64,000 nucleotides of DNA from Paludisphaera rhizosphaerae (GCF_011065895.1 NZ_JAALCR010000021.1:1-64000), one strand, 5' to 3'. Counted from the stretch's first letter, positions 1 to 64,000 are shown. Made by a program: numbers and translations. Notes: a model not told the origin generated them from the letters alone.

Positions 1-2
1 TC

Positions 3-176
3 TTCCAACGCCTGAAACTCGACCCGACCCGCTGGCTCGACGCCCTCGAAGCCATCCAGCGCCCGCGTCCCCCCTCGCGCCTGGGCCGACCTCGCCCCAA
101 GCCCCCGCGACGACTCGCGAGGGCTGCGCGATCTTTTCAACAGGCCTCTCCAGCAGCATTTGTCGCTCAGGCCTGA
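3..176 (+). CDS. C-terminal fragment of an unidentified protein, cut by the window edge
   Basis: An open frame runs in from the left edge and ends at TGA 174-176, giving 57 residues rich in Arg and Pro after an opening stretch that reads FQRLKLDPTRWLDALEAIQ. I do not recognise a domain. The stretch near 134-147 (ttttcaacaggcct) resembles the terminal sequences of several insertion sequences, so this could be the tail of a transposase whose frame runs across the element end. That is a guess. The frame may equally be non-coding. Confidence 0.25.
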   Translation, partial: FQRLKLDPTRWLDALEAIQRPRPPSRLGRPRPKPPRRLARAARSFQQASPAAFVAQA

Positions 177-1108
177 TTCTCCCGTCGGGGCCGCCGTGGA
201 TCGGCCTGAGACGCGTCGAGGCGTCTTCCGCCCGGGAAATCGTCCTGATTGCTGCAGGTGGTTTTTCGCCCATAAATGGCGTTCCATTGCCATTCTATTA
301 AGTAGAGGCTTCGAGGTCGTCCGCAGTCGGCGGCAGGCTGAGATGCGAATCAGACGAGTCGACGTTACGTGGGGAGAGGAGGCGGAAAATGGTCGATCGA
401 AGCCAATGGCGCACGCCTTCTCAGCGACACAATTATCGACTCATAAACGACTTGCGCATCACAACCAGCAGTAGCGCACCATGCGGACGAACCCAAACGG
501 AGCCATTGGTTCAGATGGGGTGCGGTCGTCGTAGGGGCGTGGCCGCCGATGGCCCTTCTACGGCGGGATGTGGGCGGCGTTCCAAGCAGAGAGGCGACGG
601 CTCAGGGCGTGCGAAAACGGTCGAACGAAGCCATTCCAAAGGACCAAATATAACCCATACGCCATTACACAAAAACCAGTTGCGTCACCTGAATGGCCAT
701 CGAAAGGGAGACGTTCGAAGCCAAACGGAGCCGCCCCGAGGGGTTGTCGTGAAACGGGGGGGTCCGACCGTGGAGACGGGGCGGGCTTCGCGGAGGGTCG
801 AGGAAATTGGGGTTAGGAGAACGCCTAAAGTCGTGTTGACCCTATGGGAGCTTCCTGGTAGGTTCCGCGACCGTCTCCAACCGACGACATCCAACAACGT
901 CGGCGGGACTGCGGTCAGCCATCTGATAGACACCGAGGGAATCGCGACACGGCTCACCGACACGATTCCCCCCGACCCGTATCGACCCCACGGTGGCGCG
1001 CGGGTACCGCCCGGGGACGTTCCTCGGACGGCGAGTTATGGATCGACTCGCACGGGGCCTCTCGTGATGCGACGAGCGGCCCGGATCAACCCTGGAAGAT
1101 CGACTCGA
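177..1108. other. Long intergenic region with degenerate repeats
   Basis: About 930 bases without a credible gene. Short frames here are Arg/Pro-rich and lack homology I can recognise. At least four related words recur: ggtcgatcgaagccaatgg (391-409), gacgaacccaaacggagcc (486-504), ggtcgaacgaagccattcc (619-637) and ttcgaagccaaacggagcc (714-732). The same word family appears again at 27.7-28.0 kb. The last part (about 840-1108) must carry the promoter of the PEP-CTERM gene. A weak TTGACC (837-842) and TAGGTT pair with a 17-base spacer is present but too far upstream to be convincing. Confidence 0.6.
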
Positions 1109-1888
1109 ATGAACAAGATCTCGTACGCTCTCGCTTTGGGGGTCAGCCTCGCGCTGGCCTCGGCCGCCTCGGCCGCCCCGATCGTGCAGCAGCTCGACGC
1201 CCCTGAGCTCTCGGCCGCGACGTTCAGCAGCCTGTTCAAGCCGATCGACGACGCTCCGGCGATCACGTCGAACTACCAGTTCATGAACACGCCGGTCACC
1301 GGCGTGGTTCAGTCGCAGGTGTTCGAGGGGACCGGCGCCTACGCCGGCCTGTACGCCTACGCCTACCAGTTCGGCGTCAATGACGTGTCGGACTCCGCGG
1401 GCCAGGCGACCTCGGTCAACAGCGCCTCGCTCCAGTTCAACGCCACGCCGGTTCGGGCCGACCTGCTCGGCACGGGCGGTGCCGGCAGCGCCGTGTACGT
1501 CGTCAAGGACGGCACGGTCGGCAGCCTGAATCTGCCTTCGGCCGCCTCGGGCGGAATCATCGCGACGCCGTCGTCGGTCGCCTGGATGCCCGGCGACAAG
1601 ACCGGCGCCCTGACGTTCCAGTACCTGGACGCCAGCAAGAACACCGGCCCGGTCGACGCCGGCTCCACCACCGGCACGATCGTCGTGCTGACGACGGAGC
1701 CCTGGACCAACAAGCCGGTCAGCCTCCAGAACGCCAACCCCCAGATCGCCTACCCCTCGGCCTACTCGGCCGACGGCGGCGACATCCAGGAAGTCCCGGT
1801 CCCCGAGCCGGCGACCGTCCTGTCCTGGGCCGGCATGATCGTCGCCGCCGGCGTCATGCACCACCGCCGTTCCCGCCGCGCCGCCTGA
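1109..1888 (+). CDS. PEP-CTERM sorting domain secreted protein
   Basis: A 259-residue exported protein. Residues 1-22 form a signal peptide with a hydrophobic core and an Ala-rich cleavage region (ASAASAAP). The C-terminus has the PEP-CTERM tripartite signal: VPEPAT, then a hydrophobic helix (VLSWAGMIVAAGVM) and a basic tail (HHRRSRRAA). In this system an exosortase (not in the window) recognises the signal and processes or anchors the protein at the cell surface. The central 200 residues are Gly/Ala/Ser/Thr-rich with no enzymatic motif, so a structural or extracellular-matrix role is inferred. The start is chosen because the signal peptide begins there; the frame is open further upstream but that sequence is not protein-like. 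Confidence 0.88.
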   Translation: MNKISYALALGVSLALASAASAAPIVQQLDAPELSAATFSSLFKPIDDAPAITSNYQFMNTPVTGVVQSQVFEGTGAYAGLYAYAYQFGVNDVSDSAGQATSVNSASLQFNATPVRADLLGTGGAGSAVYVVKDGTVGSLNLPSAASGGIIATPSSVAWMPGDKTGALTFQYLDASKNTGPVDAGSTTGTIVVLTTEPWTNKPVSLQNANPQIAYPSAYSADGGDIQEVPVPEPATVLSWAGMIVAAGVMHHRRSRRAA

Positions 1889-1914
1889 GGCTCGCGGAAT
1901 CGGCTGAAACTCAA

Positions 1915-1947
1915 GGCCCCTCGGCGACGACGTCGTCGCCGAGGGCC
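1915..1947 (+). terminator. Hairpin terminator after the PEP-CTERM gene
   Basis: A near-perfect inverted repeat: ggcccctcggcgacga pairs with tcgtcgccgagggcc across a two-base centre, about 27 bases after the stop codon. The following bases (tcgtcgtttcg) are only mildly T-rich, as is usual in high-GC genomes. Confidence 0.6.
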
Positions 1948-2034
1948 TCGTCGTTTCGAAAGCCGTCGACGGCGCGCGTACAATGACCTATGAGGGGCCC
2001 GAGGACGGGCCTCGTCCCTCAAGGTCCGCCTTCC

Positions 2035-3354
2035 ATGAACTTCCCGCCGATCGCCCGAGTCCGACGAACCTTCGACCAGCCCGAGGTGGCGGACGTCGCC
2101 GCTGAGGTCTCCCGCGCCGTCCTGAGCAGTCGGCTCGTCGACCGTGCGCCGGCCGGCGGGTCGATCGCGATCACGGTCGGCAGTCGGGGAATCGCCAACC
2201 TTCCGGAGATCGTCCGGACGACCGTTGACGCCGTCCGCTCGCTGGGCTTTCGTCCCTTCGTCGTCGCCGCGATGGGAAGCCACGGCGGAGGAACGGCCGA
2301 CGGCCAGCGAGCCCTCCTCGCGGAGTTGGGCGTCACCGAACAAACGGCCGGCTGTCCCGTCCGCTGCGAGATGGACACCGTCGTCCTGGGGACCAACGCC
2401 TTCGGCCTCCCGATCCACTTCGACCGCAACGCCTTCGAGGCCGACGGGATCGTCCTGCTCAATCGGATCAAGCCGCACACCTCGTTCTCGGGCCGATACG
2501 AGAGCGGGCTGCTCAAGATGCTGGCAATCGGCCTGGGCAAGCGCGAGGGGGCGGCGCAGGTCCACAAGCTGGGCCTGCCGGGGCTCGTCAAAATGCTCCC
2601 GGAAGTCGGCGAGTTCCTGCTGACGCGAACGCCCGTCGCGCTGGGGTTGGCGATCCTGGAGAACGCCGCCGATCACGTCGCGCGGGTGGTCGCCGTCGAG
2701 CCCGACGAGATCCTGGACGTCGAGCCCACGCTGCTCGCGGAGGCGCGAGCCCTGATGCCGGGGCTGCCGTTCCGGGAGTTGGACGTTCTGATCGTCGGCG
2801 AGTTGGGCAAGAACTTCAGCGGCACCGGCATGGACCCGAACGTCATCGGCCGCCTCCGCGTGGAGACGACCCGCGATCATCCCTCGCCGGTGATCACGCG
2901 ACTGGCCGTGCTGGACGTCTCCGAGGAGTCGTGCGGCAACGCCCTCGGCGTGGGCTTCGCCGACCTGACGACCGAGCGATTCGTCCGCGCCATCGACCCG
3001 ACGCCGGTCCAGGTCAACAGTTTCACCAGCAACTTCCTGGCGAGAGCCCGCGTCCCGCTCGCCCTCCCCGACGACCGCGCGGTCATCGCCGCCTGCCTCG
3101 ACACCTGCTGGCGGATCGACCCGGCCGAGGCGCGCATGGCCCTGATCCCCAACACGCTGGAGCTGACGACGCTCTGGGTCACCCAACCGCTCGCTGAGGA
3201 GGTCGAGGCCCACCCCGAGCTTTCCTTCGAGACCGACTTCCGGCCGATTCCGTTCAAAGTGGGGAATCGGCTGGACCAGAACCGCTTGTTTCCCGAAGGC
3301 CACCGCGCCCGCAAGAACCTGCGGTCGGAATTGACGGCTGAGGCCCCCGAGTGA
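2035..3354 (+). CDS. LarA-like (DUF2088, lactate racemase N-terminal domain) protein
   Basis: A 439-residue cytoplasmic protein of the DUF2088/lactate-racemase-N family. The family resembles LarA, which uses a nickel-pincer nucleotide for alpha-hydroxyacid racemisation. Visible conserved segments are the GSHGGG loop (residues 81-86), RIKPHTSF (144-151), GLLKMLAIGLGKREGA (158-173) and VHKLG (176-180). These supply His and Lys residues comparable to those of the LarA site. True substrate and nickel dependence cannot be read from the sequence; many planctomycete homologues are uncharacterised. The start is the ATG whose product begins MNFPP, because the upstream in-frame extension is not conserved-looking. 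The gene stands alone, convergent with the next gene. Confidence 0.75.
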   Translation: MNFPPIARVRRTFDQPEVADVAAEVSRAVLSSRLVDRAPAGGSIAITVGSRGIANLPEIVRTTVDAVRSLGFRPFVVAAMGSHGGGTADGQRALLAELGVTEQTAGCPVRCEMDTVVLGTNAFGLPIHFDRNAFEADGIVLLNRIKPHTSFSGRYESGLLKMLAIGLGKREGAAQVHKLGLPGLVKMLPEVGEFLLTRTPVALGLAILENAADHVARVVAVEPDEILDVEPTLLAEARALMPGLPFRELDVLIVGELGKNFSGTGMDPNVIGRLRVETTRDHPSPVITRLAVLDVSEESCGNALGVGFADLTTERFVRAIDPTPVQVNSFTSNFLARARVPLALPDDRAVIAACLDTCWRIDPAEARMALIPNTLELTTLWVTQPLAEEVEAHPELSFETDFRPIPFKVGNRLDQNRLFPEGHRARKNLRSELTAEAPE

Positions 3355-3393
3355 TGTCTATGACAGGACGACGTCGTAGGCATCTTGGCGAGG

Positions 3394-3870
3394 TCAGCGG
3401 AAATCGGCCGATGAGTCATCGGCGATCCTCTTCCTCGGCGAGACGTGGCCCTCATAGGCAGCGAGCCCTCCGAGGATAGTCCCCACCGGTGCAATCACGA
3501 AAAGGCCGACGAAAATCCCTGCCTTCGGGCCGCCATGGTTCCCCCCCGCGAGCAATCCAAGCAGAAAACCGAGGGCCACGCCGACGACCGTTCCCACCAG
3601 CATTCCCTTGATCGTCGTGGCCTTTCGCCCTCGGATCTCCACTCCTCCCCAGACCATCGCCATAAGCGCGAACGCGGCGATCACCGCTCCGAGGGCCATA
3701 TGAAACCGCTTGAGCCCCACTCGCGAATCTCGGTCGAGCCTGAGTATCGCGAAGGCGATGAGCAAGGCGATGCCGCCAAAGAACAGTCCAGCGAAGGCCC
3801 CGACCAGGCCGCGGCCCACGAGTACGACGAGGGTCCAAGCGAGTTCGCCCCACCTTCGTCGATCACCCAT
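3394..3870 (-). CDS. Hypothetical integral membrane protein, four predicted helices
   Basis: A 158-residue protein with about four hydrophobic segments (residues roughly 10-42, 54-75, 86-107 and 112-136), the last two Gly-rich (GMLVGTVVGVALGFLLGLLAGG, split here by its glycines). The N-terminus is basic (MGDRRRW) and the C-terminus ends with a charged tail (PRKRIADDSSADFR). I recognise no family. It is convergent with the LarA-like gene, with about 40 bases between stop codons, and lies about 25 bases beyond the end of the neighbouring oxidoreductase gene on the same strand, which it precedes in transcription. The two could be co-transcribed. Confidence 0.6.
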   Translation of the reverse strand: MGDRRRWGELAWTLVVLVGRGLVGAFAGLFFGGIALLIAFAILRLDRDSRVGLKRFHMALGAVIAAFALMAMVWGGVEIRGRKATTIKGMLVGTVVGVALGFLLGLLAGGNHGGPKAGIFVGLFVIAPVGTILGGLAAYEGHVSPRKRIADDSSADFR

Positions 3871-3894
3871 GGGCCGCTCCTGATCGGTGACTCG

Positions 3895-5295
3895 TCAGCT
3901 CGTCGCCTGCATCTTGACCGGATCCCAGCCGATCAACCGGCTCTCATACAAGCTGGTGTTGCACAGGAGGGCCGGGGCGGCGGCGCGGAAGCCGAAGACG
4001 GCGTCCTCGTAGACCGGGTCGCCCTTGCGGACGGACGAGAAGAACTTGACGAAGTGGTCGAAGCGAGGGTCGTAGCCCGCGGGGGGCTTGAAGGTCTCGG
4101 CGCCGGTGTAGGCCGAGGACTTGGGGCCCTTGCGAGGCTCGCGAGCCAGCTTCTCGGCGATGGCGTCGCGCTGGGCCTGCGAGAAGGTCTGGACGGAGTT
4201 GTAGCCCTTGACCTCCTGATCGGCGGTCGGCCAGGAGATGCCCTTGCGCTCGAGCTTGAGCGAGGCCAGGTCGGTGGAGATGACGCCCTCGTCGCCGACG
4301 AACCGGAACGAGGTCGCGTCGCCGCCGCCGTCTTCGAAGTCGCACTGGAGCGAGACCGTGAAGGCCGGGTGGGCCTGCGTGGCCGGGTAGTCGAGCAGGC
4401 TGAGGATGACGTCGTAGACGTCGCGGCCGTCGTCCCAGTAGCGGAGCCCGCCCATCGCGGCGACCTTGTTCGGCCCCGTCGATCCGGTCGCGTGGTGGAT
4501 GGCGGTCAGCAGGTGGACGAACAGGTCGCCGGCGACGGCCGTACCGTAGTCCTGGTAGTTCCGCCAGCGGAAGAAGCGGGTCGCGTCATACGGCCGCTTG
4601 GGGGCCTTGCCGAGGAAGCGGTCCCAGTCGACGGTCTCGGGCGAGGCGTCCAGCGGCAGGGTGTACTGCCAGGCGCCCAGCGAGGAGTTCCGGTTGTACC
4701 GGGCCTCGACCACGTTCACCTTGCCGATCGCCCCGGCGGAGATCATCTCGCGGAGCTTGTCGATGACGATCGAGCTGGCGAACTGGCTGCCGACCTGGAA
4801 GACGGCCTTCCGCTCCTGCTGGACGGCGATGACGCCCGGGCCCTCGGCCAGGGTCTGAACCATCGGCTTCTCGCAGTAGACGGGCTTGCCCGCCTTCATC
4901 GCCTCGATCGACATGGCCGCGTGCCAGTGGTCGGGGACGCACAGCAAGACCGCGTCCACGTCCTTGCGGTCGAGGATCTCGCGGTAGTCGACGTGCGTCG
5001 AGACCTGATCGCCGTACTTCTCCTTCGCCCGGACGCGACGCCCCTCGTAGAGGTCGGCGGCGGCGACCAGCTCGACGCCCGGGACCTTCAGGGCGCAGTC
5101 GGTGTCGATGAAGCCGATGATCCCCATGCCGATCGTCGCGATCCGCACCTTGTCGTTCGGCCCCGGCGCGGCCGCGGCGAGCGCCTCGGCGGCGGCCCCG
5201 ATCTCGGGGTTCAGGGGCAGGATGGTGGCGGCGGTCGAGGCCGCAGCGGCCGTCTTCAGGAATCCTCGGCGCGAATTCAGGTCGCGACGTCGCAT
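3895..5295 (-). CDS. Tat-exported Gfo/Idh/MocA family oxidoreductase
   Basis: A 466-residue dehydrogenase of the Gfo/Idh/MocA family, which oxidises or reduces sugar-type substrates with NAD(P). The N-terminus has a twin-arginine signal (SRRGFLKTAAAAS, residues 8-20), so the folded, cofactor-loaded enzyme is inferred to act in the periplasm-like space, as is common in planctomycetes. The Rossmann motif GMGIIG is at residues 56-61 and the family signature CEKP at 141-144, followed by the alpha/beta substrate domain. The C-terminus includes DPRFDHFVKFFSSVRKG, typical of the planctomycete subgroup. Substrate is unknown. The gene is divergent from the next secreted-protein gene. Confidence 0.9.
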   Translation of the reverse strand: MRRRDLNSRRGFLKTAAAASTAATILPLNPEIGAAAEALAAAAPGPNDKVRIATIGMGIIGFIDTDCALKVPGVELVAAADLYEGRRVRAKEKYGDQVSTHVDYREILDRKDVDAVLLCVPDHWHAAMSIEAMKAGKPVYCEKPMVQTLAEGPGVIAVQQERKAVFQVGSQFASSIVIDKLREMISAGAIGKVNVVEARYNRNSSLGAWQYTLPLDASPETVDWDRFLGKAPKRPYDATRFFRWRNYQDYGTAVAGDLFVHLLTAIHHATGSTGPNKVAAMGGLRYWDDGRDVYDVILSLLDYPATQAHPAFTVSLQCDFEDGGGDATSFRFVGDEGVISTDLASLKLERKGISWPTADQEVKGYNSVQTFSQAQRDAIAEKLAREPRKGPKSSAYTGAETFKPPAGYDPRFDHFVKFFSSVRKGDPVYEDAVFGFRAAAPALLCNTSLYESRLIGWDPVKMQATS

Positions 5296-5504
5296 CTTCA
5301 GGCTCCGTTGACTGAATGGGTAGTCGCAATCGGTCTCGTCCCCGACTGCATTCGTTCTCCAGCATAACCTTCTTGGCCGTCGTGGGCGACTCCTCCTCGA
5401 CGCCGTCTGCCGGTCTGTTCAGTCGCGTCTGAGGGCCTGTTACCATGGCCCGCGGACTCGACCTCGGATCGTGCGAGGCCTGCCCCGTCAGCGGGAGACT
5501 CTCC

Positions 5505-6971
5505 ATGAAAGCGACTGCCAATCTCACAGCGTCCTTCCTCCTGATCCTATCAATCGCCAGTCCGCGAGCGATCGCGCAGGCGGAAGCCCCGGCTGCGACC
5601 GTGGCGCCGGCCGACGACGCGCGGTTCTCCTGGAAGAAATCCGACCTCCAGGTCGAAGGCGTCTTCCCTCACATGGCGATCATGACCCCGGGGACGGGGA
5701 GCAAGTCCGAGACCGGCATCGGCGGGCTCATCGCCTGGGGGGATCGGCTCTGGGCCGTCGGCTACGTCGCCCACATCTCGGGGTCGGGCCTGGGCCTGTA
5801 CGAGATCCGCGAGGACATGGCGTTCCGGATGCACCCCGAGTCGGTCACCGGGACGTTCGCCAACCGCATGATCCACTGGGAATCGAACCAGGCGATCATC
5901 GGCCCCCACTTCATCGACGAAACGGGGAACGTCCGCACCAGCAAGGAACTGTCCAAGCATCGGCTCACCGCGACCGCGCGGCACCTGACCGACCCGAAGA
6001 ACAAGGTCTACTTCATGACCATGGAAGGCCTTCTCTTCGAGACCGACGTCCACAGCCTCGAATCCAAGCTCCTGTATGATCTGATCAAGGAGCTGAAGAT
6101 CGACGGCTACAAGCACTTCAAGGGGGCGTACACGTCGCAGGGCCGGCTGGTCGTCGCCAACAACTCATACGATGAGAAGGAGTTCCTGGAGACCCGTAAG
6201 GCCGGCCGGCTCGCCGAATGGGACGGCAAGACGTGGACGGTCCTGGAGAACAACCCGTTCGTGGAGGTCTCCGGCCACTCAGGGCAGGCGCTCTACGCGG
6301 TCGGCTGGGACAAGCGGTCGGTCATCCTGCGCGTGCTCGACGACGGCAAGTGGACGCGTTACCGCCTCCCCAAGGGGAGCCAGACGTTCGAACACCAGTG
6401 GTGCACCGAGTGGATGCGCATCCGCGAGGCTTCCACCGAGCGCTACCTCATGGACGCCTTCGGCCTCTTCTACGAGATGCCGCTCTTCAATTACGACGGC
6501 AAGATCTGGGGCGTCCGGCCGATCGCATCGCACCTGCGGGTGATCCCCGACTTCGTCCACTGGCGGGGTTTCTTCGTCATGGGGAGCGATCAGGGGGACA
6601 ACGCCGTCGGCCAGCCGCAGTCGGGCCTCAAATTCGGCAGCATCGACGACCTCTGGAAGATGGGCAAGCCCACCGGCTGGGGAGGTCCCTGGTGGAACGA
6701 TGCCGTCAAGGCCGGCGAGGTCTCCGACCCGTTCCTGATGACGGGCTTCGACAAGAAGGTCGTCCACCTCTCCCACGAATCCGACCAGCCCGTAAGCTTC
6801 AAAATCGAGGTCGACTTCCTCGGCGACGGTTCGTGGAAGACCTACCAGACGGTGATCGTCGGACCAAAGGGATACTTCCCTCTCTCATTCCCAGACGCCT
6901 TCTCCGCGCACTGGGTGCGCGTGACGGTCGACCGCGACTGCACGGCGACGGCCCATTTCATGTACAACTGA
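5505..6971 (+). CDS. Secreted protein of unknown function
   Basis: A 488-residue protein with a signal peptide (residues 1-25: MKATANLTASFLLILSIASP, then cleavage near AIAQA). The mature part is rich in aromatic beta-strand segments with repeated GxxW(D/A) patterns, such as IAWGDRLWAVGYVAHISG, AGRLAEWDGKTWTVLE and LYAVGWDKRSVILRVL. These suggest a beta-propeller-like fold. I do not recognise a named family. Start chosen at the ATG preceding the signal peptide; the extra upstream residues are not signal-like. It is divergent from the Tat-exported oxidoreductase across about 210 bases, so promoters for both lie there. Confidence 0.75.
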   Translation: MKATANLTASFLLILSIASPRAIAQAEAPAATVAPADDARFSWKKSDLQVEGVFPHMAIMTPGTGSKSETGIGGLIAWGDRLWAVGYVAHISGSGLGLYEIREDMAFRMHPESVTGTFANRMIHWESNQAIIGPHFIDETGNVRTSKELSKHRLTATARHLTDPKNKVYFMTMEGLLFETDVHSLESKLLYDLIKELKIDGYKHFKGAYTSQGRLVVANNSYDEKEFLETRKAGRLAEWDGKTWTVLENNPFVEVSGHSGQALYAVGWDKRSVILRVLDDGKWTRYRLPKGSQTFEHQWCTEWMRIREASTERYLMDAFGLFYEMPLFNYDGKIWGVRPIASHLRVIPDFVHWRGFFVMGSDQGDNAVGQPQSGLKFGSIDDLWKMGKPTGWGGPWWNDAVKAGEVSDPFLMTGFDKKVVHLSHESDQPVSFKIEVDFLGDGSWKTYQTVIVGPKGYFPLSFPDAFSAHWVRVTVDRDCTATAHFMYN

Positions 6972-7083
6972 GGCGGCGACCACAGGTCGCCCGCCCAAAC
7001 CCGAGGCTTGTGCGGGCGACAGAGTCGACCTGAATCTCGAACAAGGCTCGAAGAGGTGGGACCGCACACCCGAGGGGCTTCCG

Positions 7084-7383
7084 ATGACAGGAGTGGATCC
7101 TTGCGAGGCGGTGGGAGAGCCGATTCGTATCTCGACTGTTCGGTTATTGTTCATCGCGTCGATGTGCATGACGGTTGCGCTGATGAGCGCGAACGTCACG
7201 CTCGTGAGCGGCGACTACCGAGGCGCCCTCGCGATCGCCCTCGTCGGCATCATCGCCGCGGACCTGTGCTGCGCGGTCGCCTTCGCTCGCGGGGGCTGGG
7301 CGAGTTGGGTGTCCGTCGTCCTGGCTGCTCCGTCGCTCTGGATCTTCGCCGACCTCGCGCGTCGCGGCCCTCACGTCTGGTGA
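7084..7383 (+). CDS. Small hypothetical membrane protein
   Basis: A 99-residue protein with three hydrophobic segments (approximately residues 19-40, 46-68 and 71-90). The ATG is preceded by a purine-rich gagggg. No family recognised. It is convergent with the acyl-CoA dehydrogenase-like gene. Hydrophobic patterning and a plausible ribosome site support it, but short length in high-GC DNA leaves room for a chance frame. Confidence 0.5.
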   Translation: MTGVDPCEAVGEPIRISTVRLLFIASMCMTVALMSANVTLVSGDYRGALAIALVGIIAADLCCAVAFARGGWASWVSVVLAAPSLWIFADLARRGPHVW

Positions 7384-7426
7384 CGCGCCCGTCCTCGCCC
7401 TCAACGGCGGCCGACGGGTCGGTCCG

Positions 7427-8503
7427 TCACGGCGAAGCCGGCTCCGCCTCCTGGACCAGGCGATCGAGCGTCGCCAGTCGCAAATCTCGGGTCTGAGCGA
7501 CGAGCGCATAAACCATCGCTTCGCGGAAGAGGCGCTGAGCCGGGTGCTCGATGCCATTGGCGGCACCGCCGCTGGCGGCCACCGACCCGTAGGAGGCTCG
7601 CACGCCGAGGTCGATGCAACCGGCCCTCAGCTTGGTGGCATCGCCGCGCTGGTCTGCCGGGGTCTCTGGATCGTCCCAGCGGTTGACCGCCGTCCGCATC
7701 GAGTCGACCTCTTGTTCGAAGACGTTCGCCGCATTCGCCAGGCGTTCGTCGCGGCCGTCCGACCGTAGCAGTCTGACGGCGGCGCGGGCGACTCCGAGGG
7801 ACAAAGCCGTGAAGAAGATGTTCGCTCGATCGGTATCCGCCGCCAGTTCGATCGGGGTCATCGTCTTCACGTGGCGCTCGGGCTCGACTCGCAAACCCCG
7901 ACACTCCAGGGCGACGGTGGCCGAGGCGTTCATCGCACAGAACCGCGCAGGAGGACTCGCGCGGAGGCTCTCGCTTTCGACCAACGGAGCGACCACCCAG
8001 GCCGAATGTCCATCAGGCAGCACGCCGGCCAGCAGGACCTCGTCGGCCAGGCCCCAGCCGGTCATCCATGGCGCTGCACCGTCGAAGACCCACGCCTCAC
8101 CGTCCGATCGGACGCGAAGCGGCGGCGGCCCTGGACGTCGAAGGTGCGAGAAGGCCAGCGAGCAGAACCGCCTGCCGGCCGCGAAGTCCGGCAAAAGCCG
8201 CTCTTTCAGGTCTCCGTTGGAGCAGCCGCCCAGATGCCGGCAGCCCACGATATGCTGAAAGTAGACGAATGCCGTTACGCCGCATCCGGAGGCCACGGCG
8301 GCGAGGCAATCGCGGACGACGCTCGGCGGCGCGCCCTTGCCGCCGAACTCCGCAGGCGTCGTCAAGCCAAGCAGGCCGGCTCCCGCGAGAGTGCGGATCT
8401 GCTCAACGGGCGGCGTCGTCGCCAGGTCGGCCTGGGCGGCGCGGGGCAAGAGATACTCATCGGCTATGGTCTGCGCTTGCTCGACGATCGGGTCGTTCGG
8501 CAT
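7427..8503 (-). CDS. Acyl-CoA dehydrogenase family protein
   Basis: A 358-residue flavoprotein-like sequence with the acyl-CoA dehydrogenase layout: N-terminal helical domain (LAGAGLLGLTTPAEFGG, residues about 38-55), middle beta domain with the FAD/substrate region (WVFDGAAPWMTGWGLADEV), and C-terminal helical bundle ending near RLFREAMVYALVAQT. It is slightly shorter than typical members (about 380). I cannot identify a clear catalytic glutamate, so it may be a hydroxylase-like or divergent member instead of a true beta-oxidation enzyme. No fatty-acid metabolism genes surround it. Confidence 0.75.
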   Translation of the reverse strand: MPNDPIVEQAQTIADEYLLPRAAQADLATTPPVEQIRTLAGAGLLGLTTPAEFGGKGAPPSVVRDCLAAVASGCGVTAFVYFQHIVGCRHLGGCSNGDLKERLLPDFAAGRRFCSLAFSHLRRPGPPPLRVRSDGEAWVFDGAAPWMTGWGLADEVLLAGVLPDGHSAWVVAPLVESESLRASPPARFCAMNASATVALECRGLRVEPERHVKTMTPIELAADTDRANIFFTALSLGVARAAVRLLRSDGRDERLANAANVFEQEVDSMRTAVNRWDDPETPADQRGDATKLRAGCIDLGVRASYGSVAASGGAANGIEHPAQRLFREAMVYALVAQTRDLRLATLDRLVQEAEPASP

Positions 8504-8632
8504 GACCTGTCCCCGGACGCGGGTCGTACAGGAAGCGTGTCCGCGGGGATTGTAGCACCAACAGCCTCAACGATCCTCTAGCCTGCGAAGTTCGATTCGT
8601 TGCAAGCCCGAGTGCAGCGCCTTCCGAATCGC

Positions 8633-9988
8633 TCAAGGACGAGGCTCGCTCGCCGGCCGCTCGATGATCGCGCGGGCGATGGCCCCAGCCATGATCTCAA
8701 TCCCCTGCTGATTGAAGTGGCAGCAATCGTCGACGTAGAGCGATTCGGGGTGGTCGCGGAAGAGGCCGGTGAGGTCGGTGAAGGCGACGCCCCGGTCGCC
8801 TAGAGCCTTGCCGTTCCGGACCAGCAGCGGATAGCCCTTTTCGACGCCCCGGCGGTAGGGGTGCTCTTCCTTGTACGACAGCCGCTTCTCGGCGGCGTCC
8901 ATCGGCTTGGAATCGGCGACGTACTGGTTGGGCTGGAGGAAGTGGAAGTAGCGGGCCCCGTTGCGACGGCAGAGGGCGTCGATCGACAGGGAGGCGTTCG
9001 ACCAGATCGAGGCCAGATACTCGTACAACTCGCCGCGATCGTCGAACTTGCGCAGAGGGCCGGTCGCGACGTACGGGCCGGGCTTGTCCTGGAGATCCTG
9101 ATGCCGCATGACGATCTGGTAGCGCTCCCAGTCCAGGCGGCGGTCGCGGAGCTTCCAGAAAACGTTGCAGAGGATCGACCACCGCCAGGGGGGTCGAGAC
9201 ACCCAGCGAGCCAGGGCGTTGCGGCTCTCCTCGATCTCGTTGAGCTTGGTCCTGATGACGCCCAGGAACGGATCGTCGCCGCCAACGCGGGCATACCAGC
9301 TCCGGGGGAAGGCGGGGAAGACCTGATGCGGCTCGTTTTCCAACTCGTAGAGGGCGACCTCATTGAAACCGTCGATGTTGACCACGAGGTCGAACTCGGC
9401 CCCCAGCGCCATCAGGTAGGCGAGCGTCGCCAACTGCTGCGGCTCCTTGTAACCGCCCAGGGCGAGGTTCACAAAGACGAACGTCTTGTCCGCGTACTCG
9501 GGCGACTCCTTCAGAGCCTCCTCCAGCCGCTTCGTCCCGTTGAGGCCGAAGTAGCAGGCGACGGAGCCTCCCGTCACGCCGACGATCACCTTGCCCGGCT
9601 CGCGCTTCTGGATGGGCTCCTTATCGTCGAGATATCCATAAGCGGAGGCCGACGCCTGCCGCCCGTCGGACGCCCGCACGAACCCGCTCGGGACGCTGGG
9701 GTTCTGGACGTAGCCGACATACGGATGGACGTCGGAGACGATCGACGTGCCGACGCTCTCAGGGCGGTTGGCGCGCTCGCGGCGTTCCTCCTGCATCCCA
9801 GCCCACGAGAAGGGCTGGCGAGTGGCCGCGGAATACATCAGCCCGGCGAGGACCTCGCAGGCCAGCCAGGTCAGCAGCAGCAGAATCGCCCCGAACGCCA
9901 GTCTCTTGCCCATTCCCAGGCGTTTCCGCCGGCGCGGAGCGGCCGCAGCGGGCTCATCGCCGATCCTGAACACGTCGTCGGTCGCCAC
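8633..9988 (-). CDS. Membrane-anchored SGNH/GDSL hydrolase-like protein
   Basis: About 451 residues. One N-terminal hydrophobic helix (LAFGAILLLLTWLACEVLAG) follows a basic stretch (APRRRKRLGMGKR), so the enzyme domain should be outside the membrane. The extracytoplasmic part has SGNH features: a GVTGGSVA block carrying the candidate nucleophile Ser, a later VNIDGFNEV block with an Asn, and near the C-terminus DDCCHFNQQG, matching the DxxH catalytic pair. Such proteins often act as esterases or O-acetyl transfer/removal enzymes on surface polymers; the substrate here is unknown. I prefer the GTG start because a GGAGGG ribosome site lies about eight bases upstream; the frame stays open to about 10045. 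Confidence 0.75.
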   Translation of the reverse strand: MATDDVFRIGDEPAAAAPRRRKRLGMGKRLAFGAILLLLTWLACEVLAGLMYSAATRQPFSWAGMQEERRERANRPESVGTSIVSDVHPYVGYVQNPSVPSGFVRASDGRQASASAYGYLDDKEPIQKREPGKVIVGVTGGSVACYFGLNGTKRLEEALKESPEYADKTFVFVNLALGGYKEPQQLATLAYLMALGAEFDLVVNIDGFNEVALYELENEPHQVFPAFPRSWYARVGGDDPFLGVIRTKLNEIEESRNALARWVSRPPWRWSILCNVFWKLRDRRLDWERYQIVMRHQDLQDKPGPYVATGPLRKFDDRGELYEYLASIWSNASLSIDALCRRNGARYFHFLQPNQYVADSKPMDAAEKRLSYKEEHPYRRGVEKGYPLLVRNGKALGDRGVAFTDLTGLFRDHPESLYVDDCCHFNQQGIEIMAGAIARAIIERPASEPRP

Positions 9989-10145
9989 CGGCGGGCCCTC
10001 CCTGGTCCTGATCTCCGGCCATAATCGCCCGCACCATACCCGCAAGCCGGCAATCCGGGCAACGTCGATCGGGCCGCCCCTGGACTCGCCCTCGACCGCC
10101 GGTTATACAGGCGTTGAACAATCTTCAACGCCTCGAGGACAGCTC

Positions 10146-11474
10146 ATGGACCCGTTCGAGCCCGCCCCCGCGACGTTCACCCGACGCGCCGCGATCGGCG
10201 CGATGGCCGCCGGCGCGATCGCCGCTCCGCACCTCCACGCCGAGGAGCCGCCCAACTCCCCAAGCCCGCCCAAACGCCCCCGAATCGCCGCCGTCGTCAC
10301 CTGCTACTGGAAGACCTCCCACGGCCAGGGGATCATCGACCGCTTCCTCGACGGCTACGGCTGGCAGGGCTCGCACCATCGGCCGGCGCTCGACATCGTC
10401 TCCCTCTACGTCGATCAGCGGCCCGACAACGACCTGACCGACGAGCGGCTGGCTCGCCATCCGGGATTGAAGCTCTACCCGACAATCGCGGAAGCCCTCA
10501 CCCGGGGCGGAAACACCCTCGACGTCGACGGCGTGGTCCTGATCGGCGAACACGGCAAGTACGCCCGCGACGACCTGGGACGCGTCCACTACCCGAGATA
10601 CGAGTTCTTCAGCCAGGTCGTCGACGTCTTCCGCAAGACGGGCCGGACGGTTCCCGTGTTCAACGACAAGCACCTCTCCTGGAACTGGGAATGGGCCAAG
10701 GCGATGGTCGCCGCCTCTCGCGAGTTGAACTTCCCGTTCCTCGCGGGCTCGTCGCTCCCCGTAACCTGGCGGATCCCCGAGTATGAGACGCCCCCCGACG
10801 CCGTCATCGAGGAAGCCGTCTGCGTCGGCTACGGCGGTGTGGACAGCTATGACTTCCACGGCCTGGAGTCGCTCCAGTGCTTCACCGAGCGCCGTCGCGG
10901 CGGTGAGACGGGGGTCAAGGCCGTCGAAATCCTCCGAGGCGCAGACGTCTGGAAGGCGATCGACCCGGCCTCCGGCGGCTCGGCCCAACTCCGATCGCTG
11001 TTCGACGCCTGCCTCTGCCGGAGCTTCCGCCTGACCTCCCCCCTGCCCACCTACGGCAACGCCTTCCCGACGCTCGAACAGGCCGCGAAGGTCGTCCCCG
11101 ACCCGATCCTCTACCGCCTGCACTACAACGACGGCCTCGTCGGCAGCCTGTTCATGATGTCGGGCCTGGTGCAGGATTTCACCGTCGCGCTCAAGCTGGC
11201 AGGCGATCCCGCGATCCGGTCGACGCAGCTCTACCTTTGCGGGATCTCGCCCAACCAGACCCTCCCCAACTTCTTCAGCCCGCTGGCCAACCACATCGAG
11301 GCGATGTTCCTCACCGGCAAGGCGCCGTACCCCGTGGAACGAACGCTGCTGACGTCGGGCGTGATCTGCACGGCGGTCGAGTTGATGGCCGAAAAGCGAC
11401 GCCAGATCGACACCCCCGACCTGGCGGCAATCTCCTACCGCGTGCCTCGCGAATCCCAGTACATGAGGAGCTGA
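10146..11474 (+). CDS. Tat-exported conserved protein of unknown function (paralogue 1 of a tandem pair)
   Basis: A 442-residue protein with a twin-arginine-type signal (TRRAAIGAMAAGAIAAP, residues about 14-30). It shares long conserved blocks with the next gene: DIVSLYVDQR, (I/L)IGEHG, YPRYEFF, VPVFNDKHLS, FPFLAGSSLPVTWR, DFH.LE..Q, RR.GGETGV and YPVERTLL. I do not recognise a Pfam-type family or catalytic site. Conserved His, Asp and Lys residues in FNDKHLS and DFHGLE could form an active or metal site, which is inference. The two genes are separated by only seven bases and are almost certainly co-transcribed and translated together. Confidence 0.75.
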   Translation: MDPFEPAPATFTRRAAIGAMAAGAIAAPHLHAEEPPNSPSPPKRPRIAAVVTCYWKTSHGQGIIDRFLDGYGWQGSHHRPALDIVSLYVDQRPDNDLTDERLARHPGLKLYPTIAEALTRGGNTLDVDGVVLIGEHGKYARDDLGRVHYPRYEFFSQVVDVFRKTGRTVPVFNDKHLSWNWEWAKAMVAASRELNFPFLAGSSLPVTWRIPEYETPPDAVIEEAVCVGYGGVDSYDFHGLESLQCFTERRRGGETGVKAVEILRGADVWKAIDPASGGSAQLRSLFDACLCRSFRLTSPLPTYGNAFPTLEQAAKVVPDPILYRLHYNDGLVGSLFMMSGLVQDFTVALKLAGDPAIRSTQLYLCGISPNQTLPNFFSPLANHIEAMFLTGKAPYPVERTLLTSGVICTAVELMAEKRRQIDTPDLAAISYRVPRESQYMRS

Positions 11475-11481
11475 CGCCCCG

Positions 11482-12717
11482 ATGCGGAACCCCAAGACGA
11501 CCGACGAGGCCGCCCAGCCCTCCCCCTCGCCTGCCCCCGGCCGCAAGCGACTTGCGATCATCACGACCGTCTGGAAGTACCTGACCCACGCGCAACACAT
11601 GGGCGACCGCTTCCTCGTCGGCTATCCCCTGGACGGCGCCTGGAAACGACCGGCGATCGACGTGGTCTCGGTCTACGTCGACCAGCGCACGGCCGGCGAT
11701 CTGTCGGGAGAGCGCGCGGCCGCTCACGGCTTCACGGTCTATCCCAAGATCGCCCAGGCCCTCCGCTGCGGGGGGGACAAACTGGCCGTCGACGCCGTGC
11801 TCATCATCGGCGAGCATGGCGATTATCCCCACAACGCCAAGGGGCAGATCCTCTATCCCCGATACGAATTCTTCGAGGTTGTCGCCTCCGTGTTCGAGGC
11901 CGACGGCCGTTCCGTGCCGGTCTTCAATGACAAGCACCTCTCGTACAGCTTCACCAAGGCGAAGGCGATGGTCGACGCCTCGAAGCGGCTGAAGTTCCCG
12001 TTTCTCGCGGGCTCGTCGTTGCCGGTGACCTGGCGGCTTCCGTCGGTGGACCTTCCGTTCGGCGCGGTGGTCGAGGACGCCCTGATGGTGGGCGTCGGCG
12101 GTTCGGACGCGATGGACTTCCACGCGCTGGAGGCCATGCAAAGCGTCCTGGAACGCCGCAAGGGGGGCGAAACCGGCGTGCGACGGGTCGACATGATCCA
12201 GGGGGACGCCGTCTGGCGGGCTCGCGACGCCGGCAAGTGGTCGCGCGAGTTGCTCGGCGCGGCGCTCTCGCGATCGGACTCGCTTCAGGGGCTCTCGGTC
12301 CAGGACGGTCGACCGCAGGCGCTCGCCGAAGGGGACGAGATCGCCCGGATCGCCGAGAAACCGGCCGCGTACTTCATCGAGTATCGCGACGGCACGAAGG
12401 CGACGTTGCTTATGCTCAACGGCGTGTTGCGAGATTACAACCTCGCCGTGAAGGTTCAGGGCCGTCCCGAGCCCCTCTCGATGCAGTTTCTGTTGCCGCC
12501 AGACCCGAACGTCGCGTACTCGGCGCAGTTGATGAACCACGTCGTGACGATGATCGAATCGGGCCGCGCTCCCTATCCCGTTGAACGCACTCTGCTGGTC
12601 TGCGGCGTGCTGGACGCCTGCCTGGACGCTCGAATGAACAACCTGGGGCCCATCGAAACACCCCAACTGGCCCTTCGCTACGAGCCCCCTCGCGAGTCGC
12701 TGTTCGCCAGGACCTGA
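11482..12717 (+). CDS. Conserved protein of unknown function (paralogue 2 of a tandem pair)
   Basis: A 411-residue paralogue of the preceding gene with all the shared blocks (DVVSVYVDQR, IIGEHGDYP, FNDKHLSYS, FPFLAGSSLPVTWR, RRKGGETGV, YPVERTLLVCGV). Its N-terminus (MRNPKTTDEAAQPSPSPAPG) has neither a hydrophobic signal nor a twin-arginine motif, so it appears cytoplasmic or is exported by riding with its partner. The start ATG lies seven bases after the stop of paralogue 1. Function unknown; the pair may form a heteromer. Confidence 0.75.
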   Translation: MRNPKTTDEAAQPSPSPAPGRKRLAIITTVWKYLTHAQHMGDRFLVGYPLDGAWKRPAIDVVSVYVDQRTAGDLSGERAAAHGFTVYPKIAQALRCGGDKLAVDAVLIIGEHGDYPHNAKGQILYPRYEFFEVVASVFEADGRSVPVFNDKHLSYSFTKAKAMVDASKRLKFPFLAGSSLPVTWRLPSVDLPFGAVVEDALMVGVGGSDAMDFHALEAMQSVLERRKGGETGVRRVDMIQGDAVWRARDAGKWSRELLGAALSRSDSLQGLSVQDGRPQALAEGDEIARIAEKPAAYFIEYRDGTKATLLMLNGVLRDYNLAVKVQGRPEPLSMQFLLPPDPNVAYSAQLMNHVVTMIESGRAPYPVERTLLVCGVLDACLDARMNNLGPIETPQLALRYEPPRESLFART

Positions 12718-12782
12718 AAGGAACGGCTCGCCCCGATTGCGCCTGTTGTCGACTTCCCCTCGTCTTCCCCGCCCTTTCTTTC

Positions 12783-12803
12783 GAAAGCCTGACCTAGGCT
12801 TTC
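12783..12803. terminator. Possible hairpin terminator
   Basis: gaaagcct and aggctttc form an eight-base stem around a five-base loop, about 65 bases after the stop of paralogue 2 and before the PilZ gene. There is no clear T tract, so the call is tentative. Confidence 0.35.
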
Positions 12804-12871
12804 AATAGAGACCGGGACTGGGACCCGGCGACCCAAAATGGGAAGAGTCGCACGAACCGGACGAGCCGCCG

Positions 12872-13261
12872 ATGTTTAGACCTTCGCGACAGCACTTCCG
12901 GGGGGACGCCCCCCAGCTCAACACCCGCGTTTTCGACCGTCGATGCGCTCCGCGACGAGAGGTGCGTTCTCCAGGCGGCTGGCTCTGCTGGTCGTCGCGG
13001 CTGGACGACGAGGCGGTCGAAGCCCACATCGTCAACCTGAGCCGGGGCGGAGCCGGCCTGCTAGTGAAGAAGGTCCCGCCGGAGGACTCAATCCTCCGGC
13101 TGGTCCTCACCGGAGCCGGCGGTTCGGTCGTCGAGGGCTGGGCGGTCGGGTCCCGCGAAAGCTCGATCGAGGGCTGGACCTTCCTGCACATGCGGTTCTC
13201 ACACCCCTGCCCTCAGTCGGCCCTGGAGCGGCTGTTGAATCAGACCGCGACGAGCGAGTGA
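12872..13261 (+). CDS. PilZ domain protein
   Basis: A 129-residue protein matching the PilZ cyclic-di-GMP receptor fold. The two hallmark motifs are present: RxxxR within RRCAPRR (residues 23-29) and NLSRGG (55-60, the [D/N]xSxxG motif). They are separated by one beta strand, as usual. The rest is a short beta barrel and a C-terminal helix. It has no attached output domain, so it probably works by binding c-di-GMP and docking to a partner. Binding is inferred from motif conservation. Confidence 0.8.
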   Translation: MFRPSRQHFRGDAPQLNTRVFDRRCAPRREVRSPGGWLCWSSRLDDEAVEAHIVNLSRGGAGLLVKKVPPEDSILRLVLTGAGGSVVEGWAVGSRESSIEGWTFLHMRFSHPCPQSALERLLNQTATSE

Positions 13262-13302
13262 CCTTCCTCGCTTAGCCCGCCTGCGACTCCGAGGACGCGC
13301 CG

Positions 13303-14280
13303 TCATCGCCCCAGATGACGGGCCAAAAAGGCGACGAGCTCGCCAGGCACCGCGTCTTCGGGGTCGCCGTAGTCGTCGTTGTGAAGCAGGATGCACTCGA
13401 CCCCCAGCGGGTCGAGTCGTTCCTTGAGCGCGACGCCGAACTCAGGGTGATGGATCCCCCATCCGCGAGCGGCGTCCGGGGGGATCGGCTTCCTCGGTTC
13501 GGAGTACGCCATGACGACCGGCGGCGCGCCCGGCGCGACGTGCGTCAGCGGCGAGGCGTCCTCGTACTTCGCCGCCATCGACGGGTCATCGAGCTTTGCG
13601 TCTTCAGGCAAGCCGAAGAACGGCCGGATGGCCACGTGCTCGTGCGCCCGGCCGCCGATTCGCGACCGGATGAACCGCGGGTCGTACGAGGTCTGCGCGC
13701 CGATCACCGCCAGACAGGACAGCCGAGACGACCTGCGACCGAGCGGATCGGGAGCCTCCGGCCTGGCAAGGTCCGTGTGGAACCCCAACCAGAGCGCGAT
13801 CCCCGCGCCGGCTGAATCTCCACATCCGGCGATCCGGTCGCCGTCGAGCCCGAATTCCGCGGCGTGCTCGCGCAGATACTGAACGGCACGGGCCCCGTCG
13901 AGCATCGGCGCGGGATACGGAGCCTGCTTCGAAAGCCGGTAGTTCGCCGAGGCCACCGCGATCCCCCGTTCGCGACAGCGCCGAATGAGCCAGGCCGGAA
14001 CGCTCGACTTGTCTCCCCCCATGAAGCCGCCGCCATGGAAGAAGACCACCACGGGCGCCAATTCCGGAGGACCGACCGCGGGCCCCGAGGGGAGCCAGAG
14101 GTCCAGCACGTTGCGATCAAAAGGGCCGTAGCGGAGGTTCCCTCGATCGGGCCTGCGCGAGACGGCCGCCGCCGCGGCCAGCCGGTCGCGCAGGCGCGCC
14201 AGGACGTCTCCGGCCAGGGGGAGCAGAGCCAGCGAAAGCGCAATCGCGCCGGGCGCGAATTGTCGAAGGGTCCGGAACAT
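13303..14280 (-). CDS. Alpha/beta hydrolase, hormone-sensitive-lipase (HGGG) type
   Basis: A 325-residue esterase-like enzyme. The oxyanion-hole motif FFHGGGFMGG and nucleophile elbow GDSAGAG are both clear, with acid and base candidates later (HNDDYGDPE near the C-terminus). A hydrophobic N-terminal segment (LRQFAPGAIALSLALLPLAG) acts as a signal or anchor, so the enzyme is likely exported or membrane-tethered. The class hydrolyses short-chain esters or carbamates; the natural substrate is unknown. It is divergent from the following membrane protein gene. Confidence 0.85.
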   Translation of the reverse strand: MFRTLRQFAPGAIALSLALLPLAGDVLARLRDRLAAAAAVSRRPDRGNLRYGPFDRNVLDLWLPSGPAVGPPELAPVVVFFHGGGFMGGDKSSVPAWLIRRCRERGIAVASANYRLSKQAPYPAPMLDGARAVQYLREHAAEFGLDGDRIAGCGDSAGAGIALWLGFHTDLARPEAPDPLGRRSSRLSCLAVIGAQTSYDPRFIRSRIGGRAHEHVAIRPFFGLPEDAKLDDPSMAAKYEDASPLTHVAPGAPPVVMAYSEPRKPIPPDAARGWGIHHPEFGVALKERLDPLGVECILLHNDDYGDPEDAVPGELVAFLARHLGR

Positions 14281-14566
14281 GGAGCAGCCTCAAGGGTGTT
14301 CGTCAGGCCGGGACGGGCCGACTCCGCACGCTCCCCGTTAGAGCACGCCGCGTTCCAAACGGCTCGGGCGTTCAAATCGCCTTGACCGTCTCGTCGGGCC
14401 TGCTAAAAGAGCGGCGTCCGCCCGCACCTCCAGCATCGCGCTCCGGCCGCATCGGCAATTCTTGCCGGCCCGGAGGCGGAAGTTTGTCGAAATTACAACG
14501 GACGGCCGCCCCGTCGCGATAGGAAGTCGCGCGGGATTTCAGCAACCAGGGACGGGGGCTCCTTTC

Positions 14567-15361
14567 GTGAGCAAGTCGAAGAAGACTCATCGGTCGACGG
14601 CCGAGAAGAAACCGCTGCTTCGCCGAATCATCTATTTCGTGGTCATGATCATGACCGGCGGCGGGGCGGGGATCGGCGGCTGGCTCTGCAAGGATTATCC
14701 CCAACTGCAGCCGATCGTCACGATGCTCCTGGGCAAGCCCGGAGAAGAAGGCGACGGATCCGGCGAGGGGCTCCCGAACATCAAGGCGGCCGTGAAATCG
14801 GCCGTCGCCGGCGCGTTCTCAGCCTCGGAGAATCGACCGGGCGTCTATCAGGTGACGATCGACACCGTCCAGCTCGACCCCAAGTCCTTCACCCCCGGAC
14901 GGACGGTCGACATCCAGGCCCGCGTCCGCAAGATCGACGCCGACGGCATCGAGTCGCTCGTCTGGGAAAGCAAGACCTTCGGCGAGAACCTGGCCGTCGT
15001 CGGCCGCGACGAACTCTCGGCGCACTGGACGAACCGGCCGTTCGAGGTCGAGTGGCGAAGCGGCGACCGCTTCATGGTCGAGGTCTACGACCGGAAAGCC
15101 GGCTTCTTCTCAAACCAGGAATTCCGGATGGCCCGCCGGGACGCGAACGTCTTCCCGCTCTCCGCCGGCGAATTCGCCCTCGAAGCCGACGGCCGTCCCA
15201 AGCCGGGGACCGACCCCTCGCGCAACCGCGTGGTCCTCGCCTCCCGGCGCACCGGCGATTCAGCGACCCGCCCCAGCCAACCCGCGCGAGACTCCGCCCC
15301 CGCACGCCGGGGCCCTGACCAGCCTACCGACGTGGCCGAGCGCCCCATCATCATTCGCTGA
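14567..15361 (+). CDS. Hypothetical single-pass membrane protein
   Basis: A 264-residue protein with a basic N-terminus (VSKSKKTHRSTAEKKP), one transmembrane helix (IIYFVVMIMTGGGAGIGGWL) and an outside domain with beta-rich sequence such as GVYQVTIDTVQLD, followed by a Pro/Arg-rich disordered tail. The region GRTVDIQARVRKIDADGIE and WRSGDRFMVEVYDRK looks like a C2- or beta-sandwich-type fold, without certainty. I prefer the GTG at 14567 over an upstream in-frame ATG at 14462 because it has a purine-rich upstream region and a sensible membrane topology. It precedes the DUF3006 gene by 26 bases and may share its transcript. Confidence 0.65.
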   Translation: MSKSKKTHRSTAEKKPLLRRIIYFVVMIMTGGGAGIGGWLCKDYPQLQPIVTMLLGKPGEEGDGSGEGLPNIKAAVKSAVAGAFSASENRPGVYQVTIDTVQLDPKSFTPGRTVDIQARVRKIDADGIESLVWESKTFGENLAVVGRDELSAHWTNRPFEVEWRSGDRFMVEVYDRKAGFFSNQEFRMARRDANVFPLSAGEFALEADGRPKPGTDPSRNRVVLASRRTGDSATRPSQPARDSAPARRGPDQPTDVAERPIIIR

Positions 15362-15387
15362 CTTTTTGACCTGATGGAGGTCTCGCC

Positions 15388-15624
15388 GTGCCCGTCCAGC
15401 TCTCGGTCGATCGTTTCGAAGGCGACCTCGCCGTCCTCGCCACGGAGGACGGCGCGTCGATCGACGTCCCCCGCGCCTGGCTGCCGGAAGGGGCCAAGCC
15501 CGGAGACGTCCTGACGCTCTCCCTCCAGCGCGACGACGCGGCGACGGCGAAGCTCGCCGCCGACACGAAGAAAGTCCAGGACGAACTCAAGGCGACCGAT
15601 CCGGGGGGGGACATCACGCTGTGA
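15388..15624 (+). CDS. DUF3006 domain protein
   Basis: A 78-residue protein matching the DUF3006 pattern (SVDRFEGDLAVLATEDGASIDVPRAWLP), a small beta-barrel-like family commonly encoded beside ComEC-type metallo-hydrolases. It starts with GTG, preceded by a good ribosome site (ggagg at 15376-15380). Its TGA overlaps the GTG start of the next gene by four bases (gtga), so the two are translationally coupled. Confidence 0.8.
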   Translation: MPVQLSVDRFEGDLAVLATEDGASIDVPRAWLPEGAKPGDVLTLSLQRDDAATAKLAADTKKVQDELKATDPGGDITL

Positions 15625-16592
15625 CGGCCCTCCACGTCCTCCGCCGCCGGTTCCTCGCGTTCGTCGCCATGGCCGCGGCCGTCGCGACGTTCTCCGCGCC
15701 GGCTCGTCCCGAAGGGCCCGGCGGCCGCGCGACCTCAACCGGGCGGCTCGTTATCGACGTCCTCGACGTCGGTCAGGGGGACGCGATCCTGATCCGATCG
15801 CCCGAGGGGAAGGCCGTCCTCGTCGACGCCGGCCCGACTCGCGAAGGGGCCATGAAAGCCCTTCGCGCCCGGGGCGTCGAGGCGATCGACCTGGTGGTCG
15901 TCACTCACCATCATCTGGATCACCACGGCGGGATGGAGTCCGTGATCCGAGAGTTCCACCCGCGATACTTCCTGGCCACCAACTCGCCGCACACCACGAA
16001 GAGCTGGCTCAGCCTGCTGGAGACCGTCAAGGCGGAGGGGATCACGGCCGTCGCGCCGACGGAAAAGGCGCGCCGGATCGAGCTGGGCTCGACGACGATC
16101 ACGATCCTGCCGCAGGCCCCCTACGACGACAAGGACGAGAACGACAACTCGATCGGCCTCCGCGTACAACACGGTGGGTTCTCGATGCTGATGACCGGCG
16201 ACAGCGAACCGCTATCGCGGAAATGGTGGCAGAGCAACTGCCCCGACCTGCTCCGCGACTGTTCGGTGCTGAAACTGGCCCATCACGGCAGCCACAACGG
16301 GACCGACGTCGCCTGGCTGGACATCGTCCGCCCCGAGCTGGCCGTGGTCAGCGTGGGAACGGGAAACAGCTACGGGCACCCCCACGCCGAAACCCTCGAT
16401 CTCCTCAAGCGGACCCGGATCCCCCTGGTTCGGACCGATCAGTGGGGGACGATCACGATGGTCAGCAACGGCGAGACGTGGAATCTCGTCTCCTCGGGGC
16501 TCGCCCGACGCAACGCGGAACGCAAGGGATCGGCGGTCGCCGCCGGCGACTCCGGGCGGTCCTCGTCGCGTTCGGCTTCGCGTCGACGATGA
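15621..16592 (+). CDS. Exported ComEC/Rec2-like metallo-beta-lactamase fold hydrolase
   Basis: A 323-residue protein with a signal-like N-terminus (FLAFVAMAAAVATFSAP) followed by the soluble metallo-beta-lactamase domain found at the C-terminus of ComEC. Motifs: DVGQGDAILI, THHHLDHHGG (the HxHxDH metal site), MTGDSE and LAHHGSHNG. In ComEC this domain is linked to processing of DNA at the surface; stand-alone versions are thought to be phosphodiesterases or nucleases. There is no ComEC membrane channel domain here. The C-terminal tail is Ser/Arg-rich. It is coupled to the DUF3006 gene through a four-base stop/start overlap. Confidence 0.85.
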   Translation: MTALHVLRRRFLAFVAMAAAVATFSAPARPEGPGGRATSTGRLVIDVLDVGQGDAILIRSPEGKAVLVDAGPTREGAMKALRARGVEAIDLVVVTHHHLDHHGGMESVIREFHPRYFLATNSPHTTKSWLSLLETVKAEGITAVAPTEKARRIELGSTTITILPQAPYDDKDENDNSIGLRVQHGGFSMLMTGDSEPLSRKWWQSNCPDLLRDCSVLKLAHHGSHNGTDVAWLDIVRPELAVVSVGTGNSYGHPHAETLDLLKRTRIPLVRTDQWGTITMVSNGETWNLVSSGLARRNAERKGSAVAAGDSGRSSSRSASRRR

Positions 16593-16688
16593 TCGCCCTT
16601 CCCCGATTGGGGTCGTCCGTGTAGGATTCCCCACCCGCCCCATGGAAGGGCCGGGGCGATCCGGCGTCGCAGACGGAGGGAGCCGGCG

Positions 16689-18251
16689 ATGTCACTCTCG
16701 ATGCACCCCGCTCAACCGGCGCCGAGACCGGACGACCGCCGATTCGGCGCGCTCCGCGATCCGCGGGCCTTCGTCCGCGTCTTTCTCGGCGTCTTCTTCC
16801 GCGACGTCGAGTCGTTCTATCCCGCCTGCCGTATCGAGGCCGTCACGGCCCCGACGATCGGCCTCGACGAGTCGTCGGTCCGTTCGCGACCCAGCGGCGG
16901 CATGGATTTCCGACTGGTCGAGGAAACCTCCGACGCCCGCTCGGGAGGCGTGGCGGTCTCACTCTTCGGGTCATGGTACCGGATCATCCCAGAAGGCCCG
17001 ATGGGGCTGGGGGACGAAGACGTTCAGATGCTCCGCGCGATGGGCGCCGTGCTGGATCTGAACTACCAGATCCTCTTCCGTCGCTCGCGGATGTCGATCC
17101 TCCAACTGCTGCGAGGCATGCCCGAGGATCATTACATCGCCGCCCGGCTTGAACCCTCCGCCTACGGTCCCTCGGCGGACGCCCCCAGTCGAGTCGCCGA
17201 AGCGATCCTGACCCTGCGCACGATGGCCCTGGCCACCTACGAGAACCGGCGCGTCACCACCGGCGTCCTGATCCTCGGCGCTGAGAGCGACGAGCCGGAG
17301 CCAGGTTCTCGCCCCGCACCCGTCGACGCGCCGGGGTTCGGCGTGGACCTGACCAGCCTGAAGAGTCTGCACCGGCTCTGCGACGGCCGCCGCACTCTGT
17401 TCCTCGTCGATCGCGACGGCCGGCTCTCGGACGTCGTCGACGTGCGTCAGTGGGTGAGGAGGCATCGAGTCGACAAGGGCGAGGAATCGGGCCTCGACGT
17501 CCCGTGCGCCCGCATGTACGAGGCCCACGCCAGAGCCACGCGCGAGTGGGGCCACGTCTGCCTGGTCCTCAGCCCGCATCAGGAAATCAAGGTCTTCGCC
17601 GGCGGCGCCCAGACGTTCGCCTTCGGCCACGGCCGCTGGCGGGTCCTCGACCCCGCCTCCAAATTCGCCCTCTGGCGCGACGCCGTGGCCGACGAGAGGC
17701 TGGCCAGAGTCCTCTTCCAGACGGCTCTGGAACTGTCCGAGGAACGGCAGGGAGGCCTCCTCGTCGTCGTCCCCGATCCCGATCTGGTGACCGGTCGGCT
17801 GATCGCGCCGGAAGACGTCCTGGATTTCGAAAGCGAGGAAGTCCCCGCGCCGGTCGTCTCGACCTCGCCTTCGCTCCACGACCTCGACGACGATTGGACC
17901 GCGATCCTGGGCGCCGGACGCCGAGGCGAGCCTCTCTCCAAACGGACGATCCACTACCTGGCCGCCGGTCGATCGCTCCTGACGATGGACCCTTCGGTCG
18001 TCGAGGCCCTCGCGTCGCTCGACGGCGCCCTGGCGGTCGACGGCGAGGGGCGGCTCCTCGCCTTCGGCGCGATTCTCCGCCACGACGTTCCGGCCTCCGG
18101 CGCCGGCCCACGCGTCCCTTCGCGCGACGTGGCGGAAGGCGCCCGGACGACCGCCGCGATGGTCGCCAGCCGCTTCGGGCCCGTCCTCAAGATCAGCGAG
18201 GACGGCGTCGTCTCCTGCTTCCTCGACGGCGACCGCGTCTGGGATTTGTGA
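16689..18251 (+). CDS. DisA_N (diadenylate cyclase-like) domain protein with large N-terminal region
   Basis: A 520-residue protein. The C-terminal approximately 200 residues resemble the DisA_N/DAC domain: an ALELSEERQGGLLVVV block typical of the domain's first helix and strand, then DGALAVDGEGRLLAFGAIL (445 onward, carrying the DGA nucleotide-binding motif), and EGARTTAAMVASRFGPVLKISEDG. In active enzymes the second motif is GTRHRAA; here GARTTAA (484-490) keeps the first Arg but replaces His-Arg with Thr-Thr. The domain is therefore divergent and catalysis is uncertain. The N-terminal 300 residues, including LEPSAYGPS and CARMYEAHARATREWGHV, probably form a sensor domain, as in multi-domain DAC proteins. 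No transmembrane segment is seen. Genes on both sides seem unrelated. Confidence 0.7.
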   Translation: MSLSMHPAQPAPRPDDRRFGALRDPRAFVRVFLGVFFRDVESFYPACRIEAVTAPTIGLDESSVRSRPSGGMDFRLVEETSDARSGGVAVSLFGSWYRIIPEGPMGLGDEDVQMLRAMGAVLDLNYQILFRRSRMSILQLLRGMPEDHYIAARLEPSAYGPSADAPSRVAEAILTLRTMALATYENRRVTTGVLILGAESDEPEPGSRPAPVDAPGFGVDLTSLKSLHRLCDGRRTLFLVDRDGRLSDVVDVRQWVRRHRVDKGEESGLDVPCARMYEAHARATREWGHVCLVLSPHQEIKVFAGGAQTFAFGHGRWRVLDPASKFALWRDAVADERLARVLFQTALELSEERQGGLLVVVPDPDLVTGRLIAPEDVLDFESEEVPAPVVSTSPSLHDLDDDWTAILGAGRRGEPLSKRTIHYLAAGRSLLTMDPSVVEALASLDGALAVDGEGRLLAFGAILRHDVPASGAGPRVPSRDVAEGARTTAAMVASRFGPVLKISEDGVVSCFLDGDRVWDL

Positions 18252-18327
18252 CTTGCCGCCGCCCGCCGACTTCCCCGAAAATAGAGCCGATGCGACAAGG
18301 CGATTTCGGAAGCAGGCGGGAGACGCG

Positions 18328-19131
18328 ATGACGGACGCGAAGGATTACGGGAAAGAACTCGAATTGGCGAAGAACCTGGCGCGCGAGGCCGCGGAACTGG
18401 CCCTGAAACGCTCCCACTCCGTGACGCCCGTCGAGAAGGCCAACCTCAGCTACGTGACCGACCTCGACCGCGACCTTGAACAGCTTATCCGCCGTCGACT
18501 CGCGGAGGCCTTCCCCGACGACCGGATCACCGGCGAGGAATACGCCCCCCAGGGCGCCGAGGGCCCCCGGCGCTGGTCGATCGACCCAATCGACGGCACG
18601 GGCAACCTCGTCCACGGACTGCCGCTCTGGGCCGTCAGCATCGGCCTCATCGACGACGGCGTCCCGGCGGTCGGCGTGATCATCGTCCCGCCGCTGAACG
18701 AGCTGTACTGGGCCGTCCAAGGCCACGGCGCCTGGCGCGACGGCGAGCGACTCCACGTCCGCGACGCCGACGCCTTCCACGAGCAGGACAACGTCTGCCT
18801 GGGGACCAACGCCATGCGCAAGGTCGACCCGCGCACGATGCCTGGCCGGCTCCGCGACCTGGGGAGCGCCTGCTGCGAGCAGATCTTCGTCGCCGCCGGC
18901 AGGCTCCAGGCGTGCGTCTTCCTGGGCGAGCAGACTCACGACGTCGCCGCGGGCGTGGTGATCTCGTCGGAGGCCGGCTGCGCTTACGGGACCCTTGATG
19001 GAGAGAAGCTCACGCCGGCCGACGTCGTCGCGCGGACGCCGATTGCTACGCCGACGTTCGTCGCCCCGCCTCGGCGACTGGAAGCCCTCCTGAAGACCGC
19101 GCGGGCCTACCCCGCGCCGAAGCTCTCCTGA
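18328..19131 (+). CDS. Inositol monophosphatase family protein
   Basis: A 267-residue Mg2+-dependent sugar phosphatase. Metal-binding motifs are complete: GEEY (around residue 70), DPIDGTGNLVHG (around 90-101, the family signature WxIDPIDGT), and the C-terminal THDVAAGVVISSEAGC. Typical substrates are myo-inositol-1-phosphate, fructose-1,6-bisphosphate or histidinol phosphate; the exact one cannot be fixed. The ATG at 18328 is preferred over an in-frame TTG at 18253, because the family starts close to this point. Confidence 0.88.
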   Translation: MTDAKDYGKELELAKNLAREAAELALKRSHSVTPVEKANLSYVTDLDRDLEQLIRRRLAEAFPDDRITGEEYAPQGAEGPRRWSIDPIDGTGNLVHGLPLWAVSIGLIDDGVPAVGVIIVPPLNELYWAVQGHGAWRDGERLHVRDADAFHEQDNVCLGTNAMRKVDPRTMPGRLRDLGSACCEQIFVAAGRLQACVFLGEQTHDVAAGVVISSEAGCAYGTLDGEKLTPADVVARTPIATPTFVAPPRRLEALLKTARAYPAPKLS

Positions 19132-19158
19132 ACCGAACACCGCGAGAGAACGACGACG

Positions 19159-19575
19159 ATGGGAAGCTGGGGCGTTAAGAGCTACGAGAACGACGACGCG
19201 CACGAAGCGCTCGACCGCGGGTTCGAGCGCGTCCACGGGGACGTCTACGACGACCTCATGGACGACCGCAATCCGATGACGTTGGAACAGGTCCAGAAGA
19301 AGCTGGCGAACGCCGAGACGCTGGCCGCGGCCCTTGACCTCTTTGAGTTCGAGGCCGGCTCCAATCGCGCCCACTGGGACGACCTGGATCGGCTGGGCTA
19401 TGCGGGGATCGTCGTGCGCCACGTGGAACTCGGCGTGCCGACCCCGGCCGACGTGCTGGCGTCGGCGATCGCCTTCCTCGAAGGCGAAGACATGGACTGG
19501 GACGACGACGAAACCACCCGCAAACTCCGCCGCGAAAAGGAGCTTGCGCTGCTCCGGCGCGGGGCCGAAGGCTGA
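19159..19575 (+). CDS. DUF4259-like protein
   Basis: A 138-residue acidic cytoplasmic protein starting MGSWGVKSYENDDAHEAL, which matches the start typical of DUF4259 proteins (MGxWGxxxxxNDDA). The rest is helical with an acidic region (GEDMDWDDDETTR). Function is unknown. It lies 27 bases after the inositol phosphatase gene on the same strand. Confidence 0.65.
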   Translation: MGSWGVKSYENDDAHEALDRGFERVHGDVYDDLMDDRNPMTLEQVQKKLANAETLAAALDLFEFEAGSNRAHWDDLDRLGYAGIVVRHVELGVPTPADVLASAIAFLEGEDMDWDDDETTRKLRREKELALLRRGAEG

Positions 19576-19866
19576 CCGTCGCGGATTCTCCGACGGCCCT
19601 CGATCTGTACGTTATATTACATCCAACAGCCGGCTTCCCCACCGTGGGCGGCCTGCCGTCGGTTTCTTCGGGGCTCGCCTCGGGGACAGGCTGGACATGA
19701 TCTTTTAGGACCTTGCCGCGTTGCGGCGGCAGCGATTGCACCTGCGAACGACCACGAACCGCAGCCGGCGGGAAACAGCCGGGATTTTCACTCTCGATCG
19801 TCAGTCCGGTTTTTCAGGAGCCTGCGACCGGGCCTCTTGATCTCGACTTCCCGGGGCGGCCACGCT

Positions 19867-21654
19867 ATGGGAAAATCGGGCGAGGGAGGCCCGGGCCGAC
19901 GTTTTTGGAACATTCATCGCCCGCCCTCGCGCCTCTTCCTTCTCCGAGAGAGCGGACCGATCCCGAACGTGACGCACCTTCACAACTCCGTGGAGCTTGA
20001 ACCCTCCACCGCGTCGGCCCCTGGCGACCACCTCGCGGCTGCCTGGCGGCGCGAGTCGATGTTGGTCCTCCTGATGCTGGCGCCGACGCTGGCGGCGATC
20101 TGGACCGTCCCCTGGTTCACCACCCAGGACGGCCTGGCCCACCTCTACAACGCCACGATCCTCGTCGACTCCCTCCGGGGCGGCCCCGTCTTCGGCGACT
20201 CCTACGAGGTCCGCTGGGATCCGCTCCCGAACTGGGGAGGCCACCTGACGCTCATCGGCCTGCTGGCGATCGTTCCCCCCCGAACGGCCGACCGCATCAT
20301 GACCAGCCTCACGCTCATCGGCGTGGCCCTGGCCGTGGCCTGGCTCCGGCGTCGGACGGTCTCGGATGCCGAGCCTCCCTCCAGGATCGCGACCGCTCTC
20401 GCGGCCCTGTCAGCCCTGAGTTTCTCCTGGCTGATGGGGTTCGCCAGCTTCCAGCTCGGCGTCTGCCTCTTCGCCGTCACGCTGGGCGTCTGGTGGCCGT
20501 ACCGCGACGAACTGCGGCCCGGGCGGATTGCGGCGCTCGCCGGACTGCTGACGATCGGCTACTTCTGTCATCTTGTCAGCGCGGGGCTGACCGTCTTCGC
20601 GATGGGGTTCCTGGCAGTATCGGCCCCCGCGCCCGATCGCACCGTATTCTGGCGGATGCGCGTCCGTCGGCTGGCGGTCTGCTTCGCTCCGCTGACCGTA
20701 CTCGTGCTCGTCTATCTCCGATTAGCCCAACGCGGCGGAACGATGGCGCCGAGGTTCGCCAAGCCCGGGGATCTGCTGACCCTCTCCGGCTGGATGGGAC
20801 GCATCGGGTGGGTCGACCCCGTCTCGTTCGCGGTCAAGAACATTCTCCCCTTCACCGAACGCGCGGGTGCGGCGTTCCTCGCGTTCAGCCCCCTGGTCTG
20901 GTTGACGGGAGCGGCGGTGCTGCTGATGCTGGCCGCGATCTGGTCACGCATCGGCGACGGGACGCACGTCGGCGAGCGCCGGGCTTGGCTGGGACTGTCA
21001 GCCGCTCTGCTCGCGGCCGGGATCTTCGGTCCCGACTCGATGGGGGCCGGCCACGGCGACTATCTGCCCCAGCGGATCACGCTCCTTGCGCTGGTCTCGG
21101 CCGTCCCCACGATCGGCCCGTACTCACGGTCGCTGCTCGGCCGGCTCGGCGGCGGCGCGATCTTCGTCGCCCTGGCGATGCAGGCCGTGAGCGTCTGGGA
21201 CTATGCCGTCCATGCCCAGAAAACCGTCGCCCCGATCACGGAGTCGGCCCCCCAGGTCGGCCGCGGCGTCCGCATCGCGGCGCTGCTCGGCGATCTTCGA
21301 ACGCGGTTCCGGGTTAATCCCGTGCTGCACGCCCCCGACTGGCTGGGAGTCGTCGGCGGCAACGTGGTCTGGAACAACTACGAAACGCGCCACTACTACT
21401 TCCCCGTCCAGTTCAAGCCGGGCCTCGTCCGACCGGACTCGATCCAGTTGGAGGAGATTGCGCTGGCCGTCCCACCGCGTCGGCAAGAGGGCGTGTCGCT
21501 CTGGGATGGGGAGTTGAGCCGCGCCCATGACGCAGTCGACGTCGTCGTCGCCTGGCGCAGCTATCCTGAGTTGGACGCCGTCACGGCCCGCTGGTTCGAG
21601 CCCGCCGAACGTCTCGGCGACGTGACGATCTGGCGTCGCCGAGACGTTCGCTGA
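19867..21654 (+). CDS. Large polytopic membrane protein of unknown function
   Basis: About 595 residues with roughly ten hydrophobic segments, e.g. LLMLAPTLAAIWTVPWF, LIGLLAIVPP, LAALSALSFSWLMGFASFQ, LAVCFAPLTVLVLVYL and AAVLLMLAAIW, and an outside C-terminal domain with NNYETRHYYFPVQF. The layout recalls membrane glycosyltransferases of the GT39 type, since an early loop has TTQDGLAHLYNA, but I cannot identify catalytic acids with confidence. Start is uncertain: an upstream TTG at 19837 keeps the frame. No partner genes. Confidence 0.65.
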   Translation: MGKSGEGGPGRRFWNIHRPPSRLFLLRESGPIPNVTHLHNSVELEPSTASAPGDHLAAAWRRESMLVLLMLAPTLAAIWTVPWFTTQDGLAHLYNATILVDSLRGGPVFGDSYEVRWDPLPNWGGHLTLIGLLAIVPPRTADRIMTSLTLIGVALAVAWLRRRTVSDAEPPSRIATALAALSALSFSWLMGFASFQLGVCLFAVTLGVWWPYRDELRPGRIAALAGLLTIGYFCHLVSAGLTVFAMGFLAVSAPAPDRTVFWRMRVRRLAVCFAPLTVLVLVYLRLAQRGGTMAPRFAKPGDLLTLSGWMGRIGWVDPVSFAVKNILPFTERAGAAFLAFSPLVWLTGAAVLLMLAAIWSRIGDGTHVGERRAWLGLSAALLAAGIFGPDSMGAGHGDYLPQRITLLALVSAVPTIGPYSRSLLGRLGGGAIFVALAMQAVSVWDYAVHAQKTVAPITESAPQVGRGVRIAALLGDLRTRFRVNPVLHAPDWLGVVGGNVVWNNYETRHYYFPVQFKPGLVRPDSIQLEEIALAVPPRRQEGVSLWDGELSRAHDAVDVVVAWRSYPELDAVTARWFEPAERLGDVTIWRRRDVR

Positions 21655-21668
21655 TCGAGCATGCCGGA

Positions 21669-22112
21669 TTACTTCGAGTCCTTCTGCTTCGTCAGCTCGA
21701 ACAGGTAGATGTCCGAGCCGTACGGGTTGAAGTCCACCGGACGGTCCTGCCCCGGCGCACCGATGTTGACGGTGAGCTTCTCGCCCTCCAGCTTGTAGAC
21801 CCCCTTGGCGGACTTCCCCTTGGCCTCGCCGGGGCCGTCGTTGATCTCGATGGTGAGGGCCGGGTGGGGCTTCGCGGCGGCGTCGACGACGACCTTGCCC
21901 TTGTACTCTTCACCGTTGACGTTGACGTTGATCGACTCGCCCTTGATGATCCATTTCGCCTGGATCTGGGCGTCGTCGCGGGCCGACCAGACGCCCTGAA
22001 CCGACTTGAGCGCCGGCGGGAGCGGAGCGTCGTCGCCGCGCGTTACGACGACCGCCGAGGCCGCAATGGTCGTGAGCACGGCGAGCCGAAGGGACTTCGT
22101 AATCGAGAGCAT
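21669..22112 (-). CDS. TIGR03067-like secreted protein
   Basis: A 147-residue protein with a signal peptide (MLSITKSLRLAVLTTIAAS) and one copy of the planctomycete-specific TIGR03067 domain. Characteristic pieces are VQGVWSARDD, WIIKGESI, PHPALTIEI, KGVYKLEGEKLTV and RPVDF. The family is abundant in planctomycetes and has no known role. The frame is open upstream to 22589, but the signal peptide sets the start. It is convergent with the membrane protein gene, 14 bases apart. Confidence 0.82.
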   Translation of the reverse strand: MLSITKSLRLAVLTTIAASAVVVTRGDDAPLPPALKSVQGVWSARDDAQIQAKWIIKGESINVNVNGEEYKGKVVVDAAAKPHPALTIEINDGPGEAKGKSAKGVYKLEGEKLTVNIGAPGQDRPVDFNPYGSDIYLFELTKQKDSK

Positions 22113-22337
22113 TTGCTGAATCTCTCCGAGGGTCGGGAGGGGAAATGCACGGCGCGCTGCGCCGAGGGGGGATTGGACCACGTCGCGCGGGATGTTGACA
22201 AGCCCGCACTCCGATGTGGCCTCGGGTGGACGGGTCTCGCCAGTCCGGGCAATGACGGAGTATCCTTGGAGAAGATCCCGAAGGGCGGACCTACGCCCGG
22301 CGCCCCTCGTTTGCGAGTCTCCTGGGAGCGGCCGACC

Positions 22338-23273
22338 ATGCGGCGAACCGAATGCGTTCGACGAATCCTGGTCGTCGCGGCGGTCCTCATCGCCGGGACC
22401 GCAGGAGCGCGCCGCGTCGAAGCCCAGACGCAACGACGCTCCGGTCGCAACGACCCCCGCGTCGGCGCAGCCCGCGCCACGCCCTCGTCGCGACCTCCCG
22501 CGACCGCCGCGGAGCCAACGCAGCGCGACCCCGTCCGACCCGGAGACGACGACACCTTCCGACCCACGGTGATCGTCCGACGCGGTCATTCCCAGGGGAC
22601 CGGAACGATCATCGCTTCCGAGGCCGGCCAGAGCCTGGTTCTAACCGCAGCCCACGTCCTCCGCGACGAGGGCCCGATCTCGGTCGAGCTGCACCGTTAC
22701 AACATCGGCCTTGAGAAGACCACGGGAGGAGCCTGGCCGCTGGTCGCCGCCGCCGAGGAGGCCGCTTCCGACCCGGCCGCGGATATCGCCCTGCTCCGCT
22801 TCCGGGAGCACTCGCCGGTCCCCTTCGTCGCGCGGCTCTACGACGGCGATCCCGAGAGAATTCCTCCCGAGTCGCTCGCCACGTCGTTGGGGGTCGACCT
22901 GGGCGCCCGGCTCTCAAGTTGGAACACGAAGATCGTCAAGTCGACCCGGCTTCAAATGGAAGGCGAGGGCTGGGGGCGGCCGTTCCTGATCACCCTGAAG
23001 ATCCCCGAGCACGGCCGATCCGGAGGCGGTCTCTACCTGGAAGGGGGGCGACTCGTCGGCGTCTGCGTTGGCCACGCCGAACTGGTCGAGGGCCGGCGAA
23101 TGGGGATCTTCTCCTCCATCGAGAACATCCGCCGACTGATCCGCGAGAATAAGCTGGACGCCCTTGTCGACCGTTCACAATCACGGCTCGCAGCCCCGCC
23201 AGCTCAAGAAGGCGAGGACAAACGGCCGCCGACCGACCCAGCCGGCGCGACGGCCCTCAACGGCCGCCAATAG
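22338..23273 (+). CDS. Secreted trypsin-like serine protease
   Basis: A 311-residue protein with an N-terminal hydrophobic signal (RRILVVAAVLIAGTAG) and an Arg/Pro/Ala-rich linker to about residue 70. Then comes a trypsin-like domain: catalytic His in LTAAHV (His106), Asp in DIALLRF (Asp149) and Ser in HGRSGGGLYL (Ser228). All three triad positions are present, so activity is plausible. There is no PDZ domain, unlike DegP. The stop overlaps the end of the convergent zinc-ribbon gene by 17 bases. Confidence 0.8.
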   Translation: MRRTECVRRILVVAAVLIAGTAGARRVEAQTQRRSGRNDPRVGAARATPSSRPPATAAEPTQRDPVRPGDDDTFRPTVIVRRGHSQGTGTIIASEAGQSLVLTAAHVLRDEGPISVELHRYNIGLEKTTGGAWPLVAAAEEAASDPAADIALLRFREHSPVPFVARLYDGDPERIPPESLATSLGVDLGARLSSWNTKIVKSTRLQMEGEGWGRPFLITLKIPEHGRSGGGLYLEGGRLVGVCVGHAELVEGRRMGIFSSIENIRRLIRENKLDALVDRSQSRLAAPPAQEGEDKRPPTDPAGATALNGRQ

Positions 23274-23706
23274 CGATCCGAACGACGAACATGATCAGAG
23301 CGGCCACCGCCGCCAACGAGGAAACGGTCGAATTCTGGTCGAGATAGCCGACCAGCATGATGAACAGGGCGCTAGCCAGGCCCACACTCGCAGCCGACCG
23401 GATCGGTTTCCACCGAACCTCCTCCGTCGACCTGCGTCGAACCTGCTCCAGCTCCCTCGACCATCGCGGTTGCTCGTCGCCGTCGACGCTGCGGGAACCG
23501 TCCCAGGCCTGCGGCTTCAGCTCGGCCGTGTTGATCGGCGAGGGTTGGAGCCCCGGCATCACGAGCCTGGGCGCCGGCGGCCGACCGGGTTTGCCGCACG
23601 AGGGGCAGAGCACCCACCCGCGCCAGGCTCCGGGGGTCCAGGCCAGCGCGGCACGGCAGAATGGGCAGTCGTAGCGTACGACCGTCTCCCACTGCATGTA
23701 AGCCAT
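23257..23706 (-). CDS. Zinc-ribbon membrane protein
   Basis: About 149 residues: a zinc ribbon near the N-terminus (YDCPFCRAAL with CPSCGKPGRP, i.e. two CxxC pairs) followed by a Pro-rich linker and two hydrophobic helices (SVGLASALFIMLVGYL and SSLAAVAALIMFVVRIAIG). A longer start at 23733 is possible. Such proteins are common and uncharacterised; the ribbon would face the cytoplasm. It overlaps the 3' end of the protease gene by 17 bases, tail to tail. Confidence 0.65.
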   Translation of the reverse strand: MAYMQWETVVRYDCPFCRAALAWTPGAWRGWVLCPSCGKPGRPPAPRLVMPGLQPSPINTAELKPQAWDGSRSVDGDEQPRWSRELEQVRRRSTEEVRWKPIRSAASVGLASALFIMLVGYLDQNSTVSSLAAVAALIMFVVRIAIGGR

Positions 23707-23864
23707 GCGTGGTCTCCCGACTGAAATCGACATCCAGCATTCATCCGCACGACATCAATCACGATACCCGGTTCTCGCCTTGATAGGAAGGTCCCGACGA
23801 GCCTCTTTCGAAGCAGTCGCCGCCGCGCGTACGATGGACGCTCCCCCAAACTCAGGAGACGACC

Positions 23865-25085
23865 ATGCGCAGACCTCTCGTCGCCGCGGCCCTGGCCGCT
23901 GTCGCCCTCGCGTCCGCCGCGCGTGGGGCGGAGTTCCCCCGTTTCGAGACCCAGGAGATCGACCCTCACGTCGGCCAGGTCTGCTACGCCCTGGCCGTCG
24001 CGGATGTGGACGGCGACGGAAAGCCCGACGTCGTCGCGGCCTCCGAAGACGCCGTGGTCTGGTACCGCAATCCCACCTGGGAGAAGCACACCGTCATCCG
24101 CGACCAGACGCGTCGCGACAACGTCTGCATTCAGCCCCACGACATCGACGGCGACGGCCGGGTCGACTTCGCGCTGGGAGCCGGCTGGAAGCCGTCCGAC
24201 ACGACCCACGCCGGGACCTTGCAGTGGCTCGGCCGCAACGCCTCGGGCGAGTGGCAGGTCCACCCCATCGAGTGCGACGAGCCCACGATCCATCGGATCC
24301 GCTGGGGCGACCTCAAGGGAAACGGCAAGGAGCAGCTCGTCGTTCTACCGCTTCAGGGACGAGGAACGAAAGGGCCGAACTGGGGAGCCGGGACTGGCGT
24401 GAACGTGCAGGTCTACGATGTTCCTGGCGACCCGACCCATCCGCACTGGATGTCGGAGGTCGCCGAGCACCGGCTGCACACCGTCCACAACGCCCAGGTC
24501 GTCGATCTGCTCGGCAAGGGCGGCAACCAAATCGTCGCCGCCGCCTGGGAAGGGGTCTTCGTTCTCGACCGCGACGCGCAGAGGACCTGGACCCACACGC
24601 GGATCGGGACGGGCGATGAGGCGGGGGAACCGTTCAAGGGCGCCAGCGAAGTCAAGGTCGGCCGCCTGGCCGATGGTTCGCGGTACGTCGCCACGATCGA
24701 GCCCTGGCACGGTAATCAGGTGGTCGTCTACACGCCTCCCAAACAGGCCGACGCTTTGTGGACCCGCAAGGTGGTCGCCGCCCCTGTGACCTGGGGCCAC
24801 GCGATCTGGTGCGCCGATCTCGACGGCGACAAGAACGAAGACGTCGTGGTCGGTCAGCGCGACCCGAACCCGGCGGGCTCTTCGACCCCGAAGGGGCCGG
24901 GCGTGTTCGTCCTGTCGCCGCGCGTCGGTGCCGAGGGCCTCGCCTTCGACCGCCACGCGATCGACGACGGCGGCATGGCCTGCGAGGACGCACTCGCCGC
25001 GGATCTCAACGGCGACGGCCGCCCCGACCTGATCGCCGGCGGACGAGCCACCCACAACGTGAGGATCTACTGGAACCGTCCGTGA
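23865..25085 (+). CDS. Secreted FG-GAP/VCBS repeat protein
   Basis: A 406-residue protein with a signal peptide (RRPLVAAALAAVALASAARG). Repeated calcium-binding-loop motifs are visible: DVDGDGKPDVV, DIDGDGRVDFA, DLDGDKNEDVVVG and DLNGDGRPDLIAG, spaced as in an integrin-like beta-propeller. The role is probably extracellular ligand binding or structure; planctomycetes carry many of these. It is not linked to a neighbour operon. Confidence 0.85.
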   Translation: MRRPLVAAALAAVALASAARGAEFPRFETQEIDPHVGQVCYALAVADVDGDGKPDVVAASEDAVVWYRNPTWEKHTVIRDQTRRDNVCIQPHDIDGDGRVDFALGAGWKPSDTTHAGTLQWLGRNASGEWQVHPIECDEPTIHRIRWGDLKGNGKEQLVVLPLQGRGTKGPNWGAGTGVNVQVYDVPGDPTHPHWMSEVAEHRLHTVHNAQVVDLLGKGGNQIVAAAWEGVFVLDRDAQRTWTHTRIGTGDEAGEPFKGASEVKVGRLADGSRYVATIEPWHGNQVVVYTPPKQADALWTRKVVAAPVTWGHAIWCADLDGDKNEDVVVGQRDPNPAGSSTPKGPGVFVLSPRVGAEGLAFDRHAIDDGGMACEDALAADLNGDGRPDLIAGGRATHNVRIYWNRP

Positions 25086-25190
25086 CGTTCCTGTGAACCG
25101 ACCCCTCGGACGGTTGAATTCGGGGGAGGATCCGCGACAATCAAGCCCTTCGGAAGATCCTCCCCCAGACACAACCCGAGGCGAACGCGG

Positions 25191-26012
25191 ATGGCCTACT
25201 TACCCAGCTTGCTGGTGATGCTGACGATGGCGACCACCTCCCAGACCCAAAGCGCGCACCCGACCGTGGAATTCGTCGCGCACCGCGGCGAATCGGCCGA
25301 CGCGCCCGAGAACACCCTGGCCGCGTTCAACCTGGCCTGGAGCCGGGGCGTCAAGGCCATCGAACTCGACGTTCACCTCTCGCGCGACGGCGTCCTCGTC
25401 GTCACCCACGACCCCGACGTCAAGCGCGTCACCGGTCTTCAGCGCAAGATCAAGGAAGCCGACTGGAGCGAGTTGAAGGACCTCGACGCCGGCCGCTGGA
25501 AGGACCCCAAGTTCGCCGGCGAGAAGCTGCCGACGCTCGAACAGGCGCTGGCCACCATCCCTGACGACGCCCGCTGCTACATCGAGGTCAAGACCGGCCC
25601 TGAGTCCGTCCCCGCCCTCGTGAAAGCCGTCCGCAAATCCGGCAAGAGGCCCGAGCAACTGCCGGTCATCACCTTCCACGCCGACACGCTCGCCGAGGCC
25701 AAGAAGCAGCTCCCCGAGCTGAAGATGTACTACCTCGCCAGCTTCAAGACCGATCCCAAGACCAAGGCCGTCACTCCCACCCTCGACGAGCTCATCGCCA
25801 AGGCGAAGGAGATCAAGGCCGACGGACTCGACCTCGACTTCAAGGGCCCGATCGACAAGGCCTACGTCGATCGCGTCAAGGCGGAGGGCCTGGGCTTCCT
25901 CGTCTGGACCGTCGACGACCCCGCCGTCGCCCGCCGAATGATCGAGGCCGGCGTCGAAGGGATCACGACCAACAAGGCCCAGTGGCTCAAGGACCAGGTC
26001 AAGTCCGACTGA
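25191..26012 (+). CDS. Secreted glycerophosphodiester phosphodiesterase (GDPD family)
   Basis: A 273-residue enzyme hydrolysing glycerophosphodiesters to glycerol-3-phosphate and an alcohol. It has a signal-like N-terminus (PSLLVMLTMATTSQTQ). Conserved catalytic and metal residues are visible: FVAHRGESADAPENTLAAF (His31, Arg32, Glu40), IELDVHLSRDGVLVVTHDP (Glu58, Asp60, His73), and a late FLVWTVDD block. Family length is typical. It could release phosphate from lipids or teichoic-acid-like polymers outside the cell. Confidence 0.88.
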   Translation: MAYLPSLLVMLTMATTSQTQSAHPTVEFVAHRGESADAPENTLAAFNLAWSRGVKAIELDVHLSRDGVLVVTHDPDVKRVTGLQRKIKEADWSELKDLDAGRWKDPKFAGEKLPTLEQALATIPDDARCYIEVKTGPESVPALVKAVRKSGKRPEQLPVITFHADTLAEAKKQLPELKMYYLASFKTDPKTKAVTPTLDELIAKAKEIKADGLDLDFKGPIDKAYVDRVKAEGLGFLVWTVDDPAVARRMIEAGVEGITTNKAQWLKDQVKSD

Positions 26013-26095
26013 ATCCTGGAACGAGGCCACTCCGCCGACCGTTGGGCGGAGGAGAACAGGGACGGGCGTTCGGCCGCCGTCGTCCCCCCATCGTC

Positions 26096-26190
26096 GTAGG
26101 GGCGCCCCTCGTGGGCGCCCGATCGCCATCAGATGTCTGGCTGCCGTTGGATGTCGCCGACGATCAGGGCACCCACGAGGGGTGCCCTAC
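26096..26190. repeat. Imperfect inverted repeat, MITE-like hairpin
   Basis: Arms 26096-26125 and 26161-26190 (30 bases each) are near-perfect reverse complements with four mismatches. The left arm reads gtaggggcgcccctcgtggg and the right arm includes cccacgaggggtgccctac. The 35-base centre is unrelated. The whole intergenic stretch 26013-26226, between the glycerophosphodiesterase and metallophosphoesterase genes, contains little else. It could be a mobile-element remnant or a bidirectional terminator for the two convergent genes. Confidence 0.7.
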
Positions 26191-26226
26191 GAATTGGGAC
26201 CACCCGATCGGTTGGTACCCTGTACC

Positions 26227-27228
26227 CTAGACACCCGCCCTGGGCTCGGCCTTCCAGCCGTAGCCGTGCCACTGGAAGTCGTGCGAGCCGTCGTCGTACA
26301 GGTCGTAGACGCCGTACCCTTCGCCGAAGCCCTGGTAGGCTCCCCACCACCACGCGGCGCAGACTGCGGCGTTGCAGTAAAAGTCCACGTTGCGGATGCG
26401 GCAGGAATCCATCAGGTGGAGATGCCCGCTGAGGCAGACCTTGACATTCGGGTGCGACGACAACAGGTCGAGCAGTTCCGTGCCGTCGGTGTGCATGTCG
26501 CCACAGTTGACGAAGCCTCCCGTCGTTGCGTCCTTGCGTCGCTTGTAGAGAGCCATCGCCGAGAAAATCGGCACGTGCGACATGTACAGGATCGGCGTCG
26601 TTGGGGGCGTGTCTCTGAGCTCGCGCTTCAGCCAATCGAGCTGGGCCTCATCAAGAAAGGCGGCGAAGCTGACGGGCGTCGGTCCCGGCTGGATGCTGTC
26701 GATGACGAGGAACTTCCAGCCCGCCTTCGTGAAGCTGTAATACCGGTCGGGCATGCCGGCCGCGTCGATCGTCCACTTCTTGCCGAAAAGCGGTTCGTCC
26801 CCCCGGGTTTCCGCCTTCCCCTTATCCCATCCCCAAACGTCGTGGTTGCCGACGCATGAATAGACGGGGATGGAACACTCCGCCTTGAGAACGCTGCCGT
26901 AAAGGTCCCAGATGACCTTCGTCCGGTCGTATTTCTGCTTGAAGCAGTCCATCACATGGTCGCCGCCGAGCAGGATGAAGTCCGGTTTCGGATTCAGATC
27001 CTGGACGTGGTGAAGACAGGCGGCCATCCCCTCCGCGCCTCGATCTTCCGGCTTGACGTGGACGTCCGTCAGATGGGCGACTCGCAACACGCGTTTGCGG
27101 TCCGGGCCGGGTGGCGCTGCGATCAACGCTGATCCGCCCAGGATCCCCGCCGCCCCCAGTCCGCCCGACGCCGCCAGGAAGCCACGTCGCGTCTTCGCTT
27201 CGCCGGGCCGAATGATCTCGTTCGCCAT
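26227..27228 (-). CDS. Tat-exported metallophosphoesterase
   Basis: A 333-residue calcineurin-like phosphoesterase with a twin-arginine signal (TRRGFLAASGGLGAAGI). All metal-binding motifs are present: HLTDVHV (DxH), LLGGDHVMD (GD), CVGNHDVWG (GNHD), YMSHVPIFS and CLSGHLHLMD (GHxH). It would act on phosphate esters outside the cytoplasm. It is convergent with the glycerophosphodiesterase gene and separated from it by a hairpin repeat. Confidence 0.87.
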   Translation of the reverse strand: MANEIIRPGEAKTRRGFLAASGGLGAAGILGGSALIAAPPGPDRKRVLRVAHLTDVHVKPEDRGAEGMAACLHHVQDLNPKPDFILLGGDHVMDCFKQKYDRTKVIWDLYGSVLKAECSIPVYSCVGNHDVWGWDKGKAETRGDEPLFGKKWTIDAAGMPDRYYSFTKAGWKFLVIDSIQPGPTPVSFAAFLDEAQLDWLKRELRDTPPTTPILYMSHVPIFSAMALYKRRKDATTGGFVNCGDMHTDGTELLDLLSSHPNVKVCLSGHLHLMDSCRIRNVDFYCNAAVCAAWWWGAYQGFGEGYGVYDLYDDGSHDFQWHGYGWKAEPRAGV

Positions 27229-28054
27229 CAAACCGGATCTCCTCTCCCGAGAGCCAGGGCCCAACTGAGCCACTGTCGCGGAGACGATGTTAAACCTCCC
27301 CTGCCCGCCTCCACGAGAAAAAACCGGAGATCTGCCTGGCGGCCAATCAAAAGGTGCGATCTTGGACCACGTTATGAGTAGAGGGCGCGTGCGGCCGCCC
27401 CTCGATCGGAGATTCAGGAGACATCCGATGTCTGGGCTACCCCAGCACTCCTCGCTCAACTCCATCGAAGCAAGACGGCGCTGGGCGCCATCGCCACGCT
27501 GGCGTGGCCATGAACCGACATGGGAGACTGCGCGACCGTCGCCGAGTGCATGGCCACGCCAGCGTGGCTATGGCCCCCGAGTCCAACCTTCGATCCAGAA
27601 ACGGCGTCTGGCGGGTGCTGCCGGTGTTGAGCAAGCAGCATCCCTTTTCCTGGCGAACGAAGCCGTCGAGCGATGCGTGGCAATCCCTGACGAGGAAACC
27701 CTTTACGGGCCTGCGGCATCGCCGGCGAGGTTGAAAACGAAGCCATTTCGGCTTCGCCCCCACCGTCCTTGCATCTTCGAAAGGGCGGCAACGGCTGAGG
27801 CGACCATCCTCCATCCGAAGACGGGTTCAGCGAGCCGGAGCCTGGTCGCGCGGCGTCGACTCCAACGATCTGTCGCTCGGAGTCAGCGGGAGACCGGCGA
27901 AATCGTAAAGATGTGTGGAGTTGCGTCGGAATTGGTCGATCGAAGCCAATCCCACGAGGCGGAAATTACGGCTCAGATCGCTTCCGCGAAAGGGTTTGCG
28001 TCGATCGGGTTCGTCCCGTCGTCCGGTGAAACGAACCCGATCGCGAGGGCCGGG
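27229..28054. other. Long intergenic region with repeat remnants
   Basis: About 830 bases with no credible gene. It holds a 20-base inverted repeat (separate entry) and several degenerate 'gaagccaat' words: gcgaacgaagccgtcgagcg (27652-27671), aaaacgaagccatttcggct (27734-27753) and ggtcgatcgaagccaatccc (27934-27953). The last is almost identical to 391-409 at the other end of the window. Frames across it encode only low-complexity Arg/Pro peptides. The upstream promoters of the metallophosphoesterase gene must lie at its left end. Confidence 0.6.
27493..27568. repeat. Perfect 20-base inverted repeat, each arm itself palindromic
   Basis: gccacgctggcgtggccatg (27493-27512) and catggccacgccagcgtggc (27549-27568) are exact reverse complements, 36 bases apart. 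Each arm contains its own seven-base stem (gccacgc / gcgtggc). The structure suits a REP/BIME-type element or a structured RNA. It is not adjacent to a gene end, since the nearest stops or starts are more than 250 bases away. Confidence 0.7.
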
Positions 28055-28606
28055 TCAATGCTTGCCGTGAAAACCCCGGCGGCGTTGAGCGCTGTAGCGC
28101 TGAAGCGCGTCCTCAATGACGTTCCGGGTGCAGTCGGCGGACTGGATCTCGTCGACTTCAACGCTCTTGCCTTCGAGGTACTTGTAGTCCTGGAAGAAGC
28201 GGCGGAGCATCATCAGGCGGTGGGGGGGGAGCTCAGCGGCTTCGTGGAAGCTGTTGAATTCCGGGTCGCCGACCGCGACGGCGAGGATCTTATGGTCCTT
28301 CTTGCCGGCGTCGACCATCGTCATCAGGCCGATCGCCCGAGCCGTGACGAGGGTCATGGGTGCGACGGCTTCCTGACAGAGGACCAGGACGTCGAGCGGG
28401 TCGTCGTCCTCGGCGTAGGTCTGGGGGATGAAGCCGTAGTTGGCCGGGTAGTAGACCGCCGAGTAGAGCACCCGGTCGAGGCGGAGCAGACCAGTCTGCT
28501 TGTCCAGCTCGTACTTGACGCTCGATCCCATGGGGATCTCGATCAGGGCGTTGAACTCCAGCGGCAGGTGCTCGCCGGGTGTGACGTCGTGCCAGGGATG
28601 CAGCAT
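28055..28606 (-). CDS. ppa: Inorganic pyrophosphatase, family I
   Basis: A 183-residue soluble enzyme that hydrolyses pyrophosphate to phosphate. Signature segments are clear: [42 protein letters not shown] (the DxxPxDVLV metal motif) and later [16 protein letters not shown], which matches the family's DxGExDxKI(I/L)AV block. Length fits a family-I prokaryotic enzyme. It should be cytoplasmic. It lies about 50 bases after the epimerase gene on the same strand, so they may be co-transcribed. Confidence 0.93.
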
Positions 28607-28657
28607 GAGACGGGAATCCGGATTGTGGGTAGAACGTTATTCGAGCGTGGGGTCGGT

Positions 28658-29584
28658 TCAGTGGCGTTCGTCGAGGGCTTCGGCCTGGTGACGAGGGTTG
28701 AAGGCGTCGTCCTCGGGAAGATACCCGAGAATCTCGGCGGCGTCGGCGAGATCCCAGAGTCCGCCGTGATTGCGCGAGACGCCGTTGACGACCAGAAACA
28801 GGCGGTCCTCGATCTCGGCCTCGACGGCGGCGTCGAAGAGGCGGACGAGGTCGCCGTTGGAGAGCCAGAGCTTCTTCTCCCAGTCGTCCTTGAGCCCCTC
28901 GGGCCGGTTCGCCCCGTGCTGGACCCATCCCAGACGAAGGGCGATGAAGGTGACGTCAAAGGCCTGGGCCAGGCTCTTGCCGAACCGCTCGCCGGCGTAC
29001 TTCATCGCTCCGTAGATCCCCGAAGGGCGAGGCGGCTCCTCGGCCGTGATCACCTCGGGTTCCTCTTCGCGAAGTCCCGTCATGACATGGACCGAACTGG
29101 CGTAGACCAGCCGCTCGACGCCGGCCAGTGCGGCGGCGTTGAAGACGTTCGCCAGGGCGTCGAGGTTGGACTCGCTCAGCTCGGCGAGGGAGGCGTGTTC
29201 GTCGGGGTTCGCGGCCAGGTGGACGACGGTGTCGACGCCGTGGAAGTGGGTGATCCATTCCTCGTCGAAGACGCTCAGGTCGACCTTGAAAACCTCGGCG
29301 TCGTCCTCTCCGGGCTCGGCGTCCAGGAGGATCAGGTCGTAGACGTCCTCCCAGGCGGCGCGGAGTTTCCGGCCGATGTTGCCGCAGGCCCCCGTGATGA
29401 GGACGGTCCTCGGTTCGTCGTCGATGTCGAACTCTTCGAGTTCTTCCTCGGGGTTGAAGCCTTCCTCGTCGTCGAGCAGGTCTTCGGGGTCGATGATCGG
29501 CAGACCGCCGTGGAGCGGGGGCATGAACCGCGGGCTTCCGGGCTCGGGGCCCCGGGTCGGGTCATCCATGGGGTCGGGCTGCAT
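28658..29584 (-). CDS. NAD-dependent epimerase/dehydratase (extended SDR)
   Basis: A 308-residue nucleotide-sugar-type short-chain dehydrogenase. The first 55 residues are acidic and unrelated to the fold. The Rossmann motif TGACGNIG follows (around residues 64-71), then VVHLAAN, an ASS motif (YASSVHVM) and the YGAMK active-site Tyr-Lys (YxxxK). Substrate is unknown. It is divergent from the ubiquitin-like operon, with the shared intergenic region 29585-29873 carrying both promoters. Confidence 0.87.
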   Translation of the reverse strand: MQPDPMDDPTRGPEPGSPRFMPPLHGGLPIIDPEDLLDDEEGFNPEEELEEFDIDDEPRTVLITGACGNIGRKLRAAWEDVYDLILLDAEPGEDDAEVFKVDLSVFDEEWITHFHGVDTVVHLAANPDEHASLAELSESNLDALANVFNAAALAGVERLVYASSVHVMTGLREEEPEVITAEEPPRPSGIYGAMKYAGERFGKSLAQAFDVTFIALRLGWVQHGANRPEGLKDDWEKKLWLSNGDLVRLFDAAVEAEIEDRLFLVVNGVSRNHGGLWDLADAAEILGYLPEDDAFNPRHQAEALDERH

Positions 29585-29873
29585 GGTCCGCTCCTCATCT
29601 CGGCCCGGGGCGCGGCGGCCCCCCGCCGCGGGGGCGCTCCGCCCGGTCGGGGCGAAAAGCCTAATCTACCATCTTCCCGCCCCCTCCGCACCCGACCGGC
29701 GAAGTTTCGGCTTCGGATCCAACCCCACGGCGGCCCCTTCCGCCGGTGGTGGTCAAATGTTATCATTCATGGAACGACCTCGGCCGGAAGCGGTCGTCTC
29801 CAGCGAATCCGCTCGATCCGAACTAATAACGGCGTGCGGCGATCGAAAGGCATGTCGAGGAGGTATCCTGATC

Positions 29874-30167
29874 ATGTCATACGGCGGAACGAGCGATCCC
29901 TCGGGCGTGCAGGTGACGTTCTTGGACCAGACCGGCGCGAAATCGGTGAAGGCGGTGATCGCATTCAGCGTGCCCGTCAGTCGGATCATCCCGAACATCA
30001 TCACCAAGATGAACCTGCCGGCCACCAGTCCCGACGGCCAACCGATGAGTTACGCGCTCGATCATAAGGAAGGCGGCCGGCGGCTGCTGGAAAACTGGAC
30101 CCTCGTGGACGCCGGCATCCGTGACGGCGATCACCTGATCGTCTATCCCGAGGTGGTGGCGGGTTAG
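29874..30167 (+). CDS. Ubiquitin-like protein, YukD/EsaB-type
   Basis: A 97-residue beta-grasp protein. Pattern: VQVTFLDQ first strand, then FSVPVSRIIPNIITKMNLP helix, SYALDHKEGGRRL strand, TLVDAGIRDGDHLIVYPE (the DGD(x)L(x)VxPE signature of ubiquitin-like YukD). The C-terminus is Val-Ala-Gly, with a single terminal glycine. It is proposed as the modifier of a conjugation system: the three downstream genes encode E2, E1 and JAMM homologues. It has an excellent ribosome site, gaggagg at 29857-29863, ten bases before the ATG. The in-frame open stretch upstream is not protein-like. Ends 74 bases before the E2 gene. Confidence 0.88.
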   Translation: MSYGGTSDPSGVQVTFLDQTGAKSVKAVIAFSVPVSRIIPNIITKMNLPATSPDGQPMSYALDHKEGGRRLLENWTLVDAGIRDGDHLIVYPEVVAG

Positions 30168-30241
30168 TCCGCCTCGGCGGCTCAACGCGACGAAGGCGGA
30201 GGGAGCAGGCGACCCAGCCCAGCCGATACGGACCCACGACC

Positions 30242-31015
30242 ATGCACGACTCGCCGCGACTGCGACGGCTTCGCAACGACCTGGCAGCCCTCGAAAGGCT
30301 GAAGGCCGAGAGTTCGGTCTTTGAGTTCAAGGCTCAGGGCGACCCGCCCCACGCCTACCGAATCCGATTCAAGGGAAGAGGCCTGCACCGCGAGGGGGGC
30401 CGCGTTCGGCCCCAGACGATGCACGAGGTCGAGATCAAGCTCGGCTCCTCGTATCCTCGAACGATCCCCGAAATCCGCTGGCTCTCGCCCATCTACCATC
30501 CGAACATCTCCGAGATCGGGATGGTCTGCCTGGGGGGCTACGGCACTCACTGGGTCCCCAGCGTGCAGCTCGATGAGCTCTGCACGATGCTCTGGGACAT
30601 GGTCCGGTACCACAACTTCGACGTCCGCAGCCCGTACAACCGCGACGCCGCCCTCTGGGCCGGCAACCAGACGGCCGTCCCCTTCCCGACGGACCCACGG
30701 CCCATCCGCGACCTTCGCGAGGCCATGGGCCGGATCGAAGGGACCTCCGGCGGTCCTCAGCGGTTCGCAACCCCTGTGCAAGCGCGTGGACTCCTCGGCG
30801 CTGCGGCCGCCGCCGGAGAGGCCGTCGACCGGGTCCGGCGATTCCTTGAACGTCGCAACCGACCGGCCGACGACGAACAGGCTCCGACCTCGCTCGCGTC
30901 GATGACGCAGCCGCTCGACGACGGCGTCCTGATCCTGGAGTCGACCGTCGACGAGGCCGTCGCCCCCATCCCGCCGGCCCCGGAGCCCGAGGCCGACATC
31001 CTCTTCATCGAGTGA
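30242..31015 (+). CDS. E2-like ubiquitin-conjugating enzyme (UBC fold) with C-terminal extension
   Basis: A 257-residue protein. Residues 1-140 match a UBC/E2 fold: RLRRLRNDLAALE opening helix, YPRTIPEIRWLSPIYHPN with the HPN motif at 86-88, then IGMVCLGGY with catalytic-type Cys96, HWVP (Trp104, Pro106) and helices ending around SPYNRDAALWA. In E2 enzymes this Cys carries the modifier as a thioester. Residues 141-257 are Pro/Ala/Asp/Glu-rich and end ADILFIE; no domain recognised. It sits between the modifier and E1 genes, 25 bases before the latter. Confidence 0.9.
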   Translation: MHDSPRLRRLRNDLAALERLKAESSVFEFKAQGDPPHAYRIRFKGRGLHREGGRVRPQTMHEVEIKLGSSYPRTIPEIRWLSPIYHPNISEIGMVCLGGYGTHWVPSVQLDELCTMLWDMVRYHNFDVRSPYNRDAALWAGNQTAVPFPTDPRPIRDLREAMGRIEGTSGGPQRFATPVQARGLLGAAAAAGEAVDRVRRFLERRNRPADDEQAPTSLASMTQPLDDGVLILESTVDEAVAPIPPAPEPEADILFIE

Positions 31016-31040
31016 GCCGGCCGGCCGGACCAACAGACCC

Positions 31041-32240
31041 ATGACGACGCAGCCGCCCCTCGACGAAGCCCCCCTGCGCATCGACGACGACGACCGCTAC
31101 AGCCGGCTCCGCCTGATCCCCTGGTGGCGTCAGGAACGGCTCGCCGCGGCGAAGGTTCTCGTCGTCGGCGCGGGAGCGCTCGGCAACGAGGTCCTGAAGA
31201 ACCTCGCCCTCGTCGGCGTCGGAACGACCTACGTCATCGACCTGGACTCGGTCGAACCGTCGAACCTGTCGCGGTCGGTTCTCTTCCGGGCCGAGGACGG
31301 CGGGCTTCCCAAGGCCGTCGTCGCCGCTCGTCGGGCCGGCGAGTTGAACCCGGAAGTCGCCTTCATCCCGATGCATGGCGACGTCATCACGGATCTCGGG
31401 CTCGGTCTGTTCGCCCATGTCGACCTGGTCATCGGCTGCCTGGATAACCGCGAAGCCCGGCTCTGGGTCAACCGCCAGTGCTGGAAGGTCGGCCGGCCCT
31501 GGATCGACGCCGGCATCCAGGAGATCCAGGGGGTCGTGAAGGTCTTCACGCCCCCGGCCTCGGCCTGCTACGAATGCACGATGACCGAGCGCGACTACCA
31601 GCTTCTGAACCTCCGCTATAGCTGCCCCCTGCTCCGTCGGGACGACATTTTGGCCGGCAAGGTTCCGACCGCGCCGACGATCGCCTCGATGATGGCCTCG
31701 CTCCAGGTGCAGGAGGCCCTCAAGCTGCTGCACGGGATGGCCGTCGCGGGGGGGACGGCGATGGTCTTCAACGGCGTCGGCAACCAGTTCTACACGACCA
31801 AGCTCCCCTTCCGCGAAGACTGCCTCAGCCACGAGACCTACCCCCAGCCGATCGAGCTGGCGATTGGAAACGACGCCACCGTCCGCGACCTGTTCAACGC
31901 GGCGGCCGACGAAGGGCTCGAAGGGCCGGCCTCGCTGGCCCTCGATCGTGAGTTGGTGGAGGCCGTGGAATGCCCGCGCTGCGGCGGCCGCCGCGAGCTG
32001 ATGCGGCCCCGGACCACCGTCCGTCAGGCCGAGGCTGAGTGCCCAGACTGCCGTCAGCCGGGTCGGCCCGTGGTCGTCAGCGCGATCGGCGAGGATTCTC
32101 CGCTGGCCTCGCGGACGCTGGCCCAGGTCGGCGTCCCCCGGTTCGACGTCGTTCGGGTCGACGGCGGCGGCTCGTCGCGGTTCTTCCTGCTGGCCGGCGA
32201 CCGCGACGGCCTGGGCTCAGGATGGGGGGAACGCCCTTGA
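31041..32240 (+). CDS. E1-like ThiF/MoeB-family activating enzyme with C-terminal zinc-ribbon region
   Basis: A 399-residue protein. The adenylation domain has GAGALGNE (residues 43-50, nucleotide binding), DLDSVEPSNLSRSVLFR (67-83), Lys91 and LDN (134-136), all typical of E1/ThiF. A CYEC pair (176-179) and Cys195 in YSCPLLRR precede a helix ending ASLQVQEALKLL. Cys195 is a candidate thioester site by position, without certainty. The C-terminal 100 residues include two CxxC pairs (CPRC 311-314, CPDC 334-337), a possible zinc ribbon. This protein is expected to adenylate the modifier's C-terminal Gly. The stop overlaps the next gene's TTG by four bases if that start is used. Confidence 0.9.
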   Translation: MTTQPPLDEAPLRIDDDDRYSRLRLIPWWRQERLAAAKVLVVGAGALGNEVLKNLALVGVGTTYVIDLDSVEPSNLSRSVLFRAEDGGLPKAVVAARRAGELNPEVAFIPMHGDVITDLGLGLFAHVDLVIGCLDNREARLWVNRQCWKVGRPWIDAGIQEIQGVVKVFTPPASACYECTMTERDYQLLNLRYSCPLLRRDDILAGKVPTAPTIASMMASLQVQEALKLLHGMAVAGGTAMVFNGVGNQFYTTKLPFREDCLSHETYPQPIELAIGNDATVRDLFNAAADEGLEGPASLALDRELVEAVECPRCGGRRELMRPRTTVRQAEAECPDCRQPGRPVVVSAIGEDSPLASRTLAQVGVPRFDVVRVDGGGSSRFFLLAGDRDGLGSGWGERP

Positions 32241-32260
32241 GCCAGGACGGCGGCGACGAA

Positions 32261-33643
32261 ATGGTCTTCGGCGAGGTCCGGTTCCGCGAGCCGGCCAAGA
32301 TGCGCCGGCCCGACCGCGATCCCAGGCTCGCCTGCGTCGCCTGCCAGACCCCCGGCCCCGGCGACCTGCCTGTCTTCCTCGACCTCGCTCCAGCCGACGC
32401 CATCGAACGCCACGCCCTCTCCGACACGACCGTCGAACTGGGCGGCGTGCTGCTGGGCAAGGAGTGCGTCGACCCGACCGACGGCGCCCCCTTCGTCTGG
32501 ATCACCCAGGCGCTGGAGGCCAAGCATTACGCCAACACTCAGGCCAGCTTCACCTACACTCACGACTCCTGGGAAGAGATCACCCGCGAGCGCGACCGGC
32601 TCCACCCTGACCTCGACGTCGTCGGCTGGTATCACACGCACCCGAACTTCGGGATTTTCCTGTCGCATCACGATCTGTTCATTCACAAGAACTTTTTCGA
32701 CCAGCCCCTTCAGACCGCGTACGTCGTCGACCCCATTCAGGGGACGCGCGGCTTCTTCCAGTGGTCGGACGGGGGCATGGTGCAGGTGGGCGGCTTCCAC
32801 CTCTGCGCCGAGCGTCACGAGCGGGCGGCGCTCTCGCGGTTGGCGGACCAGTTGGAGAACCTCCCCGGTTCGCCGGCCGGAGGCATCGGCGCGTCCCTAT
32901 CTCCTCGCCTTGAGGCGGAGCTGATCAAGATGCTGAATCGACCCGCCCCCTCCCGCGTCGCGCCCGGCGACGGACTGGCGTTGGCCGCGTTCCTCGGGTT
33001 CCTCGGAACGATGGGCCTGCTCATGCTCGCGGGGCTGGGGCTCTGGCTCCACTACGTGGACACTCGCCTGAGCGAGCAGTCGCACGCCCTGACCGTTCTG
33101 GCTCGGGAAGTCGAAGAATCGTCGGCTGGCCGCCGGGCTGCGCACGACCTGATGCTGGAGAAGATCGGCGACGCGAACCCCGAGACGTTCCTGGCACGCT
33201 TTGAGAAACTCGCCCAGGCCCGTGATGAGGCCCGCAAGCAACTGGCCGATCAACGTTCCGCCACCGAGGTTCTCGGCGCCCGGCTGAAGGAACTCTCCGA
33301 GAAGGCCGGCGGCCTCGAGGCCGAATTGGCGGCGACCCTGAAATCGCGAGAGGTCTTCGAGTCCGAGGCCAAGGAGGCTCCCAAGCTGCGGGATGAGGTC
33401 GAGGAGCTGAAACAGGCCCTCGACGACGACAAGCGTGAACTCACCGATCAGCGCGCGATCCTCAAGTCGGCCGAAGGCGAGCAAGCCGCCAAAACGTATA
33501 AAGACCTCAAGTTCTATACGCTGACCACCTGGATCGGAGCCCTGACCTCGGCCTTGCTCGCGGTGACGGCCGTCTGGCTTTATGTTCGTCCCCAGCTCTC
33601 GACGTCGGTCGACAATGCCGACGCCGCCCGGCGTGCGCTCTGA
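32261..33643 (+). CDS. JAMM/JAB peptidase with two membrane helices and coiled coil
   Basis: About 460 residues. Residues 50-170 hold a Mov34/MPN/PAD-1 (JAMM) metalloprotease domain: VELGGVLLG with Glu59, and GWYHTHPNFGIFLSHHD, i.e. His125-x-His127-(x7)-Ser135-x2-Asp138. All expected zinc ligands are present, so it should be a deconjugase for the operon's modifier. After residue 230 comes a transmembrane helix (about 238-266), then a long charged segment with heptad-like Leu spacing (about 313-410), and a second helix (about 420-442) near the C-terminus. The JAMM domain is therefore membrane-tethered. The first ATG is at 32261; a TTG at 32237, overlapping the E1 stop (ttga), would add eight residues. 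Confidence 0.88.
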   Translation: MVFGEVRFREPAKMRRPDRDPRLACVACQTPGPGDLPVFLDLAPADAIERHALSDTTVELGGVLLGKECVDPTDGAPFVWITQALEAKHYANTQASFTYTHDSWEEITRERDRLHPDLDVVGWYHTHPNFGIFLSHHDLFIHKNFFDQPLQTAYVVDPIQGTRGFFQWSDGGMVQVGGFHLCAERHERAALSRLADQLENLPGSPAGGIGASLSPRLEAELIKMLNRPAPSRVAPGDGLALAAFLGFLGTMGLLMLAGLGLWLHYVDTRLSEQSHALTVLAREVEESSAGRRAAHDLMLEKIGDANPETFLARFEKLAQARDEARKQLADQRSATEVLGARLKELSEKAGGLEAELAATLKSREVFESEAKEAPKLRDEVEELKQALDDDKRELTDQRAILKSAEGEQAAKTYKDLKFYTLTTWIGALTSALLAVTAVWLYVRPQLSTSVDNADAARRAL

Positions 33644-33659
33644 CGACGGCCGACTGGAA

Positions 33660-35582
33660 TCAACCGGCGAGAGCGGACTCGGTCTCGTGGATCAGCTCGT
33701 CGAGGACGGGATCGCTCGCCCCTTGGTCATCACGCCAGCGGACGGCCTGCGCCAGCCAGGGTGCGGCGTCGGCCTTCCGTCCCAGCCGGGCGTCGGTCAG
33801 GGCGAGCACGACGAGGTCGAATCCGTTCCAGGCTTCGTCCAGTTCCATCGACCGCCGAGCCGCCGCCTGGGCGTCCTCGAAGGCGCCTACCCGACAGAGG
33901 GAGAGCCCGAGAGTATTCCAGTAAGTCGGGCTGTTAGGATCGCCCTCGGTCGCCATCCGGGCCAGGTCGACGGCCTCCTCCCGATCGCTCGGCGCGGGGT
34001 CGGGACGAACCGCGAGCAGCCAGGCGAGATCGTTGGCGCAGTCGAGTCTGCGGCGGCGCCCCGAGGGCGTTTCCCGCCCTGAGTCGGCCAGGCCCGCGAG
34101 CAAGTCGTAGGCGTGTCGACGGGCGCCGGCGGCGCTCTCGAAGTCCCCGCTCTGCCGAAACCCTCGCGCCAGGTCGATGTAGCGCGCCGCCATCTTCTCC
34201 TCAGCCGGCGCGAGCTCCAGAGGCGTCGTTCCGGGAAGGTCTCGGCTGAACGCATCGGTGAAATCCGCCCCGTCGCTGAAATAGACCGTGGGCAGCCGGA
34301 GAACCGAGCTCAACGCCCCAGCGCCGACGAGAATCGGCATGATCGAGAAGCCGTTGAACATAATGTCGCCGAGATAGAGCGTAATCGAGCCGACCAGCGC
34401 TGCGAGACTTCCGACGTCTGGCTCGAACCATCGCCGCGCAGGGAACTTTCGTATGAAGACAAGGCACGGCAGCACGCTGATCATGAGAAAGGACAACACG
34501 CCAACGGTGCCGAACACCCCGAACATGATGATCCAAAGGCCGTCGGTGATGGAGATGTCTCTTCCGTACTCGTCCATCACGCGCGACCGCCCGAATCCCC
34601 CCCAACCGAAAACGGGCCTCTGAACGGCCTTGGCGATCAAGATGTCCTCGTTCTGGAATCGGAATTCCAGCGACTGCGCCCTGTCTTCGCTGAAGTTCTT
34701 CGCGAGAAAGGTGATCAGGCCGTTGTAATCCCAGTAGTTCCCCACGCGGACGCCGATATATGCGAAACACGCCAGGGTCCAGAGAACCATCAAGACCCGT
34801 CGATTCATCCGGGCGCTCAACCACAAGATGGAGAGCGTGAATCCCAGGAGAAAGGTCGCACCGCTCGAACGGCAGAGGAGGGTCGTCACGATCAGGATCG
34901 GGAGGAGGATGGACCCGAAGGGAATCCCCATCACACGCTTCAGAACTCCCACCCGCCAGAGCCAGATCGAAATGAAGCAGGCGATCGCCATCCAGAGGCC
35001 CAGTTCCAGGCCGGTGTTCAAGAAGACGCGGGGTCGGAATCCCCCCAAACGGACCTCGGTATGGGCGTAGATCGTGTAGATCTTGACGGACAGGAATGGG
35101 CCGACGGCCATCTCCAGAAGACACAAGGGGACGTAGATGAGCCCCCCGACGGCGATCGCCACGCCGAGATTTCGTATATCCCGGGCCGAGTCGAAACACG
35201 CCCGCCCGATCAGGTAAGGAAGCCCTATATAGGTCAAGTTCCCATTCGCTGATGCGACGCCGTCGTAGAGACCGAGATCGTTGGCCAGCGAAGTGACGAT
35301 TGGACAAAGCACGAAGATCGACGTCGGCAGATCCATCCAACTCGGCTTGAGGCGGGCGAATCGGTCCGGGACGAGAATCATCAGCGACAGGATGATCCCG
35401 TAGGAGAAGGCTGAGGTTTTCGTGTAATCCGGCAAACCGGAGATATTCAAGCCTGCCGAAGGAAGGAAAAGCCAGGACACGATGATCGCGATCTGCAGCG
35501 CCCGCCGCCACGGGAACAGCAAGAACAAGACGAGGCAAGCGGGTATCCAACCGATCAGGGCGAGGGGGATGAATATTTGCAC
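33660..35582 (-). CDS. O-antigen ligase-like membrane protein with C-terminal TPR region
   Basis: About 640 residues. The first approximately 400 residues hold ten or more membrane helices with the pattern of the Wzy_C/O-antigen ligase/polymerase superfamily, including the FGWGGFGRS segment in a large loop. The C-terminal 180 residues are soluble and TPR-like (EEKMAARYIDLARGFRQSG, DLAWLLAVRPDPAPSDREEAV, SPTYWNTLGLSLCRVGAFEDA), matching proteins where TPRs follow the ligase domain. It probably polymerises or ligates surface polysaccharide. A GTG start is preferred for a good upstream AGGATCG; the frame is open to a TTG at 35660. It is convergent with the JAMM gene, 16 bases apart. Confidence 0.75.
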   Translation of the reverse strand: MQIFIPLALIGWIPACLVLFLLFPWRRALQIAIIVSWLFLPSAGLNISGLPDYTKTSAFSYGIILSLMILVPDRFARLKPSWMDLPTSIFVLCPIVTSLANDLGLYDGVASANGNLTYIGLPYLIGRACFDSARDIRNLGVAIAVGGLIYVPLCLLEMAVGPFLSVKIYTIYAHTEVRLGGFRPRVFLNTGLELGLWMAIACFISIWLWRVGVLKRVMGIPFGSILLPILIVTTLLCRSSGATFLLGFTLSILWLSARMNRRVLMVLWTLACFAYIGVRVGNYWDYNGLITFLAKNFSEDRAQSLEFRFQNEDILIAKAVQRPVFGWGGFGRSRVMDEYGRDISITDGLWIIMFGVFGTVGVLSFLMISVLPCLVFIRKFPARRWFEPDVGSLAALVGSITLYLGDIMFNGFSIMPILVGAGALSSVLRLPTVYFSDGADFTDAFSRDLPGTTPLELAPAEEKMAARYIDLARGFRQSGDFESAAGARRHAYDLLAGLADSGRETPSGRRRRLDCANDLAWLLAVRPDPAPSDREEAVDLARMATEGDPNSPTYWNTLGLSLCRVGAFEDAQAAARRSMELDEAWNGFDLVVLALTDARLGRKADAAPWLAQAVRWRDDQGASDPVLDELIHETESALAG

Positions 35583-35902
35583 GGTCGATCGATCCTGCTT
35601 CCCGCGGAAGGGAGCCTTGAGCCGGCGCGTTCCACAAAGTCGACGCCTCGTCCGACTCAAGCCTAGTTTCTCAAGTCGCTACTTGTGAAGCACGTCGTAG
35701 GTCGTCCCCCGCGAAAAGCCAGATGTCGCCCCCGTTGCGGCCGTCCACGCCTTCAATTGCCTGGTCGCCGAACCGATGCTATCTTTGGAATGAGACGGTT
35801 TTATCGATTCGGCGACCTCCCATTGCGACCGTTTTCAAGCCGTCGGCCGCCCTGCGTTGCTCGCATCGCCGGCCCCCCCGCCCCCCCTCGTCTGGAGGTT
35901 TG

Positions 35903-37129
35903 ATGCAGCCGACGCGTGACAGCGGACGTTGGCCCGAGTTGGATGTTCTGCGAACTCTGGCCGTCGTCCTGATGGTCGGCAACCACACTGCGACCCGCGT
36001 GGCCGCATCCCCTCCCCCTTGGCTCGTCGACGCAGCCGATTTGGTCGGAAGCATGGCGCCCGTCGCCTTTTTCTTCCTGACGGGATTCGGCAACGGCATC
36101 CAATCGATCGGAAAACAGCCCGGAAACCGACTGCACCAGTTGATCAAGGTCGGGCTACTTCTGTTCGCCGACGTCTTCCTGTGGGTGTCGCCGTCGACCC
36201 ATCTGGGACTCGACTTCCTCGCCTTCATCGGCCTCAGCGTTCTGCTCCTCAAGGAGCTTTCCAGACTGCCTTACAGCGGCCGCATTGCAGCGGCGGCGGC
36301 CGTCGCGGTGGGACTCGCGAGGTTTCTCCTGGGTCCGCTCGCTCGGCCGATGCTGCCCGATACGATGCTCGGCCACTCGGCGGGAGCTCTTTTGGGCGTT
36401 TCAGGACTCGCGGGACTGTCTTACCCGCCGGCCCCCTGGTTGTGTTATCCCTTGCTGGGCTATGCCTTGGGTCGTCTGGCGGCGCGATGGAGAACCCGGT
36501 TCGTCGATCACTGGAAAGGGGTCGCGTTGCTTGCCTCGGCGATCGGGATCGTCTCGACGGCTGCCGCGATGCTCCTGGCCTCGCGCGGGCTCATCATTTT
36601 CCGATGGGGGACCGTTTCGCTCACCTTCTTCATCGCCAGCCTGGCGGCCATCGGATTCCTCGCGGCGATCGCGATCGTCGCTGGCCGATCACCGGCGGCG
36701 AAGTTCCTGTCGACTGAGGCGCAGGCCAGTTTCGCCGTGGTCCCGCTGCACTATATGCTCCTGCACCTGCTGGACGCCGCTCTCGGTCCGGCGACAGGGT
36801 CGGCCTCCTACCTCGTGCGGTTCTTGACCGTCCTCGCGCTGAGCCTGATCGGAGCGTCGCTGGCGTCTCAGTTCAGTGCTCTGCTGAGAAGGCGAGGGGA
36901 CGCCGCCGTCCAGACGGCCTGGCTGACGGTACTCGCAGCCTGTGCAGCCACGGCGATTCTCCTTGCCGTTCACCCCATGTCGGAGGCGTCCTCGACGGCG
37001 CTCCGCTTCGTGGCGCAGTCGATGCTATGCATCCTGCTGGGGCTTCCGATTCCCTCTCTGTCACCCAGTCGTCCAGAGCCACGCGTCTACGCCGAAACCG
37101 CCAGCCGCCACAATCCGGACAACCAGTAG
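35903..37129 (+). CDS. Acyltransferase-3-like multi-pass membrane protein
   Basis: A 408-residue protein with about ten transmembrane helices. The N-terminus carries RWPELDVLRTLAVVLMVGNHTATR, which resembles the R..ExDxLR...V..V...H motif of acyltransferase-3 or DUF1624 proteins; a catalytic His is present. Helices with HYMLLHLLDAA occur later. These families O-acetylate sugars or cell-wall polymers. Which subfamily it belongs to is uncertain. The ATG has a strong ribosome site (tggaggttt). Confidence 0.7.
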   Translation: MQPTRDSGRWPELDVLRTLAVVLMVGNHTATRVAASPPPWLVDAADLVGSMAPVAFFFLTGFGNGIQSIGKQPGNRLHQLIKVGLLLFADVFLWVSPSTHLGLDFLAFIGLSVLLLKELSRLPYSGRIAAAAAVAVGLARFLLGPLARPMLPDTMLGHSAGALLGVSGLAGLSYPPAPWLCYPLLGYALGRLAARWRTRFVDHWKGVALLASAIGIVSTAAAMLLASRGLIIFRWGTVSLTFFIASLAAIGFLAAIAIVAGRSPAAKFLSTEAQASFAVVPLHYMLLHLLDAALGPATGSASYLVRFLTVLALSLIGASLASQFSALLRRRGDAAVQTAWLTVLAACAATAILLAVHPMSEASSTALRFVAQSMLCILLGLPIPSLSPSRPEPRVYAETASRHNPDNQ

Positions 37130-37262
37130 AGCCGCCCTCGCCCCGACATCGCGCATTCCTTGGACCGGATTGTAAACTTGTTATGATGAAGCTGAGCGGC
37201 CCTGGCATGAAGCCGCGGTGGTTCACCGGGGCCCCGTCGAGCATCAACAGAGGAATACAACG

Positions 37263-38456
37263 ATGCGATCCCGCGGCTACTGGTCGCCCTTGCTGGCGGC
37301 GGCGCTCCTGGCGATAGGAGCCGGACGCGAGGCCTCGGCGTATGACGTCTGGGTCGAGACCGTCGACTGGGTGCCGACGTCGAGCGTCGTGAGCGTCCCT
37401 TCGTACCTCGCGACCTCCTACGTCGTGCCGACGTCCTTCTCCGTGCCGACCTACTACGCAACGGCCTACGTGACCGAAACGGCGGCCGACGTCATCGTCC
37501 CCACGAGCTACGTCGCCAGCAGCTACGTCGTGCCGACCTATTACGAAACCCGCTTCCGTCGCAGCCTCTTCGGCCGACGTTGGATCCCAACCGGGACGCG
37601 GGCCGTTTACCCGACGACCTACACCACCTCCAGCTACTTCCCGACGACGCTGTATTACCCGTCGTCCTACGTCGTGCCGACGACGTTTTCCTCCGCGCCG
37701 GTGGTCGTCGACCGCGGCGTGGTTGCGACGGCTTACACGGCGCCCAGCACCTGCTGCGCCGACTCCGTGATCGCCTCGCCCACGTCGGTCCGCGTGGTCG
37801 CCCCCGAGTCGCCCTCAATCCGTCGGCCGGCCCCGTCGGCGAGCGCCGAGGACGATCTGAACGAAGCGCCCGCCCTCCCCTCGAACGTTCAGCCGCCTCC
37901 GGCTGCTCCGAAGTCGAACCGGCCGGCTCCCGTGCAGTCGCAGCCGAAGGCCGTCTTGCCCGAACCAGGCGAGATCAAAGGCGGCGAGCCCCCAACCCCG
38001 CCGGCCGCTGAGCGCCAGCAGTCGACGGTCCGCCCCAGCGCCGAAGAGCCGCCGGCTCCGACCACCCCGGCCAACTCCGAAGAGGTCTCCCCCGCCCCCG
38101 GCGATCTTGGGCTGAACACCCGTCGCGAGGCCATGCGGCCGGTCTACGATCCGGCTCGGAGTGTCGACCCGGCGCGTCGGAACGTCCTGTTCGGTCGGGT
38201 CCGTTCTCGCGACACGGGCGAGGTGGAAGAAGGCGTCCGCATCGTGGTCAGCAGCCGCACGGGCGTCTTCGAGGATCGGCCCGCGCACACGGACGCCTTC
38301 GGCCGCTTCGCCGTTCGCGTCCCCGACGGCGATTGGACCGTCCGCGTCACGATGCCGAGCGGTCGCATCTACGCGGTCAGCGAGATCACCGTCGACAAGG
38401 GCCTGATCGTCGACGCCGAGGGCCGGGACGTCCCGAGCCTGACCATCACGCGCTGA
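37263..38456 (+). CDS. Secreted Tyr/Val/Pro/Ser-rich repeat protein with C-terminal CarboxypepD_reg-like domain
   Basis: A 397-residue protein. Residues 1-25 form a signal peptide ending near REASAYDV. Residues about 35-180 consist of short repeats of the form (T/S)SYVVPT(S/Y)Y, rich in Tyr, Val, Pro, Thr and Ser. Residues about 190-290 are Pro/Ala/Glu-rich and disordered. The C-terminal 90 residues (RNVLFGRVRSRDTGEVEEGV, later GRFAVRVPDGDWTVRV) look like a carboxypeptidase-regulatory-like beta-sandwich. It is probably a surface or matrix component. No enzymatic motif. Confidence 0.75.
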   Translation: MRSRGYWSPLLAAALLAIGAGREASAYDVWVETVDWVPTSSVVSVPSYLATSYVVPTSFSVPTYYATAYVTETAADVIVPTSYVASSYVVPTYYETRFRRSLFGRRWIPTGTRAVYPTTYTTSSYFPTTLYYPSSYVVPTTFSSAPVVVDRGVVATAYTAPSTCCADSVIASPTSVRVVAPESPSIRRPAPSASAEDDLNEAPALPSNVQPPPAAPKSNRPAPVQSQPKAVLPEPGEIKGGEPPTPPAAERQQSTVRPSAEEPPAPTTPANSEEVSPAPGDLGLNTRREAMRPVYDPARSVDPARRNVLFGRVRSRDTGEVEEGVRIVVSSRTGVFEDRPAHTDAFGRFAVRVPDGDWTVRVTMPSGRIYAVSEITVDKGLIVDAEGRDVPSLTITR

Positions 38457-38481
38457 CCGATCCCACCGTCGCCGATTCAGG

Positions 38482-38517
38482 CGGCCGACGCCCCCGTTAA
38501 TGCGGGGCCGTCGGCCG
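38482..38517 (+). terminator. Strong hairpin terminator after the repeat protein gene
   Basis: cggccgacgcccc (38482-38494) pairs with ggggccgtcggccg (38504-38517) with a single bulged base, across a loop of about nine bases, some 25 bases after the stop. No T tract; the stem strength is the evidence. Confidence 0.55.
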
Positions 38518-38543
38518 TCAGGCTTCTCTCTCCGAGGTGCAGG

Positions 38544-38813
38544 ATGTCCGACGAACTCGACATCGAGCCGGTCCGCCTCTGCGTGGCTTCCAGCGAGGCC
38601 GAGGCGACCTTGATCGTCAATCTTCTTCAGGACGACGGTATACCCGCGCGCTCCGACGCGACGCCGGCCAGCGGCGTCTTCGGCGGCCTCCCTTTCGAGT
38701 CCGGCCACAGCGTCTACGTTATGCCCTCCAACGCGCGCAGGGCTCGGGAAGTCCTCTCCAACTACCCTCACTTCCAGGACCTGAAGAACGTCCACGAACC
38801 GACCAGCGACTGA
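38544..38813 (+). CDS. DUF2007 (putative signal transducing) protein
   Basis: An 89-residue cytoplasmic protein matching DUF2007 (residues 8-80: VRLCVASSEAEATLIVNLLQ, GIPARSDATPASGVFGG, HSVYVMPSNARRAREVLSNY). The family has an unknown role, with a PII-like compact fold. Its stop codon (TGA 38811-38813) immediately precedes and partly overlaps the conserved N-terminal region of the glycosyltransferase. Confidence 0.8.
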   Translation: MSDELDIEPVRLCVASSEAEATLIVNLLQDDGIPARSDATPASGVFGGLPFESGHSVYVMPSNARRAREVLSNYPHFQDLKNVHEPTSD

Positions 38814-38907
38814 CCTCGATCGCCCCCTCCGCGTCGGACTGGTCGTCAGCTACTTCCACCCCTTCGCCAGCGGAGCCGAGCGCCAGGCGCTGGCGCAGGG
38901 GGTCGAG

Positions 38908-39960
38908 TTGGTTCGTCGGGGGCACTCCGTCCGCGTCATCACGCGGTCGGTCCCCGGCTATCCAATCGATGACGAGGAGTACCGAGGTCTCCAGATCCAC
39001 CGTTGGATCCGGACGTCGAATCGAGGGCCTCTCTTCGGCCTCTCGTTCGTCGCGGGGTTTGTCCGCGCGCTGCGGAGCCTCCGCGGCGAGTTGGACGTCG
39101 TCCACACTCACCAGGCGCTCTGGGAGGCGGTCTCGACGGGCCTGGCCCGACCGTTTCTGCGCGGGATTCCAACGCTCGTCCAGCCCGCCGCCTCGGGATA
39201 CTACGGCGAGGCCCAGGAGTTGATGCGGACTCGCGGAGCCCCGTTGCTCCGACGCCTGATCCTGCGGAACACCCACTTCGCGGCGATTTCCGACGACATC
39301 GCCGGAGAGTGGTCCGCCCTGGGTGTTCCGTCGGACCGGATGACCCGAACGGCCAGCGGCGTCGACACCGAGGTCTTCCACCCCGGCCCGAGCGCCGTCG
39401 AGGCCGACCTGCTGCCGCGACCGCGAATCGTCTTCACAGGCCGGCTGCATCCGCAGAAGAACCTGCCGCTGTTGCTGAACGCCTGGGTCGAGGTTGCCCG
39501 ACGCACGCCGGCGAACCTGATCCTCGTCGGCCCCGGCCCCGACCGCCAGCCGCTGACCGAGCTGGCCGAGTCCCTCGGCATCGCCGACCGCGTTCAGTTC
39601 GCGGGAGCCGTCCCCAGCCCCGCCGAGCATCTCCGCGCCGCCGACCTGTTCGTCCTCCCCAGCCTGGCCGAGGGGATGAGCAACTCGCTCCTGGAAGCGA
39701 TGGCGACCGCCCTCCCCTGCGTCGTCTCGGGCGTCGGCGGCAACACTGATCTCGTCACCCCCGGCTCAACCGGCGTCCTCGTCCCTGCCCCCACCCCCGA
39801 AGCCTGGTCCTCCGCCCTGATCCGCCTGCTCGAAGCCCCAGAAGAGGCCCAACGCCTTGGCGCGAACGCCCTCACCCGCGTCGAGTCCGAATACTCGCTG
39901 CGGGCGGTGGTGGATCGTTACTTGGGGCTGTACCGTCGGCTGATTGCAGAGGCTCACTGA
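38908..39960 (+). CDS. GT4 family glycosyltransferase, start codon not visible
   Basis: A glycosyltransferase of the GT4/GT-B type. C-terminal donor-binding blocks: VFTGRLHPQKNLPLLLNAW, LILVGPGPDR, FAGAVPSPAEHLRAADLFVLPS and LAEGMSNSLLEAMATALPCVVS (the ExxxxxxxE signature). The typical first strand and loop (RVGLVVSYFHPFASGAERQ) are encoded in frame from about 38830 onward. No ATG, GTG or TTG lies in frame between that point and the upstream stop at 38782. The given start is the first TTG (38908), inside the domain, so the protein is either initiated unusually or the sequence has an error. It likely transfers sugar for surface polysaccharide. Confidence 0.82.
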   Translation: MVRRGHSVRVITRSVPGYPIDDEEYRGLQIHRWIRTSNRGPLFGLSFVAGFVRALRSLRGELDVVHTHQALWEAVSTGLARPFLRGIPTLVQPAASGYYGEAQELMRTRGAPLLRRLILRNTHFAAISDDIAGEWSALGVPSDRMTRTASGVDTEVFHPGPSAVEADLLPRPRIVFTGRLHPQKNLPLLLNAWVEVARRTPANLILVGPGPDRQPLTELAESLGIADRVQFAGAVPSPAEHLRAADLFVLPSLAEGMSNSLLEAMATALPCVVSGVGGNTDLVTPGSTGVLVPAPTPEAWSSALIRLLEAPEEAQRLGANALTRVESEYSLRAVVDRYLGLYRRLIAEAH

Positions 39961-40385
39961 TTGGGAAGGGCCATGTCTGGCAGCGAAGCGTTTGCGGGGA
40001 GTTTTTCGACGCGACACGCGGGCGACGACCTCAGAAACCCTTTCAATCTCCTTGTCGATCTGAGCTCGTTTGGATTTCAGAGCTTCCAGAGCCACCTGAG
40101 TCTTGGCCAGTTCGGCCTCCACCTGGGTTATGCAGCCGACTGCTCGCGCGATCCCGAAATCTCCGAATCCCGTATTCGCCGAAGCCCCTCTATCCAGCCG
40201 CAGCCCCCTCAAACCGTATGACCGGCACTTCTAGAATCTGGATTGGAGATTCTTCTCCTTCACCTCAAGATCCGTCTTCTACAATCTCCTTAACAGACAC
40301 GCGCGGCGGTCCGGCGAGCATCGCCGCTCGCCTGCATGAGATTGCACCCTGATTGGCCGCAAGGCGCAACGAGATCAAACCTGCC
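39961..40385. other. Intergenic region with a possible coiled-coil gene remnant
   Basis: About 425 bases between the glycosyltransferase and lipase genes. On the minus strand around 39985-40140 one frame encodes a coiled-coil-like peptide with an ATA codon where a Met would be expected (ITQVEAELAKTQVALEAL, then KRAQIDKEIERVSEVV). It runs into the glycosyltransferase gene without a stop of its own. I treat it as a remnant, not as a gene. The rest shows no recognisable element apart from short direct repeats of agattctt-type words near 40220-40280. Confidence 0.45.
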
Positions 40386-41204
40386 ATGATCGGGCGGCTG
40401 AAAGCTCCCATCGTCCTGGCCCACGGACTGTTCGGGTTCTCGCGGATAGGGTTCGGGCCGGTGACGCTGACCTCCTACTTCCGCGGCATCCCGGACGTGC
40501 TGCGCGCGGCGGGGAACCGCGTCCTGACGACGCGCGTCCATCCCATCGCGTCCATCGACTTCCGAGGTCGTCGCCTTGGGTACCGAATCGACACCTACTT
40601 CCCAGACGAGCCGGTCCACATCATCGGCCACAGCATGGGCGGGCTGGACGCGCGTCGGCTCCTCGCCGAGCCAGGCTGGCGAGACCGGATCCTGAGCCTG
40701 ACGACCGTCGCCACGCCCCACATGGGGTCGATCCTCGCCGACTTCGCCAAGCTTCGGGCGGGACGGATCTATCGTCTCTTGAATGCACTCGGGATCGACT
40801 ATCGCGGCTTCCTCGACGTCACCCGGCTGTCCATGCACCGTTTCGCCCGGAAATACGGGGCGATCGACGGCGTCCCCTGCTTCTGCGTCGCGGGCGAGCC
40901 CGAGGCGACCGACGTCTCCTGGCCGCTGCGAAGGCTCTACGAAGCGCTCGGCGAGATGGAGGGGCCCAACGACGGTCTCGTCCCGGCCGCGTCGGCCCTG
41001 GCCTTCGGGGAACCGCTGCCGGCGTGGCCGCTGGATCACCTTCGCCAGATGAACTGGCTGACCCACGCCCGCGAAGAATCGGACGCGGCCTACGTGCCGG
41101 CATACTACGGCCGGATCATCGCCAACCTGATCGACCTGGGCTACGGCGCCGATGAAGACGTCGAGGCTGTCGGAGCAGTCCCAGCCGCTCGAACCTCAGC
41201 CTGA
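40386..41204 (+). CDS. Lipase/alpha-beta hydrolase (triacylglycerol lipase-like)
   Basis: A 272-residue hydrolase. The start reads IVLAHGLFGFSRIG, the oxyanion region of bacterial lipases, and the nucleophile elbow is IIGHSMGGLDAR. ATPHMGS follows, and an Asp in NDGLVP and a His in PLDHLRQMNW give a plausible triad. There is no signal peptide. Family I lipases of this kind hydrolyse esters of fatty acids. The ATG gives the conserved start; the upstream in-frame codons are not protein-like. Confidence 0.85.
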   Translation: MIGRLKAPIVLAHGLFGFSRIGFGPVTLTSYFRGIPDVLRAAGNRVLTTRVHPIASIDFRGRRLGYRIDTYFPDEPVHIIGHSMGGLDARRLLAEPGWRDRILSLTTVATPHMGSILADFAKLRAGRIYRLLNALGIDYRGFLDVTRLSMHRFARKYGAIDGVPCFCVAGEPEATDVSWPLRRLYEALGEMEGPNDGLVPAASALAFGEPLPAWPLDHLRQMNWLTHAREESDAAYVPAYYGRIIANLIDLGYGADEDVEAVGAVPAARTSA

Positions 41205-41233
41205 GGCAGATCATCGGGAACGAGGAGAAAATG

Positions 41234-41278
41234 CGAACCCCCATCGCCTCGACCTCAGGTCGCGACGATGGGGGTTCG
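41234..41278. terminator. Bidirectional hairpin terminator
   Basis: cgaacccccatcg (41234-41246) pairs exactly with cgatgggggttcg (41266-41278) across a 19-base loop that can itself fold (cgacctcaggtcg). It lies between the convergent lipase gene and giant secreted protein gene and could stop both. Confidence 0.7.
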
Positions 41279-41300
41279 GTGATTTCTCGCGCTGAGCCGA

Positions 41301-44300
41301 TCAGTTCGAGCCAGCGGCCCAGAAACCGAGCGCCGAGGACGACCGGCCGACTTTCCTGGTCGTGGCCGTGGAGGCGAACGCCTCGGCCATCGCCAGCGAG
41401 TTGATCGACGTGCTCGACGAAGTCCCAGTCGTCGGCGCGATCGTCGAGGTCTTGACGGCGATGGAAGCGGTCGCCGACTGCGCGGGGGTGACATTCAAGG
41501 TGTAGACCCCGCTGCTGGCTGCGTAGAGTTCGGGATTCCCGAGGAAGACGAACTGGAACTGGTGGGTCATCGCGGACAGGGTCGACGTCGTGTAGGTCGC
41601 CGTCGTCACGCCGTTCGACGTGGTCAACTGCGGGAAGGCGATCGGGATGCCGTTGTCCAGGATCATGACGCCGCCGGCGTTGTTCGAGATGTTCCCGGTC
41701 GCAGTTAACGTCGCGGTGAGCGTCACCGACTGGCCGAGGGTCGCCGACGTGGGGACGCTGGCAGTCAACGCGGACGCCCCGCGAACGACGACCTGCTTCG
41801 TGGTGGCCGTCGCCGAGCCGAAGTAGGGATCGTTCGTCCCGTCGTAGGTCGCCGTGACGACGTAGGTCCCCAGCGGCACGGGGGGGATGTTGTTGAAGAC
41901 GGCGAGCCCATTGACCATCGTACCGCTGTAATTCACCGTCCCGATGTTGATCGAGACCTTACCCCCGTTGGGGACGGGAAGCCCAGCCATCGACGAGGCG
42001 GCGTTCACCGTAATCTTCAAAGCACCGCCGATCGCCCGCGGGTTGACGCTCGTCGAGACGGTCAGGACCGGCAACGCCTTGGCGACGCTCAAGGTCGTCG
42101 GCGTCGTGATCGAGTATCCGCCCGTGTAATTCGTGAACACGGCTCGATACTGGTAGCCGGACAGATTGAGCGTGGGGGTGAAGGTGTACCAGGTCTGGTT
42201 GGCGTTGTAGATATCGGCCCAGTTGGTTCCATCGCTGCTGAGCTGCCACTGCACGCCGCTGCCGACGATGGCGGTCGGGAGGGAGGCGGTCAGCGTCAAC
42301 GGCACTCCGACGTAGGCGTTGGTGGTCGTCGCCGCCGCGGATTGGTTCGTCCCGCTGGTGGTGGCGCCGCTTCCGGCGGGCGTCGTCGTGGTCTTGGAAA
42401 TCGAAGCGGAAGACGTCGCACCGGCGGCGTTAACGACGAGCTGGTAGACGGTGGAGCTGGCCGCGAAGAGCTCTGGGTTGCCCAGGAAGACGAACTGGAA
42501 CCAGTGCGACCCAGCCGTCAGAGCCGACGTGGTGTAACTGGCGGTCGTGACGCCGTTCTGCGTGCTGAACTGCGGGAAAGCGATCGGCACCCCCGTGTCG
42601 AGGACGACGACGCCGCCTTCCATGTTCGAGATATTGCCCACGGCGGCCAAAGTGACCGTCAAGGTGACGGCCTGGCCGACCGTCGATTGGGCGGGGACCG
42701 AGGCTGTGATCGCGGACGTCCCTCGGACGACGACCTGGCTCGTCGTTGTGATCGCCGAAGCGAAATTCGCGTCGTTCGTCCCGTCGTAGGTGGCGGTGAC
42801 CACGTACGTCCCCAGGGCGAGGGTCGGGATGTTGCTGAAGACGGCCTGGCCGTTCGTCAACGGCTGCGACAGGTTGTTCCCGCCGAAGTTCAGCGTCACG
42901 GTCCCGCCGTTGGGCGATCCGACTCCGGAGGCCGAGGCGGCCGTGACGGTGATGGTCAGCGGATCGCCGATGCGGCGGGGCTGGGCGCTGGTAGCGATGG
43001 TCAGCTTCGTCACGGCCTTGACCACCGTAAGCGTCGCGGCCGTCGAGGTCGCCGTGCCGCCCGAGCCGTCCGAGAAGACGACGCGGTATTGCTTGCCGGA
43101 GTCGGCCATCGTCGGGACGAGGGTGTACCAGGCGTTCGTCGCGCCGCTGATGTTCGACCAGTTGGAACCGTCGGTGCTGACCTGCCACTGGGCGCCGAGA
43201 TTGAGCGCCGCGGTCGAGGAGGCCGTGAACGTGGTCGACTGGCCGACCGTCGCGGTGCGACTCGTCGGGTTGGCGGTCACCTGGAGCACGGGGGCTTCAT
43301 AGAAGAAGTAGGCCGCCCCCTGGTAGGGCTGCAGCGGGTTGACCGTCGCCAACGGCGCGCCGGCGAGGACCGTGGTCGCCGAGACCGCCACGCCCTGGCC
43401 CAGATGATCGCTGGCGGCGCCGTCGGAAGCCGTCAAGCGCGCCGTCTGCGTCCAGGTCACGCCCGAAAGGTGGTCGAACACATAGACGACCCCCTGATGG
43501 GAGTTCGAGCCCACCGCGGCCTGGGCGGCCCCCACCGCGGCGCGACGACCGTCGGGCGAGAGGCTCACATCCAGGCCGAACTCGTCGCCGGCCTGACCGT
43601 CGGAAGCGGTGATTTTCGCGATCTGAGTCCAGTTGGAGAGCGAGCGGAAGAAGACGTAGGCCGCTCCCTGGTTCGCATTGCCGCCAACGTCGACCAGAGG
43701 GGCGCCCACCAGCAGGGTCGAACCGTCGTCGTTGAGCGCCACCGCGGCTCCGAGGCCGCTGTCGGCGGCGGCGTCCGAGGCCGTCAAGACCTTGATGACC
43801 CCGTTGTAGTAGGCGTAGACCAGCCCTTGCGTGGTGTTCGTCCCCACGTTCGCATTGGGCGCGCCGACGGCGAGCGTCGTCCCGCTCGCGCTGAGGGCCA
43901 CGGCGTATCCGTAGTACGACGAAGCCGAGAGCGTGCTCTGCGTGAGCTTGGAAGCCTGAGTCCAGGTCGAACCCGACTTGCCGAAGTAATACACGGCCCC
44001 CAGGTCGGTCTTGCCGGCCGAATCGGCGTAGGGCGTCCCAACCACGAAGACGGACCCGCTGGCGTTGGCCGACACGGAGAAACCGAACATGTCGCCGGCG
44101 GCGCCGTCGGAAGAGGTCACCTTGGCAGCCTGCGACCAGGTCGACCCGCTCAGCGTGAAGACGTAGGCCGCCCCCTTCTGAACGTTGCCGACGGTCGCGT
44201 CAGGCTGGCCGACGACGAGCGTCGAACCATCAGCGCTGAGGGCCACCGAGTAGCCGAAGCCGAAGTCATCGGCGGGCGGGCTGGAATCGACGGTCAGGCG

Positions 44301-45221
44301 GCTCGTCTCCCCCCATGACGCTCCGTTGGAGCTGAAGATGTAGACCGCGCCGGGAACCGAAGCGACGGAAGAGCTCCGGGCGCCGATCGCCGCGGTCTTG
44401 CCGTCCGCGGAGAGTGAGACCGCGTTCCCGAAATACACCGCCGTCCCGCCGACCGAGGGGTTCACCTTCGACTGCTGCACGAAGGGGTCGATGGTCAGCG
44501 GGTACTGCGCCTTGGCGTCGTCGACGACGATCGAAACCTCTTGTCGGCCGTCGGTCGACGTGGTGACCACCATCCGCGCCGGGACCGTCGCGCCGGTGGC
44601 GTCGTAGGCGATCAGACCGCCGTAGACCATCGACGAGGAGCCGTCAGCGCTGGCCAGCGTGACGCTGGTGCCATCGGACGAGGCGGCGGCCTTGTAGTCG
44701 CCGCCGAGGGCCAGGTCGATCGTCAAGAGTCCGCTCGAAGCCCCTCCCGCCGGCCGCGCGTCCAGCGTGAAGCCCTGCTGCAACCCCAGCGGGCCGTTGA
44801 CGAACCACTGCGAGATCGCGCCGTAGTCGTATTCCACCCGGTTGGACGAGGCGACGGTCGTGGCGGCTCCCAGGGACGTCTGATTGTCGCCGTAACCGAT
44901 CCCAACCACGTCGAGCGACCAGGACGATCCGGCGCCTGCGACCTGGAAACCGCCGGCGTCCACGTAAGCCGTGTAGGAGTTGGCCCCGTTCGAAAGCGAG
45001 TAGCCCCCGGTCCCCGTCGCCGAAACCGCGTACGACGCCTCCCCGGCGCCCAGAGCCGCCGACGCCGCGTACTGAAGCCCCAACGGAAGCTGCTGGGTCT
45101 CGGCGGACGCCGATGAGGAGACCGAATCCGCCCCGATCGCCGCCGACCAGGCGCCCGTCGCCGGTGCCAGTCGGTCTTCCAGCAGCTCGCGTTCCGGACG
45201 CCAATCTCGGCGTCGTCGCAT
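41301..45221 (-). CDS. Giant secreted FG-GAP/Ig-like repeat protein
   Basis: About 1306 residues. The N-terminus carries the planctomycete ELLEDRLAPATG motif, associated with export in this phylum. Residues about 250-640 have seven FG-GAP-type repeats (pattern F(G)xxVxLSxDGxxxxVGAP), consistent with a seven-bladed beta-propeller. Then come two tandem copies (about 270 residues each) of an Ig-like module: QWQxSxDGxNWxxI, (L/F)NNIP-type strand, GTYVVTATYDGTND, and a final LGNPELxAASSxVYxLxV. It is likely adhesive or structural. A longer start at 45293 is possible. No catalytic motif. Confidence 0.82.
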   Translation of the reverse strand: MRRRRDWRPERELLEDRLAPATGAWSAAIGADSVSSSASAETQQLPLGLQYAASAALGAGEASYAVSATGTGGYSLSNGANSYTAYVDAGGFQVAGAGSSWSLDVVGIGYGDNQTSLGAATTVASSNRVEYDYGAISQWFVNGPLGLQQGFTLDARPAGGASSGLLTIDLALGGDYKAAASSDGTSVTLASADGSSSMVYGGLIAYDATGATVPARMVVTTSTDGRQEVSIVVDDAKAQYPLTIDPFVQQSKVNPSVGGTAVYFGNAVSLSADGKTAAIGARSSSVASVPGAVYIFSSNGASWGETSRLTVDSSPPADDFGFGYSVALSADGSTLVVGQPDATVGNVQKGAAYVFTLSGSTWSQAAKVTSSDGAAGDMFGFSVSANASGSVFVVGTPYADSAGKTDLGAVYYFGKSGSTWTQASKLTQSTLSASSYYGYAVALSASGTTLAVGAPNANVGTNTTQGLVYAYYNGVIKVLTASDAAADSGLGAAVALNDDGSTLLVGAPLVDVGGNANQGAAYVFFRSLSNWTQIAKITASDGQAGDEFGLDVSLSPDGRRAAVGAAQAAVGSNSHQGVVYVFDHLSGVTWTQTARLTASDGAASDHLGQGVAVSATTVLAGAPLATVNPLQPYQGAAYFFYEAPVLQVTANPTSRTATVGQSTTFTASSTAALNLGAQWQVSTDGSNWSNISGATNAWYTLVPTMADSGKQYRVVFSDGSGGTATSTAATLTVVKAVTKLTIATSAQPRRIGDPLTITVTAASASGVGSPNGGTVTLNFGGNNLSQPLTNGQAVFSNIPTLALGTYVVTATYDGTNDANFASAITTTSQVVVRGTSAITASVPAQSTVGQAVTLTVTLAAVGNISNMEGGVVVLDTGVPIAFPQFSTQNGVTTASYTTSALTAGSHWFQFVFLGNPELFAASSTVYQLVVNAAGATSSASISKTTTTPAGSGATTSGTNQSAAATTTNAYVGVPLTLTASLPTAIVGSGVQWQLSSDGTNWADIYNANQTWYTFTPTLNLSGYQYRAVFTNYTGGYSITTPTTLSVAKALPVLTVSTSVNPRAIGGALKITVNAASSMAGLPVPNGGKVSINIGTVNYSGTMVNGLAVFNNIPPVPLGTYVVTATYDGTNDPYFGSATATTKQVVVRGASALTASVPTSATLGQSVTLTATLTATGNISNNAGGVMILDNGIPIAFPQLTTSNGVTTATYTTSTLSAMTHQFQFVFLGNPELYAASSGVYTLNVTPAQSATASIAVKTSTIAPTTGTSSSTSINSLAMAEAFASTATTRKVGRSSSALGFWAAGSN

Positions 45222-45728
45222 GGAAGAGCTCCGGCCGGACTTACTCGCAGGGGCCGAACGGCGATGCGGATCTCGGTTGCGGTCGACGAACATGTGGCGA
45301 TTCCCGTGGTTGCTGTTGCTCGTGGCGGTGGAAGCCGTTGTTAGGCGCAGCGCCGGCCCGGCCGCCTCAGGAACGCCTCTCAGGGCCTCCTATGAACGAC
45401 GGCTTCCAGGGAGGGGCTTTTTCTTGCCCAGGCAATCTAGCACCCTTCATCCTCCAGTTTCCACCCATTTGATTCGTTGACGCGCCGCGGCCGCCCGTCG
45501 ATCGTCGATCTGGCACGAATCCGTACGTGAACTCCCTTGGTTTTCCTGAACTTGAGGACTTAATCGCGCTTAAATACGCACCAACGGTGTCGCTTGCTGT
45601 CAACAACCTCTGTGGCACGGACGCGACGATCGCGACCAGCGAAGGACTTGCGAGTCCTGTCCGGTCGATACATAGTAGTGGTCGCCCCTCCCTCGCCGAC
45701 ATCCCCCCCATGGCAGGAGCCCTCCGCG
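45222..45728. other. Intergenic region, no recognisable gene
   Basis: About 500 bases between the divergent giant protein and dimethylformamidase-like genes, so both promoters are here. A short frame at 45220-45480 (MEELRPDLLAG...) has no coding character beyond the high GC. An AT-richer patch at 45535-45620 (cttaatcgcgcttaaatacg) is a plausible promoter region for the rightward gene. No repeat elements are obvious. Confidence 0.4.
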
Positions 45729-47243
45729 ATGACGCGCCCCCCCGGCTGGAATCGACGCGACTGGATGAAAACAGCGACGGCCGCCGGCCTGGCCTCGGGA
45801 CTCCCCGCGGCGCGGGCCGCGACCCCCGCCGATCCCGACCGTATCCGCGCCGAAAACGCCAAGCCCGGAAGCCGCGACTGGATCAACACCAAGGTTCGGG
45901 TCGATCCGAAGACCAAATTTCGGAGCCCCGGGATCGAGGGTTATCTTTCGCGCAGCAGCGTCCGGCCCGGCGAATCGCTGACGCTCCACGTCAGCACCAA
46001 CCCGGCCTCTCGATTCACCGTCGAGTTGTATCGGATGGGCTTCTACCAGGGCCATGGCGCCCGGTTGATGGAGAAGCTCGGCTCGTTCCCCGGCCAGGTC
46101 CAACCCGACCCCGAGATCGGCCCGATGCGGCTCCGCGAGTGCAAGTGGGAGCCCTGCGTCACGATCACCATCCCCGAAGACTGGGTGAGCGGCGTTTATA
46201 TCGGCAAGCTCAAGGCCGAGCGCGAGGGGCTGGAGAGTTACGTCGTGTTCGTCGTCCGCGACGACCGCAAGGCCGACTACCTGTTGCAGGTCTCCGACCA
46301 CACCTGGAACGCCTATAACCGCTGGCCGTCGAACTTCGCCCTCTACGACGACGGCAAGAAAAGCTGGTACTGGGGACCGGACGTCCAGACGAGCTTCGAC
46401 CGGCCCTACGGCAAATACTGCCAGATCTTCGATGCGCCGCTCTCGGTGGGCTCGGGCGAATGGCTCCTCTGGGAGTTCCCCTTGGCCTTCTGGATGGAAG
46501 AACAAGGCTACGACGTCACCTACATCTCCAACTTCGACACCCACTTCGACCCCGAAGGGCTCCGCCGCGCGAAGGGGTGGATCTCGATCGGCCACGACGA
46601 ATACTGGTCGCTGGAGATGTTCGAGACGATGAAGAAAGCCCGCGACGAGGGGCTCAACATCGCCTTTCTCTCCGGCAACGCCATCTGCGGCGTGGTCGAC
46701 CTGCACCCCTCCAGCGACGGTCGACCGGGACGGATCATCGAGCGCGTCGGCCGATTCGGCTCGCCCCGCCAGGGGGAGTTGGAACACGGCTTCCCGGAGG
46801 AGGCCCTGTTCAAGAAGAACGGCCCCAACGAGGCCACCCTCATCGGCGCGCAGAGCACCTATCCCGTCACCGGCGGCGGCGATTGGATCTGCCGACAACC
46901 GGCCCACTGGCTCTTCGCCGGCTCCGGGATGAAGGAAGGCGACGCGATCGGCGGCCTGGTCGGCTGGGAATGGCACGGTGAGCCCTGGCAGATCCCTGGG
47001 CTGGAAGTCGTCGCCAGCGGCCCAACCACGAGCCCGCGCGGGGAGGGGCTCTACACGGCCACGATCTATCCCGGGCCCAAGGGGAACATCGTCTTCAACG
47101 CTGCGACCATCTGGTGGGCGACTGGCCTTTCGGCCCCGCCGGGCTTCATCATGCCCAACGTCTACACCCAGCCCAAAGGCGTCGACCCTCGCGTCCAGAA
47201 GATTACGGCCAACCTCCTCGAACGCCTCCGGAGCACCGCGTGA
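45729..47243 (+). CDS. N,N-dimethylformamidase large-subunit-like exported protein
   Basis: A 504-residue protein. The N-terminus has a twin-arginine-like signal (NRRDWMKTATAAGLASG). The body matches the N,N-dimethylformamidase beta-subunit-like domain: residues such as TWNAYNRWPSNFALY, YWGPDVQTSFDRPYGK, FWMEEQGYDVTYISNFDTHFD, GHDEYWSLEMFETMKKARD and FLSGNAICG. In true dimethylformamidase this subunit binds iron; whether this homologue hydrolyses amides is unknown. It is coupled to the following S66 peptidase by a four-base overlap (gtga). Confidence 0.75.
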   Translation: MTRPPGWNRRDWMKTATAAGLASGLPAARAATPADPDRIRAENAKPGSRDWINTKVRVDPKTKFRSPGIEGYLSRSSVRPGESLTLHVSTNPASRFTVELYRMGFYQGHGARLMEKLGSFPGQVQPDPEIGPMRLRECKWEPCVTITIPEDWVSGVYIGKLKAEREGLESYVVFVVRDDRKADYLLQVSDHTWNAYNRWPSNFALYDDGKKSWYWGPDVQTSFDRPYGKYCQIFDAPLSVGSGEWLLWEFPLAFWMEEQGYDVTYISNFDTHFDPEGLRRAKGWISIGHDEYWSLEMFETMKKARDEGLNIAFLSGNAICGVVDLHPSSDGRPGRIIERVGRFGSPRQGELEHGFPEEALFKKNGPNEATLIGAQSTYPVTGGGDWICRQPAHWLFAGSGMKEGDAIGGLVGWEWHGEPWQIPGLEVVASGPTTSPRGEGLYTATIYPGPKGNIVFNAATIWWATGLSAPPGFIMPNVYTQPKGVDPRVQKITANLLERLRSTA

Positions 47244-48253
47244 AGCGTCTCATCGCCTCGTCCCTGGTACTCGCTCTCTACCTTGCGGCTTCGGTCCACG
47301 CCGAGGAGTGGACCAAGCCGCAGCCGCTCCGCACCGGCGATCTCATCCGGTTCGTCGCCCCGGCCGGCCCGGTCGACAAGGAACTCGTCGACCACGCCCG
47401 GACGCTTTTCGAGTCGATGGGCTACAAGGTGTACGTCCCCGAGGGGATCGAGCGGAAGTGGATGTACCTTGCGGGGACCGACGACCAGCGCGTGAACGAA
47501 CTCAACGAGGCGCTCCGCGACCCCAACGCCCGCGCGGTCTTCTCCTGCCGAGGCGGCTACGGGCTCACCCGCATCCTCGACCGGGTCGACTATGAGGCGC
47601 TGCGGAAGCATCCCAAGATCGTCGCGGGGTATTCCGACCTGACGGCTCTCCATCTGGCGATCGGCCTGAAGTGCCGGCTCGTGACGATCCACGGGCCGAT
47701 GCCGATGTACTCGCTGGCGAAATCAGGCGAGGAACACCGGTACGCCAACGACCTCTTCTGGAGGCTGCTGCGCACGGGCAAGTACTCGGACGACCCGGCC
47801 GCCGCCCTGACCGTTCCTCTCCCTTCGCCGTCCGAGCGGCCGAAGGCCCTCGTTTCCGGCAAGGCGACGGGGAGGCTCACCGGCGGGAACCTGACGTTGC
47901 TCGCGGCCACGGCGGGCACGCCCTACCAGATGGAGACCAAGGGACGCATCCTCTTCATCGAGGACACGCACGAGGAAGGCTACAGCGTCGACCGGATGCT
48001 CAGCCAACTGCGGCTGGCCGGCCTGCTCGACGGCCTCACGGGAGTCGTCCTGGGGAGCTTCGACGGCGCCGACGAGGCCGAGCTGGCCCAGGTCTTTCGC
48101 GACTACTTCGTCGGCAAGGGATATCCCGTGGTGACCGGCTTCCCGGTCGGTCACCTGCCGCCCAACGCCGTACTCCCTTACGGCGTGCAGGCGGAACTCG
48201 ACGCCGACGCCGGGACGCTCCGCCTGCTGGAATCGCCGTTCGCCGCCGATTGA
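47240..48253 (+). CDS. LD-carboxypeptidase, peptidase family S66
   Basis: A 337-residue exported enzyme with a signal peptide (KRLIASSLVLALYLAASVHA). Signature blocks: IRFVAPAGPVD, CRGGYGLTRIL, VAGYSDLTALHLA (candidate Ser nucleophile in GYSD), GGNLTLLAATAGTPYQM and FIEDTHEEGYSVDRML (carrying the catalytic Glu), plus FPVGHLPPNAVLPYGV with the expected His. S66 enzymes remove the terminal D-Ala from murein tetrapeptides; some planctomycetes retain peptidoglycan. GTG start overlapping the upstream stop fixes the frame. Confidence 0.88.
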   Translation: MKRLIASSLVLALYLAASVHAEEWTKPQPLRTGDLIRFVAPAGPVDKELVDHARTLFESMGYKVYVPEGIERKWMYLAGTDDQRVNELNEALRDPNARAVFSCRGGYGLTRILDRVDYEALRKHPKIVAGYSDLTALHLAIGLKCRLVTIHGPMPMYSLAKSGEEHRYANDLFWRLLRTGKYSDDPAAALTVPLPSPSERPKALVSGKATGRLTGGNLTLLAATAGTPYQMETKGRILFIEDTHEEGYSVDRMLSQLRLAGLLDGLTGVVLGSFDGADEAELAQVFRDYFVGKGYPVVTGFPVGHLPPNAVLPYGVQAELDADAGTLRLLESPFAAD

Positions 48254-48256
48254 ACA

Positions 48257-48277
48257 CGGGGCCCGTTACGGGCCCCG
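48257..48277. terminator. Hairpin between convergent genes
   Basis: cggggcccg and gggccccg form a GC-rich stem around ttac, three bases after the S66 peptidase stop and eight bases before the end of the convergent symporter gene. It could terminate transcription from both directions. Confidence 0.6.
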
Positions 48278-48284
48278 GATCACA

Positions 48285-49613
48285 TCAGACCTGCGCCTCG
48301 ACAGGCTCCGGCGTCGGCGGAGTGAGCTTGTCGAGGAGCACGGCCACCGTCATGTCGCCCAGGACGTTGGACGTCGTCCGGCAGCGGTCGAGGAACCAGT
48401 CGATCGTCAGCAGGATGGGGATCTTGTCCGCCGGCAGCCGGACCGCGGCGAAGATCAGGGGCATGGTGACGAAGCTGCCTGAAGGGATGCCGCCAGCGCC
48501 CACGCTGGCAACAAGCGTCGTCAGCATGATGATCACCTGATCGGTGAGGCTCAGCGAGTACCCCAGCGCCTGAGCCATGAACAGCGCCGCCGTCGCCTGG
48601 TAGAGCGCGGTGCCGTCGTTGTTGAAGTTGGTGCCGATGCAGGCGCAAAGCTGGCTCGACTGACGGGTCACTCCCAACCGCCCCAGCGACTTGAGCGTAA
48701 TCGGGATCGTGGCCGCAGTGCTCGCCGTGCTGAAGGTGTTGGCCATCACGTCGGCCGCCCCCTTCAAGAACCGGACGGGAGACATCCGGGCGAGAAACGC
48801 CATCTGGAGCAAGTACCAGGTCACCTGGCAGCAAAGCCCCAGAACGACGACGCCAATGAGCTTGACGAGCGAGCCGAGGATCCTCATCCCCTCCGCATGA
48901 CCGACCTGCGCGGCGACGATCCCCAGGACCGCCAGCGGCACCAGGGCCACCACCCAGAGCAAGACCTTCATCATCAGCTCGAAGGCGATCGAGAGCAGGT
49001 CGACGACAGTCTGGAACGACTCCTTGCCCTGGGCGCGGTGGGCGTCTCGGATCTTGACCAACCCGATCCCCAGCGCGATCGTCAGGACGACGAGTTGGGC
49101 GATGTTGTTGGTGGCGAACGCCTCGCCGATGCTCTTGGGGACAAGCTCCGTGACCAGCTCGGAGACGGTCTTCTTCGCGATCGTCCGGACTTCGCCGGGC
49201 TCCTTCAACTCCGCGCCGGCGCCCGGCTGGATGAGGTTCGACAACCCGAGGCCGATCATCATGGCGACCAGCGTGTTGATCAGGTAGAGGAACATCATCA
49301 TCGCCCCCTGCCGTCCGCGAATGTCGTTGGCGACAATCGCGTGCAGGATCGCCAGCACGACCAGTGGAGCCGCCAGCGCTGTCAGGGCCCGCATGATCAG
49401 GTTGGGGATGATTTCGAGCGACTTGGCCCCCTCTCCCCAGAACCAGCCGAGGGGAATCGCGATCAAGACGGCGATGATCACCCAGACGTAGAGGGGCAGT
49501 CCGCCCAGTGAACTCTCAGGTTCGTCCTCCACGGGCGGGGCGCCGATCGTTGGATCGAGTTCCGAGTTCAACAGGTTTGTGGCGTCGTCGCGGTCGTACT
49601 CGCTCGGCGGCAT
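48285..49613 (-). CDS. Dicarboxylate/amino acid:cation symporter (DAACS family)
   Basis: A 442-residue inner-membrane transporter of the glutamate/aspartate/C4-dicarboxylate Na+ or H+ symporter family. About eight helices plus re-entrant loops are visible; family signatures include GGIPSGSFVTMPLIFAAV near the second hairpin loop and NFNNDGTALYQATAALF, where ASTAATIPITL precedes it. A basic start (MPPSEYDRDDATNL) precedes the first helix. An earlier in-frame TTG at 49673 exists but the ATG has a clear ggaga site. Confidence 0.87.
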   Translation of the reverse strand: MPPSEYDRDDATNLLNSELDPTIGAPPVEDEPESSLGGLPLYVWVIIAVLIAIPLGWFWGEGAKSLEIIPNLIMRALTALAAPLVVLAILHAIVANDIRGRQGAMMMFLYLINTLVAMMIGLGLSNLIQPGAGAELKEPGEVRTIAKKTVSELVTELVPKSIGEAFATNNIAQLVVLTIALGIGLVKIRDAHRAQGKESFQTVVDLLSIAFELMMKVLLWVVALVPLAVLGIVAAQVGHAEGMRILGSLVKLIGVVVLGLCCQVTWYLLQMAFLARMSPVRFLKGAADVMANTFSTASTAATIPITLKSLGRLGVTRQSSQLCACIGTNFNNDGTALYQATAALFMAQALGYSLSLTDQVIIMLTTLVASVGAGGIPSGSFVTMPLIFAAVRLPADKIPILLTIDWFLDRCRTTSNVLGDMTVAVLLDKLTPPTPEPVEAQV

Positions 49614-49964
49614 CGCGGTCTCCGGGTCTCGTCGGGGCGGCGCAGGGGCGATCCGAGGGGATTCGCCGTCCAAGGAGAGGACCCACGATTATGCCGACCC
49701 GCCGCCTCGACTGCGAGAGCGCGACGCTCGGTGGGTGTGCCTTTGGATTTTGGCCGAGTTCTGGGCAAGGACGGTCTTCCCCTCTGGCGGGGGAAGACAG
49801 ATCGCGCAGCGATCAGATGAGGGGGACGACCGGCGCTGGATACGCATTCGGCGGCTGGTTCAAGATCCGCCGCCGATCCCCCCTCATCCGGCCCTGCGGG
49901 CCACCTTCCCCCGCGAGGGGGGAAGGCCGTTACGGCACCAATCCAGGGCGAGCCGACGCCCCGG
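49614..49964. other. Intergenic region carrying palindromic repeat copies
   Basis: About 350 bases between the symporter gene and the M16 peptidase gene, both on the minus strand. Its main content is two oppositely oriented copies of the palindromic repeat described separately (49775-49926). No gene or other element is recognised. Confidence 0.55.
49775..49926. repeat. Inverted pair of palindromic intergenic repeats
   Basis: Left copy from 49775 (tcttcccctctggcggggga, then agcgatcagatgagggggac) and right copy ending at 49926 (tcccccctcatccggccctg, then cgcgaggggggaagg). Each has internal palindromic arms, and the two are in opposite orientation. The same family is at 52838-52888, 53542-53595 and 59599-59720. 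Confidence 0.75.
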
Positions 49965-52778
49965 TCACTTCTTCTCGGCCAGGGCGGGCTTGCCGTCCTC
50001 GTCGACGTAATGGACGGCGGCCCCGTCGGGGAGTTTCTTCAACTCGGGCTCGATCGCCGCGCGGTCGCCGACGATCAGGGTCGTCATCGTTTCGGGCTTC
50101 AGGTAGACGCCCGCGAGCTTCTGGAGCGTCTCACGGTCGACCGCCTCAATCCGCCGGATCGTGTTGGCCAGATAATCATCGGGCAACTCATATGCGGAGA
50201 TGATCGAGAGTTGATCGGCCACGTCGAAGGTCGTCTCGAACCGGCCCGGGAAACCGTAGATCGAGCGACGGCGGGCGAACTCGACCTCGTCGTCGGTCAG
50301 CGGCTTCGGGCCCTGGAGGATGGACAGCTCGCGATGGACCTCTGCCACCGACTGGCGCGTCACGTCAGTCTGGACCGAGCCCTGGATCTCGAACCACCCC
50401 GGCGCGCGGAGCGGGCGGAATTCGGAGCCGATCCCATAGCTGTAGCCTTTCTCCTCGCGCAGGTTCATGTTCAACCGGCTGGAGAACTGGCCGCCGACGA
50501 TCGCGTTGAGCAGGCTGAGCGCCGGGACCTCGGGCGACTTCCGCTCGATGCCCAGCCGGCCGACCGCCAGCACCGACTGCGCGGCCCCCGGCTTGTCGAC
50601 CACGTACACGCCCTTCTCCGCGGGGTCTTGCGGAGCACCCGGCACGACCTTGCCGGGTGCAGGAGTCGCCTTCCACTCGCCGAACCGGGCTTCGAGGGTC
50701 TTCGCGATCGCGTCGGGCTCAACGTCGCCGACGACGATCAGGGTCGCCGCCGAGGGAGTGAAATGGGCCTTATGGTAGGCGGCCACGTCTTCCCGCGTGA
50801 TCGATTCAACCGTCGCTTTCGTCCCAAGCTGCGGCCTTCCGTAGGGGTGCTTGCGACCGAAAACGAGCGTGCGGAAGAGGTCTTCCGCCACCTCGTCGGC
50901 CGAGTCCCGGCGCGACTCCAGGCTGGCCAGGCGGAGGATCTTGCGGCGGTCGACCTCGTCCTGAGGGAAAGTCGAGTTCCGCACCACGTCGGCGTAGACG
51001 TCGAGCGCGCGGTCGAGGTGGCGGAGCAGCGTCGTGAGGGTCGCCGCGCTCCATTCCAGGCTGCAGGTCAGGCCGAGCTCCGCCCCCATCTCCGAGAGTT
51101 CACCTGCGATCTGGAGCGAGGTCCGCTTCGACGTGCCGGCGTCCAGCAGGCCCACGGCGAGCGAGGAGAGCCCCTCCTTGCCGTCGGGCGCGGAGGTTTC
51201 ACCAGTGGGGAGGACGAGCCGGAAGCTGACGATCGGCAATTCCCGGCGCGGGACGATCCAGACCGTCAGGCCGTTGGAGAGCGTCCGCCGCACGAAGCTG
51301 GGGGGCGTGAAGGCCGGCGGCGGGCCGACGGCTGGAATCTTGGCCGAGGTCTCGGTGTCGGCCGCCTGCTGAGTGGGCTCGAACGGCGAGGGCGCGGGTC
51401 TGGCGACTTCGACCTCGGCGGGACGCGTCGGCGGCGGGCCGGGGACGACGTCGAGCCGGATGAAGGCGTCGGTCAAATACTGGTTCGCAACCCGCTTCAC
51501 GTCGGCCGGCGTGACGGCGAAGAGGCGGTCCAGCTCGCCGCGATACGCAAGCGGGTCGCCGCCGATGGCCTCGTACGAACTGAAGGTCTCGGCCTTGGTG
51601 AGCACCGATTGAAGGCCGAGGATCAGCCCGCTCTCGCGGCCGTTCTGGCTCTTGGCGACCTCATCGGCGGTCGGCCCCTCGCGCTTGAGGCGGTCGATCT
51701 CCGCCAGGGCGATCTTGACGATCGCGTCCAGGTCCCCGCCCGGAGGGGCGAGCAGGTCGACCTCGAAGGTCCCGGAGAGCTTCATCGTCGGGTGCTGGGC
51801 GCTGACGTGGGCGGCCAACTGGCGGTCGTGCATCAGGGTGCGGTAGAGCCGGTTCTCCTTGTCGAGACCGCCCAGGACCGACGCCAGCACGTCGAGCGCC
51901 GGCTCGTCGGGGTGGAAGCTCTGGACGGTCGGCCAGACGAGCTGGGCGCGAGGGAGCGAGACGCGGTCGGTCTGGCTGATCTTCACCGGGCCTTCGAGCT
52001 TCGGCACCCAGACCTTGGGCCGCTCGATCGCTGGGCCCTTCGGGATCGGACCGAACGCCTTCTCGATCCAGCCTTTCACCTGGGCCTTATCGATGTCGCC
52101 GGCCACGCAGAGGATGGCGTCGTCGGGGGCGTAGTAGGTCCGGAAGAACGCGGAGACGTCGTCGAGGCTGGCGGCGGAGAGGTCGGCCATCGAGCCGATG
52201 ACCTCGTGGCGGTAGGGGTGGCCTTCCGGGTAGAGGGCCCGCCGCAGGGCCTCGTCGGCCATGCCGTACGGGACGTTCTCCACGCTCTGCCGGCGCTCGT
52301 TCTTGACCACGTCGCGCTGGTTGTCCAGCTTCTCCTGGGTCATCGCCGGAATCAGGAAGCCCATGCGGTCGGCCTCCAGCCAGAGCGACAGCTCTGTGGC
52401 GTTGGAGGGGACCGACTCGAAGTAGACCGTGCGGTCCTCGGTCGTATTGCCGTTGATCTCCGCGCCGAGCTTCTCCAGCGGCTCGAAGTAGTCCTTGTCG
52501 TGGTGCTTCGACCCCTGGAACATCATGTGCTCGAAGAGGTGCGCGAAGCCCGTCCGTCCCTTCTTCTCGTCCTTCGACCCGACCTTGTAGAGCACGTGGA
52601 CGGCCGCCACGGGCGTCTTGTGGTCCTCGTGCAGCAGCACGGTCAGCCCGTTGGGTAGCGTGTACTTCTCCACGTCGAGCGAGGGGACCGCGTGGGTCCT
52701 CGCCGGAGCGGGCTGCTGGCCGAACGCGGGGTGAGTCAGCACGAGAAGCGCGAGGGACGAGACGGCGGCAAGTCGCAT
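49965..52778 (-). CDS. Two-domain M16 (insulinase/pitrilysin) zinc metallopeptidase
   Basis: About 937 residues with a signal peptide (MRLAAVSSLALLVLTHPAFG). Two M16 halves: the first has the inverted zinc motif HLFEH (residues 80-84) in GFAHLFEHMMFQG and further Glu ligands downstream; the second (from about residue 490, FVRRTLSNGLTVWIVPRRELP) lacks HxxEH and is probably the inactive partner. A FSSRLNMNLREEKGYSYGIG block, typical of the family, is in the second half. It should degrade peptides outside the cytoplasm. A longer start at 52802 is possible. Confidence 0.9.
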   Translation of the reverse strand: MRLAAVSSLALLVLTHPAFGQQPAPARTHAVPSLDVEKYTLPNGLTVLLHEDHKTPVAAVHVLYKVGSKDEKKGRTGFAHLFEHMMFQGSKHHDKDYFEPLEKLGAEINGNTTEDRTVYFESVPSNATELSLWLEADRMGFLIPAMTQEKLDNQRDVVKNERRQSVENVPYGMADEALRRALYPEGHPYRHEVIGSMADLSAASLDDVSAFFRTYYAPDDAILCVAGDIDKAQVKGWIEKAFGPIPKGPAIERPKVWVPKLEGPVKISQTDRVSLPRAQLVWPTVQSFHPDEPALDVLASVLGGLDKENRLYRTLMHDRQLAAHVSAQHPTMKLSGTFEVDLLAPPGGDLDAIVKIALAEIDRLKREGPTADEVAKSQNGRESGLILGLQSVLTKAETFSSYEAIGGDPLAYRGELDRLFAVTPADVKRVANQYLTDAFIRLDVVPGPPPTRPAEVEVARPAPSPFEPTQQAADTETSAKIPAVGPPPAFTPPSFVRRTLSNGLTVWIVPRRELPIVSFRLVLPTGETSAPDGKEGLSSLAVGLLDAGTSKRTSLQIAGELSEMGAELGLTCSLEWSAATLTTLLRHLDRALDVYADVVRNSTFPQDEVDRRKILRLASLESRRDSADEVAEDLFRTLVFGRKHPYGRPQLGTKATVESITREDVAAYHKAHFTPSAATLIVVGDVEPDAIAKTLEARFGEWKATPAPGKVVPGAPQDPAEKGVYVVDKPGAAQSVLAVGRLGIERKSPEVPALSLLNAIVGGQFSSRLNMNLREEKGYSYGIGSEFRPLRAPGWFEIQGSVQTDVTRQSVAEVHRELSILQGPKPLTDDEVEFARRRSIYGFPGRFETTFDVADQLSIISAYELPDDYLANTIRRIEAVDRETLQKLAGVYLKPETMTTLIVGDRAAIEPELKKLPDGAAVHYVDEDGKPALAEKK

Positions 52779-52837
52779 GCGGGGGATCCTTCCTGTCGGC
52801 ATGAGTCCTGGGCTTCAGAATATTCGTGGCAATCTTC

Positions 52838-52888
52838 CTTCTCCCCTTGTGGGAGAAGGTGCCGCGTAGCGGCGGAAGAGGGGTGGGA
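52838..52888. repeat. Palindromic intergenic repeat (single copy)
   Basis: ccttctccccttgtgggagaagg followed by tgccgcgtagcggcg and gaagaggggtggg. The first part is a perfect stem (ccttctccc / gggagaagg), the second a smaller palindrome. It is located in the 150-base gap upstream of the M16 gene and downstream of the hypothetical gene that ends at 52931. Same family as copies at 49.8, 53.5 and 59.6 kb. Confidence 0.7.
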
Positions 52889-52930
52889 TCGCCGGGAGCT
52901 TGGCGGCCCCGAGAGCTTCCTTTGCATTCT

Positions 52931-53473
52931 TTACCGGTCGTTTTCTCCATCCGCCCTCGGGAGACGATGAAGATCGCCAGAGGCCGGCACGATCTCCCAT
53001 CTTGAGAAACTGGCGAATCCGAGAAAATCGCCGAAAGGGATCCGAGGCGCTCCAGATTGCGCACCGATCGCATTCAACGTGCAGGATGCCAACCTTTGTA
53101 GGATCGCCCAGGAAGTGTCGTACGGTCCCTGTACCAAGGACACGTTCTTATCGATTGCCCAGTGATATTCTGATGACAGATCCAACATCATTAAAATTAA
53201 CGATTGGATCTCGACAGCGAGTTTTTTGACCGAATCGTCTTCGATCCGATGGAACATTTCGTGGATCAGCGATGCGCAGGTGATGGCGACGGCCTTCGAC
53301 GGTATCGGGATGTCCTCGTAGAATCCGTCCTCATCTACACGCCGATAGAGGATGCTTTCCTCATATCGGGGGCAATAGGATCTCAGGCCATCCGCTGATT
53401 GCGCCAGAACCCTGAAGGCTTCCGTCAATTCGGCGGGGATCAAGATCTCGGCCCTTCGTAATTCACGCGGCAA
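52931..53473 (-). CDS. Hypothetical protein in AT-richer DNA
   Basis: A 180-residue protein with no domain I recognise. It contains VRRAEILIPAEL-type opening, PIPSKAVAITCASLIHEMFHR (with an HEMFH that superficially recalls a metal site but not the classic HExxH spacing), and LSSEYHWAIDKNVSLVQGPYD. DNA around 53060-53260 is distinctly AT-richer than the window. The TTG start is tentative; no ATG exists upstream. Possibly a recent acquisition. Confidence 0.45.
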   Translation of the reverse strand: MPRELRRAEILIPAELTEAFRVLAQSADGLRSYCPRYEESILYRRVDEDGFYEDIPIPSKAVAITCASLIHEMFHRIEDDSVKKLAVEIQSLILMMLDLSSEYHWAIDKNVSLVQGPYDTSWAILQRLASCTLNAIGAQSGAPRIPFGDFLGFASFSRWEIVPASGDLHRLPRADGENDR

Positions 53474-53541
53474 CGGATGACGTCCCGAGGTCTGACGGCG
53501 TCATGGCGAGCTGCCGGGGAGCGTGTAGCCGTCGGCGACCG

Positions 53542-53595
53542 CCCCCCTCATCTGACCGCTTCGCGGTCTGTCTTCCCCCGCGAGGGGGGAAGACG
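53542..53595. repeat. Palindromic intergenic repeat (single copy)
   Basis: cccccctcatctgaccgctt, cgcggtctgtcttcccccgc and gaggggggaagacg form a double palindrome (gaccgcttcgcggtc and tcttcccccgcgaggggggaaga). It lies between the hypothetical gene and the ferredoxin gene. Same family as the other three sites. Confidence 0.7.
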
Positions 53596-53622
53596 TCGGA
53601 CAACCCGCGCTCAGAAGCCTGG

Positions 53623-53946
53623 TCAATCGGCCGGCCGGGTCCCTGCCGGGACTCCCGTCACCGACGAGCGCTGGAGGACGTTGACCCACAGGTCGTTTTC
53701 GACGCGGATCTGGCACGAGAGGCGGACGTTCTCCGGGAGGTCGGGGATCGTGATCAGCTTGGCGGCCTCGTCACCCTCGGGCGGGGGGACTTCGCCGGCG
53801 ACGATCTCGACGCGGCAGGTGGTGCAACGGGCGTTGCCGCCGCATTTGTGCATGATGTCGATCCCCGCGTCCTCGATCGCCAGCACGAGCTTCTTGCCCG
53901 CTTCGACCTCGAACGCCTTCTCCCCTTCGACCGTCACCATGGGCAT
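53623..53946 (-). CDS. 2Fe-2S ferredoxin
   Basis: A 107-residue plant-type ferredoxin. The cluster ligands are visible: C-x5-C-x2-C in HKCGGNARCTTCRV and a fourth Cys in RLSCQIRV. Length fits a stand-alone ferredoxin. It is a soluble one-electron carrier. It lies upstream of, and divergent from, nuoL; functional linkage is possible but not proved. The frame is open to 54066, but the typical start is at MPMVTVEGEK. Confidence 0.88.
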   Translation of the reverse strand: MPMVTVEGEKAFEVEAGKKLVLAIEDAGIDIMHKCGGNARCTTCRVEIVAGEVPPPEGDEAAKLITIPDLPENVRLSCQIRVENDLWVNVLQRSSVTGVPAGTRPAD

Positions 53947-54138
53947 GGACTGGCTCCCGTAAGCGTCGCCGATGTGATAACTCCCTCTGCGGCCCCGATC
54001 ATCCCACACGGCCGACCGGTGCGGCAAGGGTGCCGGGGGCTTGCGTCGGCGGGCCTGGTGTGCCATAGTTCACCCTCCATCAACGCCCCCTGAACGGACC
54101 CGAACCCGCCGCCGCAGCGCTACGAAGGACGTCTGAAA

Positions 54139-56301
<2,163 letters not shown>

Positions 56302-56318
56302 AACAAATAGACATCGCC

Positions 56319-58007
56319 ATGAGTGACCTCTTCCTGCTGACCTCCCTCTGGCTCGTCCCGCTCCTCGGCGCGGGGGTCGTGCTGCTCTTGCCGAAGGGGG
56401 CGGAGCGCCACGCCAGGTACGTCGCCACGGCGTTCACCGGGCTCGCCTTCCTGCTGACGCTCGTCGCGCTGGCGGCCTACGTCTCGGGCGGCTCGGCGTC
56501 GGCGCCTCTGGCGGAGCGGGCCGGGCGGAACGTGTTGACCCATGAAATCGGCGTGGTCGGCGTCGATGAGTCTCGGGGGCTGGGCGACCTGGTGGTCCGT
56601 CGGGCCTGGATGCCGGCGTTCAACATCGAGTACTACCTGGGGCTCGACGGCGTCAGCGTCTCGCTGGTGGTGCTGACGGGGCTGATCAGCCTGCTGGCCT
56701 GCCTGGCGTCCTGGGGGATCGAGAAGCAGCCCAGAGGCTATTACGCGCTCTTCCTGCTGCTGGTCGCCAGCATGACGGGGGTCTTCCTGGCGCTCGACCT
56801 GGTGCTGTTCTACGTCTTCTTCGAGGTCATGCTGCTGCCGATGTACTTCCTGATCGCCCTCTGGGGGGGCGAGGACCGGGAGTACGCGGCGATCAAGTTT
56901 TTGCTCTACACGCTATTCGGCTCGGTCTTCATCCTGGTCGCGATCCTGATCCTCTACTTCTGGAGTCCCGGCGACGCTCCCGTCGCGGGCTTCCAGGCCG
57001 GGACGTTCGACCTGGTGACGCTGACCTCGATCGCCTCGACGACGGGCTATTACGGGCGCTGGATCCAGGACTGGGTGTTCGTGCTGTTCCTGATCGGCTT
57101 CCTGGTCAAGCTCCCTTCGTTCCCGTTCCACACCTGGCTGCCCGACGCCCACGTCCAGGCGCCGACGCCCATCAGCATGATCCTGGCCGGCGTGCTGCTG
57201 AAGGTCGGCGGCTATGGGCTGATCCGGCTGGCCTGGCCGCTCGCGCCGGCGGGGGCCCTCGACTGGTCTTACGCCACGGCCGCGGTGGGGGTCTTCAGCA
57301 TCATTTACGGCGCCCTGGCGGCGATGGCGCAGACCGACTTCAAGAAGCTGGTGGCCTATAGCTCGATCAGCCACATGGGCTACGTGACGCTGGGGATGGC
57401 CGCGATGAACCTGGCGGGCGGGGCCGGCTATTACGCGTACGGCGTCAACGGGGCGATGTACATGATGCTGGCCCACGGGATCACGTCGGCCGCGATGTTC
57501 TTCCTCGTCGGCGTGATCTACGACCGGGCCCACACCCGAGACCTCGACAAGCTGGGGGGGCTCAACGACGTGATGCCGGTGTACGGGGCGGTCTCGTACG
57601 TGATCTTCTTCGGCTCGATGGGACTGCCGGGCCTCTGCGGCTTCGTCGCCGAGATCTTCGTGGTCCTGGCCGCGTTCCACTACAACGTCTGGCTGGGCGT
57701 CCTGGCCGCCGCCGCCGTGGTGCTGACGGCCGGCTACATCCTCTGGACCATCCAGCGCGTCTTTCTCGGCCGCAACGACCGCTGGCAGGGCCTACCCGAC
57801 CTGACCCCCCGCGAGGTCGTCATCGCCGCCCCGCTGGTCGTGCTGACGGTCCTGATGGGCGTCCTCCCCCAGGCCCTCGTCCTGAGCTGGATGAGCCCGT
57901 CCGTCGACCGGACCGTCGCCGGCATCGCCTCCGGCACCCGAACGGCCGGCGGACCGATGGCGAAGCAAGACGACGGCGTTCCGCCGCTGGTCGTCGAGGC
58001 GCGATAA
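56319..58007 (+). CDS. nuoM: NADH-quinone oxidoreductase subunit M
   Basis: A 562-residue antiporter-like subunit of complex I. Conserved segments: YYLGLDGVSVSLVVLTGL, FFEVMLLPMYFLIALWGG, LPSFPFHTWLPDAHVQAPTPISMILAGVLLKVGGYGLIR (the core proton channel), FKKLVAYSSISHMGYVTLG, and HGITSAAMFFLVGVIYDR. The C-terminus ends with a short soluble tail (MAKQDDGVPPLVVEAR). It begins 17 bases after nuoL, so one transcript. Confidence 0.95.
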   Translation: MSDLFLLTSLWLVPLLGAGVVLLLPKGAERHARYVATAFTGLAFLLTLVALAAYVSGGSASAPLAERAGRNVLTHEIGVVGVDESRGLGDLVVRRAWMPAFNIEYYLGLDGVSVSLVVLTGLISLLACLASWGIEKQPRGYYALFLLLVASMTGVFLALDLVLFYVFFEVMLLPMYFLIALWGGEDREYAAIKFLLYTLFGSVFILVAILILYFWSPGDAPVAGFQAGTFDLVTLTSIASTTGYYGRWIQDWVFVLFLIGFLVKLPSFPFHTWLPDAHVQAPTPISMILAGVLLKVGGYGLIRLAWPLAPAGALDWSYATAAVGVFSIIYGALAAMAQTDFKKLVAYSSISHMGYVTLGMAAMNLAGGAGYYAYGVNGAMYMMLAHGITSAAMFFLVGVIYDRAHTRDLDKLGGLNDVMPVYGAVSYVIFFGSMGLPGLCGFVAEIFVVLAAFHYNVWLGVLAAAAVVLTAGYILWTIQRVFLGRNDRWQGLPDLTPREVVIAAPLVVLTVLMGVLPQALVLSWMSPSVDRTVAGIASGTRTAGGPMAKQDDGVPPLVVEAR

Positions 58008-58362
58008 ACCCTTGGAGCCCGGAGGTCGGGTCGAGCCCCAGCCTTCCTGGCTGCCGGGAGTGCGGGGTCGGCGCCGGGAGACGATTTATCGTCTACCAGC
58101 ACACTTAAGCCCCATGACGCCAGCACTTTAAGACCAACTGCCGGGAGTTATGAGTCATTCCCCCCCTCGTTGGGGGAAATGAATTTACTCTCCGAGAGAG
58201 CCTGAACGCCCTCCCCCTCCCCCCCAGCGGCCTGATTTTGACCCGGCGTCTACCAGCACTCCCGGCGCCTGCCTGAGAGTTATGGGGCTCATGACGGTCA
58301 TTCGGCGGCCTGGCGTCCGTCGGATGGGCGAGGCCCACCCGACGAAAGCCTCGGTCAGGAAC
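58008..58362. other. Intergenic region with short repeated words and hairpins
   Basis: About 355 bases. It holds gccgggag three times (58052, 58072, 58140), an exact 12-base direct repeat gtctaccagcac (58091 and 58248), a reverse-complementary pair ggcgccggga / tcccggcgcc (58070, 58260), and two hairpins: 58158-58178 (ttcccccc / gggggaa) and 58319-58343 (gtcggatgggc / gcccacccgac). No gene. Either hairpin could end the nuoLM or the oxidoreductase transcript. Confidence 0.45.
58158..58178 (+). terminator. Possible terminator after nuoM
   Basis: ttcccccc pairs with gggggaa around a short loop, 150 bases beyond the nuoM stop. There is only a weakly AT-rich stretch afterwards (atgaattta). Tentative. 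Confidence 0.3.
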
Positions 58363-59535
58363 TCACTCCTTGACGTCCACCCAACCCTTCGCCTTGGCGG
58401 AATCGGCGATGGCTTCGCAGATGCGGACTTCGCGGTCGCCGTCGGCGAAGGTGGGGAAGTTCGGGGTGCCTTTGCAGCCGTTCTGGATGAACGTGTAGAA
58501 GGCCAGGTCGAGCTGCTTGAAGGCGTCGGGGAAGCCTTCGGCGTGGCCGCCGGGGTAGTGGCTGAAGTTGCCGGCTTCGGCCGAGAGGATGGCCGGGTCG
58601 CGGTTCATGATCTGGTTGGGAGCGCCTCGGCGGCCGAGCCAGAGCAGCTCGGGGGACTCGCTGTCCCACACCATGGAGCCCTCGGTCCCGCAGACTTCCA
58701 GGTACAGGCGGTTCTTGCGGCCGCCGTGCATCTGGTTGACGTGGAAGACGCCGCGAGCCCCCTGCGACAGGTGCAGCAGCACCGCGCCGTAGTCCTCGGT
58801 CTCGATCTTGACGGCCTCGGACGCCTTCTTGGTCGAGTTGGGGCCGGTGAAGGTCTCGGCGCCGCCGACGGGGCGGTTGCGCTCGGGGTGGAACGTCGCC
58901 AGGTCGGCGTTGACCTTCTCGATGTGCCGGCCGGTGATGAACTGGGCCAGGTCCATCCAGTGGGTGCCGATGTCGGCGATGGCCCGCAGGTTGGTGTGGC
59001 CGTCGGGCTCGACCCGCCAGTTGTAGTCGTCGACCATCAGGAGCCAGTCCTGCGTGTACGACCCGGTGACCGTCAGGATGCGGCCGAGATCCCCCCGGGC
59101 GACGCGGGCGTGCATCTCCTGGGCGAGCGGGTAAAACCGCAGGTTGTAATTGACGCCGGCCGCCTGCATCGGGTGCTTGGCCGCCAGCTTCACCAGCTCG
59201 GACGTCTCCTTGGAGCTGACCGCCAGAGGCTTCTCGCAGAGGACGTGCTTGCCGGCCTCGAGCGCCGCCTTGGCGTGCTCGAAGTGGATGTTGTTCGGCG
59301 AGGCCAGGTGAACCGCGCCGATCTCGGGGTCGGCGAGCACCTCCTCGATCGTGCTGTAGACCCTGGGGATGCCCAACCGCTCGGCCTGGGGCCTGGCCTT
59401 CTCCGGGGTGATGTCGAGCAGGCCGGCCACCTGCACGCCGATCCGGCGCAGAGCCTCGGCATGGACGGGACCGATGAAGCCGCCGCCGATCAGGGCGACC
59501 TTGGGGGGGTTGGTAAGGACGTAGGGAGCGCCCAT
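58363..59535 (-). CDS. Gfo/Idh/MocA family oxidoreductase
   Basis: A 390-residue cytoplasmic-type enzyme. Rossmann motif GGGFIG (residues 17-22), HLASPNNIH and CEKPLAVSSKE (100-110) are present, followed by a substrate-domain NYNLRFYPLAQEM and DIGTHWMDLAQF (His candidate). It acts on sugars or inositol-like compounds with NAD(P). There is no Tat signal, unlike the enzyme at 3.9 kb. It is downstream of a related enzyme on the same strand, 223 bases away with a repeat in between. Confidence 0.92.
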   Translation of the reverse strand: MGAPYVLTNPPKVALIGGGFIGPVHAEALRRIGVQVAGLLDITPEKARPQAERLGIPRVYSTIEEVLADPEIGAVHLASPNNIHFEHAKAALEAGKHVLCEKPLAVSSKETSELVKLAAKHPMQAAGVNYNLRFYPLAQEMHARVARGDLGRILTVTGSYTQDWLLMVDDYNWRVEPDGHTNLRAIADIGTHWMDLAQFITGRHIEKVNADLATFHPERNRPVGGAETFTGPNSTKKASEAVKIETEDYGAVLLHLSQGARGVFHVNQMHGGRKNRLYLEVCGTEGSMVWDSESPELLWLGRRGAPNQIMNRDPAILSAEAGNFSHYPGGHAEGFPDAFKQLDLAFYTFIQNGCKGTPNFPTFADGDREVRICEAIADSAKAKGWVDVKE

Positions 59536-59598
59536 CGCAGGATACCTCTCGCTTCGCTTCAGAACTGGGAGTGCATACGGCAAGGCTGCCGACGACCT

Positions 59599-59720
59599 CC
59601 CTTCTCCCCTGGTGGGAGAAGGTGCCGCGCAGCGGCGGATGAGGGGGGTCGTCACCGTCAGCCGGTCGGGGTCCCCCTCAACCGGCCTTCGGCCACCTTC
59701 TCCCACCAGGGGAGAAGGGA
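59599..59720. repeat. Inverted pair of palindromic intergenic repeats
   Basis: Left copy 59599-59647 begins cccttctcccctggtgggag and continues with agcggcggatgaggggg. The right copy (59672-59720) is in inverse orientation, ccccctcaaccggccttcgg, ending ccaggggagaaggg. The pair can form a very long hairpin. It sits between two oxidoreductase genes on the same strand. Confidence 0.75.
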
Positions 59721-59758
59721 GGAGTTTCGGACGTTGTTGCTTATCAGAGGGTCGATAT

Positions 59759-60943
59759 TCACTTCACCTCGTCGATCGTCACCGGGCGGCGTTCGACGGC
59801 GGAGATCATGGCGGCCTCCAGCACGCGCTGGGTCTGGTAGGCGTCTTCAAAGTCGGGGATCGGGACGATCGGCTCCTGGCCGCCGAGGACGCGGAGGATG
59901 TCGAAGGCCTGGTTGGTGAATCCGTGCTCGTAGCCCAGGACGTGGGCGTCGGGCCACCAGTGGGCGGCGTAGGGGTGGTCGCCGCCGTGGGTGCACATGA
60001 TGGTGGTCCAGCCCTGGACGGCCCTGGGGCGGGTGGCGTCGTAGAACTGCAGCTCGTTCATGCGCTCGAAGTCGAACTTGATGGCGCCCTTGGAGCCGTT
60101 GATCTCAAAGCCGTTGCGGTTCTGGTTGCCGGTGGCCTGGCGAGCGGCCTCAAAGTAAGCCACGCCGCCGCCGGAGAGCCTCGACAGGAAGAGCACGGCG
60201 TCGTCCACGGTGACCGGGCCGGTCGCCGCCTCGGAGCCTCCCACGCCGGCCGCGATGCCGCCGGCGGTGGGGCCCGTCATGAGCTTGCGTTCCTTGATGA
60301 AGGTCTCGGCGATGGCCCCGGCGATCTCGGTGACCTCCTCGCCGGTGACGAAGCGGACCATGTCGATGATGTGGGCGTTGAGGTCGCCGTGCGACCCCGC
60401 CCCGGCGCCTTCCTTCTGGAACCGCCAGATCAGCGGGATCGACTCGTCGGCCCAGTCCTGGAGGTAGAACGCGCGGGCGTGGCGGACCTTGCCGATCGCC
60501 CCTTCCTTCACGAGCTTGTAGGCGAAGGCCACCGCCGGGCATCGGCGGTAGTTGTACCAGATGAACGTCTTGCCCTTGGACTCCTTGGCCGCGGCCACCA
60601 TCAGCCGGGCCTCCTCGATCGTCCGGGCGATCGGCTTCTCGCAGGCGACGTGCTTGCCCGCCTTGAGCGCGGCGAGCGAGACCTCGGCGTGCATGTTGTT
60701 GGGCGTGACGACGTCGACCAGGTCGACGGCCGGGTCGGCGACAGTCGCCTTCCAGTCGGTCGAGGAGTGGGCCCAGCCCCAGACCTTGGCGAATTCCTGC
60801 GAAGCGGCGGCGTCGCGGCCGAAGACCGTGTGCATCACCGGCGCGACGGGGGGCTTGAAGAACCGCGGCACCTGCGACCACGCGTTCGAATGCGTCCGTC
60901 CCATGAACCCCTGGCCGATCATGGCCACGTTGATCACACTCAT
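59759..60943 (-). CDS. Gfo/Idh/MocA family oxidoreductase
   Basis: A 394-residue enzyme. GQGFMG (10-15) binds the nucleotide, then TPNNMHAEVSLAALKAGKHVACEKPIA carries the EKP signature (102-104). The substrate domain includes YNYRRCPAVAFAYKL and HGDLNAHIIDMVRF, the latter with the conserved Asp/His pair. The C-terminus includes TQRVLEAAMISAVERRPVTIDE. Probably a sugar dehydrogenase; substrate not determined. It is divergent from the fourth family member. Confidence 0.92.
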   Translation of the reverse strand: MSVINVAMIGQGFMGRTHSNAWSQVPRFFKPPVAPVMHTVFGRDAAASQEFAKVWGWAHSSTDWKATVADPAVDLVDVVTPNNMHAEVSLAALKAGKHVACEKPIARTIEEARLMVAAAKESKGKTFIWYNYRRCPAVAFAYKLVKEGAIGKVRHARAFYLQDWADESIPLIWRFQKEGAGAGSHGDLNAHIIDMVRFVTGEEVTEIAGAIAETFIKERKLMTGPTAGGIAAGVGGSEAATGPVTVDDAVLFLSRLSGGGVAYFEAARQATGNQNRNGFEINGSKGAIKFDFERMNELQFYDATRPRAVQGWTTIMCTHGGDHPYAAHWWPDAHVLGYEHGFTNQAFDILRVLGGQEPIVPIPDFEDAYQTQRVLEAAMISAVERRPVTIDEVK

Positions 60944-61222
60944 GATCCACCCTCGACGAACGGGAAGTGGGCCGACGCTCACGCATGTGGCGGTCGGCGG
61001 GCACGATCGCAATCCAGACCGGCGGAACCGGGAGGCGGGCGGACGGCGGCCTCGCTCTCTGGGTCGTCCGCGCAACGACGCAGGCCACTATAGCCGTGCC
61101 CCAAACCCCATCCAAGGGCCGACCGCCCCTTGCGAGGGTTCCCGCCGCCCCGCTACGCTCGACGATCGTCGCACGTCGGATCAGAGTCGAATTCGCCCTC
61201 GTCGATCGGAAGGCCGTCGCCG

Positions 61223-62386
61223 ATGAAACGAAGAAAGCTGCGCGTGGGGATGGTCGGTGGTGGCGGGTCCAGCAGCTTCTTCGGGGCGCCGCATCGCCGG
61301 GCGATCCTGATGGACAATACGTCCGAGCTGACCGCCGGCGCCCTGCGGAGCAAGCCGGCGGAGGCCCTCGCCGCGGCCGAGGATCTGTTCTTCACCCGGG
61401 GCTACGGCCACTGGAAGGATCTCGTCGACGGCGAGGCCGCCCTCCCGGATGCCGACCGGATCGACTACCTGACCATCGTCACCCCCAACGACGCCCACGC
61501 CGGCCCCGCCGAGGCCGCCGCGGAGGCCGGAATCGCCGTCCTCTGCGAGAAGCCGCTGACCACGAACCTCGACGAGGCCCGCCGGCTGCACGCGGCCGTC
61601 CAGGCGGCGGAGGTCCCGTTCGTCGTCGCGCACACGTACACGGGTTATCCCATGGTCATGTTCGCCCGCGAGCTTGTGCGCGACGGACTCATCGGCGAGA
61701 TCCGCAAGGTCGAGGCCTGGTACCCCCAGGGCTGGCTGGCCACCAAGCGCGAGGACGAGGGGAGCAAGCAGGCGTCGTGGCGGACCGACCCCGCTCAGGC
61801 GGGCGCCTCCGGCTGCGGCGGCGACATCGGCTCGCACGCCTACGAGTTCATCCGATTCGTCGCCGGCCTGCGGGCCGTGAAGCTCTCCGCACGGATGAAG
61901 TGCATCGTCCCCGGACGCTCGCTCGACGACGACTTCTCCGTCTTCGCCGAGCTGGACAACGGCGCCATCGCCACCGTGACGGCCTCGCAGATCACCGTCG
62001 GGGCCGAGAACGACAACGGCTTCCGGATCATCGGCACCGCCGGCACCCTCCAGTGGCGGCACACTCACTTCGCCCAGCTTGAACACTACGTCGCCGACAA
62101 ACCGGTCTCGATCTACCGAGCGGGGATCGACTACGGCTACATGCCGGCCTCGATCAAGCCCTACCTGCGAATGCCCAGCGGCCACCCGGAGGGCTTCCAC
62201 GAGGCCCTCGCCAACCTCCACCGAACGCTCGAATGGACGATCCGAGGCCGGCGCGGGGAGACCGTCCCGAAGCCCTTCGACCACCCCGGCATCGTCGACG
62301 GCGTGGCCGTCATGGCGTTCCTGGAGACGGCCGTCGCCAGCGCTCGCCAGGACGGGGCCTGGGTCGAAATCCCCTTCCACGCTTGA
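61223..62386 (+). CDS. Gfo/Idh/MocA family oxidoreductase
   Basis: A 387-residue enzyme with an atypical nucleotide loop [10 protein letters not shown] (12-21), then [20 protein letters not shown] and [14 protein letters not shown]. The substrate domain has [19 protein letters not shown] and [16 protein letters not shown], with the His of the active site. This subgroup has the loop GGGxxSxF, seen in sugar dehydrogenase-like members. The gene is divergent from the previous one across about 280 bases, and is followed closely by nikR. Confidence 0.92.
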
Positions 62387-62406
62387 CGAGCGAGCGAGGT
62401 CCGACC

Positions 62407-62877
62407 GTGAAGGAAACGCTTGTCCGCTTCAGCGTGGCCATCGGCGGCGAGTTGCTCCGGCTGTTCGACGACTACCGCGAGCGCCACCGATACCCCAACC
62501 GCTCCGAGGCCGTCCGCGGCCTGATGCGCTCCGCGCTGATCGACGAGGCCGTCTGCGACGAGGAGACCGACGCCATGGGCGTCGTGACCCTCATCTACGA
62601 CCACCACTCCTCGCGAATCTCCAAGCGGCTGACCGACATCCAGCACGAGCACCTGGAGATGGTCGTCACAACCACCCACGTCCACCTGGACGCCGCCCGC
62701 TGCCTGGAGGTGATCCTCCTGCGCGGCAAGGCCGCCGCCGTCCGCAACCTCTCCGACGACCTCATCGGCACCAAGGGCGTCGAGACCGGCCGCCTCGTCC
62801 TCGCCGCCGCCTCCGCCGTCGTCGACGGACAGGGGCACGCCCACGGGCATGGGCATGCTCATCCGCATCCTCATTGA
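62407..62877 (+). CDS. nikR: Nickel-responsive regulator NikR
   Basis: A 156-residue ribbon-helix-helix repressor. The DNA-binding part is residues 1-45 (RFSVAIGGELLRLFDDY, RSEAVRGLMR). The ACT-like nickel domain carries all four ligands in the right spacing: His80, His91, His93 and Cys99. After residue 140 there is a tail of alternating His and Gly/Ala/Pro (GHAHGHGHAHPHPH), an additional metal-binding segment. NikR normally represses nickel uptake genes; none is in the window. GTG start, 20 bases after the oxidoreductase gene, so possibly co-transcribed. Confidence 0.93.
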   Translation: MKETLVRFSVAIGGELLRLFDDYRERHRYPNRSEAVRGLMRSALIDEAVCDEETDAMGVVTLIYDHHSSRISKRLTDIQHEHLEMVVTTTHVHLDAARCLEVILLRGKAAAVRNLSDDLIGTKGVETGRLVLAAASAVVDGQGHAHGHGHAHPHPH

Positions 62878-62891
62878 GGCTCGAGTTCTTG

Positions 62892-63695
62892 ATGCCTGAA
62901 GAAGAGTCGACCGAGGCACCAAGGCTTCACGCGAAGCTATTCCCGTCGGAGCCGATCATCGGCGGCCCGTTTCTGAATGCCTTCCACAAGGTCTTGAAGG
63001 CGACCTTGCCGGAATGGACCTCTCGCCTGACTGTCCGCGAGGGCGGCGTCGATCGTTGCGTAGTCGGGCCCGACGACGATCTCGCCGCGGCCATCCCGAT
63101 CGTGCCGAGGATCTCGCCGAGGGGCAGGCAAGGTGCCCACCTTTACGGAGCCTATCGGGGCCTTAGCTTCCTCCTGATTTCCTCGCCCGACAGCCTGCCG
63201 CCCAGCCATAACGTGATCAACATCTGCTCGGACGGCCGTCCCGAGATCGAAGGACGGTCTACCCACGAGTGGATCCGAACTTTCTTCGAAGCCGTCGTCG
63301 CCGCGATTCCGATCCGGTACGGCCTCGCCTGCGACGGCGAGGAATTTAGCGCGCAGAACAGCATCGCCGACGAATGGAGCGTGGAATTGGTCGGCCGGGA
63401 CATGACGAAGTCGCTTCCGGGGCTGTACTGGCTCAACTACTTCGGCGAGCCCTACGTCGACTTCATCGGCGAGACTCGCCTGACGACCGCACCTGGCCCG
63501 ATCGTCCGCAAGGTCGACCACGGCGTGTTCATCGAACTCGCCGAATCCCCCTGGGACTGGCGATCCCCGGCGTACCAGTCGCTCCGGGAGGATGTTCTGA
63601 GCCATCTCGGCCCCGAATACTTTTACTCCCTCCAGAACCCCGACCGCCCCACGATCGCCCCGACCTTCACCAGGAGCCAGTCGGCGTTGCCTTGA
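62892..63695 (+). CDS. Hypothetical protein
   Basis: A 267-residue soluble-looking protein, no signal or membrane helix. Blocks include GAYRGLSFLLISSPDSLP, PEIEGRSTHEWIRTFFEAVVAAIPIRYGLACD and GLYWLNYFGEPYVDFIG. The latter resembles the layout of some Imm52-type immunity proteins, but I cannot establish this. It starts 14 bases after nikR, with ATG. Nothing nearby indicates a toxin partner. Confidence 0.6.
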   Translation: MPEEESTEAPRLHAKLFPSEPIIGGPFLNAFHKVLKATLPEWTSRLTVREGGVDRCVVGPDDDLAAAIPIVPRISPRGRQGAHLYGAYRGLSFLLISSPDSLPPSHNVINICSDGRPEIEGRSTHEWIRTFFEAVVAAIPIRYGLACDGEEFSAQNSIADEWSVELVGRDMTKSLPGLYWLNYFGEPYVDFIGETRLTTAPGPIVRKVDHGVFIELAESPWDWRSPAYQSLREDVLSHLGPEYFYSLQNPDRPTIAPTFTRSQSALP

Positions 63696-63867
63696 ATCCA
63701 ACAAGCGACCGGTACAACTCTTCAGCGCCGACAATCCTTTTCCCCACCTGACCGCACACCCGCGAGCATTTCGACGTACAGACTCTTGGATTCGGCCGTC
63801 GATCCTTCACATCTCACGACAGATCAGTCGGATCTCGCTTCGATCGTACAACTTGCGAGGACACGTT

Positions 63868-64000
63868 ATGGGCCTCACGTCTCAAGCGGCTTCTTCCATG
63901 CGCCGATGCTTCCGTCCCGGCCTCTTCGTCGCGGCGTTCGTGAGCATCCCGGTAGGATGCGGTCAGGGCGAGCAGGCGGGGGAAAAAGCAGCCGCCCTGG
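63868..64000 (+). CDS. Start of a lipoprotein gene, cut by the window edge
   Basis: The first 44 residues are visible. They have a basic start (RRCFRPG), a hydrophobic core (LFVAAFVSIPVG) and a Cys in VGCGQG, which fits a lipobox, so a lipid-anchored protein is expected. The rest continues outside the window. The ATG has a gcgagg ribosome site seven bases upstream. Confidence 0.65.
   Translation, partial: MGLTSQAASSMRRCFRPGLFVAAFVSIPVGCGQGEQAGEKAAAL

What the first reader, a model, noticed from the sequence alone, without database searches (positions are those of the whole stretch)
29874..33643. Complete ubiquitin-like conjugation operon: modifier, E2, E1 and JAMM deconjugase
Four adjacent co-directional genes, in the order modifier-E2-E1-JAMM, each with its key residues intact. 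The modifier has a YukD-like beta-grasp fold ending in Gly. The E2 has HPN (86-88) and Cys96 with W-x-P. The E1 has the ThiF nucleotide loop and Cys195. The JAMM has Glu59, HxH (125/127) and Ser135-x2-Asp138. Gene order and component set match bacterial Bil-type operons (BilA-D) and earlier descriptions of prokaryotic ubiquitin-like systems. The planctomycete version differs in the YukD-like modifier and the architecture of the other parts. It may be a separate subtype with a different target.
Basis: partly seen in the sequence, partly recalled or inferred. Interest (0 to 1): 0.9.

Follow-up and report, generated by a model that had tools for sequence, protein, structure and literature searches.

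The report
Planctomycete ubiquitin-like protein-tagging system
Four neighbouring genes in a planctomycete (genus Paludisphaera) look like a complete ubiquitin-style tagging machine whose tag belongs to the YukD family; the same machine is kept across its bacterial family, usually beside a membrane-anchored RING gene, which suggests a housekeeping role at the membrane rather than phage defence.

Summary
In detail: YukD-type modifier, E2, E1 and JAMM are co-directional at 29874-33643, each a clear family member with catalytic residues conserved in relatives. It is not a Bil operon: no BilA/B/C model hits, a different gene order, a single-ThiF E1, and an HPN-type E2 without BilB's CEHH spacing. 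It belongs to the class of RING-containing operons reported for Planctomycetes in 2011 (Burroughs et al., known here only through a 2014 review). Found here: (1) the modifier ends in an almost invariant Ala-Gly (71 of 73 distinct homologues), with unrelated tails after it in about two thirds, as in processed precursors; (2) an E3 candidate exists, a RING protein directly upstream in most Isosphaeraceae but moved elsewhere in the window's genus, with an N-terminal half modelled as TtfA-like and translocon-subunit-like; (3) a Ste24-like protease and/or MMPL transporter often follow the JAMM; (4) E2s of this clade end in a conserved acidic-hydrophobic motif; (5) Pirellulaceae operons add a second E2 without the catalytic cysteine. 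Best reading: a vertically kept, membrane-associated Ubl conjugation cascade. The chemistry is well supported by sequence; target and purpose are inferred and untested.

The parts
29874..30167 (+). modifier (Ubl), 97 aa, YukD-type beta-grasp, ends ..VVAG
   Evidence: Pfam YukD 4.1e-15; only YukD-family protein in the genome; AG conserved in 71 of 73 distinct homologues
30159..30164 (+). C-terminal Ala96-Gly97, inferred activated end; no tail follows in this species
   Evidence: A 40/40 and G 39/40 in the first set; homologues carry tails of 2-68 unrelated residues after it
30242..31015 (+). E2, 257 aa, UBC fold plus Pro-rich tail
   Evidence: UQ_con 3.4e-12; PDB E2s down to 3.7e-10
30497..30529 (+). 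E2 active site HPN(86-88)..Cys96
   Evidence: aligned with solved Ubc13-type E2s; HPN 58/58, Cys 54/58
30995..31012 (+). E2 C-terminal motif DILFIE (SIM-like); a similar DDGVLILE at 30917-30940
   Evidence: pattern in last 16 aa of 50 of 62 active E2s of the clade against 1 of 507 other genes
31041..32240 (+). E1, 399 aa, single ThiF adenylation domain plus C-terminal domain with inserted zinc ribbon
   Evidence: ThiF 7.4e-53; AF2 pLDDT 91, MoeB/ThiF Z about 32
31623..31625 (+). E1 Cys195, proposed thioester Cys
   Evidence: 44/45 conserved, invariant in A2
31836..32210 (+). E1 C-terminal domain, UFD-like position, with zinc ribbon Cys311/314/334/337
   Evidence: VIA-align of UBA1/SAE2/UBA3 chains extends to residue about 387; Cys conserved
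32222..33643 (+). JAMM metalloprotease, 473 aa (alternative starts 32237 TTG, 32261 ATG), TM - coiled coil - TM at the C-terminus
   Evidence: JAB 3.7e-9; Rpn11 match 3.8e-7; TM 250-276 and 437-455
32633..32674 (+). JAMM HxH..Ser..Asp motif (H138, H140, S148, D151); Glu72 at 32435-32437
   Evidence: 44/44 conserved

Best explanation
The four genes encode a working ubiquitin-like conjugation cycle. The YukD-type modifier, already ending in Ala-Gly, is adenylated by the E1 and passed to its Cys195, then to Cys96 of the E2, and is attached to protein targets. A RING protein encoded elsewhere in the same genome acts as E3 at the inner membrane. The membrane-anchored JAMM removes the modifier and, in species whose modifier carries a tail, also trims the precursor. 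Because the E3 candidate and the JAMM are both membrane-anchored and the operon often sits beside a Ste24-like protease and an MMPL transporter in relatives, the most likely targets are membrane proteins or membrane-associated complexes. Shown by sequence and model: families, catalytic residues, AG end, gene neighbourhoods, TtfA-like fold of the RING protein, and that this is a chromosomal trait found across the family. Inferred: thioester relay, RING as E3, JAMM specificity, membrane targets, function of the E2 tail motif.
For: Family matches; residue conservation; Cys96 and JAMM ligands align with solved E2 and Rpn11; E1 model at pLDDT 91 matches MoeB/ThiF and, with its C-terminal domain, UBA1/SAE2/UBA3; Ala-Gly with unrelated tails; the modifier is the most conserved component, mean pairwise identity 0.89 against 0.72 E2, 0.71 E1, 0.58 RING, 0.51 JAMM; one YukD, one E2 and one Prok-RING_1 per genome in the genus; RING directly upstream of the modifier in most Isosphaeraceae and downstream of the JAMM or second E2 in Pirellulaceae; RING-protein model matches TtfA, Foldseek 9.0e-7 and Z 14.9 over 160 residues at 3.8 A, and three translocon chains at Z 10.5-13.2; M48 and MMPL neighbours. 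Precedent: C. subterraneum cascade with pro-ubiquitin trimmed by an Rpn11 homologue (PMC5654768); TtfA residues 1-205 bind the MMPL transporter MmpL3 (PMC6593404).
Against: No biochemistry. Two MAGs of the family have the RING protein without modifier or E2 (G008, G011), so it may have another role or the assemblies may be gapped. The M48 and MMPL neighbours are seen only within Isosphaeraceae and are not adjacent in the window's genus, so they could be inherited synteny. The RING match is to a treble-clef family, and such domains need not be E3s. Classical YukD of Bacillus is not conjugated (cited in PMC1779556).
Confidence: 0.72

Rival explanations
1. Bil-type anti-phage system (BilABCD): the tag is put on phage tail proteins during infection.
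For: Same four component types; PADLOC BilD hits the E1 at 9.7e-7.
Against: No BilA/BilB/BilC hits; different order, single-domain E1, no CEHH spacing; present in 22 of 25 family genomes; no plasmid match for the modifier; very high modifier conservation; presence of a RING partner.
Confidence: 0.06
2. Sulfur-carrier or cofactor pathway (ThiS/MoaD-like): E1 only activates the modifier as a sulfur donor.
For: E1 is closest in sequence to ThiF/MoeB.
Against: Dedicated E2 with catalytic Cys, JAMM and RING in the same conserved set; Ala-Gly end rather than Gly-Gly; tails after Ala-Gly.
Confidence: 0.06
3. Type VII secretion accessory: the YukD protein serves WXG100 export as in Bacillus and the E1/E2/JAMM regulate it.
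For: YukD family; weak EccD match 0.0011; WXG100 genes exist elsewhere in the genomes.
Against: No WXG100 near the operon in the window's genus (hits lie on other contigs or far away); YukD and WXG100 models were not tested for linkage outside the genus.
Confidence: 0.05
4. The cascade is real but soluble and general (proteolysis or stress signalling through HslV or another protease), and the membrane neighbours are coincidental synteny.
For: HslV-family proteins in the same genomes; M48 and MMPL are not adjacent in the window's genus.
Against: JAMM and RING protein both carry TM segments; TtfA-like fold on the RING protein.
Confidence: 0.25

Closest known systems
Predicted bacterial RING-E1-E2-Ubl-JAB operons of Actinobacteria, Planctomycetes and Acidobacteria (Burroughs, Iyer, Aravind 2011; cited in PMC4197634)
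   Same: component set including a Prok-RING_1 protein; phylum
   Different: the 2011 paper was not readable here, so it is unknown which of the present details (Ala-Gly tails, E2 tail motif, Cys-less second E2, TtfA-like domain) it already noted; no experiment known to me
Candidatus Caldiarchaeum subterraneum ubiquitin operon (PMC5654768)
   Same: Ubl, E1 with C-terminal UBL-like domain, E2, small RING, Rpn11/JAMM; precursor tail trimmed by the JAMM
   Different: modifier there ends Gly-Gly and is close to ubiquitin; RING protein is small and soluble; JAMM not membrane-anchored
Bil (BilABCD) anti-phage system (PMC11354881 and references)
   Same: Ubl, E2, E1, JAMM in one operon
   Different: order, E1 architecture, E2 motif, no RING, defence distribution
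YukD/EsaB of type VII secretion (PF08817)
   Same: modifier family and fold
   Different: Bacillus YukD is not conjugated (PMC1779556); here the C-terminal Ala-Gly is conserved and E1/E2/JAMM are adjacent
TtfA-MmpL3 complex of mycobacteria (PMC6593404)
   Same: fold of the RING protein's N-terminal half, N-terminal TM, MMPL gene in the neighbourhood in relatives
   Different: TtfA has no RING and no Ubl system

Membership tests
Ubiquitin-like conjugation system (general) | beta-grasp modifier with a conserved small-residue C-terminal end | tested here: met
   YukD 4.1e-15; AG in 71 of 73 distinct homologues
Ubiquitin-like conjugation system (general) | E1 with adenylation domain and catalytic Cys | tested here: met
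   ThiF 7.4e-53; Cys195 44/45
Ubiquitin-like conjugation system (general) | E2 with catalytic Cys in UBC fold | tested here: met
Ubiquitin-like conjugation system (general) | covalent transfer of the modifier to proteins | not testable with these tools
   needs biochemistry
RING-containing bacterial Ub-like operons (Burroughs 2011 type) | Prok-RING_1 protein encoded with E1/E2/Ubl/JAB | tested here: met
   PF14446 4.4e-8 upstream of the modifier in relatives; in the window's genome the RING gene is on another contig
Bil (BilABCD) | BilA, BilB, BilC family models | tested here: not met
   no PADLOC hit for modifier or E2; JAMM hits only generic JAB models
Bil (BilABCD) | E1 with inactive plus active adenylation domain | tested here: not met
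   single ThiF domain in 399 aa
Bil (BilABCD) | E2 with Cys-Glu-His-His spacing (+6, +8, +13) | tested here: not met
   residues +6/+8/+13 from Cys96 are T, W, L (motif from PMC11354881)
Bil (BilABCD) | anti-phage activity | not testable with these tools
   needs infection assay
Type VII secretion YukD | linkage to WXG100/FtsK-type secretion genes | tested here: not met
   WXG100 hits in the genus lie on other contigs or far from the operon; FtsK-type genes not tested
TtfA/CCDC47-like fold (RING protein N-terminal half) | fold match well above background | tested here: met
   6t84 Z 14.9/160 residues/3.8 A; translocon chains Z 10.5-13.2; next fold at Z 7.5
TtfA/CCDC47-like fold (RING protein N-terminal half) | binding to an MMPL transporter or to the translocon | not testable with these tools
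   only gene neighbourhood available
E1 with C-terminal UFD | beta-grasp domain at the UFD position | tested here: inconclusive
   VIA alignments to UBA1/SAE2/UBA3 reach residue about 387 but at 4.6-7.8 A overall; profile comparison with the modifier is weak, probability 15%

The most novel reading that the evidence does not exclude
A bacterial counterpart of ER-associated quality control: a membrane-anchored RING E3 with a TtfA/CCDC47-like client-binding domain tags membrane proteins (possibly MMPL-type transporters) with a YukD-type modifier, with a membrane JAMM to untag and a Ste24-like protease beside it; in Pirellulaceae an E2 plus a Cys-less E2 partner work together as Ubc13-Mms2 do.
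Probability: 0.2. Interest if true: 0.88.

Novelty: new variant of a known kind. Interest (0 to 1): 0.62.

Why it matters
Experimentally studied bacterial ubiquitin-like systems (Bil, CBASS Cap2, Bub) are linked to defence or stress operons. This one is kept across a whole family, has a RING partner, a modifier conserved far more than its enzymes, and membrane-anchored parts. If it works as proposed, it would be a housekeeping ubiquitin-like system in bacteria with cultivated hosts (Singulisphaera acidiphila, Tautonia, Paludisphaera), and it would turn YukD, usually seen as a secretion accessory, into a true protein modifier.

Tried and rejected
Modifier against PDB sequences: no significant match; the fold rests on the Pfam YukD match. 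E1 C-terminal domain as a copy of the modifier: only weak profile similarity. A Bil assignment: rejected on four features. Key papers (Burroughs 2009 and 2011, Chambers 2024, Gong 2025, Ye 2026) are not in the library. No paper mentions TtfA together with CCDC47. HslV lies on the same contig as the RING gene in the window's genome, about 20 kb away, but far from it in another congener, so no link is claimed. The modifier has no plasmid match. Complex prediction (modifier-E1, E2-tail-modifier) could not be run. The modifier, E2 and JAMM themselves were not folded; the two structure jobs went to the E1 and the RING protein.

Full report
OBSERVATION. Four co-directional genes at 29874-33643 encode a 97-aa YukD-type modifier, a 257-aa E2, a 399-aa E1 and a JAMM protein. 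Pfam E-values are 4.1e-15 (YukD), 3.4e-12 (UQ_con), 7.4e-53 (ThiF) and 3.7e-9 (JAB), all over the curated cut-offs. The JAMM has predicted TM segments at 250-276 and 437-455 flanking a coiled-coil stretch (coiled-coil-type matches).

CONSERVATION. The genus is Paludisphaera: one same-genus genome (G004, contig of 37055 bases) corresponds to Paludisphaera soli JC670 (L135). An E2 orthologue is in 22 of 25 genomes of the family searched. Across the phylum PF00179 occurs in 35 of 392 genomes. Ubl-E2-E1-JAMM is kept in nearly all Isosphaeraceae loci, including Singulisphaera acidiphila DSM 18658, Aquisphaera and Tautonia. Catalytic residues: E2 HPN 58/58 and Cys96 54/58; E1 Cys195 44/45, first zinc site C176/C179/C261/H264 and zinc ribbon C311/C314/C334/C337 nearly invariant; JAMM E/H/H/S/D 44/44. 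Within Isosphaeraceae the mean pairwise identity is 0.89 for the modifier against 0.72 E2, 0.71 E1, 0.58 RING and 0.51 JAMM, a pattern like ubiquitin's.

MODIFIER END. In 73 distinct homologues, 67 match VVAG/IVAG/FVAG/ITAG and four more end the fold in AG; the exceptions are one locus with IIA-A and one distant Chloroflexi protein. About a third end exactly at Ala-Gly, as in the window; the rest have 2-68 unrelated residues after it. A fixed end followed by unrelated tails is what processed precursors show, as in C. subterraneum pro-ubiquitin trimmed by Rpn11 (PMC5654768). Some short tails could be start-of-next-gene artefacts of annotation, but the stop codons are read directly from the DNA.

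THE MISSING E3 CANDIDATE. In most Isosphaeraceae a protein of about 278 aa lies directly upstream of the modifier on the same strand, with a C-terminal Prok-RING_1 domain (PF14446, 4.4e-8). In Paludisphaera it is elsewhere: G000 contig 50, 26611-27411. Each genome of the genus has one YukD, one Prok-RING_1 and one E2. Of 22 family genomes with a modifier, 21 have a RING hit by one of the two searches; two fragmented MAGs have the RING protein without the modifier. The RING-protein model (S. acidiphila, pLDDT 90) has an N-terminal helix, a domain at 22-202 and the RING. The domain matches mycobacterial TtfA (Foldseek 9.0e-7; Z 14.9, 160 residues, 3.8 A) and one chain each in three ribosome-translocon structures (Z 10.5-13.2), with the next fold at Z 7.5. 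I take these chains to be CCDC47 from the composition of the complexes (PMC7505659); the tool does not name the chain. TtfA residues 1-205, including its TM, are required to bind the MMPL transporter MmpL3 (PMC6593404).

NEIGHBOURS. In many Isosphaeraceae a Ste24/M48-type membrane protease (PF01435, PF16491) and/or an MMPL transporter (PF03176, 3.6e-48) follow the JAMM on the same strand; the full string RING-Ubl-E2-E1-JAMM-M48-MMPL is seen in L140, L146, L148, L154 and L172. These neighbours are not seen outside the family in my loci and are not adjacent in Paludisphaera, which keeps one PF16491 protein elsewhere, so this is suggestive only.

E2 TAIL AND SECOND E2. E2s of this clade end, after a variable Pro-rich tail, in a short acidic-hydrophobic motif (DILFIE in the window). 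A strict pattern is found in the last 16 residues of 50 of 62 active E2s of the clade and 1 of 507 other genes; the sequences are related, so the count is not a probability, and the pattern was written after seeing the data. Pirellulaceae-type operons read Ubl-E2-short JAMM-E1-long JAMM-E2'-RING. In the loci with a readable HPN motif E2' lacks the catalytic Cys in all, and most keep the tail motif. By analogy with Mms2/Uev1 it may assist the active E2; this is inference.

E1. The model (pLDDT 91) matches MoeB/ThiF at Z about 32 and eukaryotic E1s; in UBA1, SAE2 and UBA3 chains the alignment runs on to residue about 387, the UFD position, at 4.6-7.8 A. Sequence similarity of this domain to the modifier is weak. 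A UFD-like role is plausible, not shown.

COMPARISON. Not Bil: no BilA/B/C hits, order, single-domain E1, E2 spacing (PMC11354881). Not one of the five operon types of 2006 by description (PMC1779556). A 2014 review states that related RING-containing operons occur in Actinobacteria, Planctomycetes and Acidobacteria, citing Burroughs et al. 2011 (PMC4197634). So the class was predicted; I could not read the paper.

MECHANISM. Adenylation of Ala-Gly by E1, thioester at Cys195, transfer to E2 Cys96, attachment to targets with the RING protein as membrane E3, removal by the membrane JAMM. All catalytic steps are inferred from conserved residues and homologues. Membrane targets are inferred from TM segments, the TtfA-like domain and neighbourhoods. 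Overall interest 0.62: the class was known, but the distribution, the modifier end, the RING architecture and the Cys-less second E2 make it a testable, possibly housekeeping system.

Noticed in passing
L104, L105, L098, L109, L112 (also L082, L088, L114): A second, longer operon type in other planctomycetes: E1-JAMM, an FHA/TM protein, several RING/zinc-ribbon/TM proteins, DUF2752, a RING fused to a trypsin-like domain, then E2.
   Followed up: partly
L158, L160, L162, L165, L167, L169-L171, L180 (second E2); L079, L107, L110: E2-like proteins without the catalytic Cys; in the Pirellulaceae operons they sit beside an intact E2 and mostly keep its tail motif.
   Followed up: partly
L159, L164, L181, L185: Closely similar operons in MAGs labelled Abditibacteriales, Riflebacteria, Deltaproteobacteria and Wallbacteria: transfer or mis-binning.
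   Followed up: no
L193 (Pelolinea submarina) and L194 (Thermoproteota MAG): Distant E2 relatives; L193 has two E2s, E1, YukD-like protein, JAMM and RING-type hits close together.
   Followed up: no
L161, L162, L165, L167, L174, L189: In several Pirellulaceae loci a predicted transglutaminase-like protein (n6) precedes the modifier and a conserved unknown protein (n5) lies divergently upstream.
   Followed up: no
L168: 7730-9803: E1 and JAMM are split into fragments, either a pseudogene or an assembly error.
   Followed up: no
window 54139-56301, 45765-47243, 47240-48253: NuoL/Mrp-type proton antiporter subunit; DMFA2_C protein followed directly by an S66 LD-carboxypeptidase.
   Followed up: no
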